A DNA stretch of 64,000 nt from Halopseudomonas phragmitis (GTDB lineage: Bacteria > Pseudomonadota > Gammaproteobacteria > Pseudomonadales > Pseudomonadaceae). Position 1 is the stretch's first letter. Each line of letters opens with the position of its first letter. The notes beneath the pieces were generated by a model. The model saw nothing but the letters and a program-made list of their open reading frames with translations. It was not told the DNA's origin and ran no database searches. The translations under genes and the position numbers were made by a program. Of this stretch, positions 1-64,000 are shown piece after piece. The stretch covers positions 3,495,501 through 3,559,500 of the forward strand of contig NZ_CP020100.1 in NCBI RefSeq assembly GCF_002056295.1, written 5' to 3'.

Positions 1-1184
1 AACAGCGCATTGAAGTACGGCGGGCCGACCGAGACCAGGGTGCCGGTCAGCGCATCCAGCGCCAGCGGATAGAGGGTACCGAGCAGTACCATCAGCGCCG
101 CGACCACCAGAATCACGTTATTGATCAGCAGAAAGGTTTCCCGCGACCACAGGGCAAAGCCGATCTGGCTTTTGACCACAGGAGCCCGCAGGGCGTAGAG
201 CAGCAGCGAGCCACCGACCACCACCAGCAGGAAGCCAAGGATGAATACCCCCCGTTCCGGATCGGTGGCAAAGGCGTGTACCGAGGTCAGCACGCCCGAG
301 CGCACCAGGAAGGTGCCCAGCAGGCTGAGCGAGAAGGCGGCAATCGCCAGCAGCACGGTCCAGCTCTTGAACACCCCACGCTTTTCGGTCACCGCCAGCG
401 AGTGAATCAGCGCGGTACCAACCAGCCAGGGCATGAAGGAAGCGTTTTCAACCGGGTCCCAGAACCACCAGCCGCCCCAGCCCAGTTCGTAGTAGGCCCA
501 CCAGGAGCCCAGCACGATGCCCAGGCTCAGAAACGCCCAGGCCACAATGGTCCAGGGCCGCGACCAGCGCGCCCAGGCAGCATCCAGCCGGCCACCGAGC
601 AAAGCGGCGATGGCGAAAGCAAAGGCCACCGAGAAGCCGACGTAACCCATGTACAGCATCGGCGGGTGGACGATCAGGCCAAAGTCCTGCAGCAGCGGGT
701 TGAGATCCTTGCCATCGACCGGGTGATAGGGCAACTGCCGATCAAAGGGGTTGGAGGTCATCAGAGTGAACAGCAGGAAACCGACACTGATCATACCCAT
801 GACGGCCAATACCCGGCTGAGCATTTCCGGTGGCAGGTGACGGGAGAAGATCGCCACGGCAAACGTCCAGCTCGCCAGAATCAGTGCCCACAGCAGCAGT
901 GAGCCTTCATGCCCGGCCCAAACCGCGCTGAAACGGTAGTACCAGGGCAAGGCGCTATTGGAGTTCAGCGCCACATAGGTCACGCTGAAGTCATGGACCA
1001 TGAAGGCATGGGTCAGACAGATATAGGCCAGCAGAATGAACACAAACTGCCCCACCGCCGCCGGCTGGGCAAAGCTCATGGTCAATGCATCGCCACGCCA
1101 GGCGCCATACAGAGGAAGCGTCGATTGTAGCAGTGCCAGCGCCAATGCAATGATCAGGGCGACCTGGCCAAGTTCGGGAATCAT
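1..1184 (-). CDS. ccmF: Cytochrome c maturation protein CcmF, N-terminal part (cut by window edge)
   Basis: Inner-membrane haem lyase component that, with CcmH/CcmI, ligates haem to apocytochrome c. Read on the minus strand, the frame opens at an ATG at 1184-1182, preceded by a GGAGG-type ribosome site, and stays open to the window edge, giving about 394 residues. It starts [10 protein letters not shown] and is dense in membrane helices. The family's tryptophan-rich WWD motif is visible ([15 protein letters not shown]). The gene follows ccmE by 12 bases, the usual order. The C-terminal third and ccmG/H/I would lie outside the window. Confidence 0.95.
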
Positions 1185-1196
1185 CCTGCCTCCAAC

Positions 1197-1658
1197 TCAG
1201 TAACCGGACGCCGAGGCGCCATTGACGGACATGTGGTTGACGCGTTCCAGCGCCTGCGCCACTTCCGGCGGCATGTATTCCTCATCGTGCTTGGCCAGCA
1301 CCTCATCGGCGACCAGCATGCGACCTTCATTCAGCCGCCCCAGCGCGACGATGCCCTGCCCCTCGCGGAACAGGTCGGGCAGAATCCCGCTGTAGGCAAT
1401 CACCACCTGCTTGTTGCCATCGGTTACGGCAAATTCGACATCCAGACTGTCGCTGGCCCGTTTGACGCTACCGGCCACGACCATGCCGCCGGCGCGAATG
1501 CGAGTATCCAGGGGGGCTTGTCCCTCAGCAATTTCTGTCGGGGTATAGAACAGATTGATGTTCTGCTTCAGAGCGGTCAACGCCAACCCTACGGCTACCC
1601 CAACGCCCAACACGACCAACAGAATCAGCGCCAGACGTTTCTTTCGCTGCGGATGCAT
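1197..1658 (-). CDS. ccmE: Cytochrome c maturation haem chaperone CcmE
   Basis: Membrane-anchored periplasmic chaperone that carries haem covalently from CcmC to CcmF. About 153 residues: a basic N terminus, one membrane anchor around residues 9-30, then an OB-fold domain. The haem-binding histidine is seen in [11 protein letters not shown] (about H124), with the following tyrosine at the expected position. The ATG at 1658 is preferred over an in-frame GTG three bases upstream because it overlaps the ccmD stop (TGATG) and sits behind a GGAGGAGG stretch. Confidence 0.95.
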
Positions 1659-1825
1659 CACACCTCCTCCCGGCGCCGACGACGCGCCTCTTCACTTACC
1701 AGACGCCGACGCGCCACCCAGGGCTCCAACACATTCAGCGCCAATACCACGAAGGTGATGGCGTAGGCCGACCAGACATAGGGGCCGTGCCCACCCATCG
1801 CCAAGAATTCAGACAAACCGCTCAT
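1658..1825 (-). CDS. ccmD: Haem exporter small subunit CcmD
   Basis: A 55-residue membrane peptide (starts [14 protein letters not shown], ends RRRRREEV). It has a G-H-G-x-Y/V-W-x-A-Y segment, one membrane helix and a strongly basic cytoplasmic tail, which is the CcmD pattern. CcmD helps release holo-CcmE from the CcmABC complex. Its start overlaps the ccmC stop (ATGA) and its stop overlaps the ccmE start, so translation is probably coupled through ccmC-D-E. Confidence 0.9.
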
Positions 1826-2565
1826 GACATTTTCTCCAGAGCTTCACGCGCCCAGCGGGTCTTGCCCTCGCGCCGCAGGGTTTCAACCCGCATGCGCATC
1901 AGCAGGCTGACGGTAAACAGGGCATAGAAGCCGAGCACTGTCAGCAGCAGCGGGAACCACATCTCGATCGGCATGGCCGGCTTGGCGGTGACCTTGAAGG
2001 TGGCGGGCTGGTGCAGGGTATTCCACCAATCCACCGAATATTTGATGATCGGGATATTGACCACCCCGACAATGGCCAGCACGGCCGTGGCCTTGGCTGC
2101 GGTATCGCGGTTGCTGATCGCCTGGCCCAGAGCGATGATGCCAAAATACAGAAACAACAGAATCAGCATTGAAGTCAGGCGCGCATCCCAGACCCAGTAG
2201 GTGCCCCAGGTCGGTTTGCCCCAGATGGCTCCGGTGATCAGGGCAATGAAGGTCATCCAGGCACCGATAGGAGCAGCGCAGCGCAGCGCCACGTCAGCCA
2301 GTTTCATCCGCCAGACCAGAGTAATGATACCGGCCACTGCCAGCATGATGTAGCAGGATTGAGCGACGAAGGCTGCCGGCACATGAATATAGATAATCCG
2401 GAAACTGTTGCCCTGCTGATAATCCTGCGGGGCGAACACCAATCCCCAGACGACCCCAACGCTGAGCAGCAGCACGGTGGCCAGCACGAACCAGGGCAGC
2501 CAGCGGCCGCTGATATCGTAGAACCACTTGGGCGAACCCAGCTTGTGGAAAAAACTCCAGTTCAT
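1822..2565 (-). CDS. ccmC: Haem exporter/CcmE haem-loading protein CcmC
   Basis: Six-helix inner-membrane protein of the haem handling family that attaches haem to CcmE. About 247 residues. The tryptophan-rich motif [13 protein letters not shown] lies between helices, flanked by conserved histidines (IYIHVP and later). The ATG at 2565 ([10 protein letters not shown]) is chosen because GGAG lies a few bases before it. An in-frame ATG 21 bases upstream would add seven residues. The gene follows ccmB closely. Confidence 0.95.
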
Positions 2566-2578
2566 CGCGTCTCCAACC

Positions 2579-3250
2579 TCATTCACTCACCCCGATACGC
2601 AGGCCAGCGGCAATCGCCAGCGGCGCCAGGCTCAGCGCCAGAACCGCCAGGCAACCCAGCCACAGGGCATAGCCCATGACCGGCAGGCCCTGCAGTGCGG
2701 CATCCATCGCGCCAGTACCCAAAATCAGCACCGGGATATACAGGGGCATGATCAACAATGCCAGCAACAACCCGCCGCCCTTGAGGCCGACCGTCAAAGC
2801 CGCCCCCACCGCGCCCAGCAGACTGAGCACCGGGGTACCCAGCAGCAGGGTCAGGCACAAGACCGGCAGCACCTGCGGCGGCAGAGCCAGCATCAGGCCG
2901 AACAACGGCGCCAGAATCACCAGCGCCAAGCCCGATACCAGCCAATGATGCGCCACCTTGACCAATACCATCAGTGTCAGCGGATGAGCGGACAACACCC
3001 ACTGCTCCAGTGATCCATCCTCGTAATCACTGCGAAACAAACCATCGAGCGACAGCAGGGTCGCCAGCAGTGCCGCGACCCAGATCACCCCAGGGGCCAT
3101 GATCCGTAGCATGCTCGGCTCCGGCCCCACCGCCAGTGGAAACAGGCTGATCACGATGGCGAAGAACACCAGAGGGTTCAGCAAGTCCCCAGGGCGACGC
3201 CAGGCCAGGCGCCACTCACGGCAAAACAACAACCAGACAATCCGTCGCAT
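2579..3250 (-). CDS. ccmB: Haem exporter permease CcmB
   Basis: Permease partner of the CcmA ATPase in the CcmABCD complex that releases holo-CcmE. The start at 3250 ([15 protein letters not shown]) gives 223 residues, the usual family length, and overlaps the ccmA stop as ATGA. A longer in-frame start at 3277 would run back into ccmA and is less likely. It has six predicted membrane segments and the typical N-terminal cytoplasmic stretch ending in RPGDLLNPLVFF. Confidence 0.95.
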   Translation of the reverse strand: MRRIVWLLFCREWRLAWRRPGDLLNPLVFFAIVISLFPLAVGPEPSMLRIMAPGVIWVAALLATLLSLDGLFRSDYEDGSLEQWVLSAHPLTLMVLVKVAHHWLVSGLALVILAPLFGLMLALPPQVLPVLCLTLLLGTPVLSLLGAVGAALTVGLKGGGLLLALLIMPLYIPVLILGTGAMDAALQGLPVMGYALWLGCLAVLALSLAPLAIAAGLRIGVSE

Positions 3251-3888
3251 CAGGCCACCTGCTGCAGATCGAGGCAACGAACCGCATCCAGATGATCCAG
3301 GCTGTGGTGGGTAGTCAGCACCACCAGGCCTCCAGCCGCCGCATGGGCCAATACGTGCTGCTCCAGCGCAGCAACACCGGTCTTGTCGATAGCGGTAAAG
3401 GGTTCATCCAGAATCCACACCGGCGGTGGCTGCAAATACAGTCGGGCCAAAGCCACACGGCGCTGCTGCCCGGCCGAGAGGTTGTGGCACAGCACATCCT
3501 CAAAGCCCTTGAGCCCGACCTGGGCCAGGGCCGCCCAAATCTGTTCACGGCTGGCCGGAGTGCCAAGAGCACACAGCCAGGCCAGGTTTTCCTCAGCGGT
3601 CAGACTGCCCTTGATCGCCGGGGCATGACCGATGTACAGCAAGTCCTGGCGCCAGCGCTCGCGGCCACGGCCGCTCAAAATCGACTCGCCGGCATAACGA
3701 ATATCACCGGCTACCGGCGGCATCAGCCCGGCCAGAATCCGCAGCAGGCTGGTTTTGCCCGAACCGTTGGGTCCGGCCACCTGCAGCACCTCACCAGCGG
3801 CCAGTTCGAAACTCAGCCCGGCGAACAGCTCCCGATGGTCGCGTTCACACGTCAGTCGCTCTACCTGTATCGGCTGTGGTTTCACCAT
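3250..3888 (-). CDS. ccmA: Haem exporter ATP-binding protein CcmA
   Basis: ABC ATPase of 212 residues that drives release of haem-loaded CcmE. Visible motifs are Walker A ([11 protein letters not shown]), the signature region ([13 protein letters not shown]) and Walker B ([12 protein letters not shown]), followed by the switch histidine in TTHH. It is the first gene of the minus-strand ccm operon. A perfect -10-like hexamer lies about 90 bases upstream. The divergent neighbour is the FliK-like gene. Confidence 0.96.
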
Positions 3889-3977
3889 TACTCCGCATCG
3901 GCCCGGATAAACAGGACAACCCTAATGCTTGCCCCGCTGCAGCCGCTATACTGTCTACGGCCGCGTCAACGGGGGCC

Positions 3978-3983
3978 ATTATA
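3978..3983 (-). promoter_or_regulatory. Candidate -10 box for the ccm operon
   Basis: Read on the minus strand the hexamer is TATAAT, about 90 bases before the ccmA start in the 144-base divergent gap between ccmA and the FliK-like gene. No good -35 element is visible at the normal distance. A perfect 12-base palindrome (CAGAGGCCTCTG, 3999-4010) lies just upstream and could be an operator. The assignment is tentative. Confidence 0.3.
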
Positions 3984-4032
3984 CATACAGCCTCTCACCA
4001 GAGGCCTCTGATTTATATCAACATGTGGCAGC

Positions 4033-5631
4033 ATGAGCCCTGACTTTCGTTTACCTCCAACGGTCGCAAGCCCGCTAACCAGCGGGCTAAGCGGACAAAC
4101 CAGCAACCCGGGTGCAGTGCCTCTGGAACTGCTGCGTCCGATTGACGCACAAGGGTTGCCAAACGGCGTTGAACTTCAGGCCCAGGTACTCAAAAGCGAG
4201 GCCAAGGGGGCCCACTTCGAGCTGCTGTTGCGGCTGGCCGCGCTCGCCGGCCAGCCACCGCGCGAGATCCTGGCCAACAGTCGCCAGGCGCTGCCCGAAG
4301 GCGCCCAACTACTGATTCAGTTGATCAGCCAGACCCGCGCTACGGCCAGCCTGCTGCCAGCCCAGGTCACTGCGCCTCTGACCCGGCTTGATCCGGCGCT
4401 GTTTCCGGCCGGCAGTCTGATCCAGGCCCGGGTGCTGAGTCAGCAGCCACTACCGGCCCAAGCCGAGCAGGCCCGCTTCGCTCTGCTTGTGCGCCTGTTG
4501 CAGGGCGGTGCCAGCGGTGCCCTGCTGAGCCTGGTCAGCAGCCGCGCCCTGGAACCCGGCAGTCTGCTGACCGCCCAGGTTGGCGCCGCCGGGGAACTGC
4601 GGGTGGTCGGCAGCCAGACCCAGCAGCTTCAGCTCGGCCTGATGCAGGGGCTGCGCGACAGTTTCATGGCTCAGGGTTCAGCCGCGCCCCTGCTGCGCCT
4701 GCTCGAAAACCTGAGTGCCCAGCCGCCAGCCGCTGGCCGCGAGCTGCAACCGGCCATGCGCCAGGTGCTGGAGCAGATCAGCAACCTCTCCCAACTGAAC
4801 AGCGAAGCCGGCGTGAACCGGGCCATCCGCCAAAGCGGGATCTTTCTCGAAGCCGATCTGGCCCGTCTGGCCACGGCTCTGGGCAGCAAGGGCGACAACC
4901 TCCCGCCGCTGAACAAACTGCTGCCCCTGCTGGCCAGCATGACTCCGGCCAGCGATGCACCCGCCCTGCCAGGCAGCGATCTGAAGCTGGCCCTGCTCAA
5001 TCTGCTGACCCAAATCCAACGCCAGCTGCCCGGCGCACATCTGCCACCATTACTGCCGCCACCCGGGCCATGGCAAGCCCTGCCCGCAGTCAGACCTGGG
5101 CTGTTTCCACTCCCGAACCGGGTGCTGAGCAATCTGGCCGAAGCGCCTGATCTGGGCAGCCTGCTGCGCTTGACCGCAGCCCTATTGGCTCGCATCCAGC
5201 ACCAGCAGTTCCAGAGCCTGGGGCAGACCCAGAGCTTTGCCGACGGCAGCAGCCAGACAGTCTGGCAGCTGGATATCCCGCTGCGCGACGGCCAGCAGTT
5301 CCAGCATGTGCAAGTACGTATCCAGCGAGACGACCCGGCGCCAAATCGCAAGGCTCAGGAGTTGCAGCCGCAATGGGAAATCCGGCTGGCCTTCGACCTG
5401 GATCAGCTCGGCCCCCTGCACTGCATCAGCCGCCTGAAGGCCGGGCGGGTCAGCAGTGAATTCTGGACCGAGCAACCGCTCACCCTGGCGCTGCTGGAGC
5501 AGGAGCTGGGCCATTTGCGTACCCGGCTGCTCGGCAAGGGCCTGGAAGTTGCCGAGCTGAGCTGTCATGCCGGCCTGCCGCCGGAGCCACGCCAAAGTCT
5601 GCAGCAACGTTGGATCGACGAGGTGACCTGA
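4033..5631 (+). CDS. FliK-like flagellar hook-length control family protein
   Basis: A 532-residue protein rich in Leu, Gln, Ala and Pro. A long low-complexity N-terminal region precedes a more structured C-terminal domain (from about residue 400, containing WQLDIPLRDGQQ and WEIRLAFDLDQLGPL). This resembles the FliK C-terminal domain that contacts FlhB. The next gene is a small FlhB-like protein whose start overlaps this stop (TGATG), which supports a shared export-switch role. Pseudomonas genomes carry a canonical fliK elsewhere, so this is probably a paralogue rather than the hook ruler. The start codon has only a weak ribosome site. Confidence 0.65.
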   Translation: MSPDFRLPPTVASPLTSGLSGQTSNPGAVPLELLRPIDAQGLPNGVELQAQVLKSEAKGAHFELLLRLAALAGQPPREILANSRQALPEGAQLLIQLISQTRATASLLPAQVTAPLTRLDPALFPAGSLIQARVLSQQPLPAQAEQARFALLVRLLQGGASGALLSLVSSRALEPGSLLTAQVGAAGELRVVGSQTQQLQLGLMQGLRDSFMAQGSAAPLLRLLENLSAQPPAAGRELQPAMRQVLEQISNLSQLNSEAGVNRAIRQSGIFLEADLARLATALGSKGDNLPPLNKLLPLLASMTPASDAPALPGSDLKLALLNLLTQIQRQLPGAHLPPLLPPPGPWQALPAVRPGLFPLPNRVLSNLAEAPDLGSLLRLTAALLARIQHQQFQSLGQTQSFADGSSQTVWQLDIPLRDGQQFQHVQVRIQRDDPAPNRKAQELQPQWEIRLAFDLDQLGPLHCISRLKAGRVSSEFWTEQPLTLALLEQELGHLRTRLLGKGLEVAELSCHAGLPPEPRQSLQQRWIDEVT

Positions 5632-5927
5632 TGCATGACCCCAAGGAAGCCATCGCCCTGCTCTACGACGGTGAACAAGCCCCGACGCTGACGGCCAAGG
5701 GCGAAGGCGAGCTGGCCGAGCAGATCGTGCAACTGGCCATGGACTACGAAGTGCCGATCTACCAGAACGCTGACCTGGTGCGAATCCTGGCACGCATGGA
5801 TCTGGGCGAGCAAATTCCCGAGGAGCTGTACCGCACCATCGCCGAGATCATTGCCTTTGCCTGGCATCTCAAAGGGAAAGCTCCAGCAGGTTTTGTATTT
5901 CCCGATAGGGATGATGCTGAGGGGTAG
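5631..5927 (+). CDS. FlhB C-terminal-domain-like protein (EscU/YscU/HrcU family)
   Basis: A 98-residue soluble protein (starts MHDPKEAIALLYDG) that matches only the cytoplasmic C-terminal half of FlhB/YscU. The segment APTLTAKGEGELAEQI and the following helix pattern (VPIYQNADLVRIL) are typical of the FlhB cytoplasmic domain. The NPTH autocleavage site and the membrane helices are absent. Such stand-alone FhlB/FlhX proteins can partly replace the FlhB C-terminal fragment. It is translationally coupled to the FliK-like gene, so the pair probably modulates flagellar export specificity. Confidence 0.8.
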   Translation: MHDPKEAIALLYDGEQAPTLTAKGEGELAEQIVQLAMDYEVPIYQNADLVRILARMDLGEQIPEELYRTIAEIIAFAWHLKGKAPAGFVFPDRDDAEG

Positions 5928-5950
5928 CGCAGGGCGCGCAGTGCTGGCTT

Positions 5951-6352
5951 TCAGTGCCGCCGGGCGGCGTGCAATTTGACGACCAGTTCGGCCTCAGCCT
6001 TGGACAGACCACAGGATTGGGTCAGATCTTCGACACTGGCGCCCATGCTCACCAGCCGAGCGGCCTGGTTGTAGGGCATGGTGTGCGGGTCCTGCTGTTC
6101 AAACTTGAGCTGTTTGTCTTCCAGGCGCTTGAGCTGCTGACTGACCTCCTGCAAAGTCTCACCCATGCGGATGCTGCCCTGCTGGAAGCTGGCCAGATCA
6201 CGCGCCAACTGCTCCTGACGTTGACGCAGCGCCTGCTCCTGCTCGGCCAGGCGCCGACCCTGACGCCGCAGCCCCCAGCCCAGAGCCAGCAGACCAGCCA
6301 GCAACAGGCCCAGCAACAGCCCAGCCAGCAGCGTCTCCCAGGAGGTCATCAT
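5951..6352 (-). CDS. DUF2802 membrane-anchored coiled-coil protein
   Basis: About 133 residues: a single N-terminal membrane helix (about 5-25), a coiled coil rich in Gln, Arg and Glu (about 28-80), and a short C-terminal helical domain (MGASVEDLTQSCGLSKAEAELV) of the DUF2802 type. This protein follows cheW in Pseudomonas chemotaxis clusters and its function is not established. The start is one of two adjacent ATGs at 6352 or 6349, just past the cheW stop. A longer start inside cheW is unlikely. Confidence 0.75.
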   Translation of the reverse strand: MMTSWETLLAGLLLGLLLAGLLALGWGLRRQGRRLAEQEQALRQRQEQLARDLASFQQGSIRMGETLQEVSQQLKRLEDKQLKFEQQDPHTMPYNQAARLVSMGASVEDLTQSCGLSKAEAELVVKLHAARRH

Positions 6353-6357
6353 CCCGA

Positions 6358-6843
6358 TCAGAAGCCTTGCAGTTCGGCCCACTCATCCTCGGTCATCATC
6401 TTTTCCAGATCGACCAGAATCAGCAGCTCGTTGTTCTTGTTACACACGCCTTGAATAAACTTGGCCGACTCGTCGGTCCCGACATTAGGTGCGGTCTCGA
6501 TCTCGGACTGGCGCAGGTAGACCACTTCGGCCACGCTGTCGACCAAAATGCCAACCACCTGCTTGTCGGCCTCAATGATGACGATCCGGGTGTTGTCGGT
6601 GATCGGCGCCGAGCCCAGACCAAAACGCTGGCGGGTATCGATCACGGTGACCACGTTGCCCCGCAGATTGATGATCCCCAGCACATAGGCCGGCGCACCC
6701 GGAACCGGGGCGATCTCGGTATGACGTAGTACTTCCTGCACCTGCATCACGTTGATGCCGTAGGTCTCGTTATCCAGGCGGAAAGTAACCCATTGCAGAA
6801 TCGGATCCTCGGCACCCTGAGCGGCGGTATTCTTCATTGTCAT
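6358..6843 (-). CDS. cheW: Chemotaxis coupling protein CheW
   Basis: A 161-residue cytoplasmic adaptor linking chemoreceptors to CheA. It consists of one CheW domain with the usual elements: WVTFRLDNETYGINVMQVQEVL, then INLRGNVVTVIDTR, and a C-terminal ILVDLEKM. An ATG two codons downstream is an alternative start. It lies in the order parP-cheW-DUF2802 at the 3' end of the chemotaxis block, as in P. aeruginosa. Confidence 0.95.
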   Translation of the reverse strand: MTMKNTAAQGAEDPILQWVTFRLDNETYGINVMQVQEVLRHTEIAPVPGAPAYVLGIINLRGNVVTVIDTRQRFGLGSAPITDNTRIVIIEADKQVVGILVDSVAEVVYLRQSEIETAPNVGTDESAKFIQGVCNKNNELLILVDLEKMMTEDEWAELQGF

Positions 6844-6923
6844 GTATCCCGGTCTAGATTGATGTGAGATTCAGCCGCGCGACCATGCTCAGGCTGTAGT
6901 TGTCTGATGTCATCCTAATGTTC

Positions 6924-7670
6924 CTACCGGCTATTGGCCAGCGCACGCGTCCCTGGCGCACTAATCAGCGTGGCCAGGGCGGAAACGTCCAGCAGAGCGC
7001 ACATGTGCTCAATCACCGTACCGGCCAACCAGGGTCGCTTGCCCTGCTGGGAGCGCCATTTGACCTGCTCGGGAGTCAGCCGGATCGACTTGCTAACGCC
7101 ATGCACGGCCATACCCCAGTCATAGCCCTGCACCGAAATTACAAAGCGCAGGCCGTCGCGCAGCGCTGGATCGTAACGTTCGGGCATGACCCAACGGGCA
7201 GTATCCAGCACCTTGAGGTTGCCCGCCTGGGTCGGCAGGATGCCAAGGAACCAGTCCGGCTGGCCGAACAACGGAGTGATTTCATCCTCCAGCGGATAAA
7301 TACTGCCGAGCGATACCAGCGGCACCGCCAGGGTCAAACCGCCAACATCGAACAGCAGCGCCTCGAACGGCTCTTCGCGCCAGGCAGCCTGCTCAAGCAC
7401 TGGCGGCACATGCTCAGCATCAGTGCTGAGCTCTACCAGTGCTTCAACTTGCAGTTCCTGCTCAAGCTCAGGCTCCGGTTCGGCAGGCACCACCACCGGC
7501 GCGGCCTCAAGCTGGGCTGGCGGTGCCAGCTCCTGAGTCTGCTGTTCAGCCAGAGCCAGTTCCTGGGCAGCATCCTGCAACAGCGAATCCAGATAGCACT
7601 GGATCGTCTGCTCGGGAACGAACTGCTGCACCGGTAGGGGTTTAGTCATCTCTTGCGCCATGTCGATCAT
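6924..7670 (-). CDS. parP: ParP-like CheW-domain polar chemotaxis adaptor
   Basis: A 248-residue protein with a C-terminal CheW-like domain (from about residue 110: FEALLFDVGGLTLAVPL to the end). It is preceded by a Pro, Glu and Ala-rich linker and a short N-terminal conserved stretch (QTIQCYLDSLLQDAAQ). A CheW-domain protein directly downstream of a ParA-type ATPase in a polar chemotaxis cluster is the ParC-ParP pair. ParP binds CheA and stabilises arrays at the pole. The start could also be an ATG 3 or 7 codons further in. Confidence 0.8.
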   Translation of the reverse strand: MIDMAQEMTKPLPVQQFVPEQTIQCYLDSLLQDAAQELALAEQQTQELAPPAQLEAAPVVVPAEPEPELEQELQVEALVELSTDAEHVPPVLEQAAWREEPFEALLFDVGGLTLAVPLVSLGSIYPLEDEITPLFGQPDWFLGILPTQAGNLKVLDTARWVMPERYDPALRDGLRFVISVQGYDWGMAVHGVSKSIRLTPEQVKWRSQQGKRPWLAGTVIEHMCALLDVSALATLISAPGTRALANSR

Positions 7671-7712
7671 CGGGTCGGGTCACTTAGCATATCGGCCAGT
7701 ATCGGCCCAACA

Positions 7713-8507
7713 TTAGGCTACCTGTTCCTTGCGCGGCAGCGACTGCGCCAACAGATAGCGCAATAACGCCCGGTAGGCCAGCACTCCGCGACCGTTGGCA
7801 TCCATCCGCGACGGCACCATCCCGGCCAGACTGGCGTCACGCAGTTTGGTATCGATAGGAATGAAGGCTTGCCATAGATGATCAGCGTAGTCGCGGCGCA
7901 GCAGTTTCAGGGTATTCAGCGAAGCCTGGGTACGCCGGTCGAACAGGGTCGGCACAATGGTATAGGGCAGTTCCTGTTTGCGCGAGCGATTGACCATATT
8001 CAGGGTATGGACCATCCGCTCCAGGCCCTTGAGTGCCAGAAACTCGGTCTGAACCGGGATCACCAACTGCTCACAGGCGGCCAGGGCATTGATCATCGAC
8101 ACCCCGAGCAAGGGTGGGCTGTCGATAATAGCGAACTGATAGTCACCCCAAAGCTGGGCCAGGGCCCGGGAGATGACCAGGCCAAAGCCACCCTGCCCGG
8201 CCGACTGGCGCTCCAGGGTCGCCAGCGAGGTGCTCGAGGGCATCAGGCGGATATTTTCGTGGGAGGTATTGAGCAACAGCGCCTCGGCCAAACCGTCAGG
8301 AACCTGACCATTGTGCTGAAACAGATTGAATACGCTGCTGGTGAGATTGTCCGGGTCATGACCAAAATAACTGGTCATCGAGCCGTGCGGGTCGAGATCG
8401 ACCACCAGCACGCGCTGCCCCTGGTCTGCCAACAGGCCAGCCAACGCCACCGCCGAAGTGGTCTTGCCCACCCCGCCTTTCTGATTGGCCACGGCCCAAA
8501 CTCTCAT
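7713..8507 (-). CDS. parC: ParC (ParA-family ATPase for polar chemotaxis arrays)
   Basis: A 264-residue P-loop ATPase of the ParA/MinD superfamily with a deviant Walker A (NQKGGVGKTTSAVALA), VLVVDLDPHG and the FAIIDSPP motif. No partner parB or centromere site is nearby. Its neighbours are motD and a CheW-domain gene, so it is the chemotaxis-array positioning ATPase (PA1462-like), not a chromosome-partition protein. The start at 8507 has a strong GGGAGGA site. A longer open frame upstream overlaps motD and is not coding. Confidence 0.88.
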   Translation of the reverse strand: MRVWAVANQKGGVGKTTSAVALAGLLADQGQRVLVVDLDPHGSMTSYFGHDPDNLTSSVFNLFQHNGQVPDGLAEALLLNTSHENIRLMPSSTSLATLERQSAGQGGFGLVISRALAQLWGDYQFAIIDSPPLLGVSMINALAACEQLVIPVQTEFLALKGLERMVHTLNMVNRSRKQELPYTIVPTLFDRRTQASLNTLKLLRRDYADHLWQAFIPIDTKLRDASLAGMVPSRMDANGRGVLAYRALLRYLLAQSLPRKEQVA

Positions 8508-8592
8508 GCCTTTCCTCCCGGGGTAGCGGTACTGCCGATACCCGTGGTTACTGCAAATGACGATAGATTGACACCCAAGCGGGCGTTTCGGG

Positions 8593-9408
8593 CTACTGTG
8601 CAGTTCCCGTGCCAGCCTGGCTCCGAGCCTGGCGCATGGCGTCGGCATCCTGAGCATCACCCTGCCAAGACTGGTGACGCTGATCAAGATAGCGCGAAAC
8701 CAGCAAGACCACCCGCCGGTTGGCTCGCCGGCCGGCAGCGGTGCCGTTGTCGGCAACCGGCTTGAATTCACCATAGCCTACTGCGGCCATCCGTTCCGGG
8801 TTTACTCCACCATTGCCGAGCATGCGCACCACGCTGGCGGCTCTGGCAGCGGACAGCTCCCAGTTGGTCGGATACAGGCGCGAGCGGATCGGCTGATTGT
8901 CGGTAAAGCCCTCGACATGAATCGGATTCTCATAGGGCGCAAGGATCTCAGCGATCCGCTCGATCAGACCAAAAGCTTCATCGGTCGGCAGTGCATCGCC
9001 ACTAGGAAACAGCAAACTGGAGTTGAGTTCGATCTCGATCCACAGTTCGTTGCCACGCACTTCCAGATCACCAGCACGAATCAGATCACCGAAGGCCTGC
9101 TGCATGGCCGTGGTGATGTCCACCAACGGATCGACAAGATTGTCGGCATCGCCGCCACTGATACCCTGGGTATCGCTGCGTTGCAAGCCACGCGGAATTT
9201 CCTCACCGATCTGGATCGGTTCGATAGAGCGCTGCGGCTGATTGAAGGCACCCACCAGCGTGTCAGACAGCACCTTGTACTTGCCTTCATTGACCGAGGA
9301 AATCGAGTACATGACCACGAAAAAGGCGAACAGCAGGGTAATAAAGTCTGCGTACGAGACCAGCCAGCGCTCGTGGTTTTCGTGCTCCTGATGCTGTCGC
9401 CGGCGCAT
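8593..9408 (-). CDS. motD: Flagellar motor stator protein MotD (MotB family)
   Basis: A 271-residue stator B subunit: one membrane helix near the N terminus with the proton-binding aspartate context (WLVSYADFITLLFAFFVVMYS), then a periplasmic OmpA/MotB peptidoglycan-binding domain (VEGFTDNQPI, NWELSAARAASVVRML). It lies 4 bases after motC. Pseudomonas uses MotCD alongside MotAB, and MotCD is mainly needed under high load and for swarming. Confidence 0.93.
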   Translation of the reverse strand: MRRRQHQEHENHERWLVSYADFITLLFAFFVVMYSISSVNEGKYKVLSDTLVGAFNQPQRSIEPIQIGEEIPRGLQRSDTQGISGGDADNLVDPLVDITTAMQQAFGDLIRAGDLEVRGNELWIEIELNSSLLFPSGDALPTDEAFGLIERIAEILAPYENPIHVEGFTDNQPIRSRLYPTNWELSAARAASVVRMLGNGGVNPERMAAVGYGEFKPVADNGTAAGRRANRRVVLLVSRYLDQRHQSWQGDAQDADAMRQARSQAGTGTAQ

Positions 9409-9412
9409 CGGG

Positions 9413-10153
9413 CTACTCCAGGAAGCCTTCCAGCTTCATTTCGATTGAGCGCGGATTTTCCCCTTCGGCGATCGATAGCAGCCCTTCGAGGATCATTTCC
9501 CGGTAGCGTGATTGCTGCATCACTACCGACTTGAGCTTGTTGGCCACCGGCAGCAGAAACAGGTTGGCCAGCGCCACCCCGTAGATGGTTGCGACAAAGG
9601 CCACAGCGATGCCGCTACCCAGCGCCGAAGGATCAGCCAGATTGCTCATCACATGGATCAGCCCCATGACCGCGCCAATGATACCGATGGTTGGCGAGTA
9701 GCCACCCATGCTCTCATACACCTTGGCAGCGGCCAGGTCGTGATTTTCCCGGGTGATCAGCTCAACTTCGAGAATGCTGCGCAGCGCCTCCGGCTCACTG
9801 CCGTCAACCAGCAGTTGCAAACCCTTGCGGGCGTACAGGTCGGGTTCGGTATCGGCCACCCCTTCCAGCCCCAGCAAGCCTTCCTTGCGGGCCACATTGC
9901 TCCAGTTGATGACCTGGGTAATCCCCTGCTGCAGGCGACTGGTCGGCGGAAAGAAGATCCAGCCGAGAATCGCCAGCGAGCGTTTGTACACTGGCAGTGG
10001 TGTCTGGATGAAGGCCGCGCCCAAGGTGCCGCCGATGACGATCAGCGCCGCCGGACCGTTGATCAGCGCCGCAGCATGCCCACCTTCCAGGTAGTTGCCG
10101 CCGATGATGGCGACAAAAGCCAGAATGACGCCAATGACGCTGAGAATATCCAT
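9413..10153 (-). CDS. motC: Flagellar motor stator protein MotC (MotA family)
   Basis: A 246-residue stator A subunit with four membrane segments and the MotA/ExbB domain. The conserved proline-glycine region around YSPTIGIIGAVMGLIHVM lies in the third helix. Its start shares a base with the cheB stop region at 10153, and motD follows at once, giving the usual cheB-motC-motD order. Confidence 0.94.
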   Translation of the reverse strand: MDILSVIGVILAFVAIIGGNYLEGGHAAALINGPAALIVIGGTLGAAFIQTPLPVYKRSLAILGWIFFPPTSRLQQGITQVINWSNVARKEGLLGLEGVADTEPDLYARKGLQLLVDGSEPEALRSILEVELITRENHDLAAAKVYESMGGYSPTIGIIGAVMGLIHVMSNLADPSALGSGIAVAFVATIYGVALANLFLLPVANKLKSVVMQQSRYREMILEGLLSIAEGENPRSIEMKLEGFLE

Positions 10154-11247
10154 TAGCCGATCTCTGCCAGATAACGACCGATGTCGTCGAGACTGTAGAT
10201 ACCGTCAGCCAGATTGGCCTTGGCCACGGCCATCGGCATGCCGTAGATAACACAACTGGCCTCGTCCTGGGCCCAGACCGAGCTGCCGGCCTGCTTGAGC
10301 ATCCGTGCACCTTCTCGACCATCGGCGCCCATGCCAGTCAGGACCACGGCCAGCACCTTGTCGCCAAAGGCCTTGGCGGCAGACCCGAAGGTTACGTCGA
10401 CACAGGGTTTGTAGTTGAGCCGTTCATCGCCGGGAAGGATTCGGATGGCGCCGCGGCCATCGACCATCATTTGCTTGCCGCCCGGCGCCAGCAACGCCAG
10501 CCCTGGGCGCAGGATGTCGCCATCTTCAGCTTCCTTGACACTGATACGGCAGAGCTTGTCGAGGCGCTCGGCAAACGCCTTGGTGAACGCTGCCGGCATG
10601 TGTTGAATCAGCACCAGCGGCGCCGGAAAACTGGCAGGCAACTGGGTCAGGACTTTTTGCAGGGCCACCGGCCCCCCCGTGGAAGTACCGATCGCCACCA
10701 GTTTGTAACTGCGCTTGCGCGGAGCCGGACTGCTGGAGCGCGGTGCTGGAGGTTCACTACTGCGAGGCGCCGAGGCACTGCCGGTCAATGGCCGACTGGA
10801 GACTGACGGCGCACTGACCGTCGCCGGAGCAATACCCAACGAACGCCGGTTGGTGCGCGCCAGGGCATGTACCCGCTCGCATAGCAGTTGCCGGACCTTG
10901 TCCGGGTTGCGCGAAATGTCTTCAAAATTTTTCGGCAGATAATCCGCCGCACCGGCGTCCAGCGCATCCAGGCTGACCCGTGCGCCCTCGTAGGTGAGCG
11001 AAGAAAACATCAGTACCGGCGTTGGGCAGCGCTGCATGATCTGCTTGACTGCGGAAATGCCATCCATGACCGGCATTTCATAATCCATAGTGATTACATC
11101 GGGGCGCAGCGCCTGGGTCTGCTCGATAGCCTCCTTGCCATTGGTGGCCGTGCCGACCACCTGGATCTGCGGGTCACCCGCAAGGATCTCCGTCACCCGG
11201 CGGCGAAAGAAGCCTGAATCGTCCACCACCAGAACCTTGACCGCCAT
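10153..11247 (-). CDS. cheB: Chemotaxis methylesterase/glutamine deamidase CheB
   Basis: A 364-residue two-domain protein. The N-terminal receiver (about 1-120) has a phospho-acceptor aspartate in [13 protein letters not shown]. After a variable Ser/Pro-rich linker (about 135-180), the C-terminal methylesterase domain carries the catalytic serine in IGTSTGGP, the histidine in LIQHMP and the aspartate near [10 protein letters not shown]. It demethylates chemoreceptors and sits directly after cheA. Confidence 0.95.
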
Positions 11248-11306
11248 ACACTCTCCTGAAAACCTTTACACACCCGCAGGCGGCTGAAAGGGCCACCCGG
11301 GCGCTA

Positions 11307-13574
11307 TTAGATCCGCCGCGCGTAACGCTTGAGTAAACTGGGAACATCGAGGATCAGGGCAATGCGTCCGTCACCGGTGATGGTTGCCCCGGCCATGCCG
11401 GCTGTGCCCTGGAGCATCCGTCCGAGCGGCTTGATCACCACCTCTTCCTGCCCGACCAGTTGATCGACCACGAAGCCGACCCGCTGAGTACCGACCGACA
11501 CTATCACTACGCTGGCGGCAGTGTGATCACTGCTGTCCTCGACACCGGGCATCAACCAGCGCTTGAGATAAAACAACGGCAACGCCTTGTCGCGGACGAT
11601 GATCACTTCCTGACCGTCAACGATGTTGGTGCGTGACAGATCCAGACTATAGATTTCGTTGACACTGACCAGCGGCAGGGCAAACGCCTGATTGCCCAGC
11701 ATCACCATCAGGGTCGGCATGATCGCCAGTGTCAGCGGCACCTTGATCGCGATCCGCGAGCCCTGGCCCTTGGTCGACTCGATATTGATGGTGCCGTTGA
11801 GCTGGGAAATCTTGGTCTTGACCACATCCATGCCGACCCCACGGCCGGAAACGTCAGAAATTTCGGTTTTGGTCGAAAAGCCCGGCGCCAGGATCAGGTT
11901 GAAGCACTCGGTATCGCTTAGACGGTCGGCGGCATCCTTGTCCATCATGCCCTTCTCTACCGCCTTGGCCCGCAGCACTTCCGGGTCCATGCCCTTGCCA
12001 TCATCGGTGATGGTCAACAGGATGTGGTCGCCTTCCTGTTCGGCCGCCAGCACTACCTTACCAGTGCGCGGCTTGCCGGCCTGTTCACGCTCATCGGGCG
12101 ATTCGATCCCATGATCGACCGAGTTGCGCACCAGGTGCACCAGCGGGTCGGCCAGTGCTTCAACCAGGTTCTTGTCCAGATCGGTTTCTTCGCCGATCAG
12201 TTCAAGGTTGATCTCCTTCTTCAGGTTACGCGCCAGATCACGCACCACGCGAGGGAAGCGACCAAATACCTTCTTGATCGGCTGCATGCGAGTCTTCATC
12301 ACCGACATCTGCAGATCGGCAGTGACTACGTCGAGGTTGCCGACAGCCTTGCTCAGCTCTTCATCACCACTGCTCAAACCCAGGCGTACCAGGCGGTTCC
12401 GCACCAGCACCAGCTCGCCGACCATGTTCATGATGTCATCAAGCCGGGCGGTATCGACCCGCACAGTGGTATCCACAGCAGCATCAGCAGGCGCCGGTGC
12501 GCTGGCCTTGGCGGCAGCTGCTGGCGGCTTTTCGGCTTTGGCAGCAGGCGCTTTGGCGACAGCTTTGGGTGCAGGCTGAGCCTTGGCCGCAGCTGGCTCG
12601 GACGCCTTCGGCGCCTTGTGCTCAATCGGCTTGTCAGTCGAACTTTCAGCCTTGGCCGGCGCTGCAGCAACACCGTTGGCGGCCTCCGACTTGCCGGGGG
12701 CTGCACCCTTGCCGTGTAACTGGTCGAGCAGTGCTTCGAATTCGTCGTCGCTGATTTCATCACTCTCGGCGCTCACCGCCGCTGTAGCAGCCGCCACCAC
12801 GTCCGGCGCTGCAGCCGGCTCGGAACTCAGGCCCGGAGCCGCACCTTTGCCATGCAATTGATCCAGCAGCGCCTCGAACTCGTCATCACTGATCTCGTCA
12901 TTTGCTACTTCAGCCTGGGCGCTCTGCGCGGCGGCCTGATCAATACCCGGCCCCTTGCCGGGACCATGAAGTTCATCCAGCAGGGCTTCGAATTCATCAT
13001 CGGAAATATTGTCACCCTGACCTGAAACCGACGATTCGGTCTCCGACTCTTCAGGCGACTGCAAGGCGTCGAGCAACTGCTCGAACTCGTCATCGGTGAT
13101 ATCGCCATCGCTGTCGGCTCCGGCGCTCACGGTTTCAGTAATGGAGTACTCAACACTCGCGGGGGCAGCGACTGGCGCCGCGCTGGCCGGCTGCGCCAGC
13201 AGCGAGAGGGCTTCAAGCAACCCGGGGTCGGCAGGGCTTGGCTCATCACGCTCGCGCACCTGGGCAAACATCGCATTGACGGCATCCAGCGCCTGCAACA
13301 CGACATCCATCAACTCAGCGTCGACCTGGCGCTCACCCTTGCGCAGGATGTCGAAAACATTTTCGGCGATATGACAACAGGCTACCAAGGGGTCGAGCTG
13401 GAGAAATCCGGCACCACCCTTGACGGTATGAAAGCCACGGAAAATGGCATTGAGCAGGTCCATGTCGTCTGGGCGGTTTTCCAGCTCGACCAACTGTTCG
13501 GACAACTGTTCGAGGATCTCGCCGGCCTCAACCAGAAAATCCTGGAGAATCTCTTCATCCGCATCGAAACTCAT
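11307..13574 (-). CDS. cheA: Chemotaxis histidine kinase CheA with four internal acidic repeats
   Basis: A 755-residue kinase. The P1 HPt domain has the phospho-acceptor His49 (RGFHTVKGG). The dimerisation (P3), ATPase (P4: LVHLVRNSVDHGIE, GRGVGMDVV) and CheW-like (P5) domains occupy residues from about 370 to the end. Between P1 and P3 there is no evident P2 domain. Instead there are four copies of an acidic helix motif, (I/T)xDDEFExLLDxL, beginning near residues 159, 189, 227 and 273, followed by an Ala/Pro/Lys-rich linker. In Vibrio the equivalent linker region contacts ParP (LID), and the same role is inferred here. Confidence 0.95.
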   Translation of the reverse strand: MSFDADEEILQDFLVEAGEILEQLSEQLVELENRPDDMDLLNAIFRGFHTVKGGAGFLQLDPLVACCHIAENVFDILRKGERQVDAELMDVVLQALDAVNAMFAQVRERDEPSPADPGLLEALSLLAQPASAAPVAAPASVEYSITETVSAGADSDGDITDDEFEQLLDALQSPEESETESSVSGQGDNISDDEFEALLDELHGPGKGPGIDQAAAQSAQAEVANDEISDDEFEALLDQLHGKGAAPGLSSEPAAAPDVVAAATAAVSAESDEISDDEFEALLDQLHGKGAAPGKSEAANGVAAAPAKAESSTDKPIEHKAPKASEPAAAKAQPAPKAVAKAPAAKAEKPPAAAAKASAPAPADAAVDTTVRVDTARLDDIMNMVGELVLVRNRLVRLGLSSGDEELSKAVGNLDVVTADLQMSVMKTRMQPIKKVFGRFPRVVRDLARNLKKEINLELIGEETDLDKNLVEALADPLVHLVRNSVDHGIESPDEREQAGKPRTGKVVLAAEQEGDHILLTITDDGKGMDPEVLRAKAVEKGMMDKDAADRLSDTECFNLILAPGFSTKTEISDVSGRGVGMDVVKTKISQLNGTINIESTKGQGSRIAIKVPLTLAIMPTLMVMLGNQAFALPLVSVNEIYSLDLSRTNIVDGQEVIIVRDKALPLFYLKRWLMPGVEDSSDHTAASVVIVSVGTQRVGFVVDQLVGQEEVVIKPLGRMLQGTAGMAGATITGDGRIALILDVPSLLKRYARRI

Positions 13575-13588
13575 GCACCTACTCTCCC

Positions 13589-14383
13589 CTAGAAGCCAAG
13601 ACTGGACAGAAGGTCGTCGACCTCATCCTGTCCAGACACCACGTCCTCCCTTTTATCGGCATGAATCTGCGGACCTTCACCCTTGGAGGATGTTTTTTTC
13701 GGTGTTGCCCGCGTTTCGCCGTGTTCAATACCGGCAATTCGATCAACCTGACCAGCCATGCGCACCAGGCTGACCAGACTTTCCTCGACATCATGAACCA
13801 GGGTAATGACCCGCTTGATCACCTGACCGGTCAGGTCCTGATAATCCTGGGCCAGCAGAATTTCGTTGAGCTGCGAGCTAACAGCACTGCTGGATTGCTC
13901 GGTCTTGGCCAGAAAATCGCCAATGCGTCGGTACAGGTCACGGAACTCGGTGGCGGCGATCTCGCGGCGCTGCAGGCGCTCCCAGTCGGCGCGCAGGGTT
14001 GCCGCTTCCTGGCCAAGCTCAGAAACAATCGGCGCGCTGCTCTCAACCAGATCCATGGTCCGGTTGGCGGCCTTGTCGGTCAGCTTGACCACATAGTCGA
14101 GATGGTCGGAAGCATCGGTGATCTTGGAGCTGTCGTTGCCTTCTTCGAGCGCATGGGTGGTGTCGATCTGAAAATTGACGATCGCACTGTGCAGCGCCCG
14201 GGTGAGCTTGCCGACCTCATGGTACAGACCGCGGTCACGGGCCTGATTGATGGCATGGATGACCAGTACGGCTTCGGCAAACTCGCCATTCTCCAGGTAG
14301 CTGACCAGCTGCCGCGCATTTTCCTTGAGGGAATGTTCGAATTCCTGGGCGGTTTCCTGACCGGGATCCTTACTTAACGCCAT
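13589..14383 (-). CDS. cheZ: Chemotaxis phosphatase CheZ
   Basis: A 264-residue, mostly helical protein that speeds dephosphorylation of CheY-P. The long four-helix core contains the active-site region LLAQDYQDLTGQVIKRVI with its Asp and Gln, and the C terminus ends with the CheY-binding helix (GQDEVDDLLSSLGF). It lies between cheY and cheA in the standard order. Confidence 0.94.
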   Translation of the reverse strand: MALSKDPGQETAQEFEHSLKENARQLVSYLENGEFAEAVLVIHAINQARDRGLYHEVGKLTRALHSAIVNFQIDTTHALEEGNDSSKITDASDHLDYVVKLTDKAANRTMDLVESSAPIVSELGQEAATLRADWERLQRREIAATEFRDLYRRIGDFLAKTEQSSSAVSSQLNEILLAQDYQDLTGQVIKRVITLVHDVEESLVSLVRMAGQVDRIAGIEHGETRATPKKTSSKGEGPQIHADKREDVVSGQDEVDDLLSSLGF

Positions 14384-14403
14384 AACCTTTACCCCGGGTT
14401 GTG

Positions 14404-14793
14404 TTATTTGGCCTGAACGCGCTCGAAAATCTTCTCGATCTTCTCTTTCAAGGCTTGCGCGGTAAAAGGCTTGACCACGTAACCGTTGACCCCGGCCTGA
14501 GCCGCTTCAATGATCTGGTCGCGTTTGGCTTCAGCGGTAACCATCAGCACCGGCAGGTGCTTGAGGCGCTCGTCGGCCCGCACTGCGCGCAGCAGGTCAA
14601 TGCCGCTCATGCCCGGCATATTCCAGTCGGTCACCAGAAAGTCGAAGTTGCCACTTTGCAGCATGGGCAACGCCGTGGTGCCATCATCGGCTTCAGCCGT
14701 GTTGGTAAACCCCAGGTCACGCAACAAATTCTTGATGATGCGCCTCATCGTCGAAAAATCGTCAACGATGAGAATTTTCATGTTCTTGTCCAA
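14404..14793 (-). CDS. cheY: Chemotaxis response regulator CheY
   Basis: A 129-residue single-domain receiver: acidic pocket in [12 protein letters not shown], phospho-acceptor Asp in [12 protein letters not shown], the conserved Thr/Ser in [10 protein letters not shown] and Lys in YVVKPF. CheY-P binds FliM to switch motor rotation. It is first in the cheY-cheZ-cheA set, separated from fliA by 165 bases in which I see no clear sigma-28 or sigma-54 consensus. Confidence 0.96.
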
Positions 14794-14958
14794 GTAGACC
14801 TCCGTACAAACCAGGGGAAATGCAGGCTCGCTCGCTGCTCACCCGTTGCCATGTTCAAGCCTGTCGAACCACCTAAGGAAACACTGAAAACCCATATTGC
14901 CAGCTATCATCCGCCTTGCGTCAGGCCCAGGCGCATTGTCCGGATGCTGGCGATAAAA

Positions 14959-15669
14959 TCAATCGTCGCGCCAATCGGCCAGGCGGGCCCGCAGACGAGC
15001 GGCGCACTGGCTGTGCAACTGACTGACCCGTGATTCACTGACCCCCAGTACGGCGCCGATTTCCTTGAGGTTCAATTCCTCGTCGTAATACAGCGACAGC
15101 AATAGGCGCTCACGCTCGGGCAACCCCTCGATCGCATTACTCAAGGCGACCCGAAAGCGCTCATCCTGAAGCCCGCCCAGAGGCTCAGCCTCGGCCTGAA
15201 CATCGGTCGGTGCTCCGGACTCAAGCAAATCATCAAAACTGAATAGCTTGCTGCCGGCGGTATCGTTGAGGATCGCGTAATATTCCTCAAGACTCATCTC
15301 AAGTTCGGCAGCAACTTCATTATCTTTAGCGTCACGCCCCAAACGAGCCTCAACCGAGCGGATCGCATCGCTGACCAGGCGTGTGTTGCGGTGTACTGAA
15401 CGCGGAGCCCAGTCACCCTTGCGCACTTCATCCAGCATGGCCCCGCGAATGCGGATGCCGGCGTAGGTTTCAAAGCTGGCGCCCTTGCTGTTATCGAACT
15501 TGCGGGATGCTTCGAGCAAGCCGATCATACCGGCCTGCATCAAGTCTTCAACCTGCACGCTGGCCGGCAACCGACCGAGCAGGTGATAGGCAATACGTTT
15601 GACCAGAGGAGCAAATTGCTCGACCAGTCGATCCTGATATTCGGCTGTGCTCTGCGCGCGGGTATACAT
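14959..15669 (-). CDS. fliA: Flagellar sigma factor FliA (sigma-28)
   Basis: A 236-residue sigma-70-family factor for late flagellar and chemotaxis genes. Region 2 (FAPLVKRIAYHLLGRLPASVQ, DLMQAGMIGLLEA), region 3, and region 4 with helix-turn-helix (LKEIGAVLGVSESRVSQ) are all present. The ATG at 15669 is chosen because GGAG precedes it. A longer start would overlap fleN by 4 bases. It follows fleN as in P. aeruginosa. Confidence 0.95.
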   Translation of the reverse strand: MYTRAQSTAEYQDRLVEQFAPLVKRIAYHLLGRLPASVQVEDLMQAGMIGLLEASRKFDNSKGASFETYAGIRIRGAMLDEVRKGDWAPRSVHRNTRLVSDAIRSVEARLGRDAKDNEVAAELEMSLEEYYAILNDTAGSKLFSFDDLLESGAPTDVQAEAEPLGGLQDERFRVALSNAIEGLPERERLLLSLYYDEELNLKEIGAVLGVSESRVSQLHSQCAARLRARLADWRDD

Positions 15670-15692
15670 GCTCACTCCACCAGCCAGTGCCG

Positions 15693-16520
15693 TCATGCGT
15701 CGGATCCGACTTGCTGAACCAGACGCTCCACGAAAAATTCCAGATGGCCGCGCGGATTGGCGGGCAAAGGCCAGCCATCGACTTTCTGGGCAATCGCCCG
15801 AATCGCCATGGAGGCCTTGCTGCGGGGATACAGGTCATATACTGCGCGCTGCTTCTGCACCGCCTTGCGCACCATCTCGTCAAATGGCACCGCTCCCACA
15901 TACTGCAGGGCTACATCCAGGAAGCGGTCAGTCACCTTGGTGAGTTTAGCAAACACCGTGCGACCTTCCTGTGGGGTATTGACCATATTGGCCAGAACCC
16001 GGAAACGGGTCATGCCAAAATCGCGGTTGAGCAGCTTGATCAGCGCATAGGCGTCGGTAATAGAGGTAGGCTCGTCACAGACCACCACCAGCACTTCCTG
16101 GGCGGCGCGCACGAAACTCAGTACCGAATCGCTGATACCGGCGGCGGTATCGACGATCAGCACATCCAGGTCATCGCCAATTTCGCTGAAGGCCTGGATC
16201 AAGCCAGCATGCTCCTGGGCATTGAGATGGACCATGTGCGACACGCCGGAAGCGGCCGGTACCACCCGTATTCCACCAGGACCGGAGATCATGACATCCC
16301 TGAGATCACAACTACCTTCCAGCACGTCAGCCAGGGTAGCTCGCGGCTTGAGCCCCAACAGCACATCGACATTGGCCAGGCCAAGGTCGGCATCCAGCAG
16401 GACCACACGTCGCCCGAGCTCGGCCAGGGCCAGGCTGAGGTTGACCGACACATTGGTCTTGCCGATCCCGCCCTTGCCGCCGGTGACTGCGATCACTTGA
16501 ACCGGATGTTTGCTTCCCAT
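15693..16520 (-). CDS. fleN: Flagellar number regulator FleN (FlhG, MinD-family ATPase)
   Basis: A 275-residue MinD/ParA-type ATPase with a deviant Walker A (TGGKGGIGKTNVSV) and VVLLDADLGLANVD. FleN binds and restrains the master activator FleQ and, together with FlhF, keeps the flagellum number at one polar unit. It sits between flhF and fliA. Its presence supports a monotrichous polar flagellum. Confidence 0.95.
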   Translation of the reverse strand: MGSKHPVQVIAVTGGKGGIGKTNVSVNLSLALAELGRRVVLLDADLGLANVDVLLGLKPRATLADVLEGSCDLRDVMISGPGGIRVVPAASGVSHMVHLNAQEHAGLIQAFSEIGDDLDVLIVDTAAGISDSVLSFVRAAQEVLVVVCDEPTSITDAYALIKLLNRDFGMTRFRVLANMVNTPQEGRTVFAKLTKVTDRFLDVALQYVGAVPFDEMVRKAVQKQRAVYDLYPRSKASMAIRAIAQKVDGWPLPANPRGHLEFFVERLVQQVGSDA

Positions 16521-16549
16521 CTCGTTGTATACCTTGCCTTAGTAAAATC

Positions 16550-17902
16550 TCAACTTGCGCGTTGTTTATGCAGTATACCGGCAAAAACGTCAGCCATAGC
16601 CTGATCTGCGGGTGCTTCGTTGCTGGCCAGGCTTACAGCCCGGCTGACCAGTTGGTGCCCCACGGCCCGGTTGAGGTCATCGGGGATGCGCTGGCCATCG
16701 GCCAGATAGGCTACCGGTAAACCGTGCTCCATCGCCAGCCCCAATGCTTCACCCAGAGTAGCCGCCTCGTCCACCTTGGTCAGAATACAGCCTGACAGCG
16801 CGCAACGCTTGTATGTGTGATAGGCAGCCTTGAGTACTCGGTGCTGGCTGGTTGCAGCCAGTACCAGCAGTGTGCGCACTTGGCTGCCCTGGGCTGCCAA
16901 CTCACTGAGCTGATTGTTCAGGTGCGGATCATTGGCCTGCAGGCCGGCGGTGTCGATCAGCACCAGACGCTTGCCGGCAAATTCGTCGAGCACCTCGCTC
17001 AGACTGTTCTGCTCATCGACGACCCGCACCGGCACATTGAGAATCCGTCCCAGGGTGCGCAATTGCTCATGGGCGCCGATGCGATAGGTATCCATGGTTA
17101 CCAAGGCGACATGCTGGCTGCCGTGCTTGAGCACATAACGCGCGGCCAATTTGCCCAGCGTGGTGGTTTTGCCGGCACCAGTCGGTCCGACCAGAGCAAT
17201 GGCGCCGCCCTGCTCGATTAACTCGTCATGCACGACCGGAATGCTATGGGCCAGATGGGCCAGCAGCAGCCGCCAGGCCTGACGGTTATCCGCCACATCG
17301 GCAACTTTGTTCAGCAGACCCTGGCACAGCTCCGCCGGCAGCCCGATCTGGGTCAGTCGACGCCAGAGACTGGCCTGACGCGGCTGGTGCTGGTTGACCT
17401 GCCCCCAGGCCAGGCTACCCAACTGAGATTCAAGCATTTCGCGCAGACCGGCAAGTTCTGCCCGCATGGCATTCAGGCCTGCTTCTTCAGCCGCCGGGTT
17501 ATGGCTGTCGACCGGTTCGGCGGTCGCCGGAGCTGACTGCTCGGCGCGCTCGCGCTTAAGCCGAGCCAGCAGGTCGCGCGCCACTGGCGAGCCGTCTTCG
17601 GCAGCCTGTAGCATACTGTCGCCGAATAATTGACGATTGACCCGGGGCGCCTCCTGGGGGCGCTCCCCCAACTCCAGTTGCGCCCGGGCATTGACGATAC
17701 GCTCCTGGGTCTTTTTCAGCTCCAGGCTCAGCCCTGGGGTCGGCGGGGTCAGACGCGGCGCCTCATAATCCAGCGCAGCGGTCAGCTCGATACCGCCGGC
17801 CACCCGACGATTGGCAATGATGGCGGCTTCCGGCCCCAGCTCCTCGCGTACCAGCTTCATGGCCTGACGCATATCGGCGGCAAAGAAACGTTTGACCTTC
17901 AT
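16550..17902 (-). CDS. flhF: Polar flagellar GTPase FlhF
   Basis: A 450-residue SRP-type GTPase that places the flagellum at the pole. It has an N-terminal basic B-like region (MKVKRFFAADMRQAMK), a variable middle (about 80-200), and a C-terminal NG domain with G1 (LVGPTGAGKTTTLGKL), VTMDTYRIGA, VLIDTAG and LTKVDEA. It lies 22 bases after flhA. Confidence 0.96.
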   Translation of the reverse strand: MKVKRFFAADMRQAMKLVREELGPEAAIIANRRVAGGIELTAALDYEAPRLTPPTPGLSLELKKTQERIVNARAQLELGERPQEAPRVNRQLFGDSMLQAAEDGSPVARDLLARLKRERAEQSAPATAEPVDSHNPAAEEAGLNAMRAELAGLREMLESQLGSLAWGQVNQHQPRQASLWRRLTQIGLPAELCQGLLNKVADVADNRQAWRLLLAHLAHSIPVVHDELIEQGGAIALVGPTGAGKTTTLGKLAARYVLKHGSQHVALVTMDTYRIGAHEQLRTLGRILNVPVRVVDEQNSLSEVLDEFAGKRLVLIDTAGLQANDPHLNNQLSELAAQGSQVRTLLVLAATSQHRVLKAAYHTYKRCALSGCILTKVDEAATLGEALGLAMEHGLPVAYLADGQRIPDDLNRAVGHQLVSRAVSLASNEAPADQAMADVFAGILHKQRAS

Positions 17903-17924
17903 GGCTGACCTCTAGATTGTTGGC

Positions 17925-20051
17925 TCAACTCTGACCGACCGTGGAAACGATGGTCACCTGCTTGCTGTCAGGAATTTCCTGGTACGACAGCACATGGGCT
18001 CCTGGGGTGGCGTAGCGAACAAACTTGGCCATCATGCCGCGGATCTGTCCGGCTACCAGCAGAATCGCCGGCTTGCCCTGAACTTCCTGACGCTGCACCG
18101 CGTCGGCCAGTGAGCGTTGCAGCTTCTCGGCCATACCCGGCTCCAGCAGAATCCCTTCGTCGCCACCCTGCCCTGCCTTCTGAAGGCTCTGAAGCAATAT
18201 CTGTTCCAACTTGGGATCAAGAGTGATGACAGGCAGCTCGGAGTCAAGCCCGACGAGGCCTTGAACGATGGAGCGCGACAAGGCCACACGCACGGCGCCA
18301 ATCAAGGCGCCGGGATCTTGACTCTTGCCCGACTGATTGGCGATCGCCTCGGCGATGGTGCGGATATCGCGAACCGGTACCTGTTCCTGCAGCAAGCCTT
18401 GCAGCACCTTGAGCAGCCCGGACAGGGAAATGATTCCCGGCACCAACTCCTCAGCCAGCTTGGGTGATGCCTTGGCCAGCACCTGCAACAACTGCTGAAC
18501 CTCTTCATGGCCAATCAGCTCGTGGGCATGTTTGTGCAAGATCTGGTTGAGATGAGTCGCGACTACGGTACTGGCATCGACCACGGTATAGCCCAGTGCC
18601 TGGGCCTGATCCTTCTGCATCGCCTCGATCCAGACTGCATCCAGGCCGAAGGCCGGATCCTTGCCGGCAATCCCCTTGATTTCGCCGAACACCTGACCAG
18701 GATTGATCGCCAGTTCGCGGTCAGGATGGATTTCCGCCTCGGCCACCCCAACACCCATCAAGGTGATGCGATAGGCATTGGGAGCCAGATCAAGATTGTC
18801 GCGGATATGCACCGAAGGCATCAGAAAGCCCAGGTCCTGGGACAACTTCTTGCGCACGCCCTTGATCCGCGCCAGCAACTGCCCACCCTGGTTGCGATCG
18901 ACCAGCGGAATCAGCCGGTAACCCACCTCAAGCCCGACCATGTCGACCGGCGTAACATCATCCCAGCCCAGCTCCTTGGCTTCCGGGCGCTGTACCGCGG
19001 GCAGCTCAGCCTGCTGACGCTCGACTTCGGCCACTTCCTTAGCCTTGATCTTCTGACGTTGGGCGATCCAGTAGGCCGCGCCGGCTGCCAGCGCACCCAG
19101 GCTGAGGAAGGACATGTGCGGCATACCGGGAATCAGCCCCATCACAATCAGGATCCCGGCCGCAATCGTCAGCGCCTTGGGCGAGGCAAACATTTGACGC
19201 TGGACCTGTTCGCCCATGTCTTCAGAGGTCGATACCCGGGTAACCATGATGGCCGCGGCGGTGGACAGCAGCAGCGAGGGAATCTGCGCAGCCAGGCCAT
19301 CACCGATGGTCAGCAGCACATAGATACGCCCGGCGTCGGTGAAGGCCAGATCATGCTGGGCCATACCGATCGCCAGTCCGCCGATGATATTGATCGCCAG
19401 AATCAGCAGACCAGCCACCGCATCACCGCGCACGAACTTGCTGGCACCGTCCATGGAGCCATAGAAGTCGGCCTCCTGGGCAACTTCCAGGCGCCGGCGC
19501 CGGGCCTCGTCCTGATCAATCAGTCCGGCATTGAGGTCAGCGTCGATGGCCATCTGCTTGCCTGGCATAGCATCCAGGGTGAAGCGCGCACTGACTTCGG
19601 AGATCCGCCCGGCCCCCTTGGTGACCACCACGAAGTTGATGATCATGAGGATCGCGAACACCACCAGACCGACTACGTAGTTACCGCCGATTACCACCTC
19701 GCCAAAGGCCTGGATCACCTTACCGGCAGCATCACCACCCTCATGACCATTGAGCAGCACCACCCGGGTCGAGGCTACGTTCAGCGCCAGGCGCAGCAAC
19801 GTGGCAACCAGCAGGATGGTCGGGAACACGGCAAAGTCCAGCGGCCGCAAGGCATAGGCACAGACCAGCAGCACCACCAACGCCAGAGCAATGTTGAAGG
19901 TGAAGAACACATCGAGCAGGAACGGCGGCATCGGCAGCATCATCATGCCGAGGATGACCAGCAGCAGGAACGGCACGCCGAGATTGCCGTGCCGCAGACC
20001 TGCCAGATTGGCCCGCATGGAAGTTACCAGTTGTCCGCGATCTACAGCCAT
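17925..20051 (-). CDS. flhA: Flagellar type III export gate protein FlhA
   Basis: A 708-residue export-gate protein. It has eight N-terminal membrane helices (GNLGVPFLLLVILGMMMLP onward), the FHIPEP signature loop region (GAGRISEVSARFTLDAMPGK) and a large cytoplasmic C-terminal domain that docks substrate-chaperone complexes. The start at 20051 (MAVDRGQLVTS) matches the usual length. Starts at 20069 and 20111 are also open but would fall closer to the proposed sigma-54 promoter and lack ribosome sites. Confidence 0.95.
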   Translation of the reverse strand: MAVDRGQLVTSMRANLAGLRHGNLGVPFLLLVILGMMMLPMPPFLLDVFFTFNIALALVVLLVCAYALRPLDFAVFPTILLVATLLRLALNVASTRVVLLNGHEGGDAAGKVIQAFGEVVIGGNYVVGLVVFAILMIINFVVVTKGAGRISEVSARFTLDAMPGKQMAIDADLNAGLIDQDEARRRRLEVAQEADFYGSMDGASKFVRGDAVAGLLILAINIIGGLAIGMAQHDLAFTDAGRIYVLLTIGDGLAAQIPSLLLSTAAAIMVTRVSTSEDMGEQVQRQMFASPKALTIAAGILIVMGLIPGMPHMSFLSLGALAAGAAYWIAQRQKIKAKEVAEVERQQAELPAVQRPEAKELGWDDVTPVDMVGLEVGYRLIPLVDRNQGGQLLARIKGVRKKLSQDLGFLMPSVHIRDNLDLAPNAYRITLMGVGVAEAEIHPDRELAINPGQVFGEIKGIAGKDPAFGLDAVWIEAMQKDQAQALGYTVVDASTVVATHLNQILHKHAHELIGHEEVQQLLQVLAKASPKLAEELVPGIISLSGLLKVLQGLLQEQVPVRDIRTIAEAIANQSGKSQDPGALIGAVRVALSRSIVQGLVGLDSELPVITLDPKLEQILLQSLQKAGQGGDEGILLEPGMAEKLQRSLADAVQRQEVQGKPAILLVAGQIRGMMAKFVRYATPGAHVLSYQEIPDSKQVTIVSTVGQS

Positions 20052-20106
20052 GCCCTTGCAATTCCCCATCAATAATTTGACGCAAAACGTCCAATACACG
20101 GCTATA

Positions 20107-20122
20107 CGCAAGAACCGTTCCA
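20107..20122 (-). promoter_or_regulatory. Sigma-54 (-24/-12) promoter candidate for flhA
   Basis: On the minus strand the sequence is TGGAAC-N5-TTGCG, one mismatch from TGGCAC at -24 and a good TTGC at -12 with exact GG-N10-GC spacing. It lies about 56-71 bases before the chosen flhA start. In P. aeruginosa flhA belongs to the FleQ/sigma-54 flagellar class, which fits. No FleQ site was identified. Confidence 0.6.
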
Positions 20123-20218
20123 GCCTGGCAAGACTCTAAATAATCCGCACCCGGTGCTATGCTATTGCCGTTGGCTGTTTGCTCAATCGACGCATTGGCC
20201 CGTACCAGAAGAGAGTTC

Positions 20219-21421
20219 ATGCGCACCTATTCCGTTCTGCTGCTGAGTGCCCTTGCACTGGCTCTTGCCGGCTGCGAGTCATTACCTGATCGTCAGGATA
20301 CCGACGACAGATCCGGTGCCTGGTGGAGCAACACAGACAGGCTCCTGCGCCTGCTCAACGACGACCCACAACCTGAAAAAGCGCGCCAGGCGGAAGTCGA
20401 GGCCCTGTTTGCCCAGCCTTACATCGACCCACTGACCCGTTACCTGGAAACCCACGCCCAGGACGAGGATTACGCCGCCCAGCACCAGCGCGTTAGCAAT
20501 GAACGTGATCGCCGCTGCGCTGAAGTCGCTGCCATCTACCGTCAGCGCCCAGCTAATCAGGACAATCTGAATCGCTACCGCCAGGGCTACCAATACTCCT
20601 GCCCCGAGGACGTCAAGCAGTTTGCCTCCCGGGTCGCTCAGCAGCGCCCAAGCCCCGCCACCGTCCAACCACAGGTCGAAGCAGGCCCCTCGCCCAGCCG
20701 CCAGCAAGCCAACGACTGCTATCTGCTGTTTACCATTCGCAATCTGCAACAGGCACGCCAAAGCTGTCAGGCGCCAGCCGAACAGGGCGACGCCCAGGCC
20801 CAGCACCACCTGGCCAGCCTGCATCACACCGCCAACGAGCATGCCAGCGCCTTTGACTGGGCCCAGCGCTCTGCCGCTCAGGGTTACGCTCCCGGGCAGT
20901 TGCTGCTCGGCCAGCTTTACCAGCAGGGACTGGGCGTGGAACAGGATGAGCGCCAGGCCCTTGCCTGGCTGGAGCGGGCCGCCAATCAACGCCTGGCCGA
21001 GGCGCGTCATGTTTTGGCCCTGGCCTACCGCCAGGGCCAGGGCACCGCGCCAGATCCGGACAAGGCTCAACGGCTGCTGACCCTGGCCGCCAATCAGGAT
21101 TATCTGCCGGCCCAATTGCTGCTGGCCGAGCTGTATCAGACCGGCGAACTGGCCGGGCCCGGCAAGAGCCGCCAATGGCTTGAGCGCGCTGCCAATCAGG
21201 GTTCGGCCGAAGCCCAGTACCGGCTCGGCAACAGCTATGCGCAAGGCATCGACGGGCCGCGTGACAATCAGGAGGCTTATGTCTGGTATAGCCTGGCCCT
21301 ACTCAACGGCGAGCAACGCGCACGACCGAGAGTCGAGCAACTGACCGGACAACTCAACCAGGAACAATTGCGCCTGGCCCAGGCCCGCATTCAGGCCACC
21401 CTCAACGGCAGGCGGCCCTGA
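20219..21421 (+). CDS. Sel1-repeat (TPR-like) lipoprotein
   Basis: A 400-residue envelope protein. The start at 20219 gives a lipoprotein signal with lipobox LALAGC. A second half made of Sel1-type helical repeats follows (patterns such as GYAPGQLLLGQLYQQGLGV, AEARHVLALAYRQGQGT, AEAQYRLGNSYAQGIDG). Such proteins act as scaffolds, and no substrate can be named. It is transcribed divergently from flhA and is separated by only two bases from the GGDEF/EAL gene, so the two are probably cotranscribed and may work together. Confidence 0.8.
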   Translation: MRTYSVLLLSALALALAGCESLPDRQDTDDRSGAWWSNTDRLLRLLNDDPQPEKARQAEVEALFAQPYIDPLTRYLETHAQDEDYAAQHQRVSNERDRRCAEVAAIYRQRPANQDNLNRYRQGYQYSCPEDVKQFASRVAQQRPSPATVQPQVEAGPSPSRQQANDCYLLFTIRNLQQARQSCQAPAEQGDAQAQHHLASLHHTANEHASAFDWAQRSAAQGYAPGQLLLGQLYQQGLGVEQDERQALAWLERAANQRLAEARHVLALAYRQGQGTAPDPDKAQRLLTLAANQDYLPAQLLLAELYQTGELAGPGKSRQWLERAANQGSAEAQYRLGNSYAQGIDGPRDNQEAYVWYSLALLNGEQRARPRVEQLTGQLNQEQLRLAQARIQATLNGRRP

Positions 21422-21423
21422 TC

Positions 21424-23757
21424 ATGCTCGGCGTGCGGTCGGTGCGTCGTGGCATCATGTTGATCCTCGGTCTGCTGGTCGCGCTGTTCATTGCCGGCAT
21501 GTGGTTGATGTCCAGCCTGAACCTGGGGTTTGCCCAACAGGCCATGTCGGACCTGCGTCAGCGCCAGATTGCCGACACCTTCTACGCCAACCTCGACCGC
21601 ATCAATGCTCACCACCAGCGAATGGAACAGCACACCGCCGAACTCGCGCATCTGGGCGAGTTGCTGTATCGCCAGCGACGGGTGCTGCCGAACCCGCGCA
21701 GCATTCTTGATCAGACCCTGCGCGAAGCCCTGGGCGACTTTCCCGAGGCCTTTGCCGCCGGCTTGTGGTTCCAGACCGCCACGCTGACCGAAAGCCCCTT
21801 TGCCCTGTATGCCTGGCGTGAAGGCGAACGGATTCAGGTGCAGCGCAGCCTGAGTTCCTGGTACACCAGCGACTGGTATCAGCGCATCATTGAGCCCGCC
21901 GGCCAGCCTGATGATCAGACCGCACGTTTCAACTGGACACCCGCCTACTACAAGGCCCAGATCAACAATGTGGTCATCAGCCTTAGCACCCTGATGTACG
22001 ATGACCAGCAGACCCGTATCGGCATGGCGTCCACCGACTGGCGCGCCGACCAGATCATTCGCCTGGTGAGCCGGGTGGAAGTCACCCCTGGCGCCTTTGC
22101 CTTCCTGATCGACAGCGAAAACCGCAACCTGTCCAGCCTGGCTCAAGCCGAAGACATTGAGCACGCACAGCGGCTGATGGACACCATTACCGCCAGCCAG
22201 TTGCACCAGCAACTCGGCACCCCGGTGCTTGATAACCGCATGTCCAGTCGCCAGTTGGCCTCACCAATGCAGACTCTGAGCCTGGTAGTTGACGACGAAG
22301 ACTACGCCCTGTTCTTCTCCCTGACCCAGGCCGGCATGGTGTTTGGCATCGGCGTACCGCAAGTCGAGATCGATGCGGTACTAGCGCCCATGCGCCAGAG
22401 CAATCTGCGTATCGTCCTGCTGATCGGCAGTGTGTTGCTGCTGCTGTCAGGCTGGATTCTGTATCTGGTCGCCGGCACATTGCGCCAACTGCACACTTTG
22501 TATACCGACAGCCTGACCCGGCTGCCCAACCGCTCCAAATTGCTGCTAGAACTCGAACAAAGCGGGACCGGCTCGCTGATCCTGCTTAATCTTGATGCGT
22601 TCAAGGAGATCAACGATTTTTATGGTCATCAGTGCGGTGATTACGTTATCCGCCAGTTGGCCAGAGCCCTGGGCGAATATCTCGATAGCGCCCCTGGCTG
22701 GAACAACAGCCAGCTTTACCGCATGCCAGCCGATGAAATCGCCATCTGGCTGCCTGGACAGCACGGCCCGCAGGCCTTGCAGCAACGCCTGACTGCGCTG
22801 CAGAACTTCGTCAGCGGCCTGAACCTGATCTGGCAAGGACAGGATATCCCGCTGCACGCCAGCCTTGGCCTGGCCAGCAGTTGGCAAACCGACGGCAGCC
22901 TGCTCAGCGGCGAACAGTTGCTGACCTCGGCCAACATGGCGTTGAAGCTGGCTCGGATCAATCAGCGTCACTTCGTGGTGTATGACCCGGCCCACCGCGC
23001 CAGGGAAACCTACGAGCACAACCTGACCTGGGCCAACCGCCTCAAATTGGCTCTGGAGCAAGGACGGATCGTGCCGTACTTTCAGCCGATCATGGAGCTC
23101 AATAGCGGCCGCATTGAGAAATTCGAGTGTCTGACCCGGATGCTGGATGGTGATGGCGAGCCGGTCAGCCCCGGCCAGTTCCTGGCCGTCTCCAAACGGA
23201 TCCGCCTGTACCGCTTCATCACCCGCAGCATGGTCGAGCAGTGTTTCCAGCGTTTTGCCGGCAACGACTACGAGTTTTCCCTCAACCTCTCCTGCGAAGA
23301 TTTGCTGGATACCGGCCTGACCCGGTTCATTCTTGAGCACCTGCAGAACAGCCAGATCGCCCGGCGGGTCATCTTTGAGATCCTTGAGTCCGAAGGGATC
23401 GAGAACTACACCGCCGTACGCCAGTTCATCGACCAGGCCAAGGCTCTGGGCTGCCGGATCGCGATTGACGACTTCGGCACCGGTTACTCCAACTTCGAGC
23501 ACCTGCTGCGCCTGAATGTCGATATGATCAAGATCGATGGCAGCCTGATCCGCCAACTCGGCAGCGACCCCAACGCCCTGACACTGACCCGCGGCATTGT
23601 CCGTTTTGCCAGGGAGCTGGGGATACAGACTGTGGCTGAGTTCGTTCACAGTCCGCAAGTACTGGAGCAAGTGCGGGATCTGGGCATCGACTTCGCTCAG
23701 GGTGCCAGCATCGGCATGCCGTCAGCCGAACTGATTACCCGGATAGAGGCTCTCTGA
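21424..23757 (+). CDS. Membrane GGDEF/EAL protein with degenerate GGDEF site
   Basis: A 777-residue cyclic-di-GMP protein. It has an N-terminal membrane helix, a periplasmic sensor region of about 300 residues (Cache-like by length, not proven), a second membrane helix (about 325-350), a GGDEF domain and an EAL domain. The GGDEF site is replaced by M-P-A-D-E, so cyclase activity is unlikely. The EAL signature reads ECL, but the other catalytic motifs are present (LNLSCEDLL, IFEILESEGI, IAIDDFGTGYSN, IKIDGSLI, TVAEFV). It is most likely a phosphodiesterase. It follows the Sel1 lipoprotein by two bases. Confidence 0.85.
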   Translation: MLGVRSVRRGIMLILGLLVALFIAGMWLMSSLNLGFAQQAMSDLRQRQIADTFYANLDRINAHHQRMEQHTAELAHLGELLYRQRRVLPNPRSILDQTLREALGDFPEAFAAGLWFQTATLTESPFALYAWREGERIQVQRSLSSWYTSDWYQRIIEPAGQPDDQTARFNWTPAYYKAQINNVVISLSTLMYDDQQTRIGMASTDWRADQIIRLVSRVEVTPGAFAFLIDSENRNLSSLAQAEDIEHAQRLMDTITASQLHQQLGTPVLDNRMSSRQLASPMQTLSLVVDDEDYALFFSLTQAGMVFGIGVPQVEIDAVLAPMRQSNLRIVLLIGSVLLLLSGWILYLVAGTLRQLHTLYTDSLTRLPNRSKLLLELEQSGTGSLILLNLDAFKEINDFYGHQCGDYVIRQLARALGEYLDSAPGWNNSQLYRMPADEIAIWLPGQHGPQALQQRLTALQNFVSGLNLIWQGQDIPLHASLGLASSWQTDGSLLSGEQLLTSANMALKLARINQRHFVVYDPAHRARETYEHNLTWANRLKLALEQGRIVPYFQPIMELNSGRIEKFECLTRMLDGDGEPVSPGQFLAVSKRIRLYRFITRSMVEQCFQRFAGNDYEFSLNLSCEDLLDTGLTRFILEHLQNSQIARRVIFEILESEGIENYTAVRQFIDQAKALGCRIAIDDFGTGYSNFEHLLRLNVDMIKIDGSLIRQLGSDPNALTLTRGIVRFARELGIQTVAEFVHSPQVLEQVRDLGIDFAQGASIGMPSAELITRIEAL

Positions 23758-23758
23758 A

Positions 23759-24202
23759 TCAGTGTGCGATGATGTCCCGACCCAGCGGCCGCAACCGGGT
23801 CAGCAGACGACGCTGGGTTGCTGGCGCAATCCCCTCCTCGTCCATCGCCGCCGCCAGATCCTCGAGCATGGCCTGGAACTCGGATTCGGTGATACTCATG
23901 CCGGCATGGGCTTCTGCCATGCTGTCGCCTTGATATTGGCAGGGACCGCCACTTTCGGTACACAACTGCTCGATCAGTTGGATACGTAAGCGCTCGAAGT
24001 CTGCTTCAGCGAAGTGATGCACAATGCGCTGATCATCAGCAATCCGGAACAACAGCCCGTCAACCACCCGACTGATACCGGCAAGCCCACCCAGTTCGAC
24101 AAACAAGCTGCCATCCGGCGGCTGCGGCTGCGACTCCGGTGGCCCGGATCGACACCCCCACAACGCCAACAGACTGATCAGGATGATCGCCAAAACACGC
24201 AT
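23759..24202 (-). CDS. Truncated haemoglobin (group 1-like) with lipoprotein signal
   Basis: A 147-residue protein. The start at 24202 gives MRVLAIILISLLALWGC, a lipoprotein signal with lipobox cysteine C17. It continues into a globin domain containing LFVELGGLAGISRVVDGL, HHFAEADFERL and the proximal-histidine segment MAEAHAGM (H99). Truncated haemoglobins bind O2 or NO and are normally cytoplasmic, so envelope export is unusual. GGAGG lies 13 bases before this ATG. An upstream ATG at 24247 would bury the signal peptide. It converges on the GGDEF/EAL gene, with a one-base gap. Confidence 0.82.
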   Translation of the reverse strand: MRVLAIILISLLALWGCRSGPPESQPQPPDGSLFVELGGLAGISRVVDGLLFRIADDQRIVHHFAEADFERLRIQLIEQLCTESGGPCQYQGDSMAEAHAGMSITESEFQAMLEDLAAAMDEEGIAPATQRRLLTRLRPLGRDIIAH

Positions 24203-24289
24203 TTTCGTTTCCCGCCTCCAATTCCGGACTGGACTCAAGCCCGTCAACCGTTAGCATAGAGCATCCCGTTCGCGTAATCAGGAGTTTTC

Positions 24290-25288
24290 ATGAGCGCCTC
24301 CGCCGTTCGCCTGTCCGTACTCGACTTGTGCCCGATAGTACAGGGCTCAACCCCGGCTCAGGCCCTGCGCAACGCCCAGGCTCTGGCTCGCCATGCTGAG
24401 AACGAAGGCTTTCAACGCTACTGGGTAGCCGAACATCACAACATGACCGGCATTGCCTCGGCCGCCACCTCGGTGGTCATGGGCTACCTGGCGGCCAGCA
24501 CCGAACGCATCCGCATCGGTTCCGGCGGCATCATGCTGCCCAACCATGCTCCGCTGCAGATCGCCGAACAGTTCGGCACACTGGAATCGCTGTACCCCGG
24601 CCGTATCGACCTGGGCCTGGGGCGCGCGCCCGGCACCGACCCGGCTACAGCCGCAGCCTTGCGCCGCGGTCGCGCCGACGGTGAAGATTTCCCCGAGATG
24701 CTGGCTGAGCTGCGAGCCCTGTTCGCTCCGTCCCAGCCTGGGCAGCGACTGCAGGCAGTTCCCGGTGCCGGGCTGGACATTCCCATCTGGCTGCTCGGCT
24801 CCAGCACCTACAGCGCCCAACTGGCCGGCAGCCTGGGCCTGCCCTTTGCCTTCGCCGGACAGTTTTCACCGGACTATATGTACGCCGCGTTGAACGCCTA
24901 TCGCGACCACTTCCAAAGCTCGCCAGATCTGCAACAGCCCTACTTCATGCTTGGCATCAATGCCTACGTCGCCGAAAGCACCGAGCAGGCCCAGTTCCTC
25001 GCCAGTTCTCACCAGCAGGCCTTTCTCAACCTGCGCCGAGGCCAGCCCGGCCCACTGCCGCCACCCGTTGCCGACATCGACAGCCTGTGGCAGCCGCATG
25101 AGCGCCACATGGTCCTCTCGACCCTGGCCGGCACCCTGATGGGTGATGAAGCTACGGTCGCCAACCAGTTAAGCGACTTGCTGGAACGGACCGGGGTCGA
25201 CGAACTGATCGTCAACTGCAGCATCTTTGATCAGGCGCTGCGCCGTGAAAGCTACAGCCGGCTTCAGAAGGTGGCCGCGAAACTCTAG
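24290..25288 (+). CDS. LLM-class (luciferase-like) flavin-dependent oxidoreductase
   Basis: A 332-residue luciferase-like monooxygenase with the TIM-barrel pattern of this class: [18 protein letters not shown] at the N terminus, [31 protein letters not shown], and [15 protein letters not shown]. It belongs to the subgroup annotated MsnO8/YhbW-like, and the substrate cannot be inferred. A GGAG-type site precedes the ATG. It stands alone, with a hairpin and tRNA-Gly downstream. Confidence 0.88.
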
Positions 25289-25324
25289 CGCCCCCTTCCC
25301 AGCCAGCCACAACTCTGGTAAAAA

Positions 25325-25352
25325 GAGCGCCTGCCGAATTCCGGCAGCGCTC
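25325..25352 (-). terminator. Hairpin with U-tract on the minus strand, just before tRNA-Gly
   Basis: An 11-bp stem with one bulged base (GAGCG/CGCTC outside, CTGCCG/CGGCAG inside) and a 5-base loop. On the minus strand it is followed by TTTTT, so it would work as an intrinsic terminator for transcripts running leftward past the tRNA. On the plus strand it lacks a U-tract. It may simply insulate the luciferase-like gene from the tRNA. Confidence 0.45.
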
Positions 25353-25356
25353 CCAA

Positions 25357-25430
25357 GCGGGTGTAGCTCAATGGTAGAGCAGAAGCTTCCCAAGCTTACG
25401 ACGAGGGTTCGATTCCCTTCACCCGCTCCA
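25357..25430 (+). tRNA. tRNA-Gly (anticodon CCC), CCA encoded
   Basis: A 74-base cloverleaf: acceptor stem GCGGGTG/CACCCGC, D arm GCTC/GAGC with AATGGTA loop, anticodon loop TTCCCAA giving CCC at 34-36, T arm with TTCGATT, discriminator T and encoded CCA. It resembles E. coli glyU. The first anticodon-stem pair appears as G27 opposite A43, a mismatch, while the other four pairs are Watson-Crick. It is the only RNA gene seen in the window. Confidence 0.95.
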
Positions 25431-25713
25431 GTAACTCATTGATATTAAAAACTTATCAGCTCAAAAATCGCTAGATTTCGATAAAGTGTCGAAAAGCGGA
25501 TTTATTCCCCATGCCAATCCATTCGGCAAATTTCTGCCAAGGCATCAAAGAAAGTCGGGCATCCGACTAGCTTTTGAAGGTCAAGACCTTTCATATCCAT
25601 CTGCTTTGTTCCACTATGTTCAGCATTAGCAGGCCTTGCTGAAGACCTTGAAGACCTACCCACAACGCGCCCTATGGCTGATCACAGGGAAGGTAGCGCC
25701 CGAAGGAATGGAC

Positions 25714-26451
25714 ATGGATGAGCATCTAAAACGACAAATCGAAAGCTTGAAACCAAGCATTGATGACGCACCAACCAGAGTACGGAAACAAAAGAACAAA
25801 AGCCCCATAGGTATCTCGACCATACTGGCCATCAGTTTGATAGGTGGCATCATTTATATGGGCGACAGGAACGGATGGGCCGACCACCTAAAGCAGCATA
25901 TAGCGCCACCCACGGCAGGCATGAAGCAAGAACATGCACCTGTATCGGTAACAGACCAGAGAATAAACATTGGTGAAGCCTCCGAAGCTGCCAAAGATAT
26001 TTACCTGGAACAAGTGAACAAGATGCTTCACCAGAGTACCGAATGGGGACTATGTGAGGCCTACAAGAGCAGCCAGTCGGAGCTAGGCAAGGCTATCAGG
26101 CAACAAAACTGCAAGCCTAACCCAGTAGCTGAAATTGAATGGATAGATAACACCACAGGAAACAGCTCTGAAAGACAAACGGTATTCACTGATGAGAACT
26201 ATCGACCATCAGGGACAGTAAACACAATCAGAATGCCGAGACCTGAAGCTGCTCAGCAAAGCACACCTCAGCGTACACAGCCATATGTAACGGTAGTAAA
26301 GGAGACGAAGTTTAGCTGTGGACCATTCAGAGAAGGGTCACCAGAGTGCAGGCAGCATAAAGCAAGGATGCAACAGCACTGGCGAAGGGCATGCGATATC
26401 AATCAGAACTCACATGCATGTACACAAGCAAACCGCTATGACCTCAGGTAA
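25714..26451 (+). CDS. Unrecognised single-pass membrane protein in a low-GC patch
   Basis: A 245-residue protein of no family I recognise. A short charged N terminus, one membrane segment (about residues 34-50, around ISTILAISLIGGIIYM), then a polar periplasmic domain with several cysteines clustered toward the C terminus (KFSCGPF, SPECRQH, RRACDIN, SHACTQ), suggesting disulfides. The start at 25714 is preferred because GAAGGA sits six bases upstream. A TTG start at 25636 is also open. Base composition is well below the neighbours, and it lies just after a tRNA, so recent acquisition is likely. Confidence 0.6.
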   Translation: MDEHLKRQIESLKPSIDDAPTRVRKQKNKSPIGISTILAISLIGGIIYMGDRNGWADHLKQHIAPPTAGMKQEHAPVSVTDQRINIGEASEAAKDIYLEQVNKMLHQSTEWGLCEAYKSSQSELGKAIRQQNCKPNPVAEIEWIDNTTGNSSERQTVFTDENYRPSGTVNTIRMPRPEAAQQSTPQRTQPYVTVVKETKFSCGPFREGSPECRQHKARMQQHWRRACDINQNSHACTQANRYDLR

Positions 26452-26479
26452 ATCACATTCAGCATGAGGCTGTCGAAGA

Positions 26480-26509
26480 AGTGTTGAACACACTTGCAGT
26501 CTGACTGCA
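26480..26509. repeat. Two small adjacent inverted repeats
   Basis: AGTGT-N5-ACACT (26480-26494) is followed at once by TGCAGTC-T-GACTGCA (26495-26509), in the gap between the low-GC gene and the secDF leader ORF. They have no U-tract, so are not clear terminators, and could be operator sites or a remnant of the insertion boundary. Confidence 0.35.
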
Positions 26510-26607
26510 TCCGAACACACTCAGTCCGGCTCCTGACCACAGACACACTGTCATTATCCACCCCGATAGCTTAGTATTCACGGGTGTCTCTTGAGTAAAT
26601 CACCCCC

Positions 26608-27000
26608 ATGGGCCAGGCAGTGCACCCCAAAATGACAGCAGTCCCGCAACGGTCGATGACCAGGCTGGCTTTCGCCTGGCTGTTGCTGTGCGCCATGCTA
26701 TTTGGGCTCAATGCCACGGCTCTGGGCGTGCAGGCTGGGGCTGGCAATGGCTTTGTCAGCCAGGCCGAACAACTGTTCTTTGCCTCGCATGCCGACAACA
26801 TCCGGCTGATCAATGACACTCGGTCCACAAGCCCGACAAGTGATGGCTTGCCCGACCTGCTAGAGCAGGCCCTGATTGCCGCCCTGATCCTGACGGCACC
26901 GGCCCATCGAGCCAGCTTCCCTTATGTCACCCAGCACGCCAACCTCCCGGCAGCGGCCCACTACCTAAGACCCTCCCCACGCGCGCCCCCAGCAGTCTGA
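26608..27000 (+). CDS. Putative secretion-monitoring arrest peptide (RAPP type) upstream of secDF
   Basis: An open frame of up to 130 codons. A hydrophobic signal-like segment (RLAFAWLLLCAMLFGLNATALG) starts after a few residues. No enzyme domain is visible in the rest, and the last residues are P-R-A-P-P-A-V-stop. R-A-P-P is the arrest motif of the ApdA/ApdP nascent peptides, which are encoded upstream of Sec/YidC components and stall ribosomes until pulled by the export machinery. SecDF is the next gene, 57 bases away, with its ribosome site in a helix that includes the end of this ORF. Possible ATG starts are 26608, 26632 and 26656, none with a strong ribosome site. Function is inferred; no homologue was searched. 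Confidence 0.68.
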   Translation: MGQAVHPKMTAVPQRSMTRLAFAWLLLCAMLFGLNATALGVQAGAGNGFVSQAEQLFFASHADNIRLINDTRSTSPTSDGLPDLLEQALIAALILTAPAHRASFPYVTQHANLPAAAHYLRPSPRAPPAV

Positions 27001-27055
27001 TCCTCGCAGCTTTACCCCCTTTACGCGAATAAACGACGTCAACGTCGAGGATTAG
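26997..27055 (+). promoter_or_regulatory. RNA helix hiding the secDF Shine-Dalgarno sequence
   Basis: The 5' arm CTGATCCTCG (26997-27006) spans the last bases and stop codon of the leader ORF. It pairs over ten positions, with one G-U wobble, to CGAGGATTAG (27046-27055), which contains the secDF ribosome site GAGGA and ends two bases before the ATG. A ribosome stalled at the RAPP codons (26980-26991) would cover the 5' arm and free the site. A smaller hairpin, CGACGT/ACGTCG (27034-27047), lies in the loop and competes for two bases of the 3' arm. Confidence 0.7.
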
Positions 27056-27057
27056 TC

Positions 27058-29385
27058 ATGAAATCATTGTCTTCACGGGCTGTTATCTACAGTCTGTTGA
27101 TTCTGTTTGGGCTGCTGTGCGCCATGCCCAACATCCTGCCGACACAACTGTCACAGCGGCTACCGGCCTGGTACACCGACAGCACCCTGGCCCTGGGGCT
27201 GGATCTGAGTGGTGGCTCGCATCTGCTGTTGGAAGTCGATACCCAGGAATTGCTGATCAATGCCGAAAAGGCCCAGGGCAACGAACTTAGTGCTGCCCAG
27301 CGCCAGGCGCTGACCAGTGACGCGGTCGAGCGCAGCCTGGAGGTAGTACGGCGCCGGCTGGACGAAAGCGGTCTGGTCGAACCCAGCATCACCCGTCAGG
27401 GCAACGACGGCATTCTGGTACAGATGCCGGGCGTGGCCGACCCCAGCCAGATCCGCGAGCTGCTCGGCACCACCGCCAAAATGACCTTCCACTGGGTGGT
27501 CGATGGCGAGCGCCCCAACGGCCCGGTCATGATTGTATCGGGCGATGCCGAAGGCAGTTCCTACCGGCTTGAACAACGGGTAGCACTGGAAGGCAAACAC
27601 ATCAGCGATGCCCAACTGGCGTTCAACCCTGACAGCGGCCAACCGGTGGTTACCTTCAAGCTCGACAAGGACGGCGCCCGACGCTTCGCCGATCTGACCC
27701 AGCGTAATATCGGCCGGCCGCTGGCCATCGTGTTGGATGAGCAGGTCATTACTGCCCCAGTGATCCGCAGCGTGATCGCCGGTGGCAGTGGCGAAATCAG
27801 TGGCAACTTTACTTCCAGCGAAGCTAGCAACCTGGCATTGCTGCTGCGGGCCGGCGCCTTGCCTGCCCCGCTGAAGGTGATCGAGGAGCGCACTGTTGGC
27901 CCGGACCTGGGCAGTGATGCCATCTCCATGGGCATCAGCACCGGACTACTCGGCGCGGCTTTGGTGATCGGCTTCATGCTGGCGATCTATGGCCGCTGGG
28001 GCCTGATCGCCTGTGCCGGTCTGGCAGTCAATGTCGGGCTGGTTTTCGGCGCTCTGACCCTGCTCGGCGCAACCCTGACGCTGCCAGGCATAGCCGGGAT
28101 TATCCTCAGCATCGGCATGGCGGTGGACGCCAATATTCTGATTAATGAACGCATCCGCGAAGAGGCTCGGCGCGGCAAGTCGGCGATGCTGGCCCTGCGT
28201 GAAGGCTTCGACCGCGCCTACGCCACCATTCTCGACTCCAATGTGACCACTCTGATCGCCGTCAGCCTGCTGTTCATGTTCGGCAGTGGGCCGGTGCGAG
28301 GCTTTGCCGTGACCATCGGCATTGGCCTTTTGACCTCGATGTTCACCGCCATTGCCGTAACCCGGCTGCTGATGGAGTGGCGGGTACGCAAGCACGGTCG
28401 CCGACCGCTGGTGATGTCAGGCATGCGGCTACTGGACTGGTTCAACGGTCGGCCGCTGAATGTGATGCGTGGACGCTTTTTCGGGATTGGCCTGTCACTG
28501 CTGCTGTCTCTGGCTTCGGTTGTGCTGTTCGTCAAACCCGGGCTCAACTACGGGATCGATTTCAGCGGCGGTACTGTGGTTGAGGTCAACGCGCCGGGAA
28601 CAGCGGTAGACCAGCTACGCACTGCCCTGCAGCAGCAAGGGCTGGGCCAGGTAGCAATTCAGGAGTTCGGCGATGGTGGGCACTATCTGGTCCGGCTGCC
28701 ACAAACCAGCGCAGAGCAGGTAGCCAGCGGCGCGCCGGTCGACACCCTGAAAAGCACCGTCCAGAGTCTCAGTGAGCAGGCCAGTTTCCCTCGGGTGGAA
28801 ATGGTCGGCCCCAGGGTTAGCGGAGACTTCAGCCAGGCCAGTATTCTTGCCGTGCTACTCGCCGGCGCCGGGATGCTCGGCTATCTGTGGCTACGCTTCG
28901 AGTATCACTTCGCCCTGGCCGCAACCCTGACCATCGCCCTGGATCTGACCAAAACCATCGGTTTCTTCGCCCTGACCGGGATCGAGTTCAACCTGACGGC
29001 GGTAGCGGCGCTGCTGGCCTTGATCGGCTATTCGATCAACGACAAAGTGGTGGTATTCGACCGGGTGCGGGAGAACCTGCGACAAACACCGGACAAGCCA
29101 TTACTGGAGTTGCTCAACCAGAGCATCACCTCGACCCTGACCCGCACGCTGTTTACTTCGGTGACCACCTTCCTGGCCTTGTTGCCGATGGCCATCGCCG
29201 GTGGCAGCGCGGTGGCCAGTTTTGCCCAGCCAATGCTGTTCGGGATTGTCATCGGCACCAGTTCATCAATCCTGATCGCCGCGCCGATCCTGTATTTCCT
29301 CGGTCAATGGCGCAACCGCCAAGGGCTGAGCCAGTTGCGACCCAGCGCCGAGGAACTGAAGAAACAGCTGGAGGCTATTCCCTGA
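27058..29385 (+). CDS. secDF: Fused protein-export membrane protein SecDF
   Basis: A 775-residue single-chain SecD-SecF. The SecD half has LALGLDLSGGSHLLLEVD after the first helix, the periplasmic P1 domain with PVVTFKLDKDGARRFADLT, and the membrane motif IGMAVDANILINERIREE. The SecF half starts near residue 470 with LNYGIDFSGGTVVEV and ends with ALIGYSINDKVVVFDRVREN. SecDF uses the ion gradient to pull exported proteins out of SecYEG. Fused forms in this group usually coexist with separate secD and secF, so this is probably a second, regulated system. Its ribosome site lies in the helix described just upstream. Confidence 0.94.
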   Translation: MKSLSSRAVIYSLLILFGLLCAMPNILPTQLSQRLPAWYTDSTLALGLDLSGGSHLLLEVDTQELLINAEKAQGNELSAAQRQALTSDAVERSLEVVRRRLDESGLVEPSITRQGNDGILVQMPGVADPSQIRELLGTTAKMTFHWVVDGERPNGPVMIVSGDAEGSSYRLEQRVALEGKHISDAQLAFNPDSGQPVVTFKLDKDGARRFADLTQRNIGRPLAIVLDEQVITAPVIRSVIAGGSGEISGNFTSSEASNLALLLRAGALPAPLKVIEERTVGPDLGSDAISMGISTGLLGAALVIGFMLAIYGRWGLIACAGLAVNVGLVFGALTLLGATLTLPGIAGIILSIGMAVDANILINERIREEARRGKSAMLALREGFDRAYATILDSNVTTLIAVSLLFMFGSGPVRGFAVTIGIGLLTSMFTAIAVTRLLMEWRVRKHGRRPLVMSGMRLLDWFNGRPLNVMRGRFFGIGLSLLLSLASVVLFVKPGLNYGIDFSGGTVVEVNAPGTAVDQLRTALQQQGLGQVAIQEFGDGGHYLVRLPQTSAEQVASGAPVDTLKSTVQSLSEQASFPRVEMVGPRVSGDFSQASILAVLLAGAGMLGYLWLRFEYHFALAATLTIALDLTKTIGFFALTGIEFNLTAVAALLALIGYSINDKVVVFDRVRENLRQTPDKPLLELLNQSITSTLTRTLFTSVTTFLALLPMAIAGGSAVASFAQPMLFGIVIGTSSSILIAAPILYFLGQWRNRQGLSQLRPSAEELKKQLEAIP

Positions 29386-29391
29386 AAACAT

Positions 29392-29426
29392 TGACGGGCA
29401 GGTTCAACTGTTGAACCTGTCCGTCA
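29392..29426. terminator. Long palindrome at the secDF/MCP convergence
   Basis: A 16-bp near-perfect stem (TGACGGGCAGGTTCAA against TTGAACCTGTCCGTCA, one G-T pair) with a CTG loop. It lies just after the secDF stop and covers the last codons of the convergent chemoreceptor gene. It is probably a bidirectional transcription end or RNA-stabilising element, although no U-tract follows on either strand. Confidence 0.5.
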
Positions 29427-30969
29427 GGTTGTGCAGATCGGCCGCCGTACGCTCCAGTGACTGCCCCCGATTACCGGTATCGCGGGCCATCTCCAGGCTC
29501 TGGTCAGCGGCTTGGGCGATCCTGCTGATCTGCTCGGAGATATCTTCGGCTACTGCGCTTTGCTCTTCCGCCGCGGCCGCCATCTGCTGAGTCATCTGCG
29601 AGATGCGCTCCATCACCGCGTCGATGCCACGCAGAGCTTCCTGGGTCAGAGTTACCTGTTCAACCCCCTTCTCCGCCTCAAGATCACCACTGCGCGCTAC
29701 ATCCACAGCCTCCTGGGCGCGCTGACGCAAATTGCCAATCACCGACTTGATCGACTCGGTCGAGTCGCGGGTTTTCTGGGCCAAAGCGCGCACCTCATCG
29801 GCAACCACAGCGAATCCCCGGCCCTGCTCACCGGCTCTTGCTGCCTCAATGGCGGCATTGAGTGCAAGCAAATTGGTCTGGTCGGCAATCGACTGGATCA
29901 GGCTGGCGGCGGTATTGATATGCTCGGTTTCCGCCGCCACGCTGGCGGCGGCCTGATTGATGCGCTCGACGGTCTCAGCCAGGGCGGAAATCGCCCGCAA
30001 CGTCGTTTCGGCGACCTGGGTGCCATCACGTACCAGTCGCCTGGCGTTCTCAGCCTCGCCGGCGGTCTGCTGCACATGATTGGAGACTTCATGAATGGAA
30101 GCCGCCATCTCGTTCATCGCCGTAGCCGCCTGGTCCGCTTCCTGACGCTGGGCCTCCAGTGCCACCGTGGTACGGGTCGCCAGGCTACAGGCCTGACTGG
30201 CACCACTGCTGGTTTGCGCCGCATAATCGGACAGTCGCGTCAGGGCTGTGCGAATACGCGCAGCCTCGCTGATCAGCACCATGCGCAGGCGACCGATCAT
30301 GCCATCATCATTGGCAAAGGCCAGTGCCGCGATCTCGTTATCAAACGCATTGGGAATACTGTGCATGGCCTCGGCCACCGCCCGCTCAGACAGCCACAGA
30401 GTCAGGTAGCCACCCAGCAATACGGCAATCGCCGCTACCGCTCCCAGCGGCCAGGTACCGCGCCAACCGATCACCAGCAAGGCAATCAGCGCAACAACCA
30501 GCGCCGGCACCAGTTTTTGCAGCAGATGCTGGGTTTCCAATACATGGCTGTGGGCCGGTTTGCCACTGCGAATCCGCTTGTAGAGTGCCTCGGCGCGCTG
30601 CACCCGATCACGAGCCGGCAGGGTGCGTACCGACTCGTAACCGATAACCTTGCCCTGCTCGACAATCGGCGTGACATAGGCCTCGACCCAGTAGTAGTCG
30701 CCATTCTTGCAGCGGTTCTTGACGATGCCCATCCAGGTCTTGCCGGCCTTGAGATAGGACCACATGTTCTCGTAGACCGCAGGCGGCATGTCCGGGTGAC
30801 GGACAATATTGTGCGGGCTGCCAATCAACTCTTCGCGGTTGAAGCCGCTGATGGCGACAAATTCATCATTGCAGTAAACGATCTTGCCGACGGTGTCGGT
30901 GGCAGAAATCAGACGCTGCTTGGCGTCGAACGTCCTTTCGCGGTCAGTGACCGGCTGATTGTTGCGCAT
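29404..30969 (-). CDS. PAS-domain methyl-accepting chemotaxis protein (Aer-like)
   Basis: A 521-residue receptor. The N-terminal PAS domain (about 15-120: [41 protein letters not shown]) matches the aerotaxis-sensor subgroup that holds FAD. Two adjacent membrane helices (about 155-195) follow with no large periplasmic domain, then the MCP signalling domain with the hairpin tip [32 protein letters not shown]. It probably senses redox or energy state. It is monocistronic, with the long palindrome at its 3' end. Confidence 0.92.
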
Positions 30970-31038
30970 GGCGAGTTCCCTTCGTAAGCGACACTGTCCT
31001 CCAGTGTAGATCGCCTGTTACAACGCGCCAGCCGAGTG

Positions 31039-32235
31039 TCACTCCGGGCAGACAGCCGTCACGCAGGCATCACGCCGTTCGACCCATTTCAGGCCCACCA
31101 ACAGCACAGCGCCCAGCAACATTACCGCCGCAGCGCACCAAAGTCCGATGGCATAGCCCCCAAAGCGGGTGGCCAGCACGCCAACCAGGGCCGGGCCGAT
31201 AATCTGCGCAACGCCATAAGCCAGAGTCATGCGCCCCATCATGCGCGCCGGGCGTGTCGGGTAATAACGCCCGGCCATGGTCAGCACCAGGCTGACCATA
31301 CCGATGAAGGTTGCGCCGAACAGCCAGGCCCCGGTCAGCGCTGCCCACAGGCTGTGGTGCAGCACCGGCAACAGGATACCCAGCACCTGCAGCAGCGCGG
31401 CCAGGATCAAGGCATTCAGCTCCCCCGTACGCCGCGCGACCAGATCCCAGAGAATGCAAGCCGGAGCCGCACCGATGCCAAGCAGCAGGAAAGCCAGATT
31501 GCCGCGCCCGCCCAGCCCCGGCAGTTGCTCGACGATGGCGACAATGAAAGTAGCACTGACCACATAGCCCACCCCGGTACAGAAATACGCCGCCATGAAC
31601 ACTTGCAAATACAGCCGGCTTGGCGGATTGTCGGGCATCGCCGCACCGGTGGTGGTCTTGCCGCTGGTATCCGGCGGCGGCAGCCAGCGCAGCGCCGGCA
31701 CCGCCAACAACAGCCCGAACAGGGTCAGCATCAGCCATTGCTCACGCCAGTCCAGCCATTGATCGAGCAGACCAACCAGCGCTGCGCACAGGGCAATACC
31801 AAGCCCGATCCCGGCAAAATGAATGCCCAGTTCACTGCGCAAGCCGTGGCGCATCAGCCAGTTGAGAATCAGCGCGCTGCCCAGCAACATGCCAGCGGCG
31901 CTGCTCAGGCCAGCGACAAAACGCGACAACGCCCAGACCCATAGCTCGGTGCTAAGCGCCATGACCAGGGTACTGAGGATCGCGACCAGAATGCCCCAGC
32001 GATACAGCCGGTCTTTCAGGCGCAGGTCACTGATCAGCGAGGCCAGCAGCGCCCCACACAAATAACCGACATAGTTGATGGCCGCCAGCCAACCGGCGTC
32101 AGCCAGCCCCAGGCCAGCCTGGGACTGCATTAGCGGCAACAGCGGAGTGTAGGCAAAGCGCGCCACACCGAGCGTCAGCAATAAGCTGAAAATACCGGCG
32201 CAGAGCACTCGCAGACGTTGAGTGGCAAGTGTCAT
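31039..32235 (-). CDS. MFS transporter, YbfB/YjiJ family
   Basis: A 398-residue major facilitator with twelve predicted helices. The N terminus (LTLGVARFAYTPLLPLMQ) and GYLCGALLASLI are typical of the YbfB/YjiJ group (PF06779). The substrate is unknown. It lies between the chemoreceptor and a decayed gene fragment, all on the minus strand, with no evident operon partner. Confidence 0.85.
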   Translation of the reverse strand: MTLATQRLRVLCAGIFSLLLTLGVARFAYTPLLPLMQSQAGLGLADAGWLAAINYVGYLCGALLASLISDLRLKDRLYRWGILVAILSTLVMALSTELWVWALSRFVAGLSSAAGMLLGSALILNWLMRHGLRSELGIHFAGIGLGIALCAALVGLLDQWLDWREQWLMLTLFGLLLAVPALRWLPPPDTSGKTTTGAAMPDNPPSRLYLQVFMAAYFCTGVGYVVSATFIVAIVEQLPGLGGRGNLAFLLLGIGAAPACILWDLVARRTGELNALILAALLQVLGILLPVLHHSLWAALTGAWLFGATFIGMVSLVLTMAGRYYPTRPARMMGRMTLAYGVAQIIGPALVGVLATRFGGYAIGLWCAAAVMLLGAVLLVGLKWVERRDACVTAVCPE

Positions 32236-32289
32236 GGGGCGAGTATGCCGATCCCGACGCCGACTTGCCAGTAGACGCCAGTCGTATTC

Positions 32290-32457
32290 TCAGCAACGTT
32301 CCTCGCTCAGCTTAACCTCGAACATTGGCGCAGGCGACACCACCACTACCGCTGGTTTGTCCAGCAGTTGCTGCTGCAACTCACGGAGAGCTTCCAGTGA
32401 TGAGCCCGGAAGGTCGACCTGGGTTGCGCTCGCTACGCAAAAATACTCCCTGCCGCC
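32290..32457 (-). pseudogene. C-terminal fragment of a phosphatase-like gene (decayed)
   Basis: On the minus strand an open stretch of about 55 codons ends at a TGA at 32292-32290 and has no start codon or upstream domain; it is closed by a TAA near 32460. It contains SLEALRELQQQLLDKPAVVVVSP, which looks like the tail of a PhoD-type alkaline phosphatase family protein. It keeps coding-like composition, so it is probably what remains of a deleted gene. The family name is from recognition only and is uncertain. Confidence 0.4.
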
Positions 32458-32476
32458 TTACCTGCGAAAGCCCGTT

Positions 32477-34138
32477 TCAGCGCTGCACTTCCGGCTCAAC
32501 GATCCCCACCCGATCGACATGCTGGCGCCACAGCTGCTCGAGTTCTTTCACTTTTAGCGGATACTGTCCGGCCAGATCATGAGTTTCACCCCGGTCTTCT
32601 GCCAGATTGAACAGTTGCCATTGATAGGGTCGGTTCAGATCAGGAACCCGACCATCCGGCGCATGGGCTGAGCGTAACTTCCAGTCGCCGGCACGCACGT
32701 AGGCCTGAGCGAACATTTCACCGGCCAGCACCCGAGACTCTGCGTGTGAACTTCCGGTCCAGACCGGTAACAATGAAATCCCGGTAATGGGCGCTCGGGG
32801 CTGTCCCTGATACAGATTACCCGGATCAGCTATCCCTACCAGGGCGAGGAAAGTAGGTAGCAAATCATCAACTCGGGCTACGGCCTCCACCACCCGCCCG
32901 GGCTCGCCCTGATTCAGGCTGGCGGGAAGACGAACGATCGCCGGAGAACTGATGCCGCCCTCGGCCGTGGTCCCCTTGACCAAACTGAAAGGTGTGGCAC
33001 CTACCTCGGCCCAACGATAACCATAATTGACGTTGGAACCACGCCGACCAATATTGCTCAGGCTGTTGTCAGTCAGCGCATCATCGGGTGAGTATCCACG
33101 CGCATGATCCTCACCGGCAGCCCCATTATCGGAAACAAAGATGATCAGGGTATTGTCATAGCGCCCGCCCCCCTTCAAGTAGTCGAACAGCCGACCGATA
33201 TTGGCATCCATGTGTTCAACCATGGCTGCGTACACTTCCATTTTGCGCGCCTGGATGGCCTGTTCCTCATCAGTGAGTTCAGCCCAGCGCCGGGAAGGCA
33301 CCTGTGCTGGCTCGGCGGCGACAAATCCCGAGGCAATCAGACCCCGCTCCTCCAGACGCCGCAGGCGTTGCTGGCGAATGGCCTCGTAACCCTCGTCATA
33401 GCGCCCTTGATAACGGTCGATGTAGTCATCCGGGGCATGCAAGGGCCAATGTGGCGCAGTGTAGGCCAACCAGGCGAAGAAGGGTTTGCCGCTGTCGGCA
33501 TCAGCCTTCAGGTAATCGATCAGCCGATCCGTGTAGTAGTCAGTGGAAAAGAAGTCCTCTGACACCTCAACATCCTGGCCATTTTCACGGTAACTGACAT
33601 TCTCCACTCTGACACTGCTGCCCGGCAGCGGTTGGAAGTGACTGGCCCCACCCTGTAACAGCACGAATGCCTGGTCAAAACCAAACCGATGGGGGTCTTG
33701 GGCCGGGTCGGTACCCAAATGCCATTTACCGGACATGAAGGTCGAATAGCCGGCATCCGCCAGCAAGCGGGGCAGACTATGAGCTTTATCGTTTATGTGC
33801 CCTTCATAACCAGGCTGCCCTTGCAGATGTGGTGCAAAAGGCAGCACCTCGGCCATGGTGCCCAACCCGACAAGATGGTTATCGGTACCAGACATCAGCA
33901 TCGAACGGGTTGGCGAGCAGGTCGGTGCGACATAGAAGCTGGTCATACGCAGCCCCTCACTAGCCAACTGATCCAGATTGGGCGTGGCAATCTCACCACC
34001 ATAACTGCCCAGATCGCTGTAACCCAGATCATCAGCCATGATCAGCAGAATATTGGGCCGTTCACCAGCGTGCCCCAGCCATGGCAATAGCAACAACGTC
34101 AAAGCGCACCATTTCAGCAGGAGTTCAGATTTTTTCAT
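32477..34138 (-). CDS. Exported sulfatase (arylsulfatase family)
   Basis: A 553-residue sulfatase with a cleavable signal peptide (ends near WLGHA). The formylglycine site C74-S-P-T-R is intact, metal-binding aspartates are in IMADDLGYSD, and further family motifs are present (KWHLGT, FVSDNGA). It hydrolyses sulfate esters in the periplasm after Cys-to-formylglycine conversion, which needs a maturase not seen in this window. The gene for an exported propeller-like protein lies 27 bases upstream and is probably cotranscribed. Substrate unknown; an aryl or steroid sulfate would fit the catabolic region nearby. Confidence 0.9.
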   Translation of the reverse strand: MKKSELLLKWCALTLLLLPWLGHAGERPNILLIMADDLGYSDLGSYGGEIATPNLDQLASEGLRMTSFYVAPTCSPTRSMLMSGTDNHLVGLGTMAEVLPFAPHLQGQPGYEGHINDKAHSLPRLLADAGYSTFMSGKWHLGTDPAQDPHRFGFDQAFVLLQGGASHFQPLPGSSVRVENVSYRENGQDVEVSEDFFSTDYYTDRLIDYLKADADSGKPFFAWLAYTAPHWPLHAPDDYIDRYQGRYDEGYEAIRQQRLRRLEERGLIASGFVAAEPAQVPSRRWAELTDEEQAIQARKMEVYAAMVEHMDANIGRLFDYLKGGGRYDNTLIIFVSDNGAAGEDHARGYSPDDALTDNSLSNIGRRGSNVNYGYRWAEVGATPFSLVKGTTAEGGISSPAIVRLPASLNQGEPGRVVEAVARVDDLLPTFLALVGIADPGNLYQGQPRAPITGISLLPVWTGSSHAESRVLAGEMFAQAYVRAGDWKLRSAHAPDGRVPDLNRPYQWQLFNLAEDRGETHDLAGQYPLKVKELEQLWRQHVDRVGIVEPEVQR

Positions 34139-34165
34139 CTCGGCTCTCGTTTATTAGACTGAGCA

Positions 34166-35233
34166 TCACTCGCCAGTCAGGCGCAACAACCGATCACTGG
34201 TAAATGTGCCGACATAGATATCACTCCCAACCTCTACTGCTACCGAAGCACCAGCCAGTACCCCGGGCCCGGTAGTGAACAGGACTTCATGGCCGACAGG
34301 CTCTGACGTTGTGTCCAGAGCTGAAACCGTGATGCCCATAGCACAGTGCTCGGTATGCTCAATGAAGCACTGGATGAACTCATTGACATCATTGATGCCT
34401 GCCCCTAGCAAGCGTCCGTCCTGCGCCCAACTGAGGTTATCAACCATGTACCCCACCGGGATCCGGCTCACCACCCGGTTGCTTTCCAGGTCGTACTGCC
34501 AAATTTCACTGGCCGTCCAGGCTGCAAACCAGGCGTGCCGGCCATCTTTTGATACTTGTATACCATTGGGGAATGGTGCCCGACTACCAGCCAGCTCAGT
34601 CAAAGGCTTGCCTGGTGCCCAAGTCATCAGGTAACCCGTTTCACGCCCGTCCAGTAGCTGCTCCAGCGCCATCGGTGGCTTCATACTTTCAGATTCAAAC
34701 ATCACGGTCGCCACGAAACCGCCATCGGGGGTCGCGGCCACATCATTGAACTTGCCCAGACCGGTGTTTTCCACGCAACCACGCCAGACCGCCGTCCAGC
34801 CATCCTGGATCGGCAGCACTTCGACAAACTCGATGGCTTCACGCCCATCATGATTGACCACCAGCAACTGCTGACGACCATCGGGACGCTCAGACAGGTG
34901 GATGCCGTGCGCACCCAGTGCTTGTGGCGGTGTCGGGCATGTTGCCTCTCCCCAGCCTGCTTCCGGCTCGACAGCAACATCCAGGTCACGGGCCTGATGA
35001 GTCTGCAGGTCCATGATGCGCAACCGCGGGCGATGCTGTCCGCCAAGACCCGGAGTGATACTCATGAACAGGTGACGTGCATCCGCGGCCAATTCCATAT
35101 CTTCAGGCGGGGCAATACCACATACAGGCTCATAACCCGGACCTGGTTCACAGGGCGGCGCATCCGCTCCAGCCATCGTGGTAAACAGCAACGCCATTAC
35201 CCCAATCGCAGGGTGCGCAGGACGGTTAAACAT
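34166..35233 (-). CDS. Exported SMP-30/gluconolactonase-like beta-propeller protein
   Basis: A 355-residue protein with a signal peptide (to about GADAPPCEPG) and a repeated beta-strand pattern consistent with a six-bladed propeller (PNGIQVSKDGRHAWFAAWTA, DNLSWAQDGRLLGAG, GVLAGASVAVEVGSDIYVGTF). The family includes lactonases and esterases, but I cannot confirm metal ligands. The ATG at 35233 is chosen because AGGGGA lies at good spacing; 35239 is also possible. It sits upstream of the sulfatase gene on the same strand. Confidence 0.65.
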   Translation of the reverse strand: MFNRPAHPAIGVMALLFTTMAGADAPPCEPGPGYEPVCGIAPPEDMELAADARHLFMSITPGLGGQHRPRLRIMDLQTHQARDLDVAVEPEAGWGEATCPTPPQALGAHGIHLSERPDGRQQLLVVNHDGREAIEFVEVLPIQDGWTAVWRGCVENTGLGKFNDVAATPDGGFVATVMFESESMKPPMALEQLLDGRETGYLMTWAPGKPLTELAGSRAPFPNGIQVSKDGRHAWFAAWTASEIWQYDLESNRVVSRIPVGYMVDNLSWAQDGRLLGAGINDVNEFIQCFIEHTEHCAMGITVSALDTTSEPVGHEVLFTTGPGVLAGASVAVEVGSDIYVGTFTSDRLLRLTGE

Positions 35234-35426
35234 GGTCATTCCCCTTTTTGTCATTGTTAAGGCACTTGCAAGACCCTATCAGGACTGTACCGGCACGCCA
35301 GATAAACCAACTGAAAAGTGCATTCGCTTTAACGCCAATGAAGCCTTTGCCAAGGCTGTCTAGCATGGGGACACAGACTACTACCACAAGGCCAGGGGCT
35401 TGCTCCTGACCCAGCTGGAGCCACGA

Positions 35427-36374
35427 ATGAACAACTCAGCCCCACTTATGGACCCCCGTCAGTTCCGCCGTGCCCTAGGCAACTTTGCCTGCGGTGTGAC
35501 CATCGTTACCGCCTGTGGACCCAATGGCCGCAAGGTCGGCGTCACAGCCAACAGCTTCAACTCGGTATCGCTGGAGCCCCCGCTGATCCTCTGGAGTCTG
35601 GACAAGCGTTCAAGCGCTTGGAATACCTTCAAAGACGCCAGCCACTTTTGCGTCAACATCCTGGCTTCGGACCAGATCGAACTGTCCAATCACTTCGCCA
35701 GGCCACAAGAGGACAAGTTTTCCGGCATCAGCCACCTTGAAGGCCTGGGCAAGGCACCAGTATTCGAAGGCTGCTCCGGCAACTTCCAGTGCGCCAATTA
35801 CCAGCAGATCGATGGCGGCGATCACTGGATCATGATCGGTCAGGTAGAACACTTCGAAGACTTCAGCATGGCGCCTCTGGTTTATCACCAGGGTGGTTAC
35901 GCCATGGTCCTGCCACACCCACGCGGACGCCGTCCGGAAACGGGTACCAAAGTCTGCGAGTCTTCTGACCTGCTGCACACCCGGTTGGGCGACAACCTGT
36001 TCTATCTGATGATTCAGGCGGTAAACGCCAGTCACCCGCGCTTCGTCCAGCAGCACCTGGCTTTGGGCATGCGCAACAGTGAGTCGCGCCTGCTTATGGT
36101 GCTCGACAGTGCGCCCAATGCCAGTCTGGCCGATTTGCAGCAGGCAGTATCGATGCCTGTCCGTGAAGTCGAGGACGCACTGGCGACCTTGCAGGCCAAG
36201 GGTTTCCTGCAGCTTGACGACGGAAAACGACAGGTAACCCCAGCCGGTCACAGCATGCTCGAACAACTCTGGAATACTGTGCGCAAAGCCCAGGAAGAGC
36301 TTTTCAGCGAGCTCAGCGAGGGTGAGCTGGAGGTATTCAAGAAAGCATTGAAGCTAGCCATGGCGGCACGCTGA
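35427..36374 (+). CDS. Flavin reductase with C-terminal MarR-like domain (two-component monooxygenase reductase)
   Basis: A 315-residue protein. The N-terminal half (about 1-175) is a flavin reductase-like FMN-binding domain (FACGVTIVTACGPNG, GVTANSFNSVSLEPPLILWSL, HFCVNILASDQ). The C-terminal half (about 190-315) is helical with a winged-helix look (ALGMRNSESRLLMVLDSAPNASLADLQQAV). This domain order and length match the C1 reductase of A. baumannii p-hydroxyphenylacetate hydroxylase, whose MarR-like domain restrains flavin reduction until the phenolic substrate binds. ATG 35427 has GGAG upstream. It is on the opposite strand from the other catabolic genes and probably supplies reduced flavin to the 48607-49824 oxygenase. 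Confidence 0.85.
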   Translation: MNNSAPLMDPRQFRRALGNFACGVTIVTACGPNGRKVGVTANSFNSVSLEPPLILWSLDKRSSAWNTFKDASHFCVNILASDQIELSNHFARPQEDKFSGISHLEGLGKAPVFEGCSGNFQCANYQQIDGGDHWIMIGQVEHFEDFSMAPLVYHQGGYAMVLPHPRGRRPETGTKVCESSDLLHTRLGDNLFYLMIQAVNASHPRFVQQHLALGMRNSESRLLMVLDSAPNASLADLQQAVSMPVREVEDALATLQAKGFLQLDDGKRQVTPAGHSMLEQLWNTVRKAQEELFSELSEGELEVFKKALKLAMAAR

Positions 36375-36389
36375 AGACAGCCTGCATGA

Positions 36390-36408
36390 GCCACCGACCT
36401 GCGGTGGC
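36390..36408. terminator. Hairpin between convergent reductase and FAH genes
   Basis: Stem GCCACCG/CGGTGGC with a five-base loop in the 51-base gap between two convergent genes. A T-rich stretch occurs on the plus strand, but about 14 bases after the stem, so any terminator function would be weak or factor-assisted. Confidence 0.35.
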
Positions 36409-36425
36409 CCAGGCCATTCCTGCGT

Positions 36426-37289
36426 TTATTTTTCGGCCACCACTCGGTTCTCGATGTAGCCCAGGCCTTCCACCTCAATCCGCACCACATCATCTACAGC
36501 GAGAAAGCGCTTAGGATCGAATCCAACACCAACACCCGCTGGCGTCCCGGTAGCCAGGATATCACCCGGCTCCAGGGTCATCACGGTCGAAAGATAAGCA
36601 ATCTGCTCCCAGATGTTGTAGATCATGTCGCCGGTATTGGTTTCCTGTCGTAGTTCACCATTGACCCAGCAGCGCATCATCAGGTTGTGCGGGTCTGGAA
36701 CCTCGTCGGCAGTTACCAGCCAGGGGCCAATCGGTCCGTGGGTATCGAAGGACTTGCCCAGCGTGAAAGTCGGGCTGCGCATTTGCCAGTCACGCACGCT
36801 GACATCGTTGCAAACCAGATAACCGGCAACTACCGAAGCGGCCTCAGCGACTGACACATGCCGACAGCGCTTGCCAATCACCACCCCCAACTCAGCTTCG
36901 TAATCCAGCTTGTCCGACACTTTTGGCATCTCGACCGGATCAAAGGGACCGTTCAGACAGGACACCTGCTTGTTGAACCACAACTGTGATTTCGGAATGG
37001 GCACACCATTACGTGCGGCTTCTTCGGCATGAGCCTTGTAGTTCATACCGATGGCCAGATATTTCTGTGGATCAGTCACCGGCGGCAGCAACCGGATCTG
37101 CGTGAACTCCAGCGCTTCATCATCAACCTGAACACGCTCAACCTGTGCCAACACCTCGGCCCCTGCCGCCAGCAATGCTGCCATGCTGCGCGGCAGTTCA
37201 GGCAAAACCTGATTCAGGGGAATCACCCGCTCACCAACGACCTTGCCCAGCCCACGCTGCCCAGCATATTCATAGCTCACCAGTTTCAT
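36426..37289 (-). CDS. Fumarylacetoacetate hydrolase (FAH) family protein
   Basis: A 287-residue FAH-family enzyme. Metal-ligand regions are visible (DYEAELGVVIGKRC, CNDVSVRDWQMRSPTFTLGKSFDTHGPIGPW, LATGTPAGVG). Members hydrolyse, hydrate or decarboxylate beta-dicarbonyl and 2-oxo acids, and in ring-cleavage clusters often act on the released 2-hydroxydienoate or an oxalocrotonate. An intrinsic terminator separates it from the catabolic gene upstream, so it may need its own promoter. Exact reaction unknown. Confidence 0.88.
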   Translation of the reverse strand: MKLVSYEYAGQRGLGKVVGERVIPLNQVLPELPRSMAALLAAGAEVLAQVERVQVDDEALEFTQIRLLPPVTDPQKYLAIGMNYKAHAEEAARNGVPIPKSQLWFNKQVSCLNGPFDPVEMPKVSDKLDYEAELGVVIGKRCRHVSVAEAASVVAGYLVCNDVSVRDWQMRSPTFTLGKSFDTHGPIGPWLVTADEVPDPHNLMMRCWVNGELRQETNTGDMIYNIWEQIAYLSTVMTLEPGDILATGTPAGVGVGFDPKRFLAVDDVVRIEVEGLGYIENRVVAEK

Positions 37290-37320
37290 CTAGCGCCCTC
37301 ATGCATCATCGTCATCCAGT

Positions 37321-37344
37321 AAAAAAGGGAGGCCGCAGCCTCCC
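37321..37344 (-). terminator. Intrinsic terminator after the C-C hydrolase gene
   Basis: On the minus strand, GGGAGGC-TGCG-GCCTCCC is followed directly by TTTTTT: a perfect 7-bp GC-rich stem, tetraloop and U-tract. It lies 19 bases past the hydrolase stop and before the FAH gene, and would end the long catabolic transcript there. Confidence 0.85.
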
Positions 37345-37363
37345 CTACCGATCCAAGACTGCC

Positions 37364-38212
37364 TCAATGCTTGATGAAGTCAATCACCAGGCGATTGAAG
37401 GGCTCGGCATGCTCCCATTGGGCCCAGTGACCGCACTGGCTAAACACATGCAGCGTGGAGTTAGGAATCATGTTGAGGAATTTCAGACTCCAGTCAATCG
37501 GCACGAAACGGTCGTCACGGCCCCAGGTAATCAGGGTTTTGTTGGGAATCTTGGGCAGCTCATTGGTGTAATCACCCAAATTGAACTGACTCATTTCCAC
37601 ACTCTTGAGGAAGTTAGGCAGGTGATGAGCATTTTCCATCATAGCCTTGTAACGCAGCTCAATCAGCTCATCTGTCAGCGCACTGGGATCATACACGAAT
37701 ACATCCAGCATCCGGCGCAGGCTTTCGATCGACGGGTTCTTGTAGACATCGAACAACAGCTTGATGCCTTCCATCGGCAGCGGCGTGAAGATGCTGGTCT
37801 TGCCCACCCCGCCAGCCCCCATCAGGATCAGTTTGCCGACCCGCTCGGGATGCCGAGTGGTGAGTGCCAGGGCACTGCCACCGCCCATCGAATTGCCGAC
37901 CAAATGCGCCTTGTCGATATCCAGCGCATCCATCAGTTGCAGAGTGGCGCGACCGTTGACGTCAAAGCGCGGCTCACCGGTAACGATCGAATCGGATTTC
38001 CCCCAGCCCGGATAGTCCGGCAGAATCACCCGATAGCCGGCCTCCACAAAGGCATCGACATTACGATGGAAGTTGGCCCAACCGGTAGCGCCGGCTCCTG
38101 AGCCATGCAGCATGATGACCACTTCATCACCGCTGCCGGCCTCGTTGTAATGCAGCTTCCACTCTTTGGTCTGTACAAACTTGCTGGTGTTTTCTTGCGT
38201 GTACTGGCTCAT
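37364..38212 (-). CDS. Meta-cleavage product C-C hydrolase (BphD/MhpC-type alpha/beta hydrolase)
   Basis: A 282-residue alpha/beta hydrolase with oxyanion-hole segment MLHGSGAGATGW, nucleophile S108 (GNSMGGG), D234 (TWGRDDRF) and H262 (QCGHWAQWEH), all at the positions expected for meta-cleavage product hydrolases. It cleaves a C-C bond in the 2-hydroxy-6-oxo-dienoate ring-fission product. The start at 38212 has AGGA upstream. It follows the aldolase gene and is last before the terminator. A second hydrolase lies at 50406-51293. Confidence 0.9.
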   Translation of the reverse strand: MSQYTQENTSKFVQTKEWKLHYNEAGSGDEVVIMLHGSGAGATGWANFHRNVDAFVEAGYRVILPDYPGWGKSDSIVTGEPRFDVNGRATLQLMDALDIDKAHLVGNSMGGGSALALTTRHPERVGKLILMGAGGVGKTSIFTPLPMEGIKLLFDVYKNPSIESLRRMLDVFVYDPSALTDELIELRYKAMMENAHHLPNFLKSVEMSQFNLGDYTNELPKIPNKTLITWGRDDRFVPIDWSLKFLNMIPNSTLHVFSQCGHWAQWEHAEPFNRLVIDFIKH

Positions 38213-38253
38213 TGTCGTTTTCCTGTGTGTGCGCAAATAGGTAAATACTGGGG

Positions 38254-39282
38254 TCAGGCCTGTTGCTGCTTGAGCAGATCCAGTGCCACATCGACGATCA
38301 TGTCTTCCTGACCGCCGACCATACGGCGCTTGCCCAGTTCGACCAGAATGTCGACGGTCTTCAATCCATACTTCTGGGCCGCCACTTCCGAGTGACGCAG
38401 GAAGCTGGAGTAGACGCCGGCATAGCCCAACGCCAGGGTTTCACGGTCGACCCGTACCGGACGGTCCTGCAGCGGACGCACGATATCGTCAGCGGCATCC
38501 ATCAGGGTGTAGAGGTCAGTGCCGTGCTCCCAGCCGAGGCGCTCGGCGGCGGCAATAAAGACTTCCAGCGGTGCATTACCGGCACCGGCGCCCATACCAG
38601 CCAGGCTGGCGTCGATGCGGTCACAGCCCTCTTCCACTGCGGCAATGGAGTTGGCTACGCCGAGGCTGAGGTTGTGGTGGGCGTGCATGCCGGTCTGGGT
38701 TTCAGGTTTGAGTACGTCTTTCAGCGCGCGGAAACGATCACGGATATCCTGCATGCCCATGGCGCCGCCGGAGTCGACCACATAGAGGCAGGTGGCGCCG
38801 TAGTCTTCCATCATCTTCGCCTGCTGAGCCAGGCCCTGCGGGGTCTGCATGTGGCTCATCATCAGAAAGCCGACGGTGTCCATACCCAGCTTGCGTGCGT
38901 GCTCGATGTGCTGTTTGGATACATCGGCTTCGGTGCAGTGGGTGGCGACGCGGACGATGCGGGCGCCGGCGTTGTAGGCGTTATCCAGGTCGTGGATGGT
39001 GCCGATACCGGGCAGCAACAGGGTGGCGATCTGTGAATGGGTGACCACTTCAGCCACTGCTTCGATCCATTCCAGGTCGGTGTGCGCGCCAAAGCCGTAG
39101 TTGAAGCTGGAGCCTTGCAGGCCGTCACCGTGGGCGACTTCGATCGAGTCGACCTTGGCCTGGTCCAGGGCACGGGCGATGTCCTGGACATTCTTGATCG
39201 AGTACTGGTGGCGGATGGCATGGCTGCCGTCACGCAGGGTGACGTCAGAGATATAGAGTTTCTTGCCGGGATTGAAGGTCAT
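38254..39282 (-). CDS. 4-hydroxy-2-oxovalerate aldolase (BphI/DmpG/MhpE type)
   Basis: A 342-residue metal-dependent class II aldolase. The N-terminal active-site motif [15 protein letters not shown] has R17, D18 and H21, and the metal-ligand histidines appear in [11 protein letters not shown]. It splits 4-hydroxy-2-oxo acids into pyruvate and an aldehyde, which is channelled to the acylating dehydrogenase encoded 10 bases upstream. The start has AGGAGA before it. Confidence 0.96.
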
Positions 39283-39292
39283 GATGGTCTCC

Positions 39293-40231
39293 TCAGGCCT
39301 GGGTCATCGACTGCGCCATACGCTCGGCGGTAGCCAGCGCAGCGGAGGTCATGATGTCGAGGTTGCCAGCGTAGGCTGGCAGGTAATGGGCAGCGCCTTC
39401 GACTTCGAGGAAGATCGAGGTTTTCAGCCCGCTCAGGTGACCAAGGCCGGGGACATTCAGCGGCTGGTCTTCGGGGATGACGTCGAACTGCACCTTTTGC
39501 TTCAGGCGGTAGCCGGGTACGTAGCTGTTGACGGCCTGGACCATCTCTTCCACCGAGGCCTCCACCGCGGCCTGGTCAGCCAGTTCGCTCAGTACATAGA
39601 CGGTATCGCGCATGATCAGCGGCGGCTCGGCCGGGTTCATGATGATGATTGCCTTGCCACGTTTGGCGCCACCGATCACTTCAATCGCCTTGGAGGTGGT
39701 TTCAGTGAACTCGTCAATGTTGGCGCGGGTACCCGGGCCGGCTGACTTGCTGGAAATCGAGGCGACGATTTCGCCGTAGTGCACCTTGGCCACCCGCGAG
39801 ACCGCCGCGACCATGGGGATGGTGGCCTGGCCACCACAGGTGACCATGTTGACGTTGGTTTCGTTGATATGTTGCTCAAGGTTCACCACCGGCACGCAGT
39901 AGGGCCCGATGGCCGCTGGGGTCAGGTCGATGATCCGCAGGTCCGGCTTGTGGCCGCGCAGAAACACCTCGTTGTGCCGGTGGGCACCGGCCGAAGTGGC
40001 ATCGAAGATAAAGTCGATGTCGGCAAATTCCGCCATCTTGACCAGGCCATCCACCCCTTCATGGGTGGTGGCCACGCCCATGCGCGCAGCGCGCGCCAGG
40101 CCATCGGATTCGGGGTCGATGCCGACCATCGCGCCCATGGCGATATGCTCGCTGTTGCGCAGGATCTTGATCATCAGGTCGGTGCCGATGTTGCCCGAGC
40201 CGATGATCGCGGCTTTCAGTTTCTTGCTCAT
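39293..40231 (-). CDS. Acylating acetaldehyde dehydrogenase (BphJ/DmpF/MhpF type)
   Basis: A 312-residue NAD-dependent enzyme converting acetaldehyde and CoA to acetyl-CoA, in complex with the aldolase. The Rossmann motif [12 protein letters not shown] is at the N terminus, catalytic C132 sits in [11 protein letters not shown], and the C-terminal dimer region is normal. It is separated from the upstream hydratase gene by two repetitive palindromic units (40290-40502). Confidence 0.96.
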
Positions 40232-40290
40232 GTTTATGCCCTCGTTGGGGTAATACTTGTTCTGTTGTGGTGGCTGGCATTGCCTGCGCC

Positions 40291-40380
40291 ATGGATTGCT
40301 TCGCTACGCTCGCAATGACGCTGGAGGACTCCGTAGCACTTCACCGTCATTGCGAGGGCCATAGGCCCGTGGCAATCCAG
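40291..40380. repeat. REP/BIME-like palindromic unit, copy 1
   Basis: About 90 bases: a left element beginning TGGATTGCTTCGC and ending CGCAATGAC, and an inverted right element beginning GTCATTGCGAGGGCC and ending TGGCAATCCA. The ends are reverse complements, so transcripts would fold into a long stem. It lies within the catabolic operon between the hydratase and acetaldehyde dehydrogenase genes. Confidence 0.85.
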
Positions 40381-40412
40381 TCAGGAGCCCGGCTGGGCTC
40401 AGGTCGCCAGCC

Positions 40413-40502
40413 ATGGATTGCTTCGCTGCGCTCGCAATGACGACAGAGAGACCGGTAGCACTAGCTCGTCATTGCGAGGGCCGCAGGCCCGTGGCAATCC
40501 AT
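40413..40502. repeat. REP/BIME-like palindromic unit, copy 2
   Basis: A second copy of the same unit in the same orientation, differing at a few bases in the arms and in the central spacer. Its right end lies one or two bases from the hydratase stop codon (40505-40503), so the insertion trimmed right up to the gene. The two copies together fill almost all of a 271-base gap. Confidence 0.85.
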
Positions 40503-41288
40503 TCAGCCAAAGCGCACGCTGGCGCCGCCAATCCCCGCCAGGTGCATACGCAGGTTGTCGCCGGCGGCCACCGGCACCATCGCCGACAGCGCGCCAGACA
40601 GGATCACCTCACCGGCTTTCAGGCCCATGCCCAGTTGCCCCAGGGTGTTGGCCATCCAGGCCACCGCGGTGACCGGTGAGCCCATGGTCGCGGCACCTGC
40701 ACCGGTACCAACCACCCGGCCGTTTTTCTCCAGCACCATGCCGGTGCTGTAAAGGTCGAGTGTGCGTGGATCAACCAGCCGGTCGCCGAGTACGAAAACA
40801 CCGCAAGAGGCGTTGTCGGCCACGGTGTCCTGAATCCGGATCTGCCAGTCACGAATACGCGAGTCGACGATCTCGAAGCAGGCCATGACCCCTTCGGTTG
40901 CGCGTAATACATCGGAGGCGGTCACACCCGGGCCGGTCAGGTCGCGTTTGAGAACGAAAGCAATTTCACCTTCGGCCTTGGGCTGGATCAGGCGGCTCAT
41001 GTCGATGCTCTCACCCTGGTTGACCACCATGCGGTCGGTGAGCTGACCGAAGTCCGGCTGATCGACCTTGAGCATGTCCATCACCGCCTGGCTGGTGACC
41101 CCGATTTTCTTGCCGATGATCCGCTCACCTGCTTCCAGGCGACGGGCAATCAGGTGTTGCTGGATGGCATAGGCATCCTCAATCCGCAACTGAGGAAAGC
41201 GTTCGGTCAGCGGTGCTACCATGCGAGCATCGCGCAACGCTGCAAACAGTTCGTCGCCGAGTTGATCCAGATTAGGGGTATCAGTCAC
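40503..41288 (-). CDS. 2-oxopent-4-enoate hydratase (MhpD/BphH family)
   Basis: A 261-residue hydratase/decarboxylase family enzyme adding water to 2-hydroxypentadienoate to give 4-hydroxy-2-oxovalerate, the aldolase substrate. The family core is visible (IGKKIGVTSQAVMDML, EGEIAFVLKRDL, VADNASCGVFVLGDR). The GTG start at 41288 follows AGGAGAAGG and overlaps the end of the GlcG-like gene. The longer open frame upstream is not coding. It ends against a REP unit. Confidence 0.92.
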   Translation of the reverse strand: MTDTPNLDQLGDELFAALRDARMVAPLTERFPQLRIEDAYAIQQHLIARRLEAGERIIGKKIGVTSQAVMDMLKVDQPDFGQLTDRMVVNQGESIDMSRLIQPKAEGEIAFVLKRDLTGPGVTASDVLRATEGVMACFEIVDSRIRDWQIRIQDTVADNASCGVFVLGDRLVDPRTLDLYSTGMVLEKNGRVVGTGAGAATMGSPVTAVAWMANTLGQLGMGLKAGEVILSGALSAMVPVAAGDNLRMHLAGIGGASVRFG

Positions 41289-41769
41289 AAGCCTTCTCCT
41301 GAACATTACTTTCAAGCGGTTGAACGCACTGGGCGATAGCCTCACGTCCAGCATTGGCACAATCCATGTCTTCTTCTTCGCTGGCCCCAGATACCCCGAT
41401 TGCTCCCACCAGTCGATCACCAAGCAGCAGTGGAAAGGCGCCACCCATGGCAATGATGTCCGGACGCAACATCAGGTTCATGCGGATACGCTCGCTAGCG
41501 CTGTCAACCATGTCAGCCAGCGTGCTACTGGGCAAAGCGAAGGACGCTGAAGTGCGAGCCTTGTCGATGGCCAGATCAATGCTGTGCCAGGGCGTACCGG
41601 ACACTCGTGCAAAGGTGAGCAGATGGCCGCCCGAATCGACTACGGCGATACTGACCTGCAGCGCCCGGCTAATGGCATAGGCGACTGCTGCATCCATCGC
41701 CGCTTGCGCCATTTCAAGCGGCAGGTCACCACTACGAATCCGTGGCAAGGGAATTCCGTTGCCGCTCAT
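41281..41769 (-). CDS. GlcG/HbpS-family protein
   Basis: A 162-residue small protein of the GlcG/HbpS (haem-degrading-like) family, with the typical AAMDAAVAYAISRALQVSIAVVDSGGHLLTFAR and later GGAFPLLLGDRLVGAIGVSG. Members turn up in many aromatic and diol catabolic operons with unclear roles, and some bind haem or cofactors. It overlaps the RND gene stop (ATGA) upstream and the hydratase start downstream, so the three are translationally coupled. Confidence 0.88.
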   Translation of the reverse strand: MSGNGIPLPRIRSGDLPLEMAQAAMDAAVAYAISRALQVSIAVVDSGGHLLTFARVSGTPWHSIDLAIDKARTSASFALPSSTLADMVDSASERIRMNLMLRPDIIAMGGAFPLLLGDRLVGAIGVSGASEEEDMDCANAGREAIAQCVQPLESNVQEKACD

Positions 41770-44261
41770 ACCGGCACCTCCTGCTCTCGACTAGCCTTCT
41801 GCTCAGTGTCAGCCGACACCAGGTCGGAGCTTTTCTCTGGAGTTGAAGTAGCGTTCTCACGCCCCTGTGGGAAGTGACGGGGCTGCAGCAGGAAGCAAGC
41901 CAGGGCCGGCACCAGCACCAGCGCCACCAGCATGTTGCAAAGGAACATGAAGGTCAGCAGCAGGCCCATGTCAGCCTGGAACTTGATTGGGGACAGTACC
42001 CAAGTGATCACGCCCAGCGACAATGTGATCCCGGTAAACACCACCACTCGCCCGGTAAAGTTGAGTGCATGAAAATAGGCCTCTGACAGAGTGGAGCCAC
42101 GCTTTAGCCAGAACAACATCACACTGATGATGTAGAGCGCGTAATCCACACCGATGCCTACCCCCAACGCCACGACAGGCAGGGTAGCTACCTTGAGCCC
42201 CATACCCAGCTTGACCATCAAGGCTTCAGCCAGGATCGAGGTCAGCATCAGCGGCAAAATAGCGCAGACTGTCGCTCGCCAGGAACGGAAGGCGATCAGA
42301 CACAACAGGCTCACCGCAAGGTAGACGCCAATCAGCATCTGCGTATTAGCCTGCTTGACCACAATATTGGTGGCGCTCTCGATCCCGGCATTGCCAGCGG
42401 CCATCAGAAAGCGGACCTCGTCGCTGTTGAACTGATCGGCAAAGCTGCCAGTAACACTCACAACAGCATTGAGCGTGTCGGCCTTGTGGTCCTTGAGGAA
42501 CACATAGATCGACAGCAGATCGCAGGTATCGTTGAACAGCTCTCGCGGCGAGCGGTTGGCGGCGGCATTGATCATCGCCTGGTTTGGCGGCAGCTCATTC
42601 CATTTGAGCAACCCTTCATTCATCCCGACGTTAACCCGACGCGCCACCCCGGCGATCGAACTGGTTCCATCCACCGCAGGCAACTGGCGCAGCCGCCATT
42701 CGAGTTCTTCGACCTTGCGCAGCGTTTCATAGTTGACGCATTGCCCGGTCTCGGTTTCAACCATGATCACAAATACATCGCTACTGGCCTGGTAGTTGCC
42801 GATGATGAAAGCGTTGTCTTGGTTGTAACGCGAGTCGGGCCGCAGCTCCGGAGCGCCAGGATCAAGGTCGCCAACCTGCAGATCCTGACTGGTCCACAAG
42901 GCCCAGCCGCCCAGCATCAGCGCATGCACCAGGGCGAAGACCGCCATGCGTGGCTTGGTGAAAAGATCCAGAATCCGCATGAACGCCGGTGTACTGGCCG
43001 AGTTGTGCTGAATGTTCTGCTCGGCATGCAGGCGACGCTCGGCAGCCCTGGCCGAGACACCGGTATAGGACAGCAGGATCGGCAGCAGGGCCAGGTTGGT
43101 GAACACCAACAGTGCCACCCCCAAACTGGAGATGATTGCCAGGTCCTGAATCACCGGAATATCGACCAACGTCAGGACGGCAAACCCCACTGCATCGGCC
43201 AACAGAGCTGTCATCCCCGCAGCGAACAGGCGGCGAAAGGTATAGCGTGCTGCGATCAGCCGATGAGTACCCCGACCAATGTCCTGCATGATGCCATTCA
43301 TCTTCTGCGCACCATGACTGACCCCAATCGCGTAAACCAGGAACGGCACCAGAATTGAGTAGGGGTTCAGTTCGTAGCCCAGCATCGGCAGAACGCCAAG
43401 CAGCCAGACCACGCCGGTCAGGGTGCAGCCTTGGACCACCAAAGTACTGCGCCAGCAGCGAGTAAAGCGCAGCAGGATGAAGGTGGAGATGAATACGGCG
43501 AAGGCAAAGAACACCAGCATGGCATACAGGCCGGATATCAGATCGCCCATAACTTTGGCAAAACCAATGATATGGATGTCCACGCCCTGCGCTTCATAAC
43601 GCTCGCGGATCTGCTCCAGAGCATCGGACAATTCCTTATAGTCCAGAGCCTCGCCGGTATTGGGATTAATATCTAGCAGCGGCACCAGAATAATGCTGGA
43701 GCGAAAGTCCGGCGCAACCAACTGGCCGATTTCGCCCGACAACTCGACATTGCCACGTAGAACCTCAAGATCTGCTGCCGAACCACTGAATCCATCCGGC
43801 ACCACAGTGCCACCGTCAAAGCCGTGCTCGGTAACACCTTGCCAGCGGGTCAGAGGCGTCCATAACGACTTCATGAAGGCGCGATCAACCCCAGGCACCA
43901 GATACACCTCGTCGTTGATCTGACGCAACAGTTCCATGTAATCGGCACTGAAGATATCCCCTTGGTGCTCTTCGGGTAACGCTATGGCAATACGCAGAGC
44001 ATTGGCCGAGCCTTTGAGTTCTTCGGCATGCTTGAGGTAGTTGAGCACGAACGGATGGCTGGCCGGGATAGTCTTGAGAAAGCTGGCATTGAGTTTGAGC
44101 TGACTTGCTGACACGATGAACACCGCTGTCAGCAAAGCACAAAGTGCGATAACCCAGCCTCTATAATTGAACAGTAAGCGTTCGAGACGATTGCCCGAAT
44201 ACTTGTCGAAGTCGGCGAGGGATGCGATGGTTTCGAACCCGTCAGATACTTTTTTACCCAT
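41766..44261 (-). CDS. RND/MMPL-family transporter
   Basis: An 831-residue membrane protein with an N-terminal helix, two large extracytoplasmic loops and two sets of membrane helices including sterol-sensing-like segments (GVSHGAQKMNGIMQDIG, ALGVGIGVDYALYIISVML). MMPL-type RND pumps of this length occur with DUF1302, DUF1329 and Ycf48-like proteins in clusters for hydrophobic substrates such as steroids and terpenoids. It probably moves the substrate, or a lipid-like intermediate, across the envelope. No periplasmic adaptor or TolC gene is adjacent. Confidence 0.88.
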   Translation of the reverse strand: MGKKVSDGFETIASLADFDKYSGNRLERLLFNYRGWVIALCALLTAVFIVSASQLKLNASFLKTIPASHPFVLNYLKHAEELKGSANALRIAIALPEEHQGDIFSADYMELLRQINDEVYLVPGVDRAFMKSLWTPLTRWQGVTEHGFDGGTVVPDGFSGSAADLEVLRGNVELSGEIGQLVAPDFRSSIILVPLLDINPNTGEALDYKELSDALEQIRERYEAQGVDIHIIGFAKVMGDLISGLYAMLVFFAFAVFISTFILLRFTRCWRSTLVVQGCTLTGVVWLLGVLPMLGYELNPYSILVPFLVYAIGVSHGAQKMNGIMQDIGRGTHRLIAARYTFRRLFAAGMTALLADAVGFAVLTLVDIPVIQDLAIISSLGVALLVFTNLALLPILLSYTGVSARAAERRLHAEQNIQHNSASTPAFMRILDLFTKPRMAVFALVHALMLGGWALWTSQDLQVGDLDPGAPELRPDSRYNQDNAFIIGNYQASSDVFVIMVETETGQCVNYETLRKVEELEWRLRQLPAVDGTSSIAGVARRVNVGMNEGLLKWNELPPNQAMINAAANRSPRELFNDTCDLLSIYVFLKDHKADTLNAVVSVTGSFADQFNSDEVRFLMAAGNAGIESATNIVVKQANTQMLIGVYLAVSLLCLIAFRSWRATVCAILPLMLTSILAEALMVKLGMGLKVATLPVVALGVGIGVDYALYIISVMLFWLKRGSTLSEAYFHALNFTGRVVVFTGITLSLGVITWVLSPIKFQADMGLLLTFMFLCNMLVALVLVPALACFLLQPRHFPQGRENATSTPEKSSDLVSADTEQKASREQEVPV

Positions 44262-44291
44262 GATAGTTACCTTGCAATGGCCTACTGCGCT

Positions 44292-45353
44292 TTAGCGCAG
44301 CCCTTCGGGTTTGAACCAAGTGATGCCGCGCTGCCCTACCGCCAGGACCCGGCCGTCAGCGATCGGTAACAATGCGGTAAAGGGATACTGACGTTCAGGC
44401 CGCACGCGACTGAAACTATGGCCGTTGTCATCGCTGAGCCAGCCAGTTCCGGAAACATCAGTAATCAACACCCGGCCATCGGGCAGTCGGGTACCAGCAG
44501 TCAGGCTTTGCGTAGCGTCAAGCATTACCGGTTGCCAACTCTGACCGGCATCGGAAGAACGAAACAGGTGACCGCGCAGACCAAAAGCCAGCAAGTTGCC
44601 GTCCCTGGTGTCAGTCAGGGCAAAGAAGCTGCCCTCATAGGGCTCATCGAGGTTATGTGCATGTCCTTGCTGATCAAGGCGAAACAGCCCACCCATTTCC
44701 CCAGCGATGTAGAGCCCATCGTCATGCTCCAGCAGATAATTCAGATGCCGCTCCGAGGTAGCCTCCAACACAGCTGAAAGCCCCTGCCAGCTCTGACCAC
44801 CGTCGCGAGTCATAACCGCCATGCCAAAGGCTCCAACCGCCAGCGCCTGGCTGGCACTCTGGCAATGGATCGCAAGCAGTGGCTTGTCTGCCCCATCCTC
44901 GACCAGACGCTCGGCGCTCATCACCAACTGAGGATCACGCGCCTGGGCATCCTTGAGTAGCGCCGCAGCGACGCCATTGCCATCCAGCTGCAAGTTCCAG
45001 GTCTCCCCACCATCAGCGGTAGCCAGAATGGCCCCCCTGTGGCCGGTGGCCCAGCCATTTAGCTCGTCAGCGAAACACACGGCAGTCAAGGTCACACTGA
45101 CCGGCACCGAGGCCTGACGCCAGCTGTTGCCTTCGTCGTCGGAGAGAATGATATGACCGCGTTCACCCACGGCAACCAGGCGCTGTCCGGCCCGGGTAAG
45201 ATCAGCCAGCATGGTTCGATGAGCCAGCTCGGTTGCGACTGCGGGTTTGTTGAGAGTATCCGGCAGCACGCTCGCAAGGACGGAGCCACCGGCCAGAGGC
45301 TGCAGTAGTGACAGCGTCAGCAGGCAGGCCGCAGTTTTCAAGGACTTGTTCAC
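44292..45353 (-). CDS. Exported Ycf48-like/BNR-repeat beta-propeller protein
   Basis: A 353-residue protein with a signal peptide and repeated S/D-x-D-x-G-x-[ST]-W blocks (SDDEGNSWRQ, TADGGETWNL, TRDGGQSWQG, SSDAGQSWQP, SDDNGHSFSR), typical of Ycf48/sialidase-like propellers. In this neighbourhood it is the constant partner of the RND protein, possibly an assembly factor or periplasmic adaptor. The start is a GTG with a modest ribosome site, after a strong intergenic hairpin. Confidence 0.85.
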   Translation of the reverse strand: MNKSLKTAACLLTLSLLQPLAGGSVLASVLPDTLNKPAVATELAHRTMLADLTRAGQRLVAVGERGHIILSDDEGNSWRQASVPVSVTLTAVCFADELNGWATGHRGAILATADGGETWNLQLDGNGVAAALLKDAQARDPQLVMSAERLVEDGADKPLLAIHCQSASQALAVGAFGMAVMTRDGGQSWQGLSAVLEATSERHLNYLLEHDDGLYIAGEMGGLFRLDQQGHAHNLDEPYEGSFFALTDTRDGNLLAFGLRGHLFRSSDAGQSWQPVMLDATQSLTAGTRLPDGRVLITDVSGTGWLSDDNGHSFSRVRPERQYPFTALLPIADGRVLAVGQRGITWFKPEGLR

Positions 45354-45388
45354 CTGAGCACACTCCGCTCGTGGTTTGTTGTTATCAG

Positions 45389-45418
45389 CGCCGGCGTCCG
45401 CCTAAGCGGACGCCGGCG
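45389..45418 (-). promoter_or_regulatory. Strong intercistronic hairpin between DUF1329 and Ycf48-like genes
   Basis: A perfect 13-bp GC-rich stem (CGCCGGCGTCCGC against its complement) with a four-base loop and no U-tract. In a minus-strand transcript it would protect the 3' end of the upstream DUF1302/DUF1329 message or reduce read-through, a common way to set unequal gene dosage in an operon. Confidence 0.6.
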
Positions 45419-45428
45419 AAGTGCCAGG

Positions 45429-46808
45429 TTAGCGGCCGCTCATCCGCAACAGCGATTGCGGCGAGAAGTAGCTTTCCGAGCGGCGGTTGACCATCTTGAA
45501 CTGGTCTCCGGCAATGTCGTTCCCCATGGCACAGTTGTAGACCCAGGCCTTGGTCCGGTGGTCATGGAAGAACCCATTGCAATAATTGACCGTGGCCGGA
45601 ATATCCGGAGCCACAAACGGGGTGGTCATTGCTGTACGCCACAGCGTTCCTTCGGCGTCCCAGCCATCCAGAATCGCAGTTCCCCAGTTGTCTTCACTGA
45701 AATAGAACTTGCGCTTAGGCACCGCATGACGGCTACCCGGTTTGAGATTGGCCTCGACCTCCCAGACCCGGTGCAATTCCCAACGCACATGGTCTGGATT
45801 GGCGTGGCTACGGCCGAGTACTTCAGCGTCACTGTTGGCCAACAGCGCGTTGTTGTTGTACGGAATGTACATTTCGCGCTTGCCAATCAATTTCCAGTCG
45901 TAGCGCTCCGGCGAACCACCGCCACCAAAGGTCTCATCAACGAAGTTGACCCCGGAAGCCACGACGTTGGGGGTATCGAAGTTGATACTCGGAGCCTGAC
46001 GTACCCGACGCTGACCGACCAGGTACTGCCACAAAGTCCGGCCCTGGGCATAGTCGAGCACGTTGTGCACCATCAGCGCTTCACCGGCCCGGAATGCTGG
46101 TTCATAGGCCAACTGGATAGCCAGCATGTAACGCGGATTCGAGACGCTTGCATCCCAGGCGCCATCCTTGTAGAAGTAGGGATATTGGCCATAGTCCACT
46201 GCAGCTGTAGCCAGGATGCGCCGACCTTCAGCGGTCGTGGTCCAGACCTGATACTTGGTATCTGTCGCCTCGCCACGCCATTGCATCTGGTGGTTCCAGT
46301 ACAACTCAATCCCAGTTTTCGGAATCGGGAACGGCACACCACCATAGGCACCACGTACGGTCAGCCCATCGTTTTCCAGGGTCGCCTCAGTGGCATTGCG
46401 GAAGGTGTTGTCGTAAACCCATTGCGGCGCGGCAGCAGTACGGCGGGTCGGATACACATCAATACGGAAACTGTCTGGATTGTCGCGGAACAGTTGAACA
46501 ATACCATCGGCCAACTTGTCCTGATGTTCTGCCAGATTGGCCGCCGTAATCGAGAAAAGCGGCTGATCGCCAGCGAACGGATCAAAGTTGCGGTAACCAT
46601 TGCGAAAATCTGCCGGCACCTTGGTGTAGCCACCATCCCAGGCAGGGATGCTGCCGTCGGCATTACCGGCACGTTCGGCCCCGAGCGGGGTCAGGGTTGT
46701 TTTCAGTTGAGCCGCTTCCTGCGGACTGACCGCAGCCAGCGCAGAGCTGACGCCAAGCGCCAACAGCGATGCACAGAGGACGGAACGATGAATATTCTTG
46801 TTATGCAT
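45429..46808 (-). CDS. DUF1329 envelope protein
   Basis: A 459-residue exported protein with a signal peptide (ALGVSSALA) and the DUF1329 fold (AERAGNADGSIPAWDGGYTKVP, QYPYFYKDGAWDASVSNPRYM, RWELHRVWEVEANLKPGSRH). DUF1329 resembles LolA/LolB-type lipid-carrying folds and nearly always pairs with DUF1302. The ATG at 46808 is preferred for its GAGG site and intact signal peptide. A role in handling hydrophobic substrate at the outer membrane is inferred. Confidence 0.88.
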   Translation of the reverse strand: MHNKNIHRSVLCASLLALGVSSALAAVSPQEAAQLKTTLTPLGAERAGNADGSIPAWDGGYTKVPADFRNGYRNFDPFAGDQPLFSITAANLAEHQDKLADGIVQLFRDNPDSFRIDVYPTRRTAAAPQWVYDNTFRNATEATLENDGLTVRGAYGGVPFPIPKTGIELYWNHQMQWRGEATDTKYQVWTTTAEGRRILATAAVDYGQYPYFYKDGAWDASVSNPRYMLAIQLAYEPAFRAGEALMVHNVLDYAQGRTLWQYLVGQRRVRQAPSINFDTPNVVASGVNFVDETFGGGGSPERYDWKLIGKREMYIPYNNNALLANSDAEVLGRSHANPDHVRWELHRVWEVEANLKPGSRHAVPKRKFYFSEDNWGTAILDGWDAEGTLWRTAMTTPFVAPDIPATVNYCNGFFHDHRTKAWVYNCAMGNDIAGDQFKMVNRRSESYFSPQSLLRMSGR

Positions 46809-46818
46809 GGTCTGAACC

Positions 46819-48501
46819 TCAGAACGTGTAGGATGCATTCAGGGAGATGAAATCGCGGTCGCCGTTGGTCTGCTTGTAGGTCTTGACCCCGGTTACAGCC
46901 CCGATCGCCGGTACAAACTCAGGACGGCTGGTACGGTCGCTCGGACCATAGAAGCCGTTGTAGCTCAGAGATACTGTCACCCGCTTGAGATACTCAGCCG
47001 AGACGCCGACGTTGAACCCGCCCCCTTTGGCCTGACTGAAACCACCAACGGCCGAAGAACGACCATCCAGGCCATAGCTCACACCCATGGGCACCGAGAG
47101 ATCAACGCCATCGAATACCTGGAAGTAGGTTGGAGTGAACACCACACGCATGGCGGTTGCGTCACGGGTGTTGTTTGGATCCAGCCACTCGCGATTTTTG
47201 GTGACACTCAGAGTACGGTTCCAAGCAACCTCACCCAGCAAGGCGGCGGTATCCCAGAACTGGCCTTTGGGCAGAATGGTGATCATGTTGATTTGCGCAT
47301 GAGCGGTATTACCCACGGCATACAAAGGATTGCTACGGTTGTCACGATTGCCTGCCAGATCGGTCACAGTCAGGCTGACCAGCGGTGCATTGCGACGGGT
47401 AGAAGCCTCAAAGCCTACGTTGGCAGAACCAATCCCCCGGTTGGCACTGAAACCGTAGGCCTTGATGTCTTCCGGGAATACCAGCATGTATTCGCCAACC
47501 ACCAGATCACCCACCTGCCCTGGCTGAGGTGGCCCCGCGAATGGACGGGTCTGCACCTGGAAGTTCTTGTCGTGGTAGCGAATCGCGTACAACCCAAACT
47601 CGGTACCGATCTGATCAGCCCGGTAGCGCAGTTGCATACCCCACTGGCCAGAGTCGCGCGCCTCAATATCCTTGGTACGGTACAGCGAAATCTGCGGATC
47701 GCCGGCAACCGCCAGAATCCGCTCACCACCACCATCAAGCAGGTCGGCGGGGCTGAAATAGCTGCCAGCAGCAGGAATACGGGTACGTTCCCACTCCAGT
47801 TGGTAATAGGCACCCACCGACAGCGCTGGGGTCAGTTGCAGCTCACCCGACAGTTGCTTGACCGGCAGCACTAGTTCCTTGAACTGGGAATTTGGTACCG
47901 ACAGCGCCTGGATCGCATTGATCGGCATCATGCCGCCAGCGATACCATTGTTGCCAAAAAACAGGCTTTCGCCGTACAGCAGAGAGTGCTGGCCGACACG
48001 CACCACACCCCAGATGTCGTCAGTCAGGTCAAAATCACTGTAAACAAAGGCGTCACGAATCTCCGCATCACGGCCATGCAGATCGCGCGTTTCCTTGGTG
48101 AACTCGTTGTAACGAACGCTCAGACTGTTGGCGGTACCTGGATTGTCGTGGTCATTTCTGCGGTTGTAGACACGGTCATACCAGGCCGCGCCGCTCACGC
48201 GCGCGCCCATACCGCGGTAGTTGACGTCAAATTCGGAGAACAGGTCGAGACGGTTGTTGATCATCGAACCCTTGTCGAAGTTGCGGTCGCCATCATCCAG
48301 CGTCGGATCAGCAATCAACCGGTTCATCTGATCTTTCACCCGCCAGGCGGCGGTGTATTTGACGTTGGTATCCAGCCGTACTCGCAGGTCGGAATTACCG
48401 GTGTCAAACTGAAAAGCCTGCGCGGGCAGCGCAGTGCAGAGCAAAACGGCAGCACTCAATGCAGAAAGCGTAAAGGTCTTGTTCAGACTTTGGTGAGACA
48501 T
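46819..48501 (-). CDS. DUF1302 outer-membrane protein
   Basis: A 560-residue exported protein: signal peptide ending near LPAQA, then a long stretch of alternating beta strands ending in a terminal aromatic (NASYTF), the outer-membrane barrel signal. The DUF1302 pattern (FQFDTGNSDLRVRLDTNVKYTAAWRV) is clear. It is probably a substrate channel or binder that works with the DUF1329 protein. ATG 48501 has GAGGTG before it. The 105-base gap upstream may hold a secondary promoter. Confidence 0.88.
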   Translation of the reverse strand: MSHQSLNKTFTLSALSAAVLLCTALPAQAFQFDTGNSDLRVRLDTNVKYTAAWRVKDQMNRLIADPTLDDGDRNFDKGSMINNRLDLFSEFDVNYRGMGARVSGAAWYDRVYNRRNDHDNPGTANSLSVRYNEFTKETRDLHGRDAEIRDAFVYSDFDLTDDIWGVVRVGQHSLLYGESLFFGNNGIAGGMMPINAIQALSVPNSQFKELVLPVKQLSGELQLTPALSVGAYYQLEWERTRIPAAGSYFSPADLLDGGGERILAVAGDPQISLYRTKDIEARDSGQWGMQLRYRADQIGTEFGLYAIRYHDKNFQVQTRPFAGPPQPGQVGDLVVGEYMLVFPEDIKAYGFSANRGIGSANVGFEASTRRNAPLVSLTVTDLAGNRDNRSNPLYAVGNTAHAQINMITILPKGQFWDTAALLGEVAWNRTLSVTKNREWLDPNNTRDATAMRVVFTPTYFQVFDGVDLSVPMGVSYGLDGRSSAVGGFSQAKGGGFNVGVSAEYLKRVTVSLSYNGFYGPSDRTSRPEFVPAIGAVTGVKTYKQTNGDRDFISLNASYTF

Positions 48502-48606
48502 GAAGCACCTCAAAGGGGCGTTAGCCCGCCTTTTATTTTTATTTCCGTGGTAGCGGCCTGGTGCCCGCCACCACGGTACCAATGGGGAAAACCCCCAAAC
48601 TCAGAC

Positions 48607-49824
48607 TCAGCCGTTAAGTGAGACCGGCTCCAGACCAAACACCATGGGCGGCAGCTGCTGTCCCAGCAGATAGGCTCCGAGCATGCCCGCGGTATCATCG
48701 GCGTTCTGGGTGATATGGTTGGAAGCGGCGATCACGTCGCGCAGGATGCGCTGCAGCGGATTGCTGAGATAAATACCGCGGGCCGAAGTAGCCTTGAACA
48801 ACAGCATTACAGCTTCTTCACAGTCACGCCCGACGCGGGCAATATCCAGCATGTGATGAACGCGGTCATAGTTCGGCACCAGTTCCCGGCGCTCAACGAT
48901 TTCGGTAGTCTCCGCCATCATCTGCAGCAGACGGGCACGTGCCGAGCGTACCCGCACCACGGCGTTGCCAAGGCGATCCTTGACATACGGGCTCAGCGCC
49001 GCGCTGCCACCATCGGTGGTATTGGTGCGCACGCTCATCTGGCGGATGTACTCGTCGATCCCGCCCTGCGCCATGCCGACGATCAGCGCCGATACAGCGC
49101 CGAAGAAGATCTGGTTGAACGGATACAGATAAGCTGTGCCACGCTCATCGTAGTGGTACTGGATCAGGCTGTGGGCACGGTGATAGGGAACAAAGCTTTC
49201 CTTGACTACCAGGCTCTTGCTACCAGTACCGGCCAGGCCGAAGGTGTGCCAGTCATCCTCGATGTCGTAATCGGTCGCAGGCACCAGCATCGACAGACGG
49301 TCGATGATATTGCCCTGGGCGTCGCGGCGCAGGCCGCCCAGAAATGCCCACTGGCCATGGTCACAACCACTGGACGTTTTCCAGGTGCCGCTGATCAGGT
49401 AACCGCCTTCAACCTCTTCAACCTTGCCGAAGGGTGGGTACGAAGAAGCGATGATGGTCTTGTCATCTTCACCCCAAACATCCTGGCAAGCCTGATCTGG
49501 CATACTGCCGAATTCCCACTGATGCACACCAAGGATCATCATGTTCCAGGCACTGCTGCAGCAGCCACGGCCCAGCTCCATCAACACCTTGTAGAACACC
49601 GCCGGGTTCATTTCCCACCCCCCGAACCGAGCAGGTTGGAGAATCTTGAAAAATCCGGCATCAACGAAGGCGCGAATGGTTTCTGCCGATACCATGCGGT
49701 TCTTCTCGACTGAGTCGGCCTTCTCCAACAGCATCGGGATGAGATCCCGTGCACGCTGCAGTAGCTCGGCTTCGGAAGGAACGCTACCGGCCTCAAGGGC
49801 ATTTTTTTTCAGAGCATTAGTCAT
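48607..49824 (-). CDS. Flavin-dependent phenol monooxygenase, oxygenase component (HsaA/HpaH-C2 type)
   Basis: A 405-residue protein of the acyl-CoA dehydrogenase fold used by FMNH2/FADH2-dependent two-component hydroxylases (HsaA, HPAH C2). Typical features are the N-terminal ADSVEKNRMVSAETIRAFVDAGFFKILQPARFGG, the middle GYLISGTWKTSSGCDHGQW, and the C-terminal helical bundle with LFKATSARGIYLSNPLQRILRDV. It hydroxylates a phenol ortho to the OH, giving a catechol for the dioxygenase. Reduced flavin would come from the 49876 or 35427 reductase. The chosen ATG has only a weak ribosome site. Confidence 0.88.
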   Translation of the reverse strand: MTNALKKNALEAGSVPSEAELLQRARDLIPMLLEKADSVEKNRMVSAETIRAFVDAGFFKILQPARFGGWEMNPAVFYKVLMELGRGCCSSAWNMMILGVHQWEFGSMPDQACQDVWGEDDKTIIASSYPPFGKVEEVEGGYLISGTWKTSSGCDHGQWAFLGGLRRDAQGNIIDRLSMLVPATDYDIEDDWHTFGLAGTGSKSLVVKESFVPYHRAHSLIQYHYDERGTAYLYPFNQIFFGAVSALIVGMAQGGIDEYIRQMSVRTNTTDGGSAALSPYVKDRLGNAVVRVRSARARLLQMMAETTEIVERRELVPNYDRVHHMLDIARVGRDCEEAVMLLFKATSARGIYLSNPLQRILRDVIAASNHITQNADDTAGMLGAYLLGQQLPPMVFGLEPVSLNG

Positions 49825-49875
49825 GTTGGATCTCGCTTTTGTTGTTGTCTGGACCATGGCGCGCAAGACTGCAGC

Positions 49876-50409
49876 TCAGACCAGCGCCGCAAACTGTCCG
49901 TTGAAGTAGATAAGGGGGTCTTCCTGACTCATCTGTCCGGCCACCTCAATGACCTCGCAGAGAAACATGTCGTGAGTACTGGCCGGAATCGCCTCCACTA
50001 CCCGACACTCAAAACTGACCAGCGCATCGCCTAACACCGGTACCCGACTGATACCCAAAGCCCAGGCACCTTCGGCAAAACGCTCTTCACCACTGACCCC
50101 CTCCACCATCCCGGCAAAGCGTCGTGCGATCTGCTCCTGGTTGCTACCCAGGACATTCACACTGAGATGGCGCTGCTCGCTGATCACACCATGGGCATAC
50201 ACATTGCGGTTGACGCAGACCAACAGACGCGGCGGATCAGCAGTGATGGAACAGACTGCAGTGGCAGTCAGGCCAGCACGCTGCTGCTCATCACCACTGG
50301 CTATCACCACACAGTGCCCCGCCAGGTTCCGCATTGCCGTGCAGAAACGAGCCGTATCCACCGGAGCATGTGCGCGCCGGCTTTGCATGGTTGCTAACTG
50401 GGCATTCAT
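49876..50409 (-). CDS. Flavin reductase (HsaB type) of two-component monooxygenase
   Basis: A 177-residue flavin reductase-like FMN-binding protein (FCTAMRNLAGHCVVIASGDEQQRAGLTATAVCSIT, VSFECRVVEAIPASTHDMFLCEV). It is short, with no extra C-terminal domain, unlike the reductase at 35427. Its start overlaps the upstream hydrolase stop (ATGA) and the oxygenase gene follows, so it is the expected partner of the 48607-49824 oxygenase. Confidence 0.88.
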   Translation of the reverse strand: MNAQLATMQSRRAHAPVDTARFCTAMRNLAGHCVVIASGDEQQRAGLTATAVCSITADPPRLLVCVNRNVYAHGVISEQRHLSVNVLGSNQEQIARRFAGMVEGVSGEERFAEGAWALGISRVPVLGDALVSFECRVVEAIPASTHDMFLCEVIEVAGQMSQEDPLIYFNGQFAALV

Positions 50410-51293
50410 TCGGCCACCCGCCCGGTCGAGAGAAACTCGACCATCACCTGATTGAACTCCTCGGGTGATTCATATTGCGGCCAGTGCCCAGCCAGTTTCT
50501 TCATCACATACAACTGGCCACGTGGCAGGCTCGGCAAAGCAGCTTCGGCAGCCGCCACGTCATGAATCGGGTTGTGACTGGTCCACAGCAACAGTGATTC
50601 GCACTGCACCTTTTCCAGCTCGATCATGTCCGGCTTGGCACCGTCCTGGTTGACCTTGCGCAGCCGTGCATAAACCAGAGGGGCGCTGGCCTGGAAATCC
50701 TCCCGCGAATAAATCGCCAGGCGTGAACCAACCAGCTCCTCGTTGAGCAAGTTCCAGTTGCCTTCGTACAAAAGCCACTGCATACGCGCCAGCACACTTT
50801 CGTAACTCGGCTGCTGACCGGCGCTTTTGGCCGACAGCTCACCCAGCGCGCGGAGATCCGCATAGCCCTTCTCGCTGACGATCGGGATGCCACCAGTAGT
50901 GTTGAATACCGCTCGCAGAATCCGCTCGGGATAGCGCACGGCAAAACCACCAGTTACCACGCCTCCCAAAGACTCGCCGGAGATGTGTGCACGCTCGATG
51001 TCCAGCACATCCATCAGTTCACGCAGTTGCTCGACGTAATCACTGATCGAATACTCAATATCGAGCTTCTTGGCCGACAGCCCATGCCCGACATAGTCAA
51101 AAGCAATCACATGAAAGTGCCGACCCAACGCCACTACATTCTTTGCATAGGCCTCCAGATGACCACCGATGCCATGCATCAGAATCAGCGTTTCGGCCTT
51201 GTCATGCCCTGCTTCGGCAATGCGCGTACGTCCATAGGTCGGCAGGTCGACATAGCGAACTTCAGCGCCGAGAAAATCCAGCCAGATACTCAT
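50406..51293 (-). CDS. Alpha/beta hydrolase, HsaD-like C-C hydrolase
   Basis: A 295-residue alpha/beta hydrolase: LMHGIGGHLEAYAKN, nucleophile S108 in GESLGG, an acidic residue in NPIHD and terminal H270 in AGHWPQYESP. Its place between the dioxygenase and monooxygenase genes suggests it hydrolyses the ring-fission product of the dioxygenase. It differs clearly from the BphD-like hydrolase at 37364, so the pathway may have two C-C hydrolysis steps or two substrates. Confidence 0.85.
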   Translation of the reverse strand: MSIWLDFLGAEVRYVDLPTYGRTRIAEAGHDKAETLILMHGIGGHLEAYAKNVVALGRHFHVIAFDYVGHGLSAKKLDIEYSISDYVEQLRELMDVLDIERAHISGESLGGVVTGGFAVRYPERILRAVFNTTGGIPIVSEKGYADLRALGELSAKSAGQQPSYESVLARMQWLLYEGNWNLLNEELVGSRLAIYSREDFQASAPLVYARLRKVNQDGAKPDMIELEKVQCESLLLWTSHNPIHDVAAAEAALPSLPRGQLYVMKKLAGHWPQYESPEEFNQVMVEFLSTGRVAE

Positions 51294-51317
51294 ACAGGTG
51301 CTCTCCTCGCTACAGGC

Positions 51318-52259
51318 TCAGGCCTGCGAAACCGGGTTGCGCTTATGGCCCCAATCGCTCATTTGGTGATAGGTCTTGACCTCCCAGTTGCCTTCGTCGA
51401 TGACGATTCCGCCCCAGCCGAACTCGAAGTTGAAACCTGAAGGGGTCTGGGCATAGAAGGAAAACATCTTGTCGTTCGGGTGATGGCCCAACTCCAGAAC
51501 GATTGGTACACCGGCAGCCACCGCGCGGTCATAGGCCAGACCGACATCATCGATGTCCTCAACCTGCACCATGAAGTGATTGAGCACCTTGGGCGACGGT
51601 GCCTGAGCAGTAGCAATCGAGTGGTGGCGACCGGTCTTGGTGTGGAAGAAAGTCGCCTCGACAGTCAGGCCCGGCTGGACCTCCTGGCGGATGTAATCGC
51701 TGACCCGAAACTTGAGCACATTCTTGTAGAACTCAACGGTTTCAGCCCCGTTATTACGATTGGCGAACGGCAGAATGTGCCCAACACCAAGCTCACCGGT
51801 AATAAATCGGCTTTTCAGCACGCTGGAGCGGAATTGATCTTTGAGCAAGGCGACGCCATGGCCGAAGAAGAACTCATGGTCAAAACCATTTGGGTCCTGG
51901 CATCTGTAGCCTTTCTCGATATGACGCCGCGCACATTGTTCAGCACTCAGCGCCTGCAACTCGATACCCTTGTCACCCAGCTCGGCAACATAGCTCTCAA
52001 GCTCCTGCTCACTGGTGAACTCCCAGCCAGCGGCGATGATGTCATCGGCATCGCTTTGCTCGAGAAAGAAGCGCTGACAGTATTCGTCCATACGCAGGGT
52101 CATGCTGGAGGCATCACGTCGTCCTACCTGCATGCCAAGAATGTCGGTGGCAAAAGTCTGCCACTTGTCGAGGTTGCTGACGCCGAAACCGACGTAGCCC
52201 AGAGAAGAAATCTCAGCCACTGCACTATCTCCGTTATTCTTGTTTTCAAGTCCGGTCAT
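51318..52259 (-). CDS. Type I extradiol ring-cleavage dioxygenase (HsaC/BphC-like)
   Basis: A two-domain vicinal-oxygen-chelate dioxygenase of up to 313 residues. The Fe(II) facial triad is seen as H161 (GVGHILPF), H228 (LNHFMVQV) and E279 (FNFEFGW), with second-shell His213 and Tyr269 at family-like spacing. It cleaves a 3-substituted catechol beside its hydroxyls. It is the first gene behind the sigma-54 promoter. Two starts are plausible: ATG 52259 (GAGG before it) and GTG 52220 (GGAG before it), the latter closer to the usual family length. Confidence 0.92.
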   Translation of the reverse strand: MTGLENKNNGDSAVAEISSLGYVGFGVSNLDKWQTFATDILGMQVGRRDASSMTLRMDEYCQRFFLEQSDADDIIAAGWEFTSEQELESYVAELGDKGIELQALSAEQCARRHIEKGYRCQDPNGFDHEFFFGHGVALLKDQFRSSVLKSRFITGELGVGHILPFANRNNGAETVEFYKNVLKFRVSDYIRQEVQPGLTVEATFFHTKTGRHHSIATAQAPSPKVLNHFMVQVEDIDDVGLAYDRAVAAGVPIVLELGHHPNDKMFSFYAQTPSGFNFEFGWGGIVIDEGNWEVKTYHQMSDWGHKRNPVSQA

Positions 52260-52306
52260 CCGGCCTCGGTGTAAACAGAACGCTTGCTGCGTTGTAAGGG
52301 AGTTAG

Positions 52307-52322
52307 AGCAACAGCTGTGCCA
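52307..52322 (-). promoter_or_regulatory. Sigma-54 promoter of the catabolic operon
   Basis: On the minus strand the sequence is TGGCAC-AGCTG-TTGCT, a perfect match to the -24/-12 consensus TGGCAC-N5-TTGCW. It lies about 50 bases upstream of the dioxygenase ATG and points at the catabolic genes. The divergent neighbour encodes a sigma-54-dependent aromatic-responsive activator, as expected. Confidence 0.88.
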
Positions 52323-52482
52323 GCTTCATGAAACCCACTACATAGAAACAAAAAACTCTTTATATACAAACAGATAAAAAGAAGCCCAGAACCTCATGGA
52401 AGAAACACTTGAGACAGTAATAAAAAATGACTCTTAATACTTTTCTGAACTTTCATAATTTTCTACAACAAAATTCGCCACA

Positions 52483-52503
52483 CTTTTCGTGATAACCGAA
52501 AAG
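52483..52503. promoter_or_regulatory. Candidate upstream activator site (inverted repeat)
   Basis: CTTTTCG-N7-CGAAAAG, a perfect 7-base inverted repeat about 160-180 bases upstream of the -24 element, the usual distance for a XylR/DmpR-type activator. The sequence differs from the textbook XylR and DmpR sites. It could also serve autoregulation of the activator gene. Confidence 0.5.
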
Positions 52504-52629
52504 TCTATTCAGCTATCATTGGTCGGGATGGCTCAAACAGACAGCCTTCCTCTTCTGTTAAGATGACGTCGCCCCCACACCGGTAGTAACACGACCAATC
52601 ATTACAAATACAAAACTCATGGTAAGTAC

Positions 52630-54465
52630 ATGTCCGTATCGAACGACAACAAGAGCAGCAGCTCGCATTCACTCAAGGACGTGATCACTGACCTGCGTTT
52701 TCCAGACATGCAGGACCTGGCCGAGCATTTGTATTTCAACCCGGAAGAAGGCCTGATCTGGCTGGGAGAAAAACGCATGCTGATGCTGCATGCCGAAGCA
52801 TTCGGCTCGCTGCGTCAGGAGCTGCTGGAAAGTCTTGGCGTTGAGCAGACCCGTGGCCTGCTTACCCGCATTGGCTACCTGAGCGGCACCCGGGATGCCG
52901 AGCTGGCCATCCGTACCCGGCAAACCGGTACTCAGCTCGATATTCTCGCCGCCGGCGCACAGATACGATCATTGTGCGGCCTGATCAAGGTTGAGCCAGT
53001 ACGTATAGAAGTCGATCAGCATCAGGGTTATCTGTACGGAGAGTTCATCTGGAAGCAGTCGATCGAAAGCGATCAGCACCTGGCCATGAGCGGCCATAGC
53101 CACGACCCCGTATGCTGGATGGAAACCGGCTACAGCTCAGGGTTTCTAACCCAACTGATGGGCAAACGCATCTTGGTTCGCGAGGTGGAGTGCGTGGCAC
53201 GGGGCGACGAGTCCTGTCGCGCAGTGGCGCGTCCGGTAGAAGCCTGGGAGGATGCCGATAACGACCTGCAATATTTCCAGCCACGCTCGTCTGTCAGACA
53301 GCACCCGCAACCTCCCAGCCGCAGCGAGTTTTCTGGCATGCAGCCCGGCAGAGCACCGTTTGGTCTGGCTTTCCAGCAGCAAGACGCCATAGAGCTGGAT
53401 CGACCCGTCGGCAGTTCGGCAGCCTATCACGCGGTGCTGCACAAGATTCTCCGGGTAGCCTCTACCAATGCCACAGTTCTGTTGCTGGGCGAAAGCGGGG
53501 TCGGCAAGACCATGTTCGCCCATGAAGTACATGCAAATAGCCGACGTGCCGGCGCGCCTTTTATCGAGATCAACTGTGCGGCAATCCCAGACACCCTGAT
53601 CGAGTCGGAGCTGTTCGGCGTTCAGCGTGGCGCCTACTCCGGCGCCACCGAAGCACGCCCAGGGCGCTTCGAGATCGCTGACGGCGGTACCATTTTTCTC
53701 GATGAAATCGGCACCCTTAGCATGACCGCCCAGGGCAAGCTGCTGCGGGTACTGCAAAGCGGTGAGCTGGAGCGTCTGGGTAGCACCAAGACCCTGAAAA
53801 TCAACGTACGAGTCATCGCCGCGACCAACGAGGATCTGGCCGAAGCTGTAAAGCAGGGGCGTTTTCGCAGCGATCTGTTCTATCGGCTGAACGTTTTCCC
53901 GGTCACCATCGCTCCGCTGCGCGAACGCAAGGATGACCTCCCGCTGCTGCTTGAGCGTTTCATCAATCGGTTGTGTCAGCAACATGAGCGGCAACTAAGT
54001 GGCATCACCCCAAGAGCCCTGCAACGCATTCTTGACTACCCCTGGCCGGGCAATATCCGCGAGTTCGAGAACGTCATTGAGCGCGCAGTTATTCTCGCCG
54101 ACGATGGTGAAACCCTGGACCTAAGGCATCTCTCTGGTATCGAGGAAGCCCAGCGCGAAACCCACAAGGGCACGGTAAGCTGGGATCAGGCTCCCGGGAT
54201 CGGCATCCGCCTGCCCGAGCCCAAGGCCACAGCGGAGGATGGCAGCGTCCCACCCGTTAGCGGACCGCCATTGGATCAAACGGCCTTACGCCTTCTACAG
54301 CAGCAACCGCTCAATCTGAGTGACATCGAGGATGCCTTCGTCCGCGCGGCAATGCATCTGGCTGAGCAAAACATCACTCGCGCCGCCAGCCTGCTCGGGC
54401 TGACCCGCGCCCAAATGGACTACCGGCTTAAAAAGATGGCCAACCACAACGCTCCCGAGCCTTGA
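52630..54465 (+). CDS. XylR/DmpR/MopR-type sigma-54-dependent aromatic-responsive activator
   Basis: A 611-residue regulator: XylR_N/V4R sensory domain (about 20-205), linker, AAA+ domain (about 250-490) with Walker A GESGVGKT (287-294), sigma-54 loop GAYSGA (334-339, a variant of GAFTGA) and GTIFLDEIG, then a Fis-type HTH (ITRAASLLGLTRAQMDYRLKK). The zinc site of the MopR sensor (C155, E178, C181, C189 there) aligns at a constant offset of 7 as C162, E185, C188 and C196, and W134 as W141. The phenol-contact H106 is R113 here. It most likely binds an aromatic effector and activates the divergent promoter. Confidence 0.93.
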   Translation: MSVSNDNKSSSSHSLKDVITDLRFPDMQDLAEHLYFNPEEGLIWLGEKRMLMLHAEAFGSLRQELLESLGVEQTRGLLTRIGYLSGTRDAELAIRTRQTGTQLDILAAGAQIRSLCGLIKVEPVRIEVDQHQGYLYGEFIWKQSIESDQHLAMSGHSHDPVCWMETGYSSGFLTQLMGKRILVREVECVARGDESCRAVARPVEAWEDADNDLQYFQPRSSVRQHPQPPSRSEFSGMQPGRAPFGLAFQQQDAIELDRPVGSSAAYHAVLHKILRVASTNATVLLLGESGVGKTMFAHEVHANSRRAGAPFIEINCAAIPDTLIESELFGVQRGAYSGATEARPGRFEIADGGTIFLDEIGTLSMTAQGKLLRVLQSGELERLGSTKTLKINVRVIAATNEDLAEAVKQGRFRSDLFYRLNVFPVTIAPLRERKDDLPLLLERFINRLCQQHERQLSGITPRALQRILDYPWPGNIREFENVIERAVILADDGETLDLRHLSGIEEAQRETHKGTVSWDQAPGIGIRLPEPKATAEDGSVPPVSGPPLDQTALRLLQQQPLNLSDIEDAFVRAAMHLAEQNITRAASLLGLTRAQMDYRLKKMANHNAPEP

Positions 54466-54479
54466 ACCTCTCCAGTCTC

Positions 54480-55844
54480 TCAGTCGCTGGCGCGTAGATT
54501 CATACGTCTTGCAGCGAACAATGACGCCAGAAACAACAGCGAAATCAGCGCAAACAACACCCGATACGGCTGGTCGGGTGTTTGCGCCAGAGGTGCAACC
54601 ACCCCCTGCGTCAGGCTGGCCAGCAGCGCACCAATCAGCGTAATACCCAACGCACCTCCAGCCTGCCGAGTCATGGTGGTGACTGCTGTCCCCCGACGCA
54701 ACAGACTGTCCGGTACCGCCCGGGCCATGCTGGTATAGAGACCTGGGATGATCATGCCCAGGGCAAACCGACTGATCACAATCCCGGCAGCAATACTGCC
54801 AAGCCCGCCCGGCCAGGCCAACAGCAAGCTCGATACCGCAAAGCAGGACAGGCCAATCGAGACCACCAGGTGCGAAGAGAAACGATCCACCAGCCGCCCA
54901 GCCAGAGGAATACTTACGGCCAGCGCCACCCCACCGAGCAGCAACAGATTACCGGTAGTCACCGCCGACTCACCCAGGCCGTTTTGCAGCAGCAATGGAA
55001 TCAGAAAGATTGAACCGTACATGCCAACACCATAGGCCAGCGTTACCAGCAACCCGCTGAAATATGCGGGATGACTCAATAGCGCCGGCTCGATCAACGG
55101 CTCTTCACGCACTTGCATCTGCCGCCAGAAAACTCGAACCAGACAAAGCCAGATCAAGGCCATCAGCATGGCCAAACCTGAGGAATGCTCCAGCAGCAAC
55201 GGCCAGAGAAACACCATGGCAACCAGCATGGCGAGAAACCCCAGCCCGGCAAAGTCAAGCCGACTGGGTGTCGTCACTACTGCACGCTCCTGCGGACGGC
55301 GCCAGACAATCAGCCCCAGAGCCACCATGGCAGGCGGCACGCCCAGCCAGAAAGTATGACGCCAGTTGGCATGCTCAACGACAAAACCGGCCAGAGTCGG
55401 ACCCAGTGCAGGTGCCATTACCACTCCCAGACTGAACATCGACAGGGTACGACCTTGACGGGCCGGGTTGGCCGATTCCAGCACCAGAAACAGCGACAAG
55501 GGCTGCATGATACCGGCACACAGTCCCTGTACGGCGCGCGCCGTCAGCATCGCGGCAAAGCTGTCGGACAGCCCGGCCAGTAGCGAAACCAGCAGATACA
55601 GCAGCAACAGTCTGGCGAACACCCGCCAGGCTCCAAAGCGGTCAGCCAGCCAGGATGCCAGCGGCGCGCAGACGACTGTCAGACCGAGAAAAACCGATGA
55701 AAAGGATTGCGCCAGGCGGTGACTGATTGCGAACTCGGCCATCATCGGCGCAATCGCCACATTGATAGTGGTCGCCGACATCACTACGGCGAAACTACCG
55801 ATCACCAGGGCGGCAATGCTGGTTGCTGAGGCGTGCGTACTCAC
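54480..55844 (-). CDS. MFS transporter, DHA2 (EmrB/QacA-like) family
   Basis: A 454-residue major facilitator with fourteen predicted helices and DHA2 features: VVMSATTINVAIAPMMAEF in helix 1, WLADRFGAWRVF in loop 2-3, and ALGPTLAGFVVEHANWR (motif C region). It is probably a drug or metabolite exporter. The GTG at 55844 is chosen because AGGAG precedes it; an ATG at 55877 lies inside a terminator hairpin. It converges on the regulator gene. Confidence 0.85.
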   Translation of the reverse strand: MSTHASATSIAALVIGSFAVVMSATTINVAIAPMMAEFAISHRLAQSFSSVFLGLTVVCAPLASWLADRFGAWRVFARLLLLYLLVSLLAGLSDSFAAMLTARAVQGLCAGIMQPLSLFLVLESANPARQGRTLSMFSLGVVMAPALGPTLAGFVVEHANWRHTFWLGVPPAMVALGLIVWRRPQERAVVTTPSRLDFAGLGFLAMLVAMVFLWPLLLEHSSGLAMLMALIWLCLVRVFWRQMQVREEPLIEPALLSHPAYFSGLLVTLAYGVGMYGSIFLIPLLLQNGLGESAVTTGNLLLLGGVALAVSIPLAGRLVDRFSSHLVVSIGLSCFAVSSLLLAWPGGLGSIAAGIVISRFALGMIIPGLYTSMARAVPDSLLRRGTAVTTMTRQAGGALGITLIGALLASLTQGVVAPLAQTPDQPYRVLFALISLLFLASLFAARRMNLRASD

Positions 55845-55857
55845 CCGGCTCTCCTGA

Positions 55858-55892
55858 AAGAAAAAACCCGGCCTCATGAGCGAAGACCGGGC
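55858..55892 (-). terminator. Intrinsic terminator after the isochorismatase-like gene
   Basis: On the minus strand CCCGG and CCGGG flank a 15-base loop and are followed by TTTTTTCTTTC. It lies between the isochorismatase-like stop and the MFS start, so the MFS gene is probably transcribed from its own promoter or by read-through. Confidence 0.7.
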
Positions 55893-55925
55893 AGCAAATC
55901 ATTCTGGACCCAAGGGCTCAGCGAT

Positions 55926-56501
55926 TTACTCAAAGGCCGTTTCAGATGTGGCCACGGAGCAAAAGCGGGCGATGCTGGCAAGCGAATTGGCATGTTCCTG
56001 CTCATTCGGGCCAGCGCAGCAGTCTTCCAGCACCACAACATCGTAATCACGGTCATGGGCATCGCGCACAGTAGCCTGGACCACCGCCTGGGTACTGACG
56101 CCGCTGCAATAGATACGCTCAATTCCTTCACGCTTGAGCAGCAGCTCAAGTTTGGTTTGGTAGAACGGCGACACCCGGTGTTTGACAATATCCCAGTCAC
56201 CTGCCTGTGGTGCCAGCGCTTCATGCACCTGACCACCCCAGGCGTTCATTTTGAGAATGCCGTTTTTGGCAATAGGGCCAAACACCTGCGAGCTGGGATT
56301 AGCCTCGCGGTGATCGTCCGAGAACGCCACGCGCACATAGGCAACAGGAATACCCTTAGCCCGAGCACGGGAAATGGCGCTGGCGGTGCGCTGGATCACC
56401 TCGCGAGCCTGAATATCGGCCTGCATCGGAGCCTTGCCGCTGGCACCATCGGCGTGCACCAGGTCGTTCTGCATATCCAGAACCAGGTAAATACTCTTCA
56501 T
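55926..56501 (-). CDS. Isochorismatase-fold protein lacking the usual cysteine
   Basis: A 191-residue isochorismatase-like hydrolase. The first catalytic Asp (D9 in VLDMQND) and Lys (K108 in WDIVKHRVSPF) are present, but the cysteine expected in the G-V-x-T-x-x-C-V-x-x-T motif is V140 (GVSTQAVVQAT). Cysteine hydrolases of this fold (amidases) need it, whereas true isochorismatases do not. So it is probably not an amidase, and its reaction is open. The start has AAGGA upstream. It follows the SDR gene in a probable three-gene operon. Confidence 0.85.
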   Translation of the reverse strand: MKSIYLVLDMQNDLVHADGASGKAPMQADIQAREVIQRTASAISRARAKGIPVAYVRVAFSDDHREANPSSQVFGPIAKNGILKMNAWGGQVHEALAPQAGDWDIVKHRVSPFYQTKLELLLKREGIERIYCSGVSTQAVVQATVRDAHDRDYDVVVLEDCCAGPNEQEHANSLASIARFCSVATSETAFE

Positions 56502-56527
56502 TGAAGTCGTCCTTATGGTTGGTGAAC

Positions 56528-57271
56528 TCAGTCGCACCAGAGTGCGCCATTGACATCGAGAATCTCGCCACTGATGAAGCCGGAACGCTCATCGAGCAGA
56601 AAGTGGATTGCATGGGCAACCTCCTCCGGGGTACCCATGCGCCCCGCTGGGACCAGTGCCCGCAGGCTTTCGGGAAAGCTATCGGTCATCTGCGTGGCAA
56701 TCGGACCAGGAGCTACCGCATTGACCCGAACTCCCTGGGGTGCCAGCTCCTTGGCCAGGAACCCGGTCAGGGTATGAATGGCTGACTTGGACATGCCATA
56801 GGCCACGTTACCAGCCCGATCCAGCTCATTCGGGTCCAGCCAGGGCCGGGCATTGCCGGCATTCTTGCCAACCACCGAGCCGATATTGACGATGGCACCG
56901 CGCCCACGTGCGGCCATACGCTGCCCCACCTGCTGACAGACAATCAGAGTCCCCAGGACATTGATGCGCCAGACCCGCTCGACCTCGGCCACCGGCAGGT
57001 CTATAGCCCGGCCCCGAGATACCACACCAGCTACATTGACCAGCGCGGTAATTTGCCCGTAGCGCTGTTCACCCTCACTGATCAGCCGGCTGACTGCCTG
57101 CTCGTCGGTAACATCCAGGCCACGAAATGACACTGCTGCGGGCAAAGACGAACCAGGCTGCATGTCGGTGGCCAAGACCTTGTAACCTTCGGCCAGCAAG
57201 CGCTCACAGGTGGCCTTGCCGATGGCGCCACAGGCGCCGGTCACCAACGCCAGCCCCTTGTCGGTGCTCAT
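56528..57271 (-). CDS. Short-chain dehydrogenase/reductase (FabG-like)
   Basis: A 247-residue classical SDR: ALVTGACGAIGKATCERL (cofactor glycines), ATDMQPG (acidic end of beta-2, suggesting NAD preference), LVNVAGVVSRG, and the Y-x-x-x-K pair in VAYGMSKSAI. The C terminus ends RSGFISGEILDVNGALWCD. Its start overlaps the end of the flavoprotein gene at 57268, so the two are coupled. Substrate unknown. Confidence 0.92.
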   Translation of the reverse strand: MSTDKGLALVTGACGAIGKATCERLLAEGYKVLATDMQPGSSLPAAVSFRGLDVTDEQAVSRLISEGEQRYGQITALVNVAGVVSRGRAIDLPVAEVERVWRINVLGTLIVCQQVGQRMAARGRGAIVNIGSVVGKNAGNARPWLDPNELDRAGNVAYGMSKSAIHTLTGFLAKELAPQGVRVNAVAPGPIATQMTDSFPESLRALVPAGRMGTPEEVAHAIHFLLDERSGFISGEILDVNGALWCD

Positions 57272-58716
57272 GCCGTCACCTGTGCAGCGGTCTGACCAGC
57301 ACGGCGGCCAAAGACCAGACCACGCAGTACCGAGGTGCCGCCACAGTAGTTGCCGAAATACATCGCAGCAGTTTCGCCCGCGGCATACAGATTGGTAATC
57401 GGTGCGCCGTCGACGCTTACCACCCGGGCATGCTCATCGATCTTCAGGCCGCCAAAGGTAAAGACATTGGCCGAAATGATCGGGTAAGCCATGAACGGCC
57501 CCTGATCAACGGGTAGCGCCCAGTTGCTTTTTGCCGGGCTCAACCCCTGGGTCGCAAGACCGTCCAGCTCCAGCGGTTTCCAGGTGCCTGGGCGGCAAGC
57601 AGCGTTGTACTCGGCCATGGTTTGGTTGAACTGATCAACAGGCAGCTCCAGACGCTGAGCCAGTTCACCGAACGAGTTGCCTTCAATCGCTGGCTGATCG
57701 GTGCGAATGCCCAGCCGATAATTGGGAATATCCTTAACCTTCTGGTCCAGGATTACCCAAGCGATACCGTCGGTCTGGGCCAGAATCTTGCGTGTTACCC
57801 GCTCATACCAGGCATCCACCGTACCGGGTGCTTCATCGGTAAAGCGCTTACCTTCGCGGTTGACCAGCACGCCATAGGGAAAGATAAAGATCGATGGTTC
57901 GGAAATCCCAGAGCGAGGGTCTACCGGTTCAGCATGAAAGTTACCGAACTCGCCCGCCCCTGCTGCGCCGATATCCAGGGCCATCTGAATGCCTTCGCCG
58001 CGGTTGTAATACCCCCCCTTGCAGACCGGGCGCATGAAAGCAGCCTTGGGCCCCATGTAGCGGCTGAGCATTTCCAGGTTGCCTTCAAACCCGCCGCAGG
58101 CCAGAGTGACTGCGCCGTGAAAACGCAACTCGCCACGTTCGGCTGACCAGGCATGCAGACCACAGACCTGGTTCAAGCCACTGGTGATCAGTGCTCGGGC
58201 AGTAGTTTCATAGAAGAACTCAGCCCCCAGCGCTTCTGCTCGCGCAGCCAAACATTCGACGATGGCCTCACCACCACCGACCGGTAGCAGGCGCGGCTGG
58301 GTACTGGTCAGAAACTGGGTAGGCAGGAAATCAAAACGTACCCCCTGCTCTTTCAGCCAGTTGATGGTGTCAGGCACGCTGTCGGCAAAGGTGCCGATTA
58401 CGTTAGCATCGATAGCAGCCAGGCTGCGTGCCTGGACCGACCAGTCCGAGCGCTCACGTAGGCTTTCAGCTACGAAATCCGGGTCCTGGTAAAAACCGGA
58501 ATTTTCCGCGAGGAAGGCGTCGAAATCGTCAGTGACCTGGTCATGACTCTGCATCCGCAGGTAGGCTTCGGTCCAGCGCGTCTGACCACCGCGTTCCTCG
58601 GGTACCGAGCGCTCCAGAACGGCAACCTTGAGACCCTGCTCAGCCGCCGATACTGCTGCCGACAGACCTGCCGCACCGCAGCCCACTACTATCAGATCGA
58701 AATTCAGTTCAGTCAT
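57268..58716 (-). CDS. FAD-dependent dehydrogenase, FAD_binding_2 family (KstD/TcuA/FrdA-like)
   Basis: A 482-residue flavoprotein. It has an N-terminal dinucleotide motif (LIVVGCGAAGLSAAVSAAEQG), a C-terminal FAD region (ITNLYAAGETAAMYFGNYCGGTSVLRGLVFGRRAG) and a middle capping domain. The family covers 3-ketosteroid delta-1-dehydrogenases, tricarballylate dehydrogenase and fumarate reductases, and I cannot choose among them. It is transcribed divergently from the LysR gene and is followed by the SDR and isochorismatase-like genes. Confidence 0.88.
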   Translation of the reverse strand: MTELNFDLIVVGCGAAGLSAAVSAAEQGLKVAVLERSVPEERGGQTRWTEAYLRMQSHDQVTDDFDAFLAENSGFYQDPDFVAESLRERSDWSVQARSLAAIDANVIGTFADSVPDTINWLKEQGVRFDFLPTQFLTSTQPRLLPVGGGEAIVECLAARAEALGAEFFYETTARALITSGLNQVCGLHAWSAERGELRFHGAVTLACGGFEGNLEMLSRYMGPKAAFMRPVCKGGYYNRGEGIQMALDIGAAGAGEFGNFHAEPVDPRSGISEPSIFIFPYGVLVNREGKRFTDEAPGTVDAWYERVTRKILAQTDGIAWVILDQKVKDIPNYRLGIRTDQPAIEGNSFGELAQRLELPVDQFNQTMAEYNAACRPGTWKPLELDGLATQGLSPAKSNWALPVDQGPFMAYPIISANVFTFGGLKIDEHARVVSVDGAPITNLYAAGETAAMYFGNYCGGTSVLRGLVFGRRAGQTAAQVTA

Positions 58717-58726
58717 TTTTGTACCT

Positions 58727-58765
58727 CCCTCAGGTGGTTGGTACTATAGAAAGCCACCCTGAGGG
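58727..58765. promoter_or_regulatory. Inverted repeat in the flavoprotein/LysR divergent promoter
   Basis: CCCTCAGG (58727-58734) and CCTGAGGG (58758-58765), with inner TGG and CCA offset by one base, enclose an AT-richer core (TTGGTACTATAGAAAG). The 87-base gap is the only space for both promoters, so this is a good candidate operator for the LysR-type regulator. A hairpin role cannot be excluded. Confidence 0.5.
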
Positions 58766-58803
58766 GTTCGAGACTTGCTGAGCTAATGGGGTTTTAGAAA
58801 AAC

Positions 58804-59757
58804 ATGAAGAACCGAATGGACAAGCTCTGGGCCATGCAGGTCTTTACCCGCGTTGTTGAATGCGGCAGTTTCAGCCGCGCGGCAGAATCACTGGATATCG
58901 CCAATGCCACCGTCACAGCCAGCGTACGCAACCTGGAAACCTACCTGGGGGTCACGCTGCTCAGCCGCAACACCCGCACCTTGCGCCTGACCGATCCGGG
59001 CGAACGATTCTTTCGTCACTGTGTGGAACTGCTGCGTCAGGTCGAGGAAGCAGAAGCGGAAGTCATGGAGCAGACCGGCAACATTCAGGGACAGTTGCGG
59101 ATTGAGTCGCCGGCCGCCTTCGGCAAGGATGTAATCGCCCCGCTGCTGGCCGACTTCTGTCGCCAGCACCCAGACCTGCAGGTTGCCCTGCGTCTGACCG
59201 ACCACCCCGAAGGCCTGATTGAAAGCGGTACCGACGTAGCCATCCGGATCGACTCGGTCAATGACGCCGACCTGGTTGCCAGGCCGCTGTACCAGGCACA
59301 TTACGTTGCCTGCGCCACCCCCTCATTTCTGGAGCTAGCCGGCACCCCGCAGCATCCGCGCGAATTGCGCGCCGCCCGCTGCCTGGGCCTGTTTCGCAAA
59401 GCCAGTTTCAGCCCGGCAGTCTGGTCGTTCAGCCTTGACGGTGAACACCATGAACTGTTGCCCGAAGGCCCGTTGCATTTCAACAGCACCGACGCCTTGA
59501 TCAATGCCGCGCTGGCCGATCAGGGCTATATCTATGTACTTGACGTTTTTGTCAACCGACTGATTTCTGAGGGAAAACTGGTGGAGTTGCTGCCGCAGTG
59601 GAGCACCTACGGCCGCACTTTTTTCAGCGTAACGCCCAAGTCACGCTTCGTGGCGCCACGTACGCGGGCGTTCATCGACTACATGATGAGCAGCCTTGAC
59701 GCCCAGCGCCGGGTGCCGGTGGGCGTACGTATTGGCCTGCAGCACGGCCGTCAGTGA
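58804..59757 (+). CDS. LysR-family transcriptional regulator
   Basis: A 317-residue LTTR. The N-terminal winged helix (DKLWAMQVFTRVVECGSFSRAAESLDIANATVTASVRNLE) is followed by the effector-binding domain (LRIESPAAFGKDVIAPLLADFCRQHPDLQV). It belongs to the subgroup with a MDxLxxMxxFxxVVExGSF start. It is divergent from the KstD/TcuA-like gene and convergent with etfA, so it probably controls the flavoprotein-SDR-isochorismatase operon and perhaps the ETF operon. An alternative start is the ATG four codons downstream. Confidence 0.92.
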   Translation: MKNRMDKLWAMQVFTRVVECGSFSRAAESLDIANATVTASVRNLETYLGVTLLSRNTRTLRLTDPGERFFRHCVELLRQVEEAEAEVMEQTGNIQGQLRIESPAAFGKDVIAPLLADFCRQHPDLQVALRLTDHPEGLIESGTDVAIRIDSVNDADLVARPLYQAHYVACATPSFLELAGTPQHPRELRAARCLGLFRKASFSPAVWSFSLDGEHHELLPEGPLHFNSTDALINAALADQGYIYVLDVFVNRLISEGKLVELLPQWSTYGRTFFSVTPKSRFVAPRTRAFIDYMMSSLDAQRRVPVGVRIGLQHGRQ

Positions 59758-59767
59758 ACTCCAAAGT

Positions 59768-60736
59768 CTACGCGGGGAGTCGCTCCAGCAAAGCTGGCAA
59801 CATTTGCTCCCAGTCCACCACAGCGCCGAGATTGGCAACCTTGAAAATGTCCGCTGCCGGGTCGCTGTTGATCGCCACGATGCGACTGTCATGGCTGATC
59901 CCGGCCAGGTGCTGTGGAGTACCGGAAATCCCTACCGCCAGATAGACATCGGGGCTGACGAACTTGCCGGAGACTCCGACCTGACGCATCACCGGCAGCA
60001 TACCGGCATCCACCGCCGGCAGGCTGCCGCCTAGACTGCCACCGAGTTTCATCGCCAGTTGTTCCAACAACGCAAACCCAGCCTCATTGACGCCGCGACC
60101 ACCGGAAACCACGATACGAGCGCTTTCGACCGGCGGCAGGGTCTGCCCGCTGCTGCTCTGCTCGATCTCGAACATGGCCGGCAGTGATTTGCCCAGTTCG
60201 ATAATTAGAGGCTCAAGCACATTAGCGTGCGCCGGCTGCTGTTGCAGTTTGCCGGCTCGCAGGCAAGCCACCGCCAGACTGGTCTCAATCTGGAGACGCA
60301 ACGTCAGCCGCCCACCCCAGCAAGCGCGCTCAAACTCAAGACCGTCAGCCTTCCAGTCCAGTCGCGCACAGCGCCCAAGCCAGGTTGCGGAAAGACACGC
60401 GGCCAGACGAGCCCCCAGCTCTTCCCCTTCACTGCCCGGCGGCAGCAGCAACAGTTGCTGACCGGACTGATCCAGTGCCTGTGCGGCGGCTTCGGCCAGT
60501 GCCTGGAGATTCTCACCATCGCTCAAGGCAGCATGTACGGCATAAACCAGCTCAACCGCACCAGCAGCCCCCGCCATATCTGTCAGCCAGGCAGCAGGAG
60601 CGGGGCCAAGCGCCAGTACCGCACACGCCAGAGACTGTTGATGCGCCACTTGCCGGGCTGCAGCCAGCGCCTGTTCGGCAGCCTCCTGACCCCAGGCCAG
60701 CGGGATCACCGCTATAATTCGTTGCTGCATCGTCAT
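59768..60736 (-). CDS. etfA: Electron transfer flavoprotein alpha subunit
   Basis: A 322-residue ETF alpha. The C-terminal FAD-binding region is clear (SPDVYLAVGISGTPQHLAGISHDSRIVAINSDPAADIFKVAN), preceded by IVVSGGRGVNEAGFALLEQLA. The heterodimer takes electrons from flavin dehydrogenases and passes them to ETF-quinone oxidoreductase. It overlaps etfB by 4 bases. It lies in a catabolic block with three flavoproteins and no ETF dehydrogenase, so it is probably a dedicated second ETF rather than the housekeeping pair. Confidence 0.92.
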   Translation of the reverse strand: MTMQQRIIAVIPLAWGQEAAEQALAAARQVAHQQSLACAVLALGPAPAAWLTDMAGAAGAVELVYAVHAALSDGENLQALAEAAAQALDQSGQQLLLLPPGSEGEELGARLAACLSATWLGRCARLDWKADGLEFERACWGGRLTLRLQIETSLAVACLRAGKLQQQPAHANVLEPLIIELGKSLPAMFEIEQSSSGQTLPPVESARIVVSGGRGVNEAGFALLEQLAMKLGGSLGGSLPAVDAGMLPVMRQVGVSGKFVSPDVYLAVGISGTPQHLAGISHDSRIVAINSDPAADIFKVANLGAVVDWEQMLPALLERLPA

Positions 60737-61524
60737 GCCGGCACCTCCCCGCTGTCACGTACATAAGCCAAAATGGCGTCGGCCTGGCTGCCAACATCGC
60801 CCGCCAGCATGCGACACTGGCCGCCACGCTGAACATCCCGAGCCACCTCCAGTGCTTTCAATCGTAATGGGCTACCGTCAGCTGCTGCAGTCACAGCATC
60901 GAAACCGAGTTTTTTCGCCATCATCACGTTTTTCATCAAGGGGTGGCGCAGCTTGTTGCGCCGATCATTGGTCACCGTCGCCAACACCGGACCCGGCGGG
61001 CGATACCACTGCTGGCGTATGCCACGTTCGCGCAAAAGACACAGTTGACCATCCTGCCACTGCGCATACTGGGTCAGCGCGAACAGCGGCAAACTCAAAG
61101 CAGAAGCCAGCATCACCGGCAAGCCGCCTTCATCCAGATCGCCGAACTCGCGCCCGATCAGCAATAGATCCGGTTGCAAAGCCTCACTACGGATCAGCCC
61201 GGCAATCTGGTGACTACTCAGCTGTGCATCCCACAAACAGCAGGGTTGCAGATCGAGACGGCGCAGCCGGTCCGGCTTGAATGCCGCCACACTGCGCAAC
61301 AGGTTGTCGCTGTTGCTGCCACCCAGCACCAGCACCTCCAGGCGGTAGTCGCTGTGCTTGTCACGCAGCTTCAACGCCAACTCCAGCGCGCCCTCATCGA
61401 ACGGACTGAGAATCCGCCGTGACTGCGCACTTTCATCGATCTGCCCGTCAGCGCCAATCGCAATGGGGTGCAACGGATAGCGATTGTCAGCGACACCGGC
61501 CAGCAGCACCAGAATGTTCATCAC
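60733..61524 (-). CDS. etfB: Electron transfer flavoprotein beta subunit
   Basis: A 263-residue ETF beta with an N-terminal region (MNILVLLAGVADNRYPLHP), an AMP-binding-domain pattern (SDYRLEVLVLGGSNSDNLLRS) and a late segment resembling the family recognition loop (VMMAKKLGFDAVTAAADG). It is divergent from housekeeping EtfB at the N terminus. It is transcribed with etfA and follows an FAD_binding_2 flavoprotein gene by 13 bases, its likely electron donor. Confidence 0.88.
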   Translation of the reverse strand: MMNILVLLAGVADNRYPLHPIAIGADGQIDESAQSRRILSPFDEGALELALKLRDKHSDYRLEVLVLGGSNSDNLLRSVAAFKPDRLRRLDLQPCCLWDAQLSSHQIAGLIRSEALQPDLLLIGREFGDLDEGGLPVMLASALSLPLFALTQYAQWQDGQLCLLRERGIRQQWYRPPGPVLATVTNDRRNKLRHPLMKNVMMAKKLGFDAVTAAADGSPLRLKALEVARDVQRGGQCRMLAGDVGSQADAILAYVRDSGEVPA

Positions 61525-61537
61525 AGCCTCCCCCGCT

Positions 61538-62911
61538 TCAACCTGAAATTACCGTGGCCGCAGCCAAGCGCCCGAAAATTGCCGCCTTGCCCAGCGCTGA
61601 TCCGGTCATGTAGGCCGCACCATGCAGTCCGCCGACCATTTCACCTGCAGCCAGCAGCCCATCGATAGGCTCGCCGAAAACGTCATGCACCCGCATCTGC
61701 GGATCAACACGCACGCCACAGTAGGTGCCGAATACGGCTGCGGTAGAGGGATAGGCATAAAATGGTGGATGACTGAGAGGGCGCAACTCGCCGTGCATAT
61801 GCACCAGATGCCGGCGGCCAAAGGCCGGTGCCTGGCCCTGGATCACGGCCTGGTTATAGGCCTGCACTTCAGCAAGAAAGTCTTCTACCGGCAGCTCCAG
61901 CATCTGCGCCAGTTCTTCCAGGCTATCGGCTTCGACAAACAACCCTTCCTCCAGCCGGCGCTGAAAATCGAGAATCCGTACCCGGTTGTCACCGTCGGCC
62001 ATGATCTCGCGATCTAGAATCTGGTAGGTCACACCATAGGACTGCTGCATGCAGGCATCGCCGAGCAGCTTGTAGGACAGCGACTCGTCAACATAGCGCC
62101 GACCTTCCTGATTCACCGCAATGGCGCCCTTGTAAACCGCCAGACAGGCGTGGTGGTTGTGTTCGTCCATCGGGTGTTTGCCATAGGTACCCTTGATATG
62201 CACCATATCCCGCACATCGGCGCCCAGGGCCCAGGCCATGCGCAGCCCGTCACCCTCATTGCCCTCACCACCGATAAACACTGCATTGTCATACAGCGGG
62301 GAGAAGCGATGGATCATCTCGCGGTCATGCACAAAGCCGCCGCTGGCCAGAATCACCCCGCGCGACGCCCGAACCTCCAGCGGACTCCCGGCCTGCTCGG
62401 CAGCTACTCCGGTAACCCGCCCGCTGACATCGCGTTGCAACCGACGGGCTCGCGTATCGCGCAGCAGTTCAACCTTGCCGGTCGCCAAGGCGGCCCGTTC
62501 CAATTGGCGTATCATGTCGGCAGGATCAACATTGTGTACTCTGGGCACCGACTGCCCTGAGGCGGTTTCAATGACAGGCAGGAAACTGACACCGTGGTGC
62601 TTAAGCCACTCATAGGTTGCCAGTTGCTGGTCGACGTAGGCCTTGACCAATGCCTCGTCACATTCACCCTTGCCCACCTCGATCAGATCCCGATACAGCA
62701 GTTCAGAGGAATCCTCGATACCGCGTTCCTGCTGCAGATCAGTACCAGCGAAGGCCAGACAACCTCCGCTCATGGCTGAGGAGCCTCCTGTCGCCGAGGT
62801 CTTTTCCAGTATCAACACCTGAATTCCCGCTTCAGCCGCCGTCAACGCGGCAGTAAAACCAGCCAGCCCCCCACCGATCACCAAGAGTTCAGTCTCAAGA
62901 CGGTTGCTCAT
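61538..62911 (-). CDS. FAD-dependent dehydrogenase, FAD_binding_2 family
   Basis: A 457-residue flavoprotein with an FAD motif at the start (LLVIGGGLAGFTAALTAAEAGIQVLILEK), GGSSAMSGGCLAF after the ADP-binding part, and a C-terminal DGLLAAGEMVGGLHGAAYMTGSALGKAAIFGRLA. It resembles fumarate reductase/KstD-type enzymes without haem domains. Its stop is just before etfB and its start overlaps the racemase-fold gene (ATGA), so it is the central member of the ETF operon. Substrate unknown. Confidence 0.9.
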   Translation of the reverse strand: MSNRLETELLVIGGGLAGFTAALTAAEAGIQVLILEKTSATGGSSAMSGGCLAFAGTDLQQERGIEDSSELLYRDLIEVGKGECDEALVKAYVDQQLATYEWLKHHGVSFLPVIETASGQSVPRVHNVDPADMIRQLERAALATGKVELLRDTRARRLQRDVSGRVTGVAAEQAGSPLEVRASRGVILASGGFVHDREMIHRFSPLYDNAVFIGGEGNEGDGLRMAWALGADVRDMVHIKGTYGKHPMDEHNHHACLAVYKGAIAVNQEGRRYVDESLSYKLLGDACMQQSYGVTYQILDREIMADGDNRVRILDFQRRLEEGLFVEADSLEELAQMLELPVEDFLAEVQAYNQAVIQGQAPAFGRRHLVHMHGELRPLSHPPFYAYPSTAAVFGTYCGVRVDPQMRVHDVFGEPIDGLLAAGEMVGGLHGAAYMTGSALGKAAIFGRLAAATVISG

Positions 62912-63741
62912 GCCGTGCGCTCCTCGGTGGTTTCGAGCAGACGTTCGCCCAGCCCGTAAAAATCAAAAATCTCTCTGACTCGTAGTGGGTCTGGGCGGGC
63001 CGAAAAATAGTTGCGATTGCAGCTGCGGGTGCCGTTGGCCCGCTGCAGGTCGACCATCGCCTCGGCCTGCTTGATCCAGGCACCAAGCGAATCGAGCACC
63101 GGTACGCCGTCCACCTCACTGATACCGTGAGTAGCCAGCAGCACATTCAGCGGTGCCTCACCGGGAATGATCACTTCGGCGCCAGCGGTAATCAGTGCCC
63201 GTGCCGCACTGCGGAACTGCTCGATCAAAGGCTCAGGATCGCTGAAGGCCGCCAACACATCGGCGAAGCGGAAGCCAACGTGACGCACACCGGCCAGTCG
63301 CCCACCCAGCCCATGCCGAGCCGCGTTGTCGCTGACCAATTCAGCCAGTTCGTCGATGAACACCAGTACGCCAAAACGCCGGCCAAGCATGCAGGCAGTC
63401 AGCATGGCCGACTCACCGTAACCAACCACCGGGATGTTAAGCAGGCTACGGATTTCCCGCAGCGCCGGCTCCGGCAGGGTGCTGATCGCATAGGCGTCGT
63501 AACCCTGAGCTTCGGCATTGATACCGTTGGCCATGAACTGCAAGCCATGCAGGTACTGGAGAGCGCCGTACTTGATATCGTCGCCCGGATAATTGCTGCG
63601 GTAGGTGCCAGGCTGCATACCGTGCATATCGATCACGGTATCGGGGCGGGCCACTTTGCGGAAGTGAGCCCGCAACGCAGCGTCATAGGCGCCCAAGTCG
63701 CTGAGAACGGTAAAACTCTGATGCCAGATGCGAATGCTCAT
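62908..63741 (-). CDS. Asp/Glu/hydantoin racemase-fold protein without catalytic cysteines
   Basis: A 277-residue protein with the two-domain Asp/Glu racemase fold pattern. The segments that normally carry the two catalytic cysteines read AISTLPEPALRE (S87 in place of Cys) and EVIIPGEAPLN (E195 in place of Cys). So a two-cysteine racemase mechanism is excluded, and an isomerase, decarboxylase or binding role is possible. The start at 63741 follows the upstream flavoprotein stop by two bases. Confidence 0.8.
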   Translation of the reverse strand: MSIRIWHQSFTVLSDLGAYDAALRAHFRKVARPDTVIDMHGMQPGTYRSNYPGDDIKYGALQYLHGLQFMANGINAEAQGYDAYAISTLPEPALREIRSLLNIPVVGYGESAMLTACMLGRRFGVLVFIDELAELVSDNAARHGLGGRLAGVRHVGFRFADVLAAFSDPEPLIEQFRSAARALITAGAEVIIPGEAPLNVLLATHGISEVDGVPVLDSLGAWIKQAEAMVDLQRANGTRSCNRNYFSARPDPLRVREIFDFYGLGERLLETTEERTA

Positions 63742-63743
63742 GG

Positions 63744-64000
63744 TCAGTCCCTGGTTGGCTGATTGTCGATGGACAGAGTGTCGGTGACGCTGTATTGCGC
63801 AGCATCGGCGCCGGCCAGACGGCCCAGCACCGACCCCGAGGTGAGCCCGGCACCACCGGCGTATTTGACGTAGTAAAGGTTGCCGACCAGCTCGCCGGCG
63901 GCATACAGCCCTTCGATCGGCTGACCCTGTTCGTCCTGAACCCGCGCCTGGCTGTCGACCTGCAGGCCGCCAAAGGTAAAGGTGATGCCACAAGTAACGG
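63744..64000 (-). CDS. FAD_binding_2 flavoprotein, C-terminal end (cut by window edge)
   Basis: The last 85 codons of a third flavoprotein on the minus strand, open to the window edge. It contains the family's C-terminal FAD segment (GITFTFGGLQVDSQARV, IEGLYAAGELVGNLYYVKYAGG, GSVLGRLAGADAA) and ends QPTRD-stop at 63744. It is first of the visible genes in the ETF operon, and the rest of the operon lies outside. Confidence 0.85.
   Translation of the reverse strand, partial: VTCGITFTFGGLQVDSQARVQDEQGQPIEGLYAAGELVGNLYYVKYAGGAGLTSGSVLGRLAGADAAQYSVTDTLSIDNQPTRD

Follow-up and report, generated by a model that had tools for sequence, protein, structure and literature searches.

The 64,000-nucleotide stretch of Halopseudomonas phragmitis DNA that we analysed (the window) contains a short leader ORF, 57 nt upstream of a second, fused secDF gene (secDF2), which on sequence evidence very probably encodes a Sec-monitoring arrest peptide controlling this second SecDF. 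Such a Sec sensor had been proposed in the initial annotation, and it is supported by our sequence tests, namely the conservation of the leader, the covariation of a helix that masks the secDF2 Shine-Dalgarno (SD) sequence and the presence of secDF2 as a second copy; we infer the stall, its release by export and the induction of secDF2 from the published RQH family of arrest peptides. The features of the region are listed in Table 1. The leader indeed ends in S-P-R-A-P-P-A-V-stop, and its N-terminal hydrophobic segment is signal-like as judged by hydropathy (mean 2.46). Like the RQH arrest peptides (PMC10987492), it is a small same-strand uORF adjoining a sec gene, with an N-terminal hydrophobic segment (again by hydropathy), a C-terminal RAPP-like motif and a signal-to-motif spacer of 93 residues, the family being delimited by spacers of more than 30. 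No other ORF among the 309 in the window that reach 60 aa carries R[AG]PP or [QH]APP within the final 20 residues. The leader does not match any NCBIfam or Pfam family; a search of 5.8 billion proteins returned one close homologue (94% identical) and the genome-contig collection one homologue, in Pseudomonas sp. WN033. Base changes between the window leader and that of locus L010 are biased towards third codon positions (15/22), and synonymous/nonsynonymous counts, usable for two pairs of loci since indels spoiled the others, were 12/7 (L001/L010) and 10/5 (L011/L012). An Rfam scan of positions 25300-27400 yielded only a tRNA at gathering score, and between 26300 and 27300 a promoter scan found no sigma-70-like site, with two terminator-like sites against 0.9 expected.

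Table 1. Features of the leader-secDF2 region (positions in the window).
Feature	Position	Strand	Basis
Leader ORF, putative Sec-monitoring arrest peptide, 130 aa	26608..27000	+	ORF reading, comparison across loci
Signal-like hydrophobic core, residues 20-34	26665..26709	+	Hydropathy
Post-signal box GFVSQAEQLFFA, residues 48-59	26749..26784	+	Similar in leaders of families f1, f20, f37, f49
Acidic box S-D-G-L-P-D-L-L-E (D79, D83, E86)	26842..26865	+	Position conserved in 41/45 leaders
Second, moderately hydrophobic stretch, residues 84-98	26857..26901	+	Post-box hydropathy rise, averaged profile
RAPP arrest codons, residues 125-128; predicted P-site codon 26986-26988	26980..26991	+	Sequence, published register
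5' helix arm, contains leader stop codon 26998-27000	26997..27006	+	Pairing comparison across loci
Local palindromic hairpin CGACGTCAACGTCG beside SD, competes with end of long helix	27034..27047	+	Fold
3' helix arm with secDF2 SD sequence CGAGGA 27046-27051	27046..27055	+	Sequence, pairing
Fused secDF (secDF2), 775 aa, second SecDF of the genome	27058..29385	+	NCBIfam, Pfam

The gene that follows the leader is a fused secDF, as had been proposed: it scores above the cutoff of NCBIfam NF009583 and contains the Pfam SecD, P1 head, GG-motif and SecD/SecF membrane domains. Since separate canonical secD and secF genes exist elsewhere in the same genome, the first of them located after yajC (by eye), the window secDF is a second copy. 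At the secA gene of this genome, the ORF ending nearest upstream (a peptidase by eye) lacks RAPP; a RAPP sequence occurs in another frame, more than 1 kb upstream of secA.

A search of relatives for fused SecDF sharing 60% identity or more retrieved 37 loci in total: six in the 37 genomes of the genus, including that of the window, the same six in a family sample of 398 genomes, 29 more in 390 genomes of the order, one of them (L031) with an in-frame TAG within secDF, and two more in 369 genomes of the class, the remaining matches being mostly canonical secD and secF read together. The upstream search that the initial annotation called for revealed a signal-like ORF with a RAPP-like end at 36 of the 37 loci, with 29 RAPP, three RGPP, two HAPP, one QAPP and one RDPP; the latter (L023) was added to the motif list after it had been seen and is absent from the motifs given in the methods of PMC10987492, so that a strict count with published motifs is 35/37. 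Locus L039 is the lone case among the 37 where secDF2 lacks a RAPP-like leader. As a control, 2 of the 735 ORFs at 32 canonical secD-secF loci had a motif in their last 20 residues, and none of six fused secDF genes of lower identity (39-47%), found at the canonical yajC position (by eye), was preceded by a RAPP-like leader (a seventh had no upstream DNA and was left uncounted). A second family (f185) added further cases, ten of its 147 genomes having a fused secDF2, nine of them new; the C-terminal motif is RAPP or RGPP in seven of these nine leaders, TGPP in an eighth and QASP in L088. With this set counted, leaders with a RAPP-like end span eleven family labels, and their sequences hardly align between loci (L009 was left out as a copy of L010). 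Outside the class, we found RAPP-like leaders at 5 of 26 loci, probably of the ApdP type. In a secDF2 tree, the copy of L014 is split from the five others of the genus by supported forks (98/96 and 99/98), a position that, together with the patchy presence of the gene, suggests transfer of the leader-secDF2 unit.

The helix expected to hide the secDF2 SD sequence is present as originally described, with 10 bp including one G-U, and it covers the SD. In the minimum-energy fold its CG end is lost to the local hairpin, and the single-sequence fold of the region is ordinary (z -1.19; 23 of 200 shuffles fold as well); the support for this predicted SD-hiding helix is comparative and does not come from folding a single sequence. 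We paired the post-RAPP segment of each locus with its own SD region and with the SD regions of the other loci. Mean pairing was -14.4 kcal/mol for native versus -9.5 for swapped partners over all 36 loci, and -13.4 versus -8.6 kcal/mol over 22 representatives of these loci, grouped by eye; none of 20,000 partner permutations of the representatives reached the native pairing, which bears out the covariation of the two arms on which the initial annotation had made its proposal depend. When a 16-nt segment was slid along the mRNA, the covariation was strongest in the segment from +6 to +21 (z -8.2), with positions counted from the P-site codon's first base; z was -4.2 for the neighbouring segment at +12 and -2.9 for that at 0, and lay between -1.8 and +2.1 in segments farther upstream; from +36 to +69, where the segment overlaps the SD region itself in short loci, z was -1.7 to -3.1. 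In the 17 strongly paired representatives, the arm midpoint lies at +14.5 from the P-site codon with an sd of 1.9, a figure narrowed by limiting the search to +3 to +29, compared with an sd of 8.5 relative to the stop codon. With an unrestricted search, the best arm starts between +3 and +13 in 22 of 36 loci, against ~7% expected, and elsewhere in L021, L023, L027, L034, L040, L041, L042 and L044, among others. In 14 of the 36 loci the native arm is matched in pairing by 24 or more of 200 shuffled arms, so that the helix is strong in most lineages and not in all; the arm of the window leader pairs as well with 2 of 34 foreign SD regions as with its own.

According to published toeprints, a stalled ribosome has its edge at +15 to +17 (PMC7897499), and RAPP stalls hold the first Pro in the P-site (PMC10951233). 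The front edge in the window would accordingly fall at 27001-27003, within the 5' arm; the proposed position of the arm at the ribosome front edge thus stands, whereas the stall, originally assigned to the second Pro, is predicted one codon earlier. By sequence comparison, an SD-masking mRNA structure is thus located at the front edge of the predicted stall, one of the traits used to recognise Sec-monitoring substrates. Modelling of 22 loci gave a mean SD opening cost that falls from 7.3 to 3.8 kcal/mol when the mRNA is hidden to +15, the drop occurring between +6 and +15; the fall was at least 2 kcal/mol in 14 of the 22 loci and absent in three. The window leader itself goes from 7.2 to 6.0 kcal/mol in this model, from 11.7 to 4.8 if the folded RNA ends at the start codon and from 8.4 to 6.0 with 30 nt of secDF2 folded, the size of its fall differing because it depends on the length of secDF2 that is folded.

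Taken as an arrest peptide, the leader would operate as follows. Its N-terminal signal would send the nascent chain to SecYEG and, with the ribosome stalled, the front edge would open the first part of the helix that buries the SD, so that secDF2 would be translated. With export working, the pull on the nascent chain would quickly end the stall and the ribosome would terminate soon after RAPP, after which the helix would refold and secDF2 expression would stay low. An experimental precedent is the RGPP leader of Alteromonas, in which a stem-loop masking the SD of secDF2 is opened by the arrest, and replacing P by A cuts secDF2 reporter activity ~5.6-fold (PMC10987492). Plain translational coupling, in which any ribosome reaching the leader stop opens the helix and RAPP is incidental, with no sensing of export, appears improbable. 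It would agree with the stop codon lying two residues past the motif in 21 of 36 loci, where terminating ribosomes would open the helix as well, and with the transient opening assumed for the arrest-defective mutant in PMC10987492, but it leaves unexplained why RAPP and the signal are conserved amid the divergence of the rest of the leader, and the loci with longer tails (L045-L048, L050, L037, L038 and L043) keep the place of the arm relative to RAPP. The two longest tails, those of L027 and L034, where the unrestricted best arm lies elsewhere, are neutral in this respect. A version of coupling anchored on the stop codon is disfavoured by the position of the arm, fixed to the P-site codon and not to the stop. 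That a proline-rich C-terminus and a fortuitous helix simply happen to precede secDF is exceedingly unlikely: the ordinary single-sequence fold, the single close homologue among 5.8 billion proteins and the lack of a sigma-70 match nearby would suit a chance ORF or helix, but these are rejected by the conservation at 36 of 37 loci, the covariation (0/20,000 permutations) and the rarity of the motif in control ORFs.

The arrest-peptide reading also draws attention to the architecture of the leader. In 29 leaders, a set that leaves out L085 and L087, the end of the hydrophobic core and the P-site residue are 90.7 residues (sd 4.2) apart, a length that lets the signal emerge from the ribosome; most Sec-type leaders vary widely in length (PMC10987492). 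The signal cores picked by hydropathy for L032, L043 and L050 are doubtful. Between the core and the P-site residue lies a box rich in acidic residues, which in the window leader comprises D79, D83 and E86, at respective distances of 48, 44 and 41 residues from the P-site residue. In the first 22 leaders, this cluster, mostly of Asp, is centred at -47.6 (sd 3.4), compared with an sd of 18 in shuffles, none of 2,000 being as tight (the P-site residue is numbered -1, so that -47.1 means ~46 residues away). The interval from -54 to -42 was set after these 22 leaders and then applied to family f185, where the box was found in 8 of 8 leaders versus 1.9 expected (0/2,000 shuffles), L085 being omitted from the count as near-identical to L084. 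Over all 45 leaders, the box is present in 41, the exceptions being L026, L037, L038 and L044. In the 29-leader set, D or E account for 100 of 377 residues inside the interval and 120 of 1,943 elsewhere. Of 12 residue classes compared in that set, only two, D+E and D by itself, fall outside the range of all 400 shuffles for density as well as for position; a mild narrowing of position is seen for N/Q (7/400 shuffles) and K/R (14/400). A Gibbs sampler did not return a sequence word for the box and instead found a post-signal GF box common to some families, and our claim for the acidic box is therefore confined to its composition and position. No significantly fixed position emerged for the hydrophobic stretch that follows it (332/1000 shuffles as tight). 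Nor is the box a general feature of Sec arrest peptides, since it is absent in SecM and in four of five RAPP-like leaders outside the class; these five have 1, 1, 1, 2 and 3 acidic plus 2-3 basic residues in the box interval, the richest, L113, combining three acidic with two basic ones. A term search of the main texts of PMC10987492 and PMC7897499 gave no mention of an acidic box in RAPP leaders and, judged by titles and the openings of abstracts, the papers retrieved on arrest peptides together with charge, membrane potential or proton-motive force showed no equivalent; the box of these leaders is apparently unreported so far.

What the acidic box does can be approached by analogy. We tentatively propose, as a possibility that we still regard as doubtful, that these leaders are natural voltage-tuned force sensors, the box lying in SecYEG at the stall, where the membrane potential would help to pull the peptide free. 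In work attributed to Ismail et al. in 2015, the largest early electric force on engineered charged stretches was reportedly seen 47-49 residues from the P-site. The distance of the box agrees with this value, which suggests tuning to the membrane potential. The part of a chain that is ~40-50 residues away from the peptidyl transferase centre lies at SecYEG (PMC7886326), and in engineered probes the proton-motive force pulls acidic stretches in the translocon hard enough to release SecM arrest, basic and uncharged stretches being partly released too (PMC6028853). A healthy potential would then break the stall, and a weakened one would let it persist and the second SecDF motor be made. Of the two Vibrio pairs, SecD1/F1 runs on Na+ and SecD2/F2 putatively on H+ (PMC11470409). 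It is quite conceivable, if still short of probable, that the box acts without voltage sensing, by strengthening the arrest via the ribosome surface or by binding a Sec factor, for instance SecDF P1 or PpiD. MifM reaches full arrest only with a segment located close to the tunnel exit or beyond it (PMC6037786), SecM arrest is stabilised by the part of the chain that has left the ribosome (PMC4373844) and extra cis elements of VemP act with SecY, PpiD and possibly SecD (PMC11470409); on the other hand, the box is defined by charge and position and not by a sequence word, which is more in keeping with an electrostatic role than with a specific contact.

RQH arrest peptides are RAPP-like leaders reported in nine phyla, with 11 secDF-linked groups (PMC10987492, Fujiwara et al. 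2024). As in uDF_RQH_Enterobacterales, known from Alteromonas naphthalenivorans, and uA_RQH_Pseudomonadales, the window has a signal-bearing uORF before a sec gene, and it shares with RQH peptides the C-terminal RAPP/RGPP and the stem-loop masking the SD of secDF2 (PMC10987492). It differs from the examples of that paper in lineage and sequence, the Pseudomonadales group of its main text preceding secA; the f185 leaders, which have the acidic box, may belong to the published Enterobacterales RQH group. With ApdA and ApdP, it has in common a RAPP stall before secDF2, here predicted, but those peptides are from Actinobacteria and Alphaproteobacteria (PMC7897499, PMC10951233), and the leader falls outside ApdP, defined as the RAPP uORF of secDF in Alphaproteobacteria, its close relative being in Pseudomonas sp. 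WN033. VemP of Vibrio likewise controls a second SecDF as an arrest peptide (a putative one here), though with an unrelated arrest sequence, other cis elements and separate secD2 and secF2 genes (PMC11470409). SecM of E. coli also combines an arrest peptide, an SD-sequestering stem-loop and release by Sec (which we infer for the window leader); it differs in having RAGP, in controlling secA and in having one acidic residue in the box region.

The mechanistic idea is thus already published, and the window leader adds a probable member to the RQH arrest peptides (PMC10987492). The name uDF_RQH_Pseudomonadales does not occur in the main texts of the literature that we searched, and these leaders may already be listed in the supplements of PMC10987492. 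To the arrest peptides that measure export, our analysis adds a pseudomonad case with family-wide comparative support, and the helix anchored on the ribosome front edge turns the SD-unmasking model into a covariation test for any such leader. As to which physical signal cancels these arrests, the acidic box points to a possible answer and makes a specific physical hypothesis testable. If it is the membrane potential that pulls, a single leader would tie the supply of the SecDF motor, which is believed to run on the proton-motive force, to that very force.

Leaders from several families share a box following the signal segment, G-F/Y-V-x-x-x-E/D (the GF box), which lies about 70-80 residues N-terminal of the predicted P-site codon of the RAPP stall; it occurs in the window's leader and in those of the relatives' loci L011, L013, L014, L022, L024, L026, and L049. 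The SecDF2 proteins encoded downstream, in the window and at L011-L014, come in a short form of ~755-775 aa, to which that of the window belongs, and a long form of ~826-860 aa, the ~70-80 residues that distinguish them being located close to the start of the P1 domain.

Features of the window around the leader and secDF2
Feature	Position	Remark
tRNA-Gly	25357-25430	
Interval between tRNA-Gly and the leader's upstream region	25434-26481	~1,048 nt; compared with Pseudomonas sp. WN033
ORF inside this interval	25636-26451	
GF box	26749-26784	
secDF2	27058-29385	short form

On the tRNA-Gly side, Pseudomonas sp. WN033 has only 47 nt in place of the window's interval, which is possibly a tRNA-adjacent insertion; a search within the window for a repeat of the tRNA-Gly end found none.

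Two leaders of a second family, f185, retain the Asp-rich acidic box and end in PPAQASPLAIPA (L088) and FSTGPPLAIPA (L089); the former may carry a variant arrest motif. At L031 (genome G664), leader and helix region are still present despite a single in-frame TAG within the secDF2 reading frame. Among the 37 fused secDF2 loci, only L039 (genome G424) is devoid of a RAPP-type leader, and it adjoins leader-carrying loci on the secDF2 tree; a leader lost or replaced at this locus would fit.
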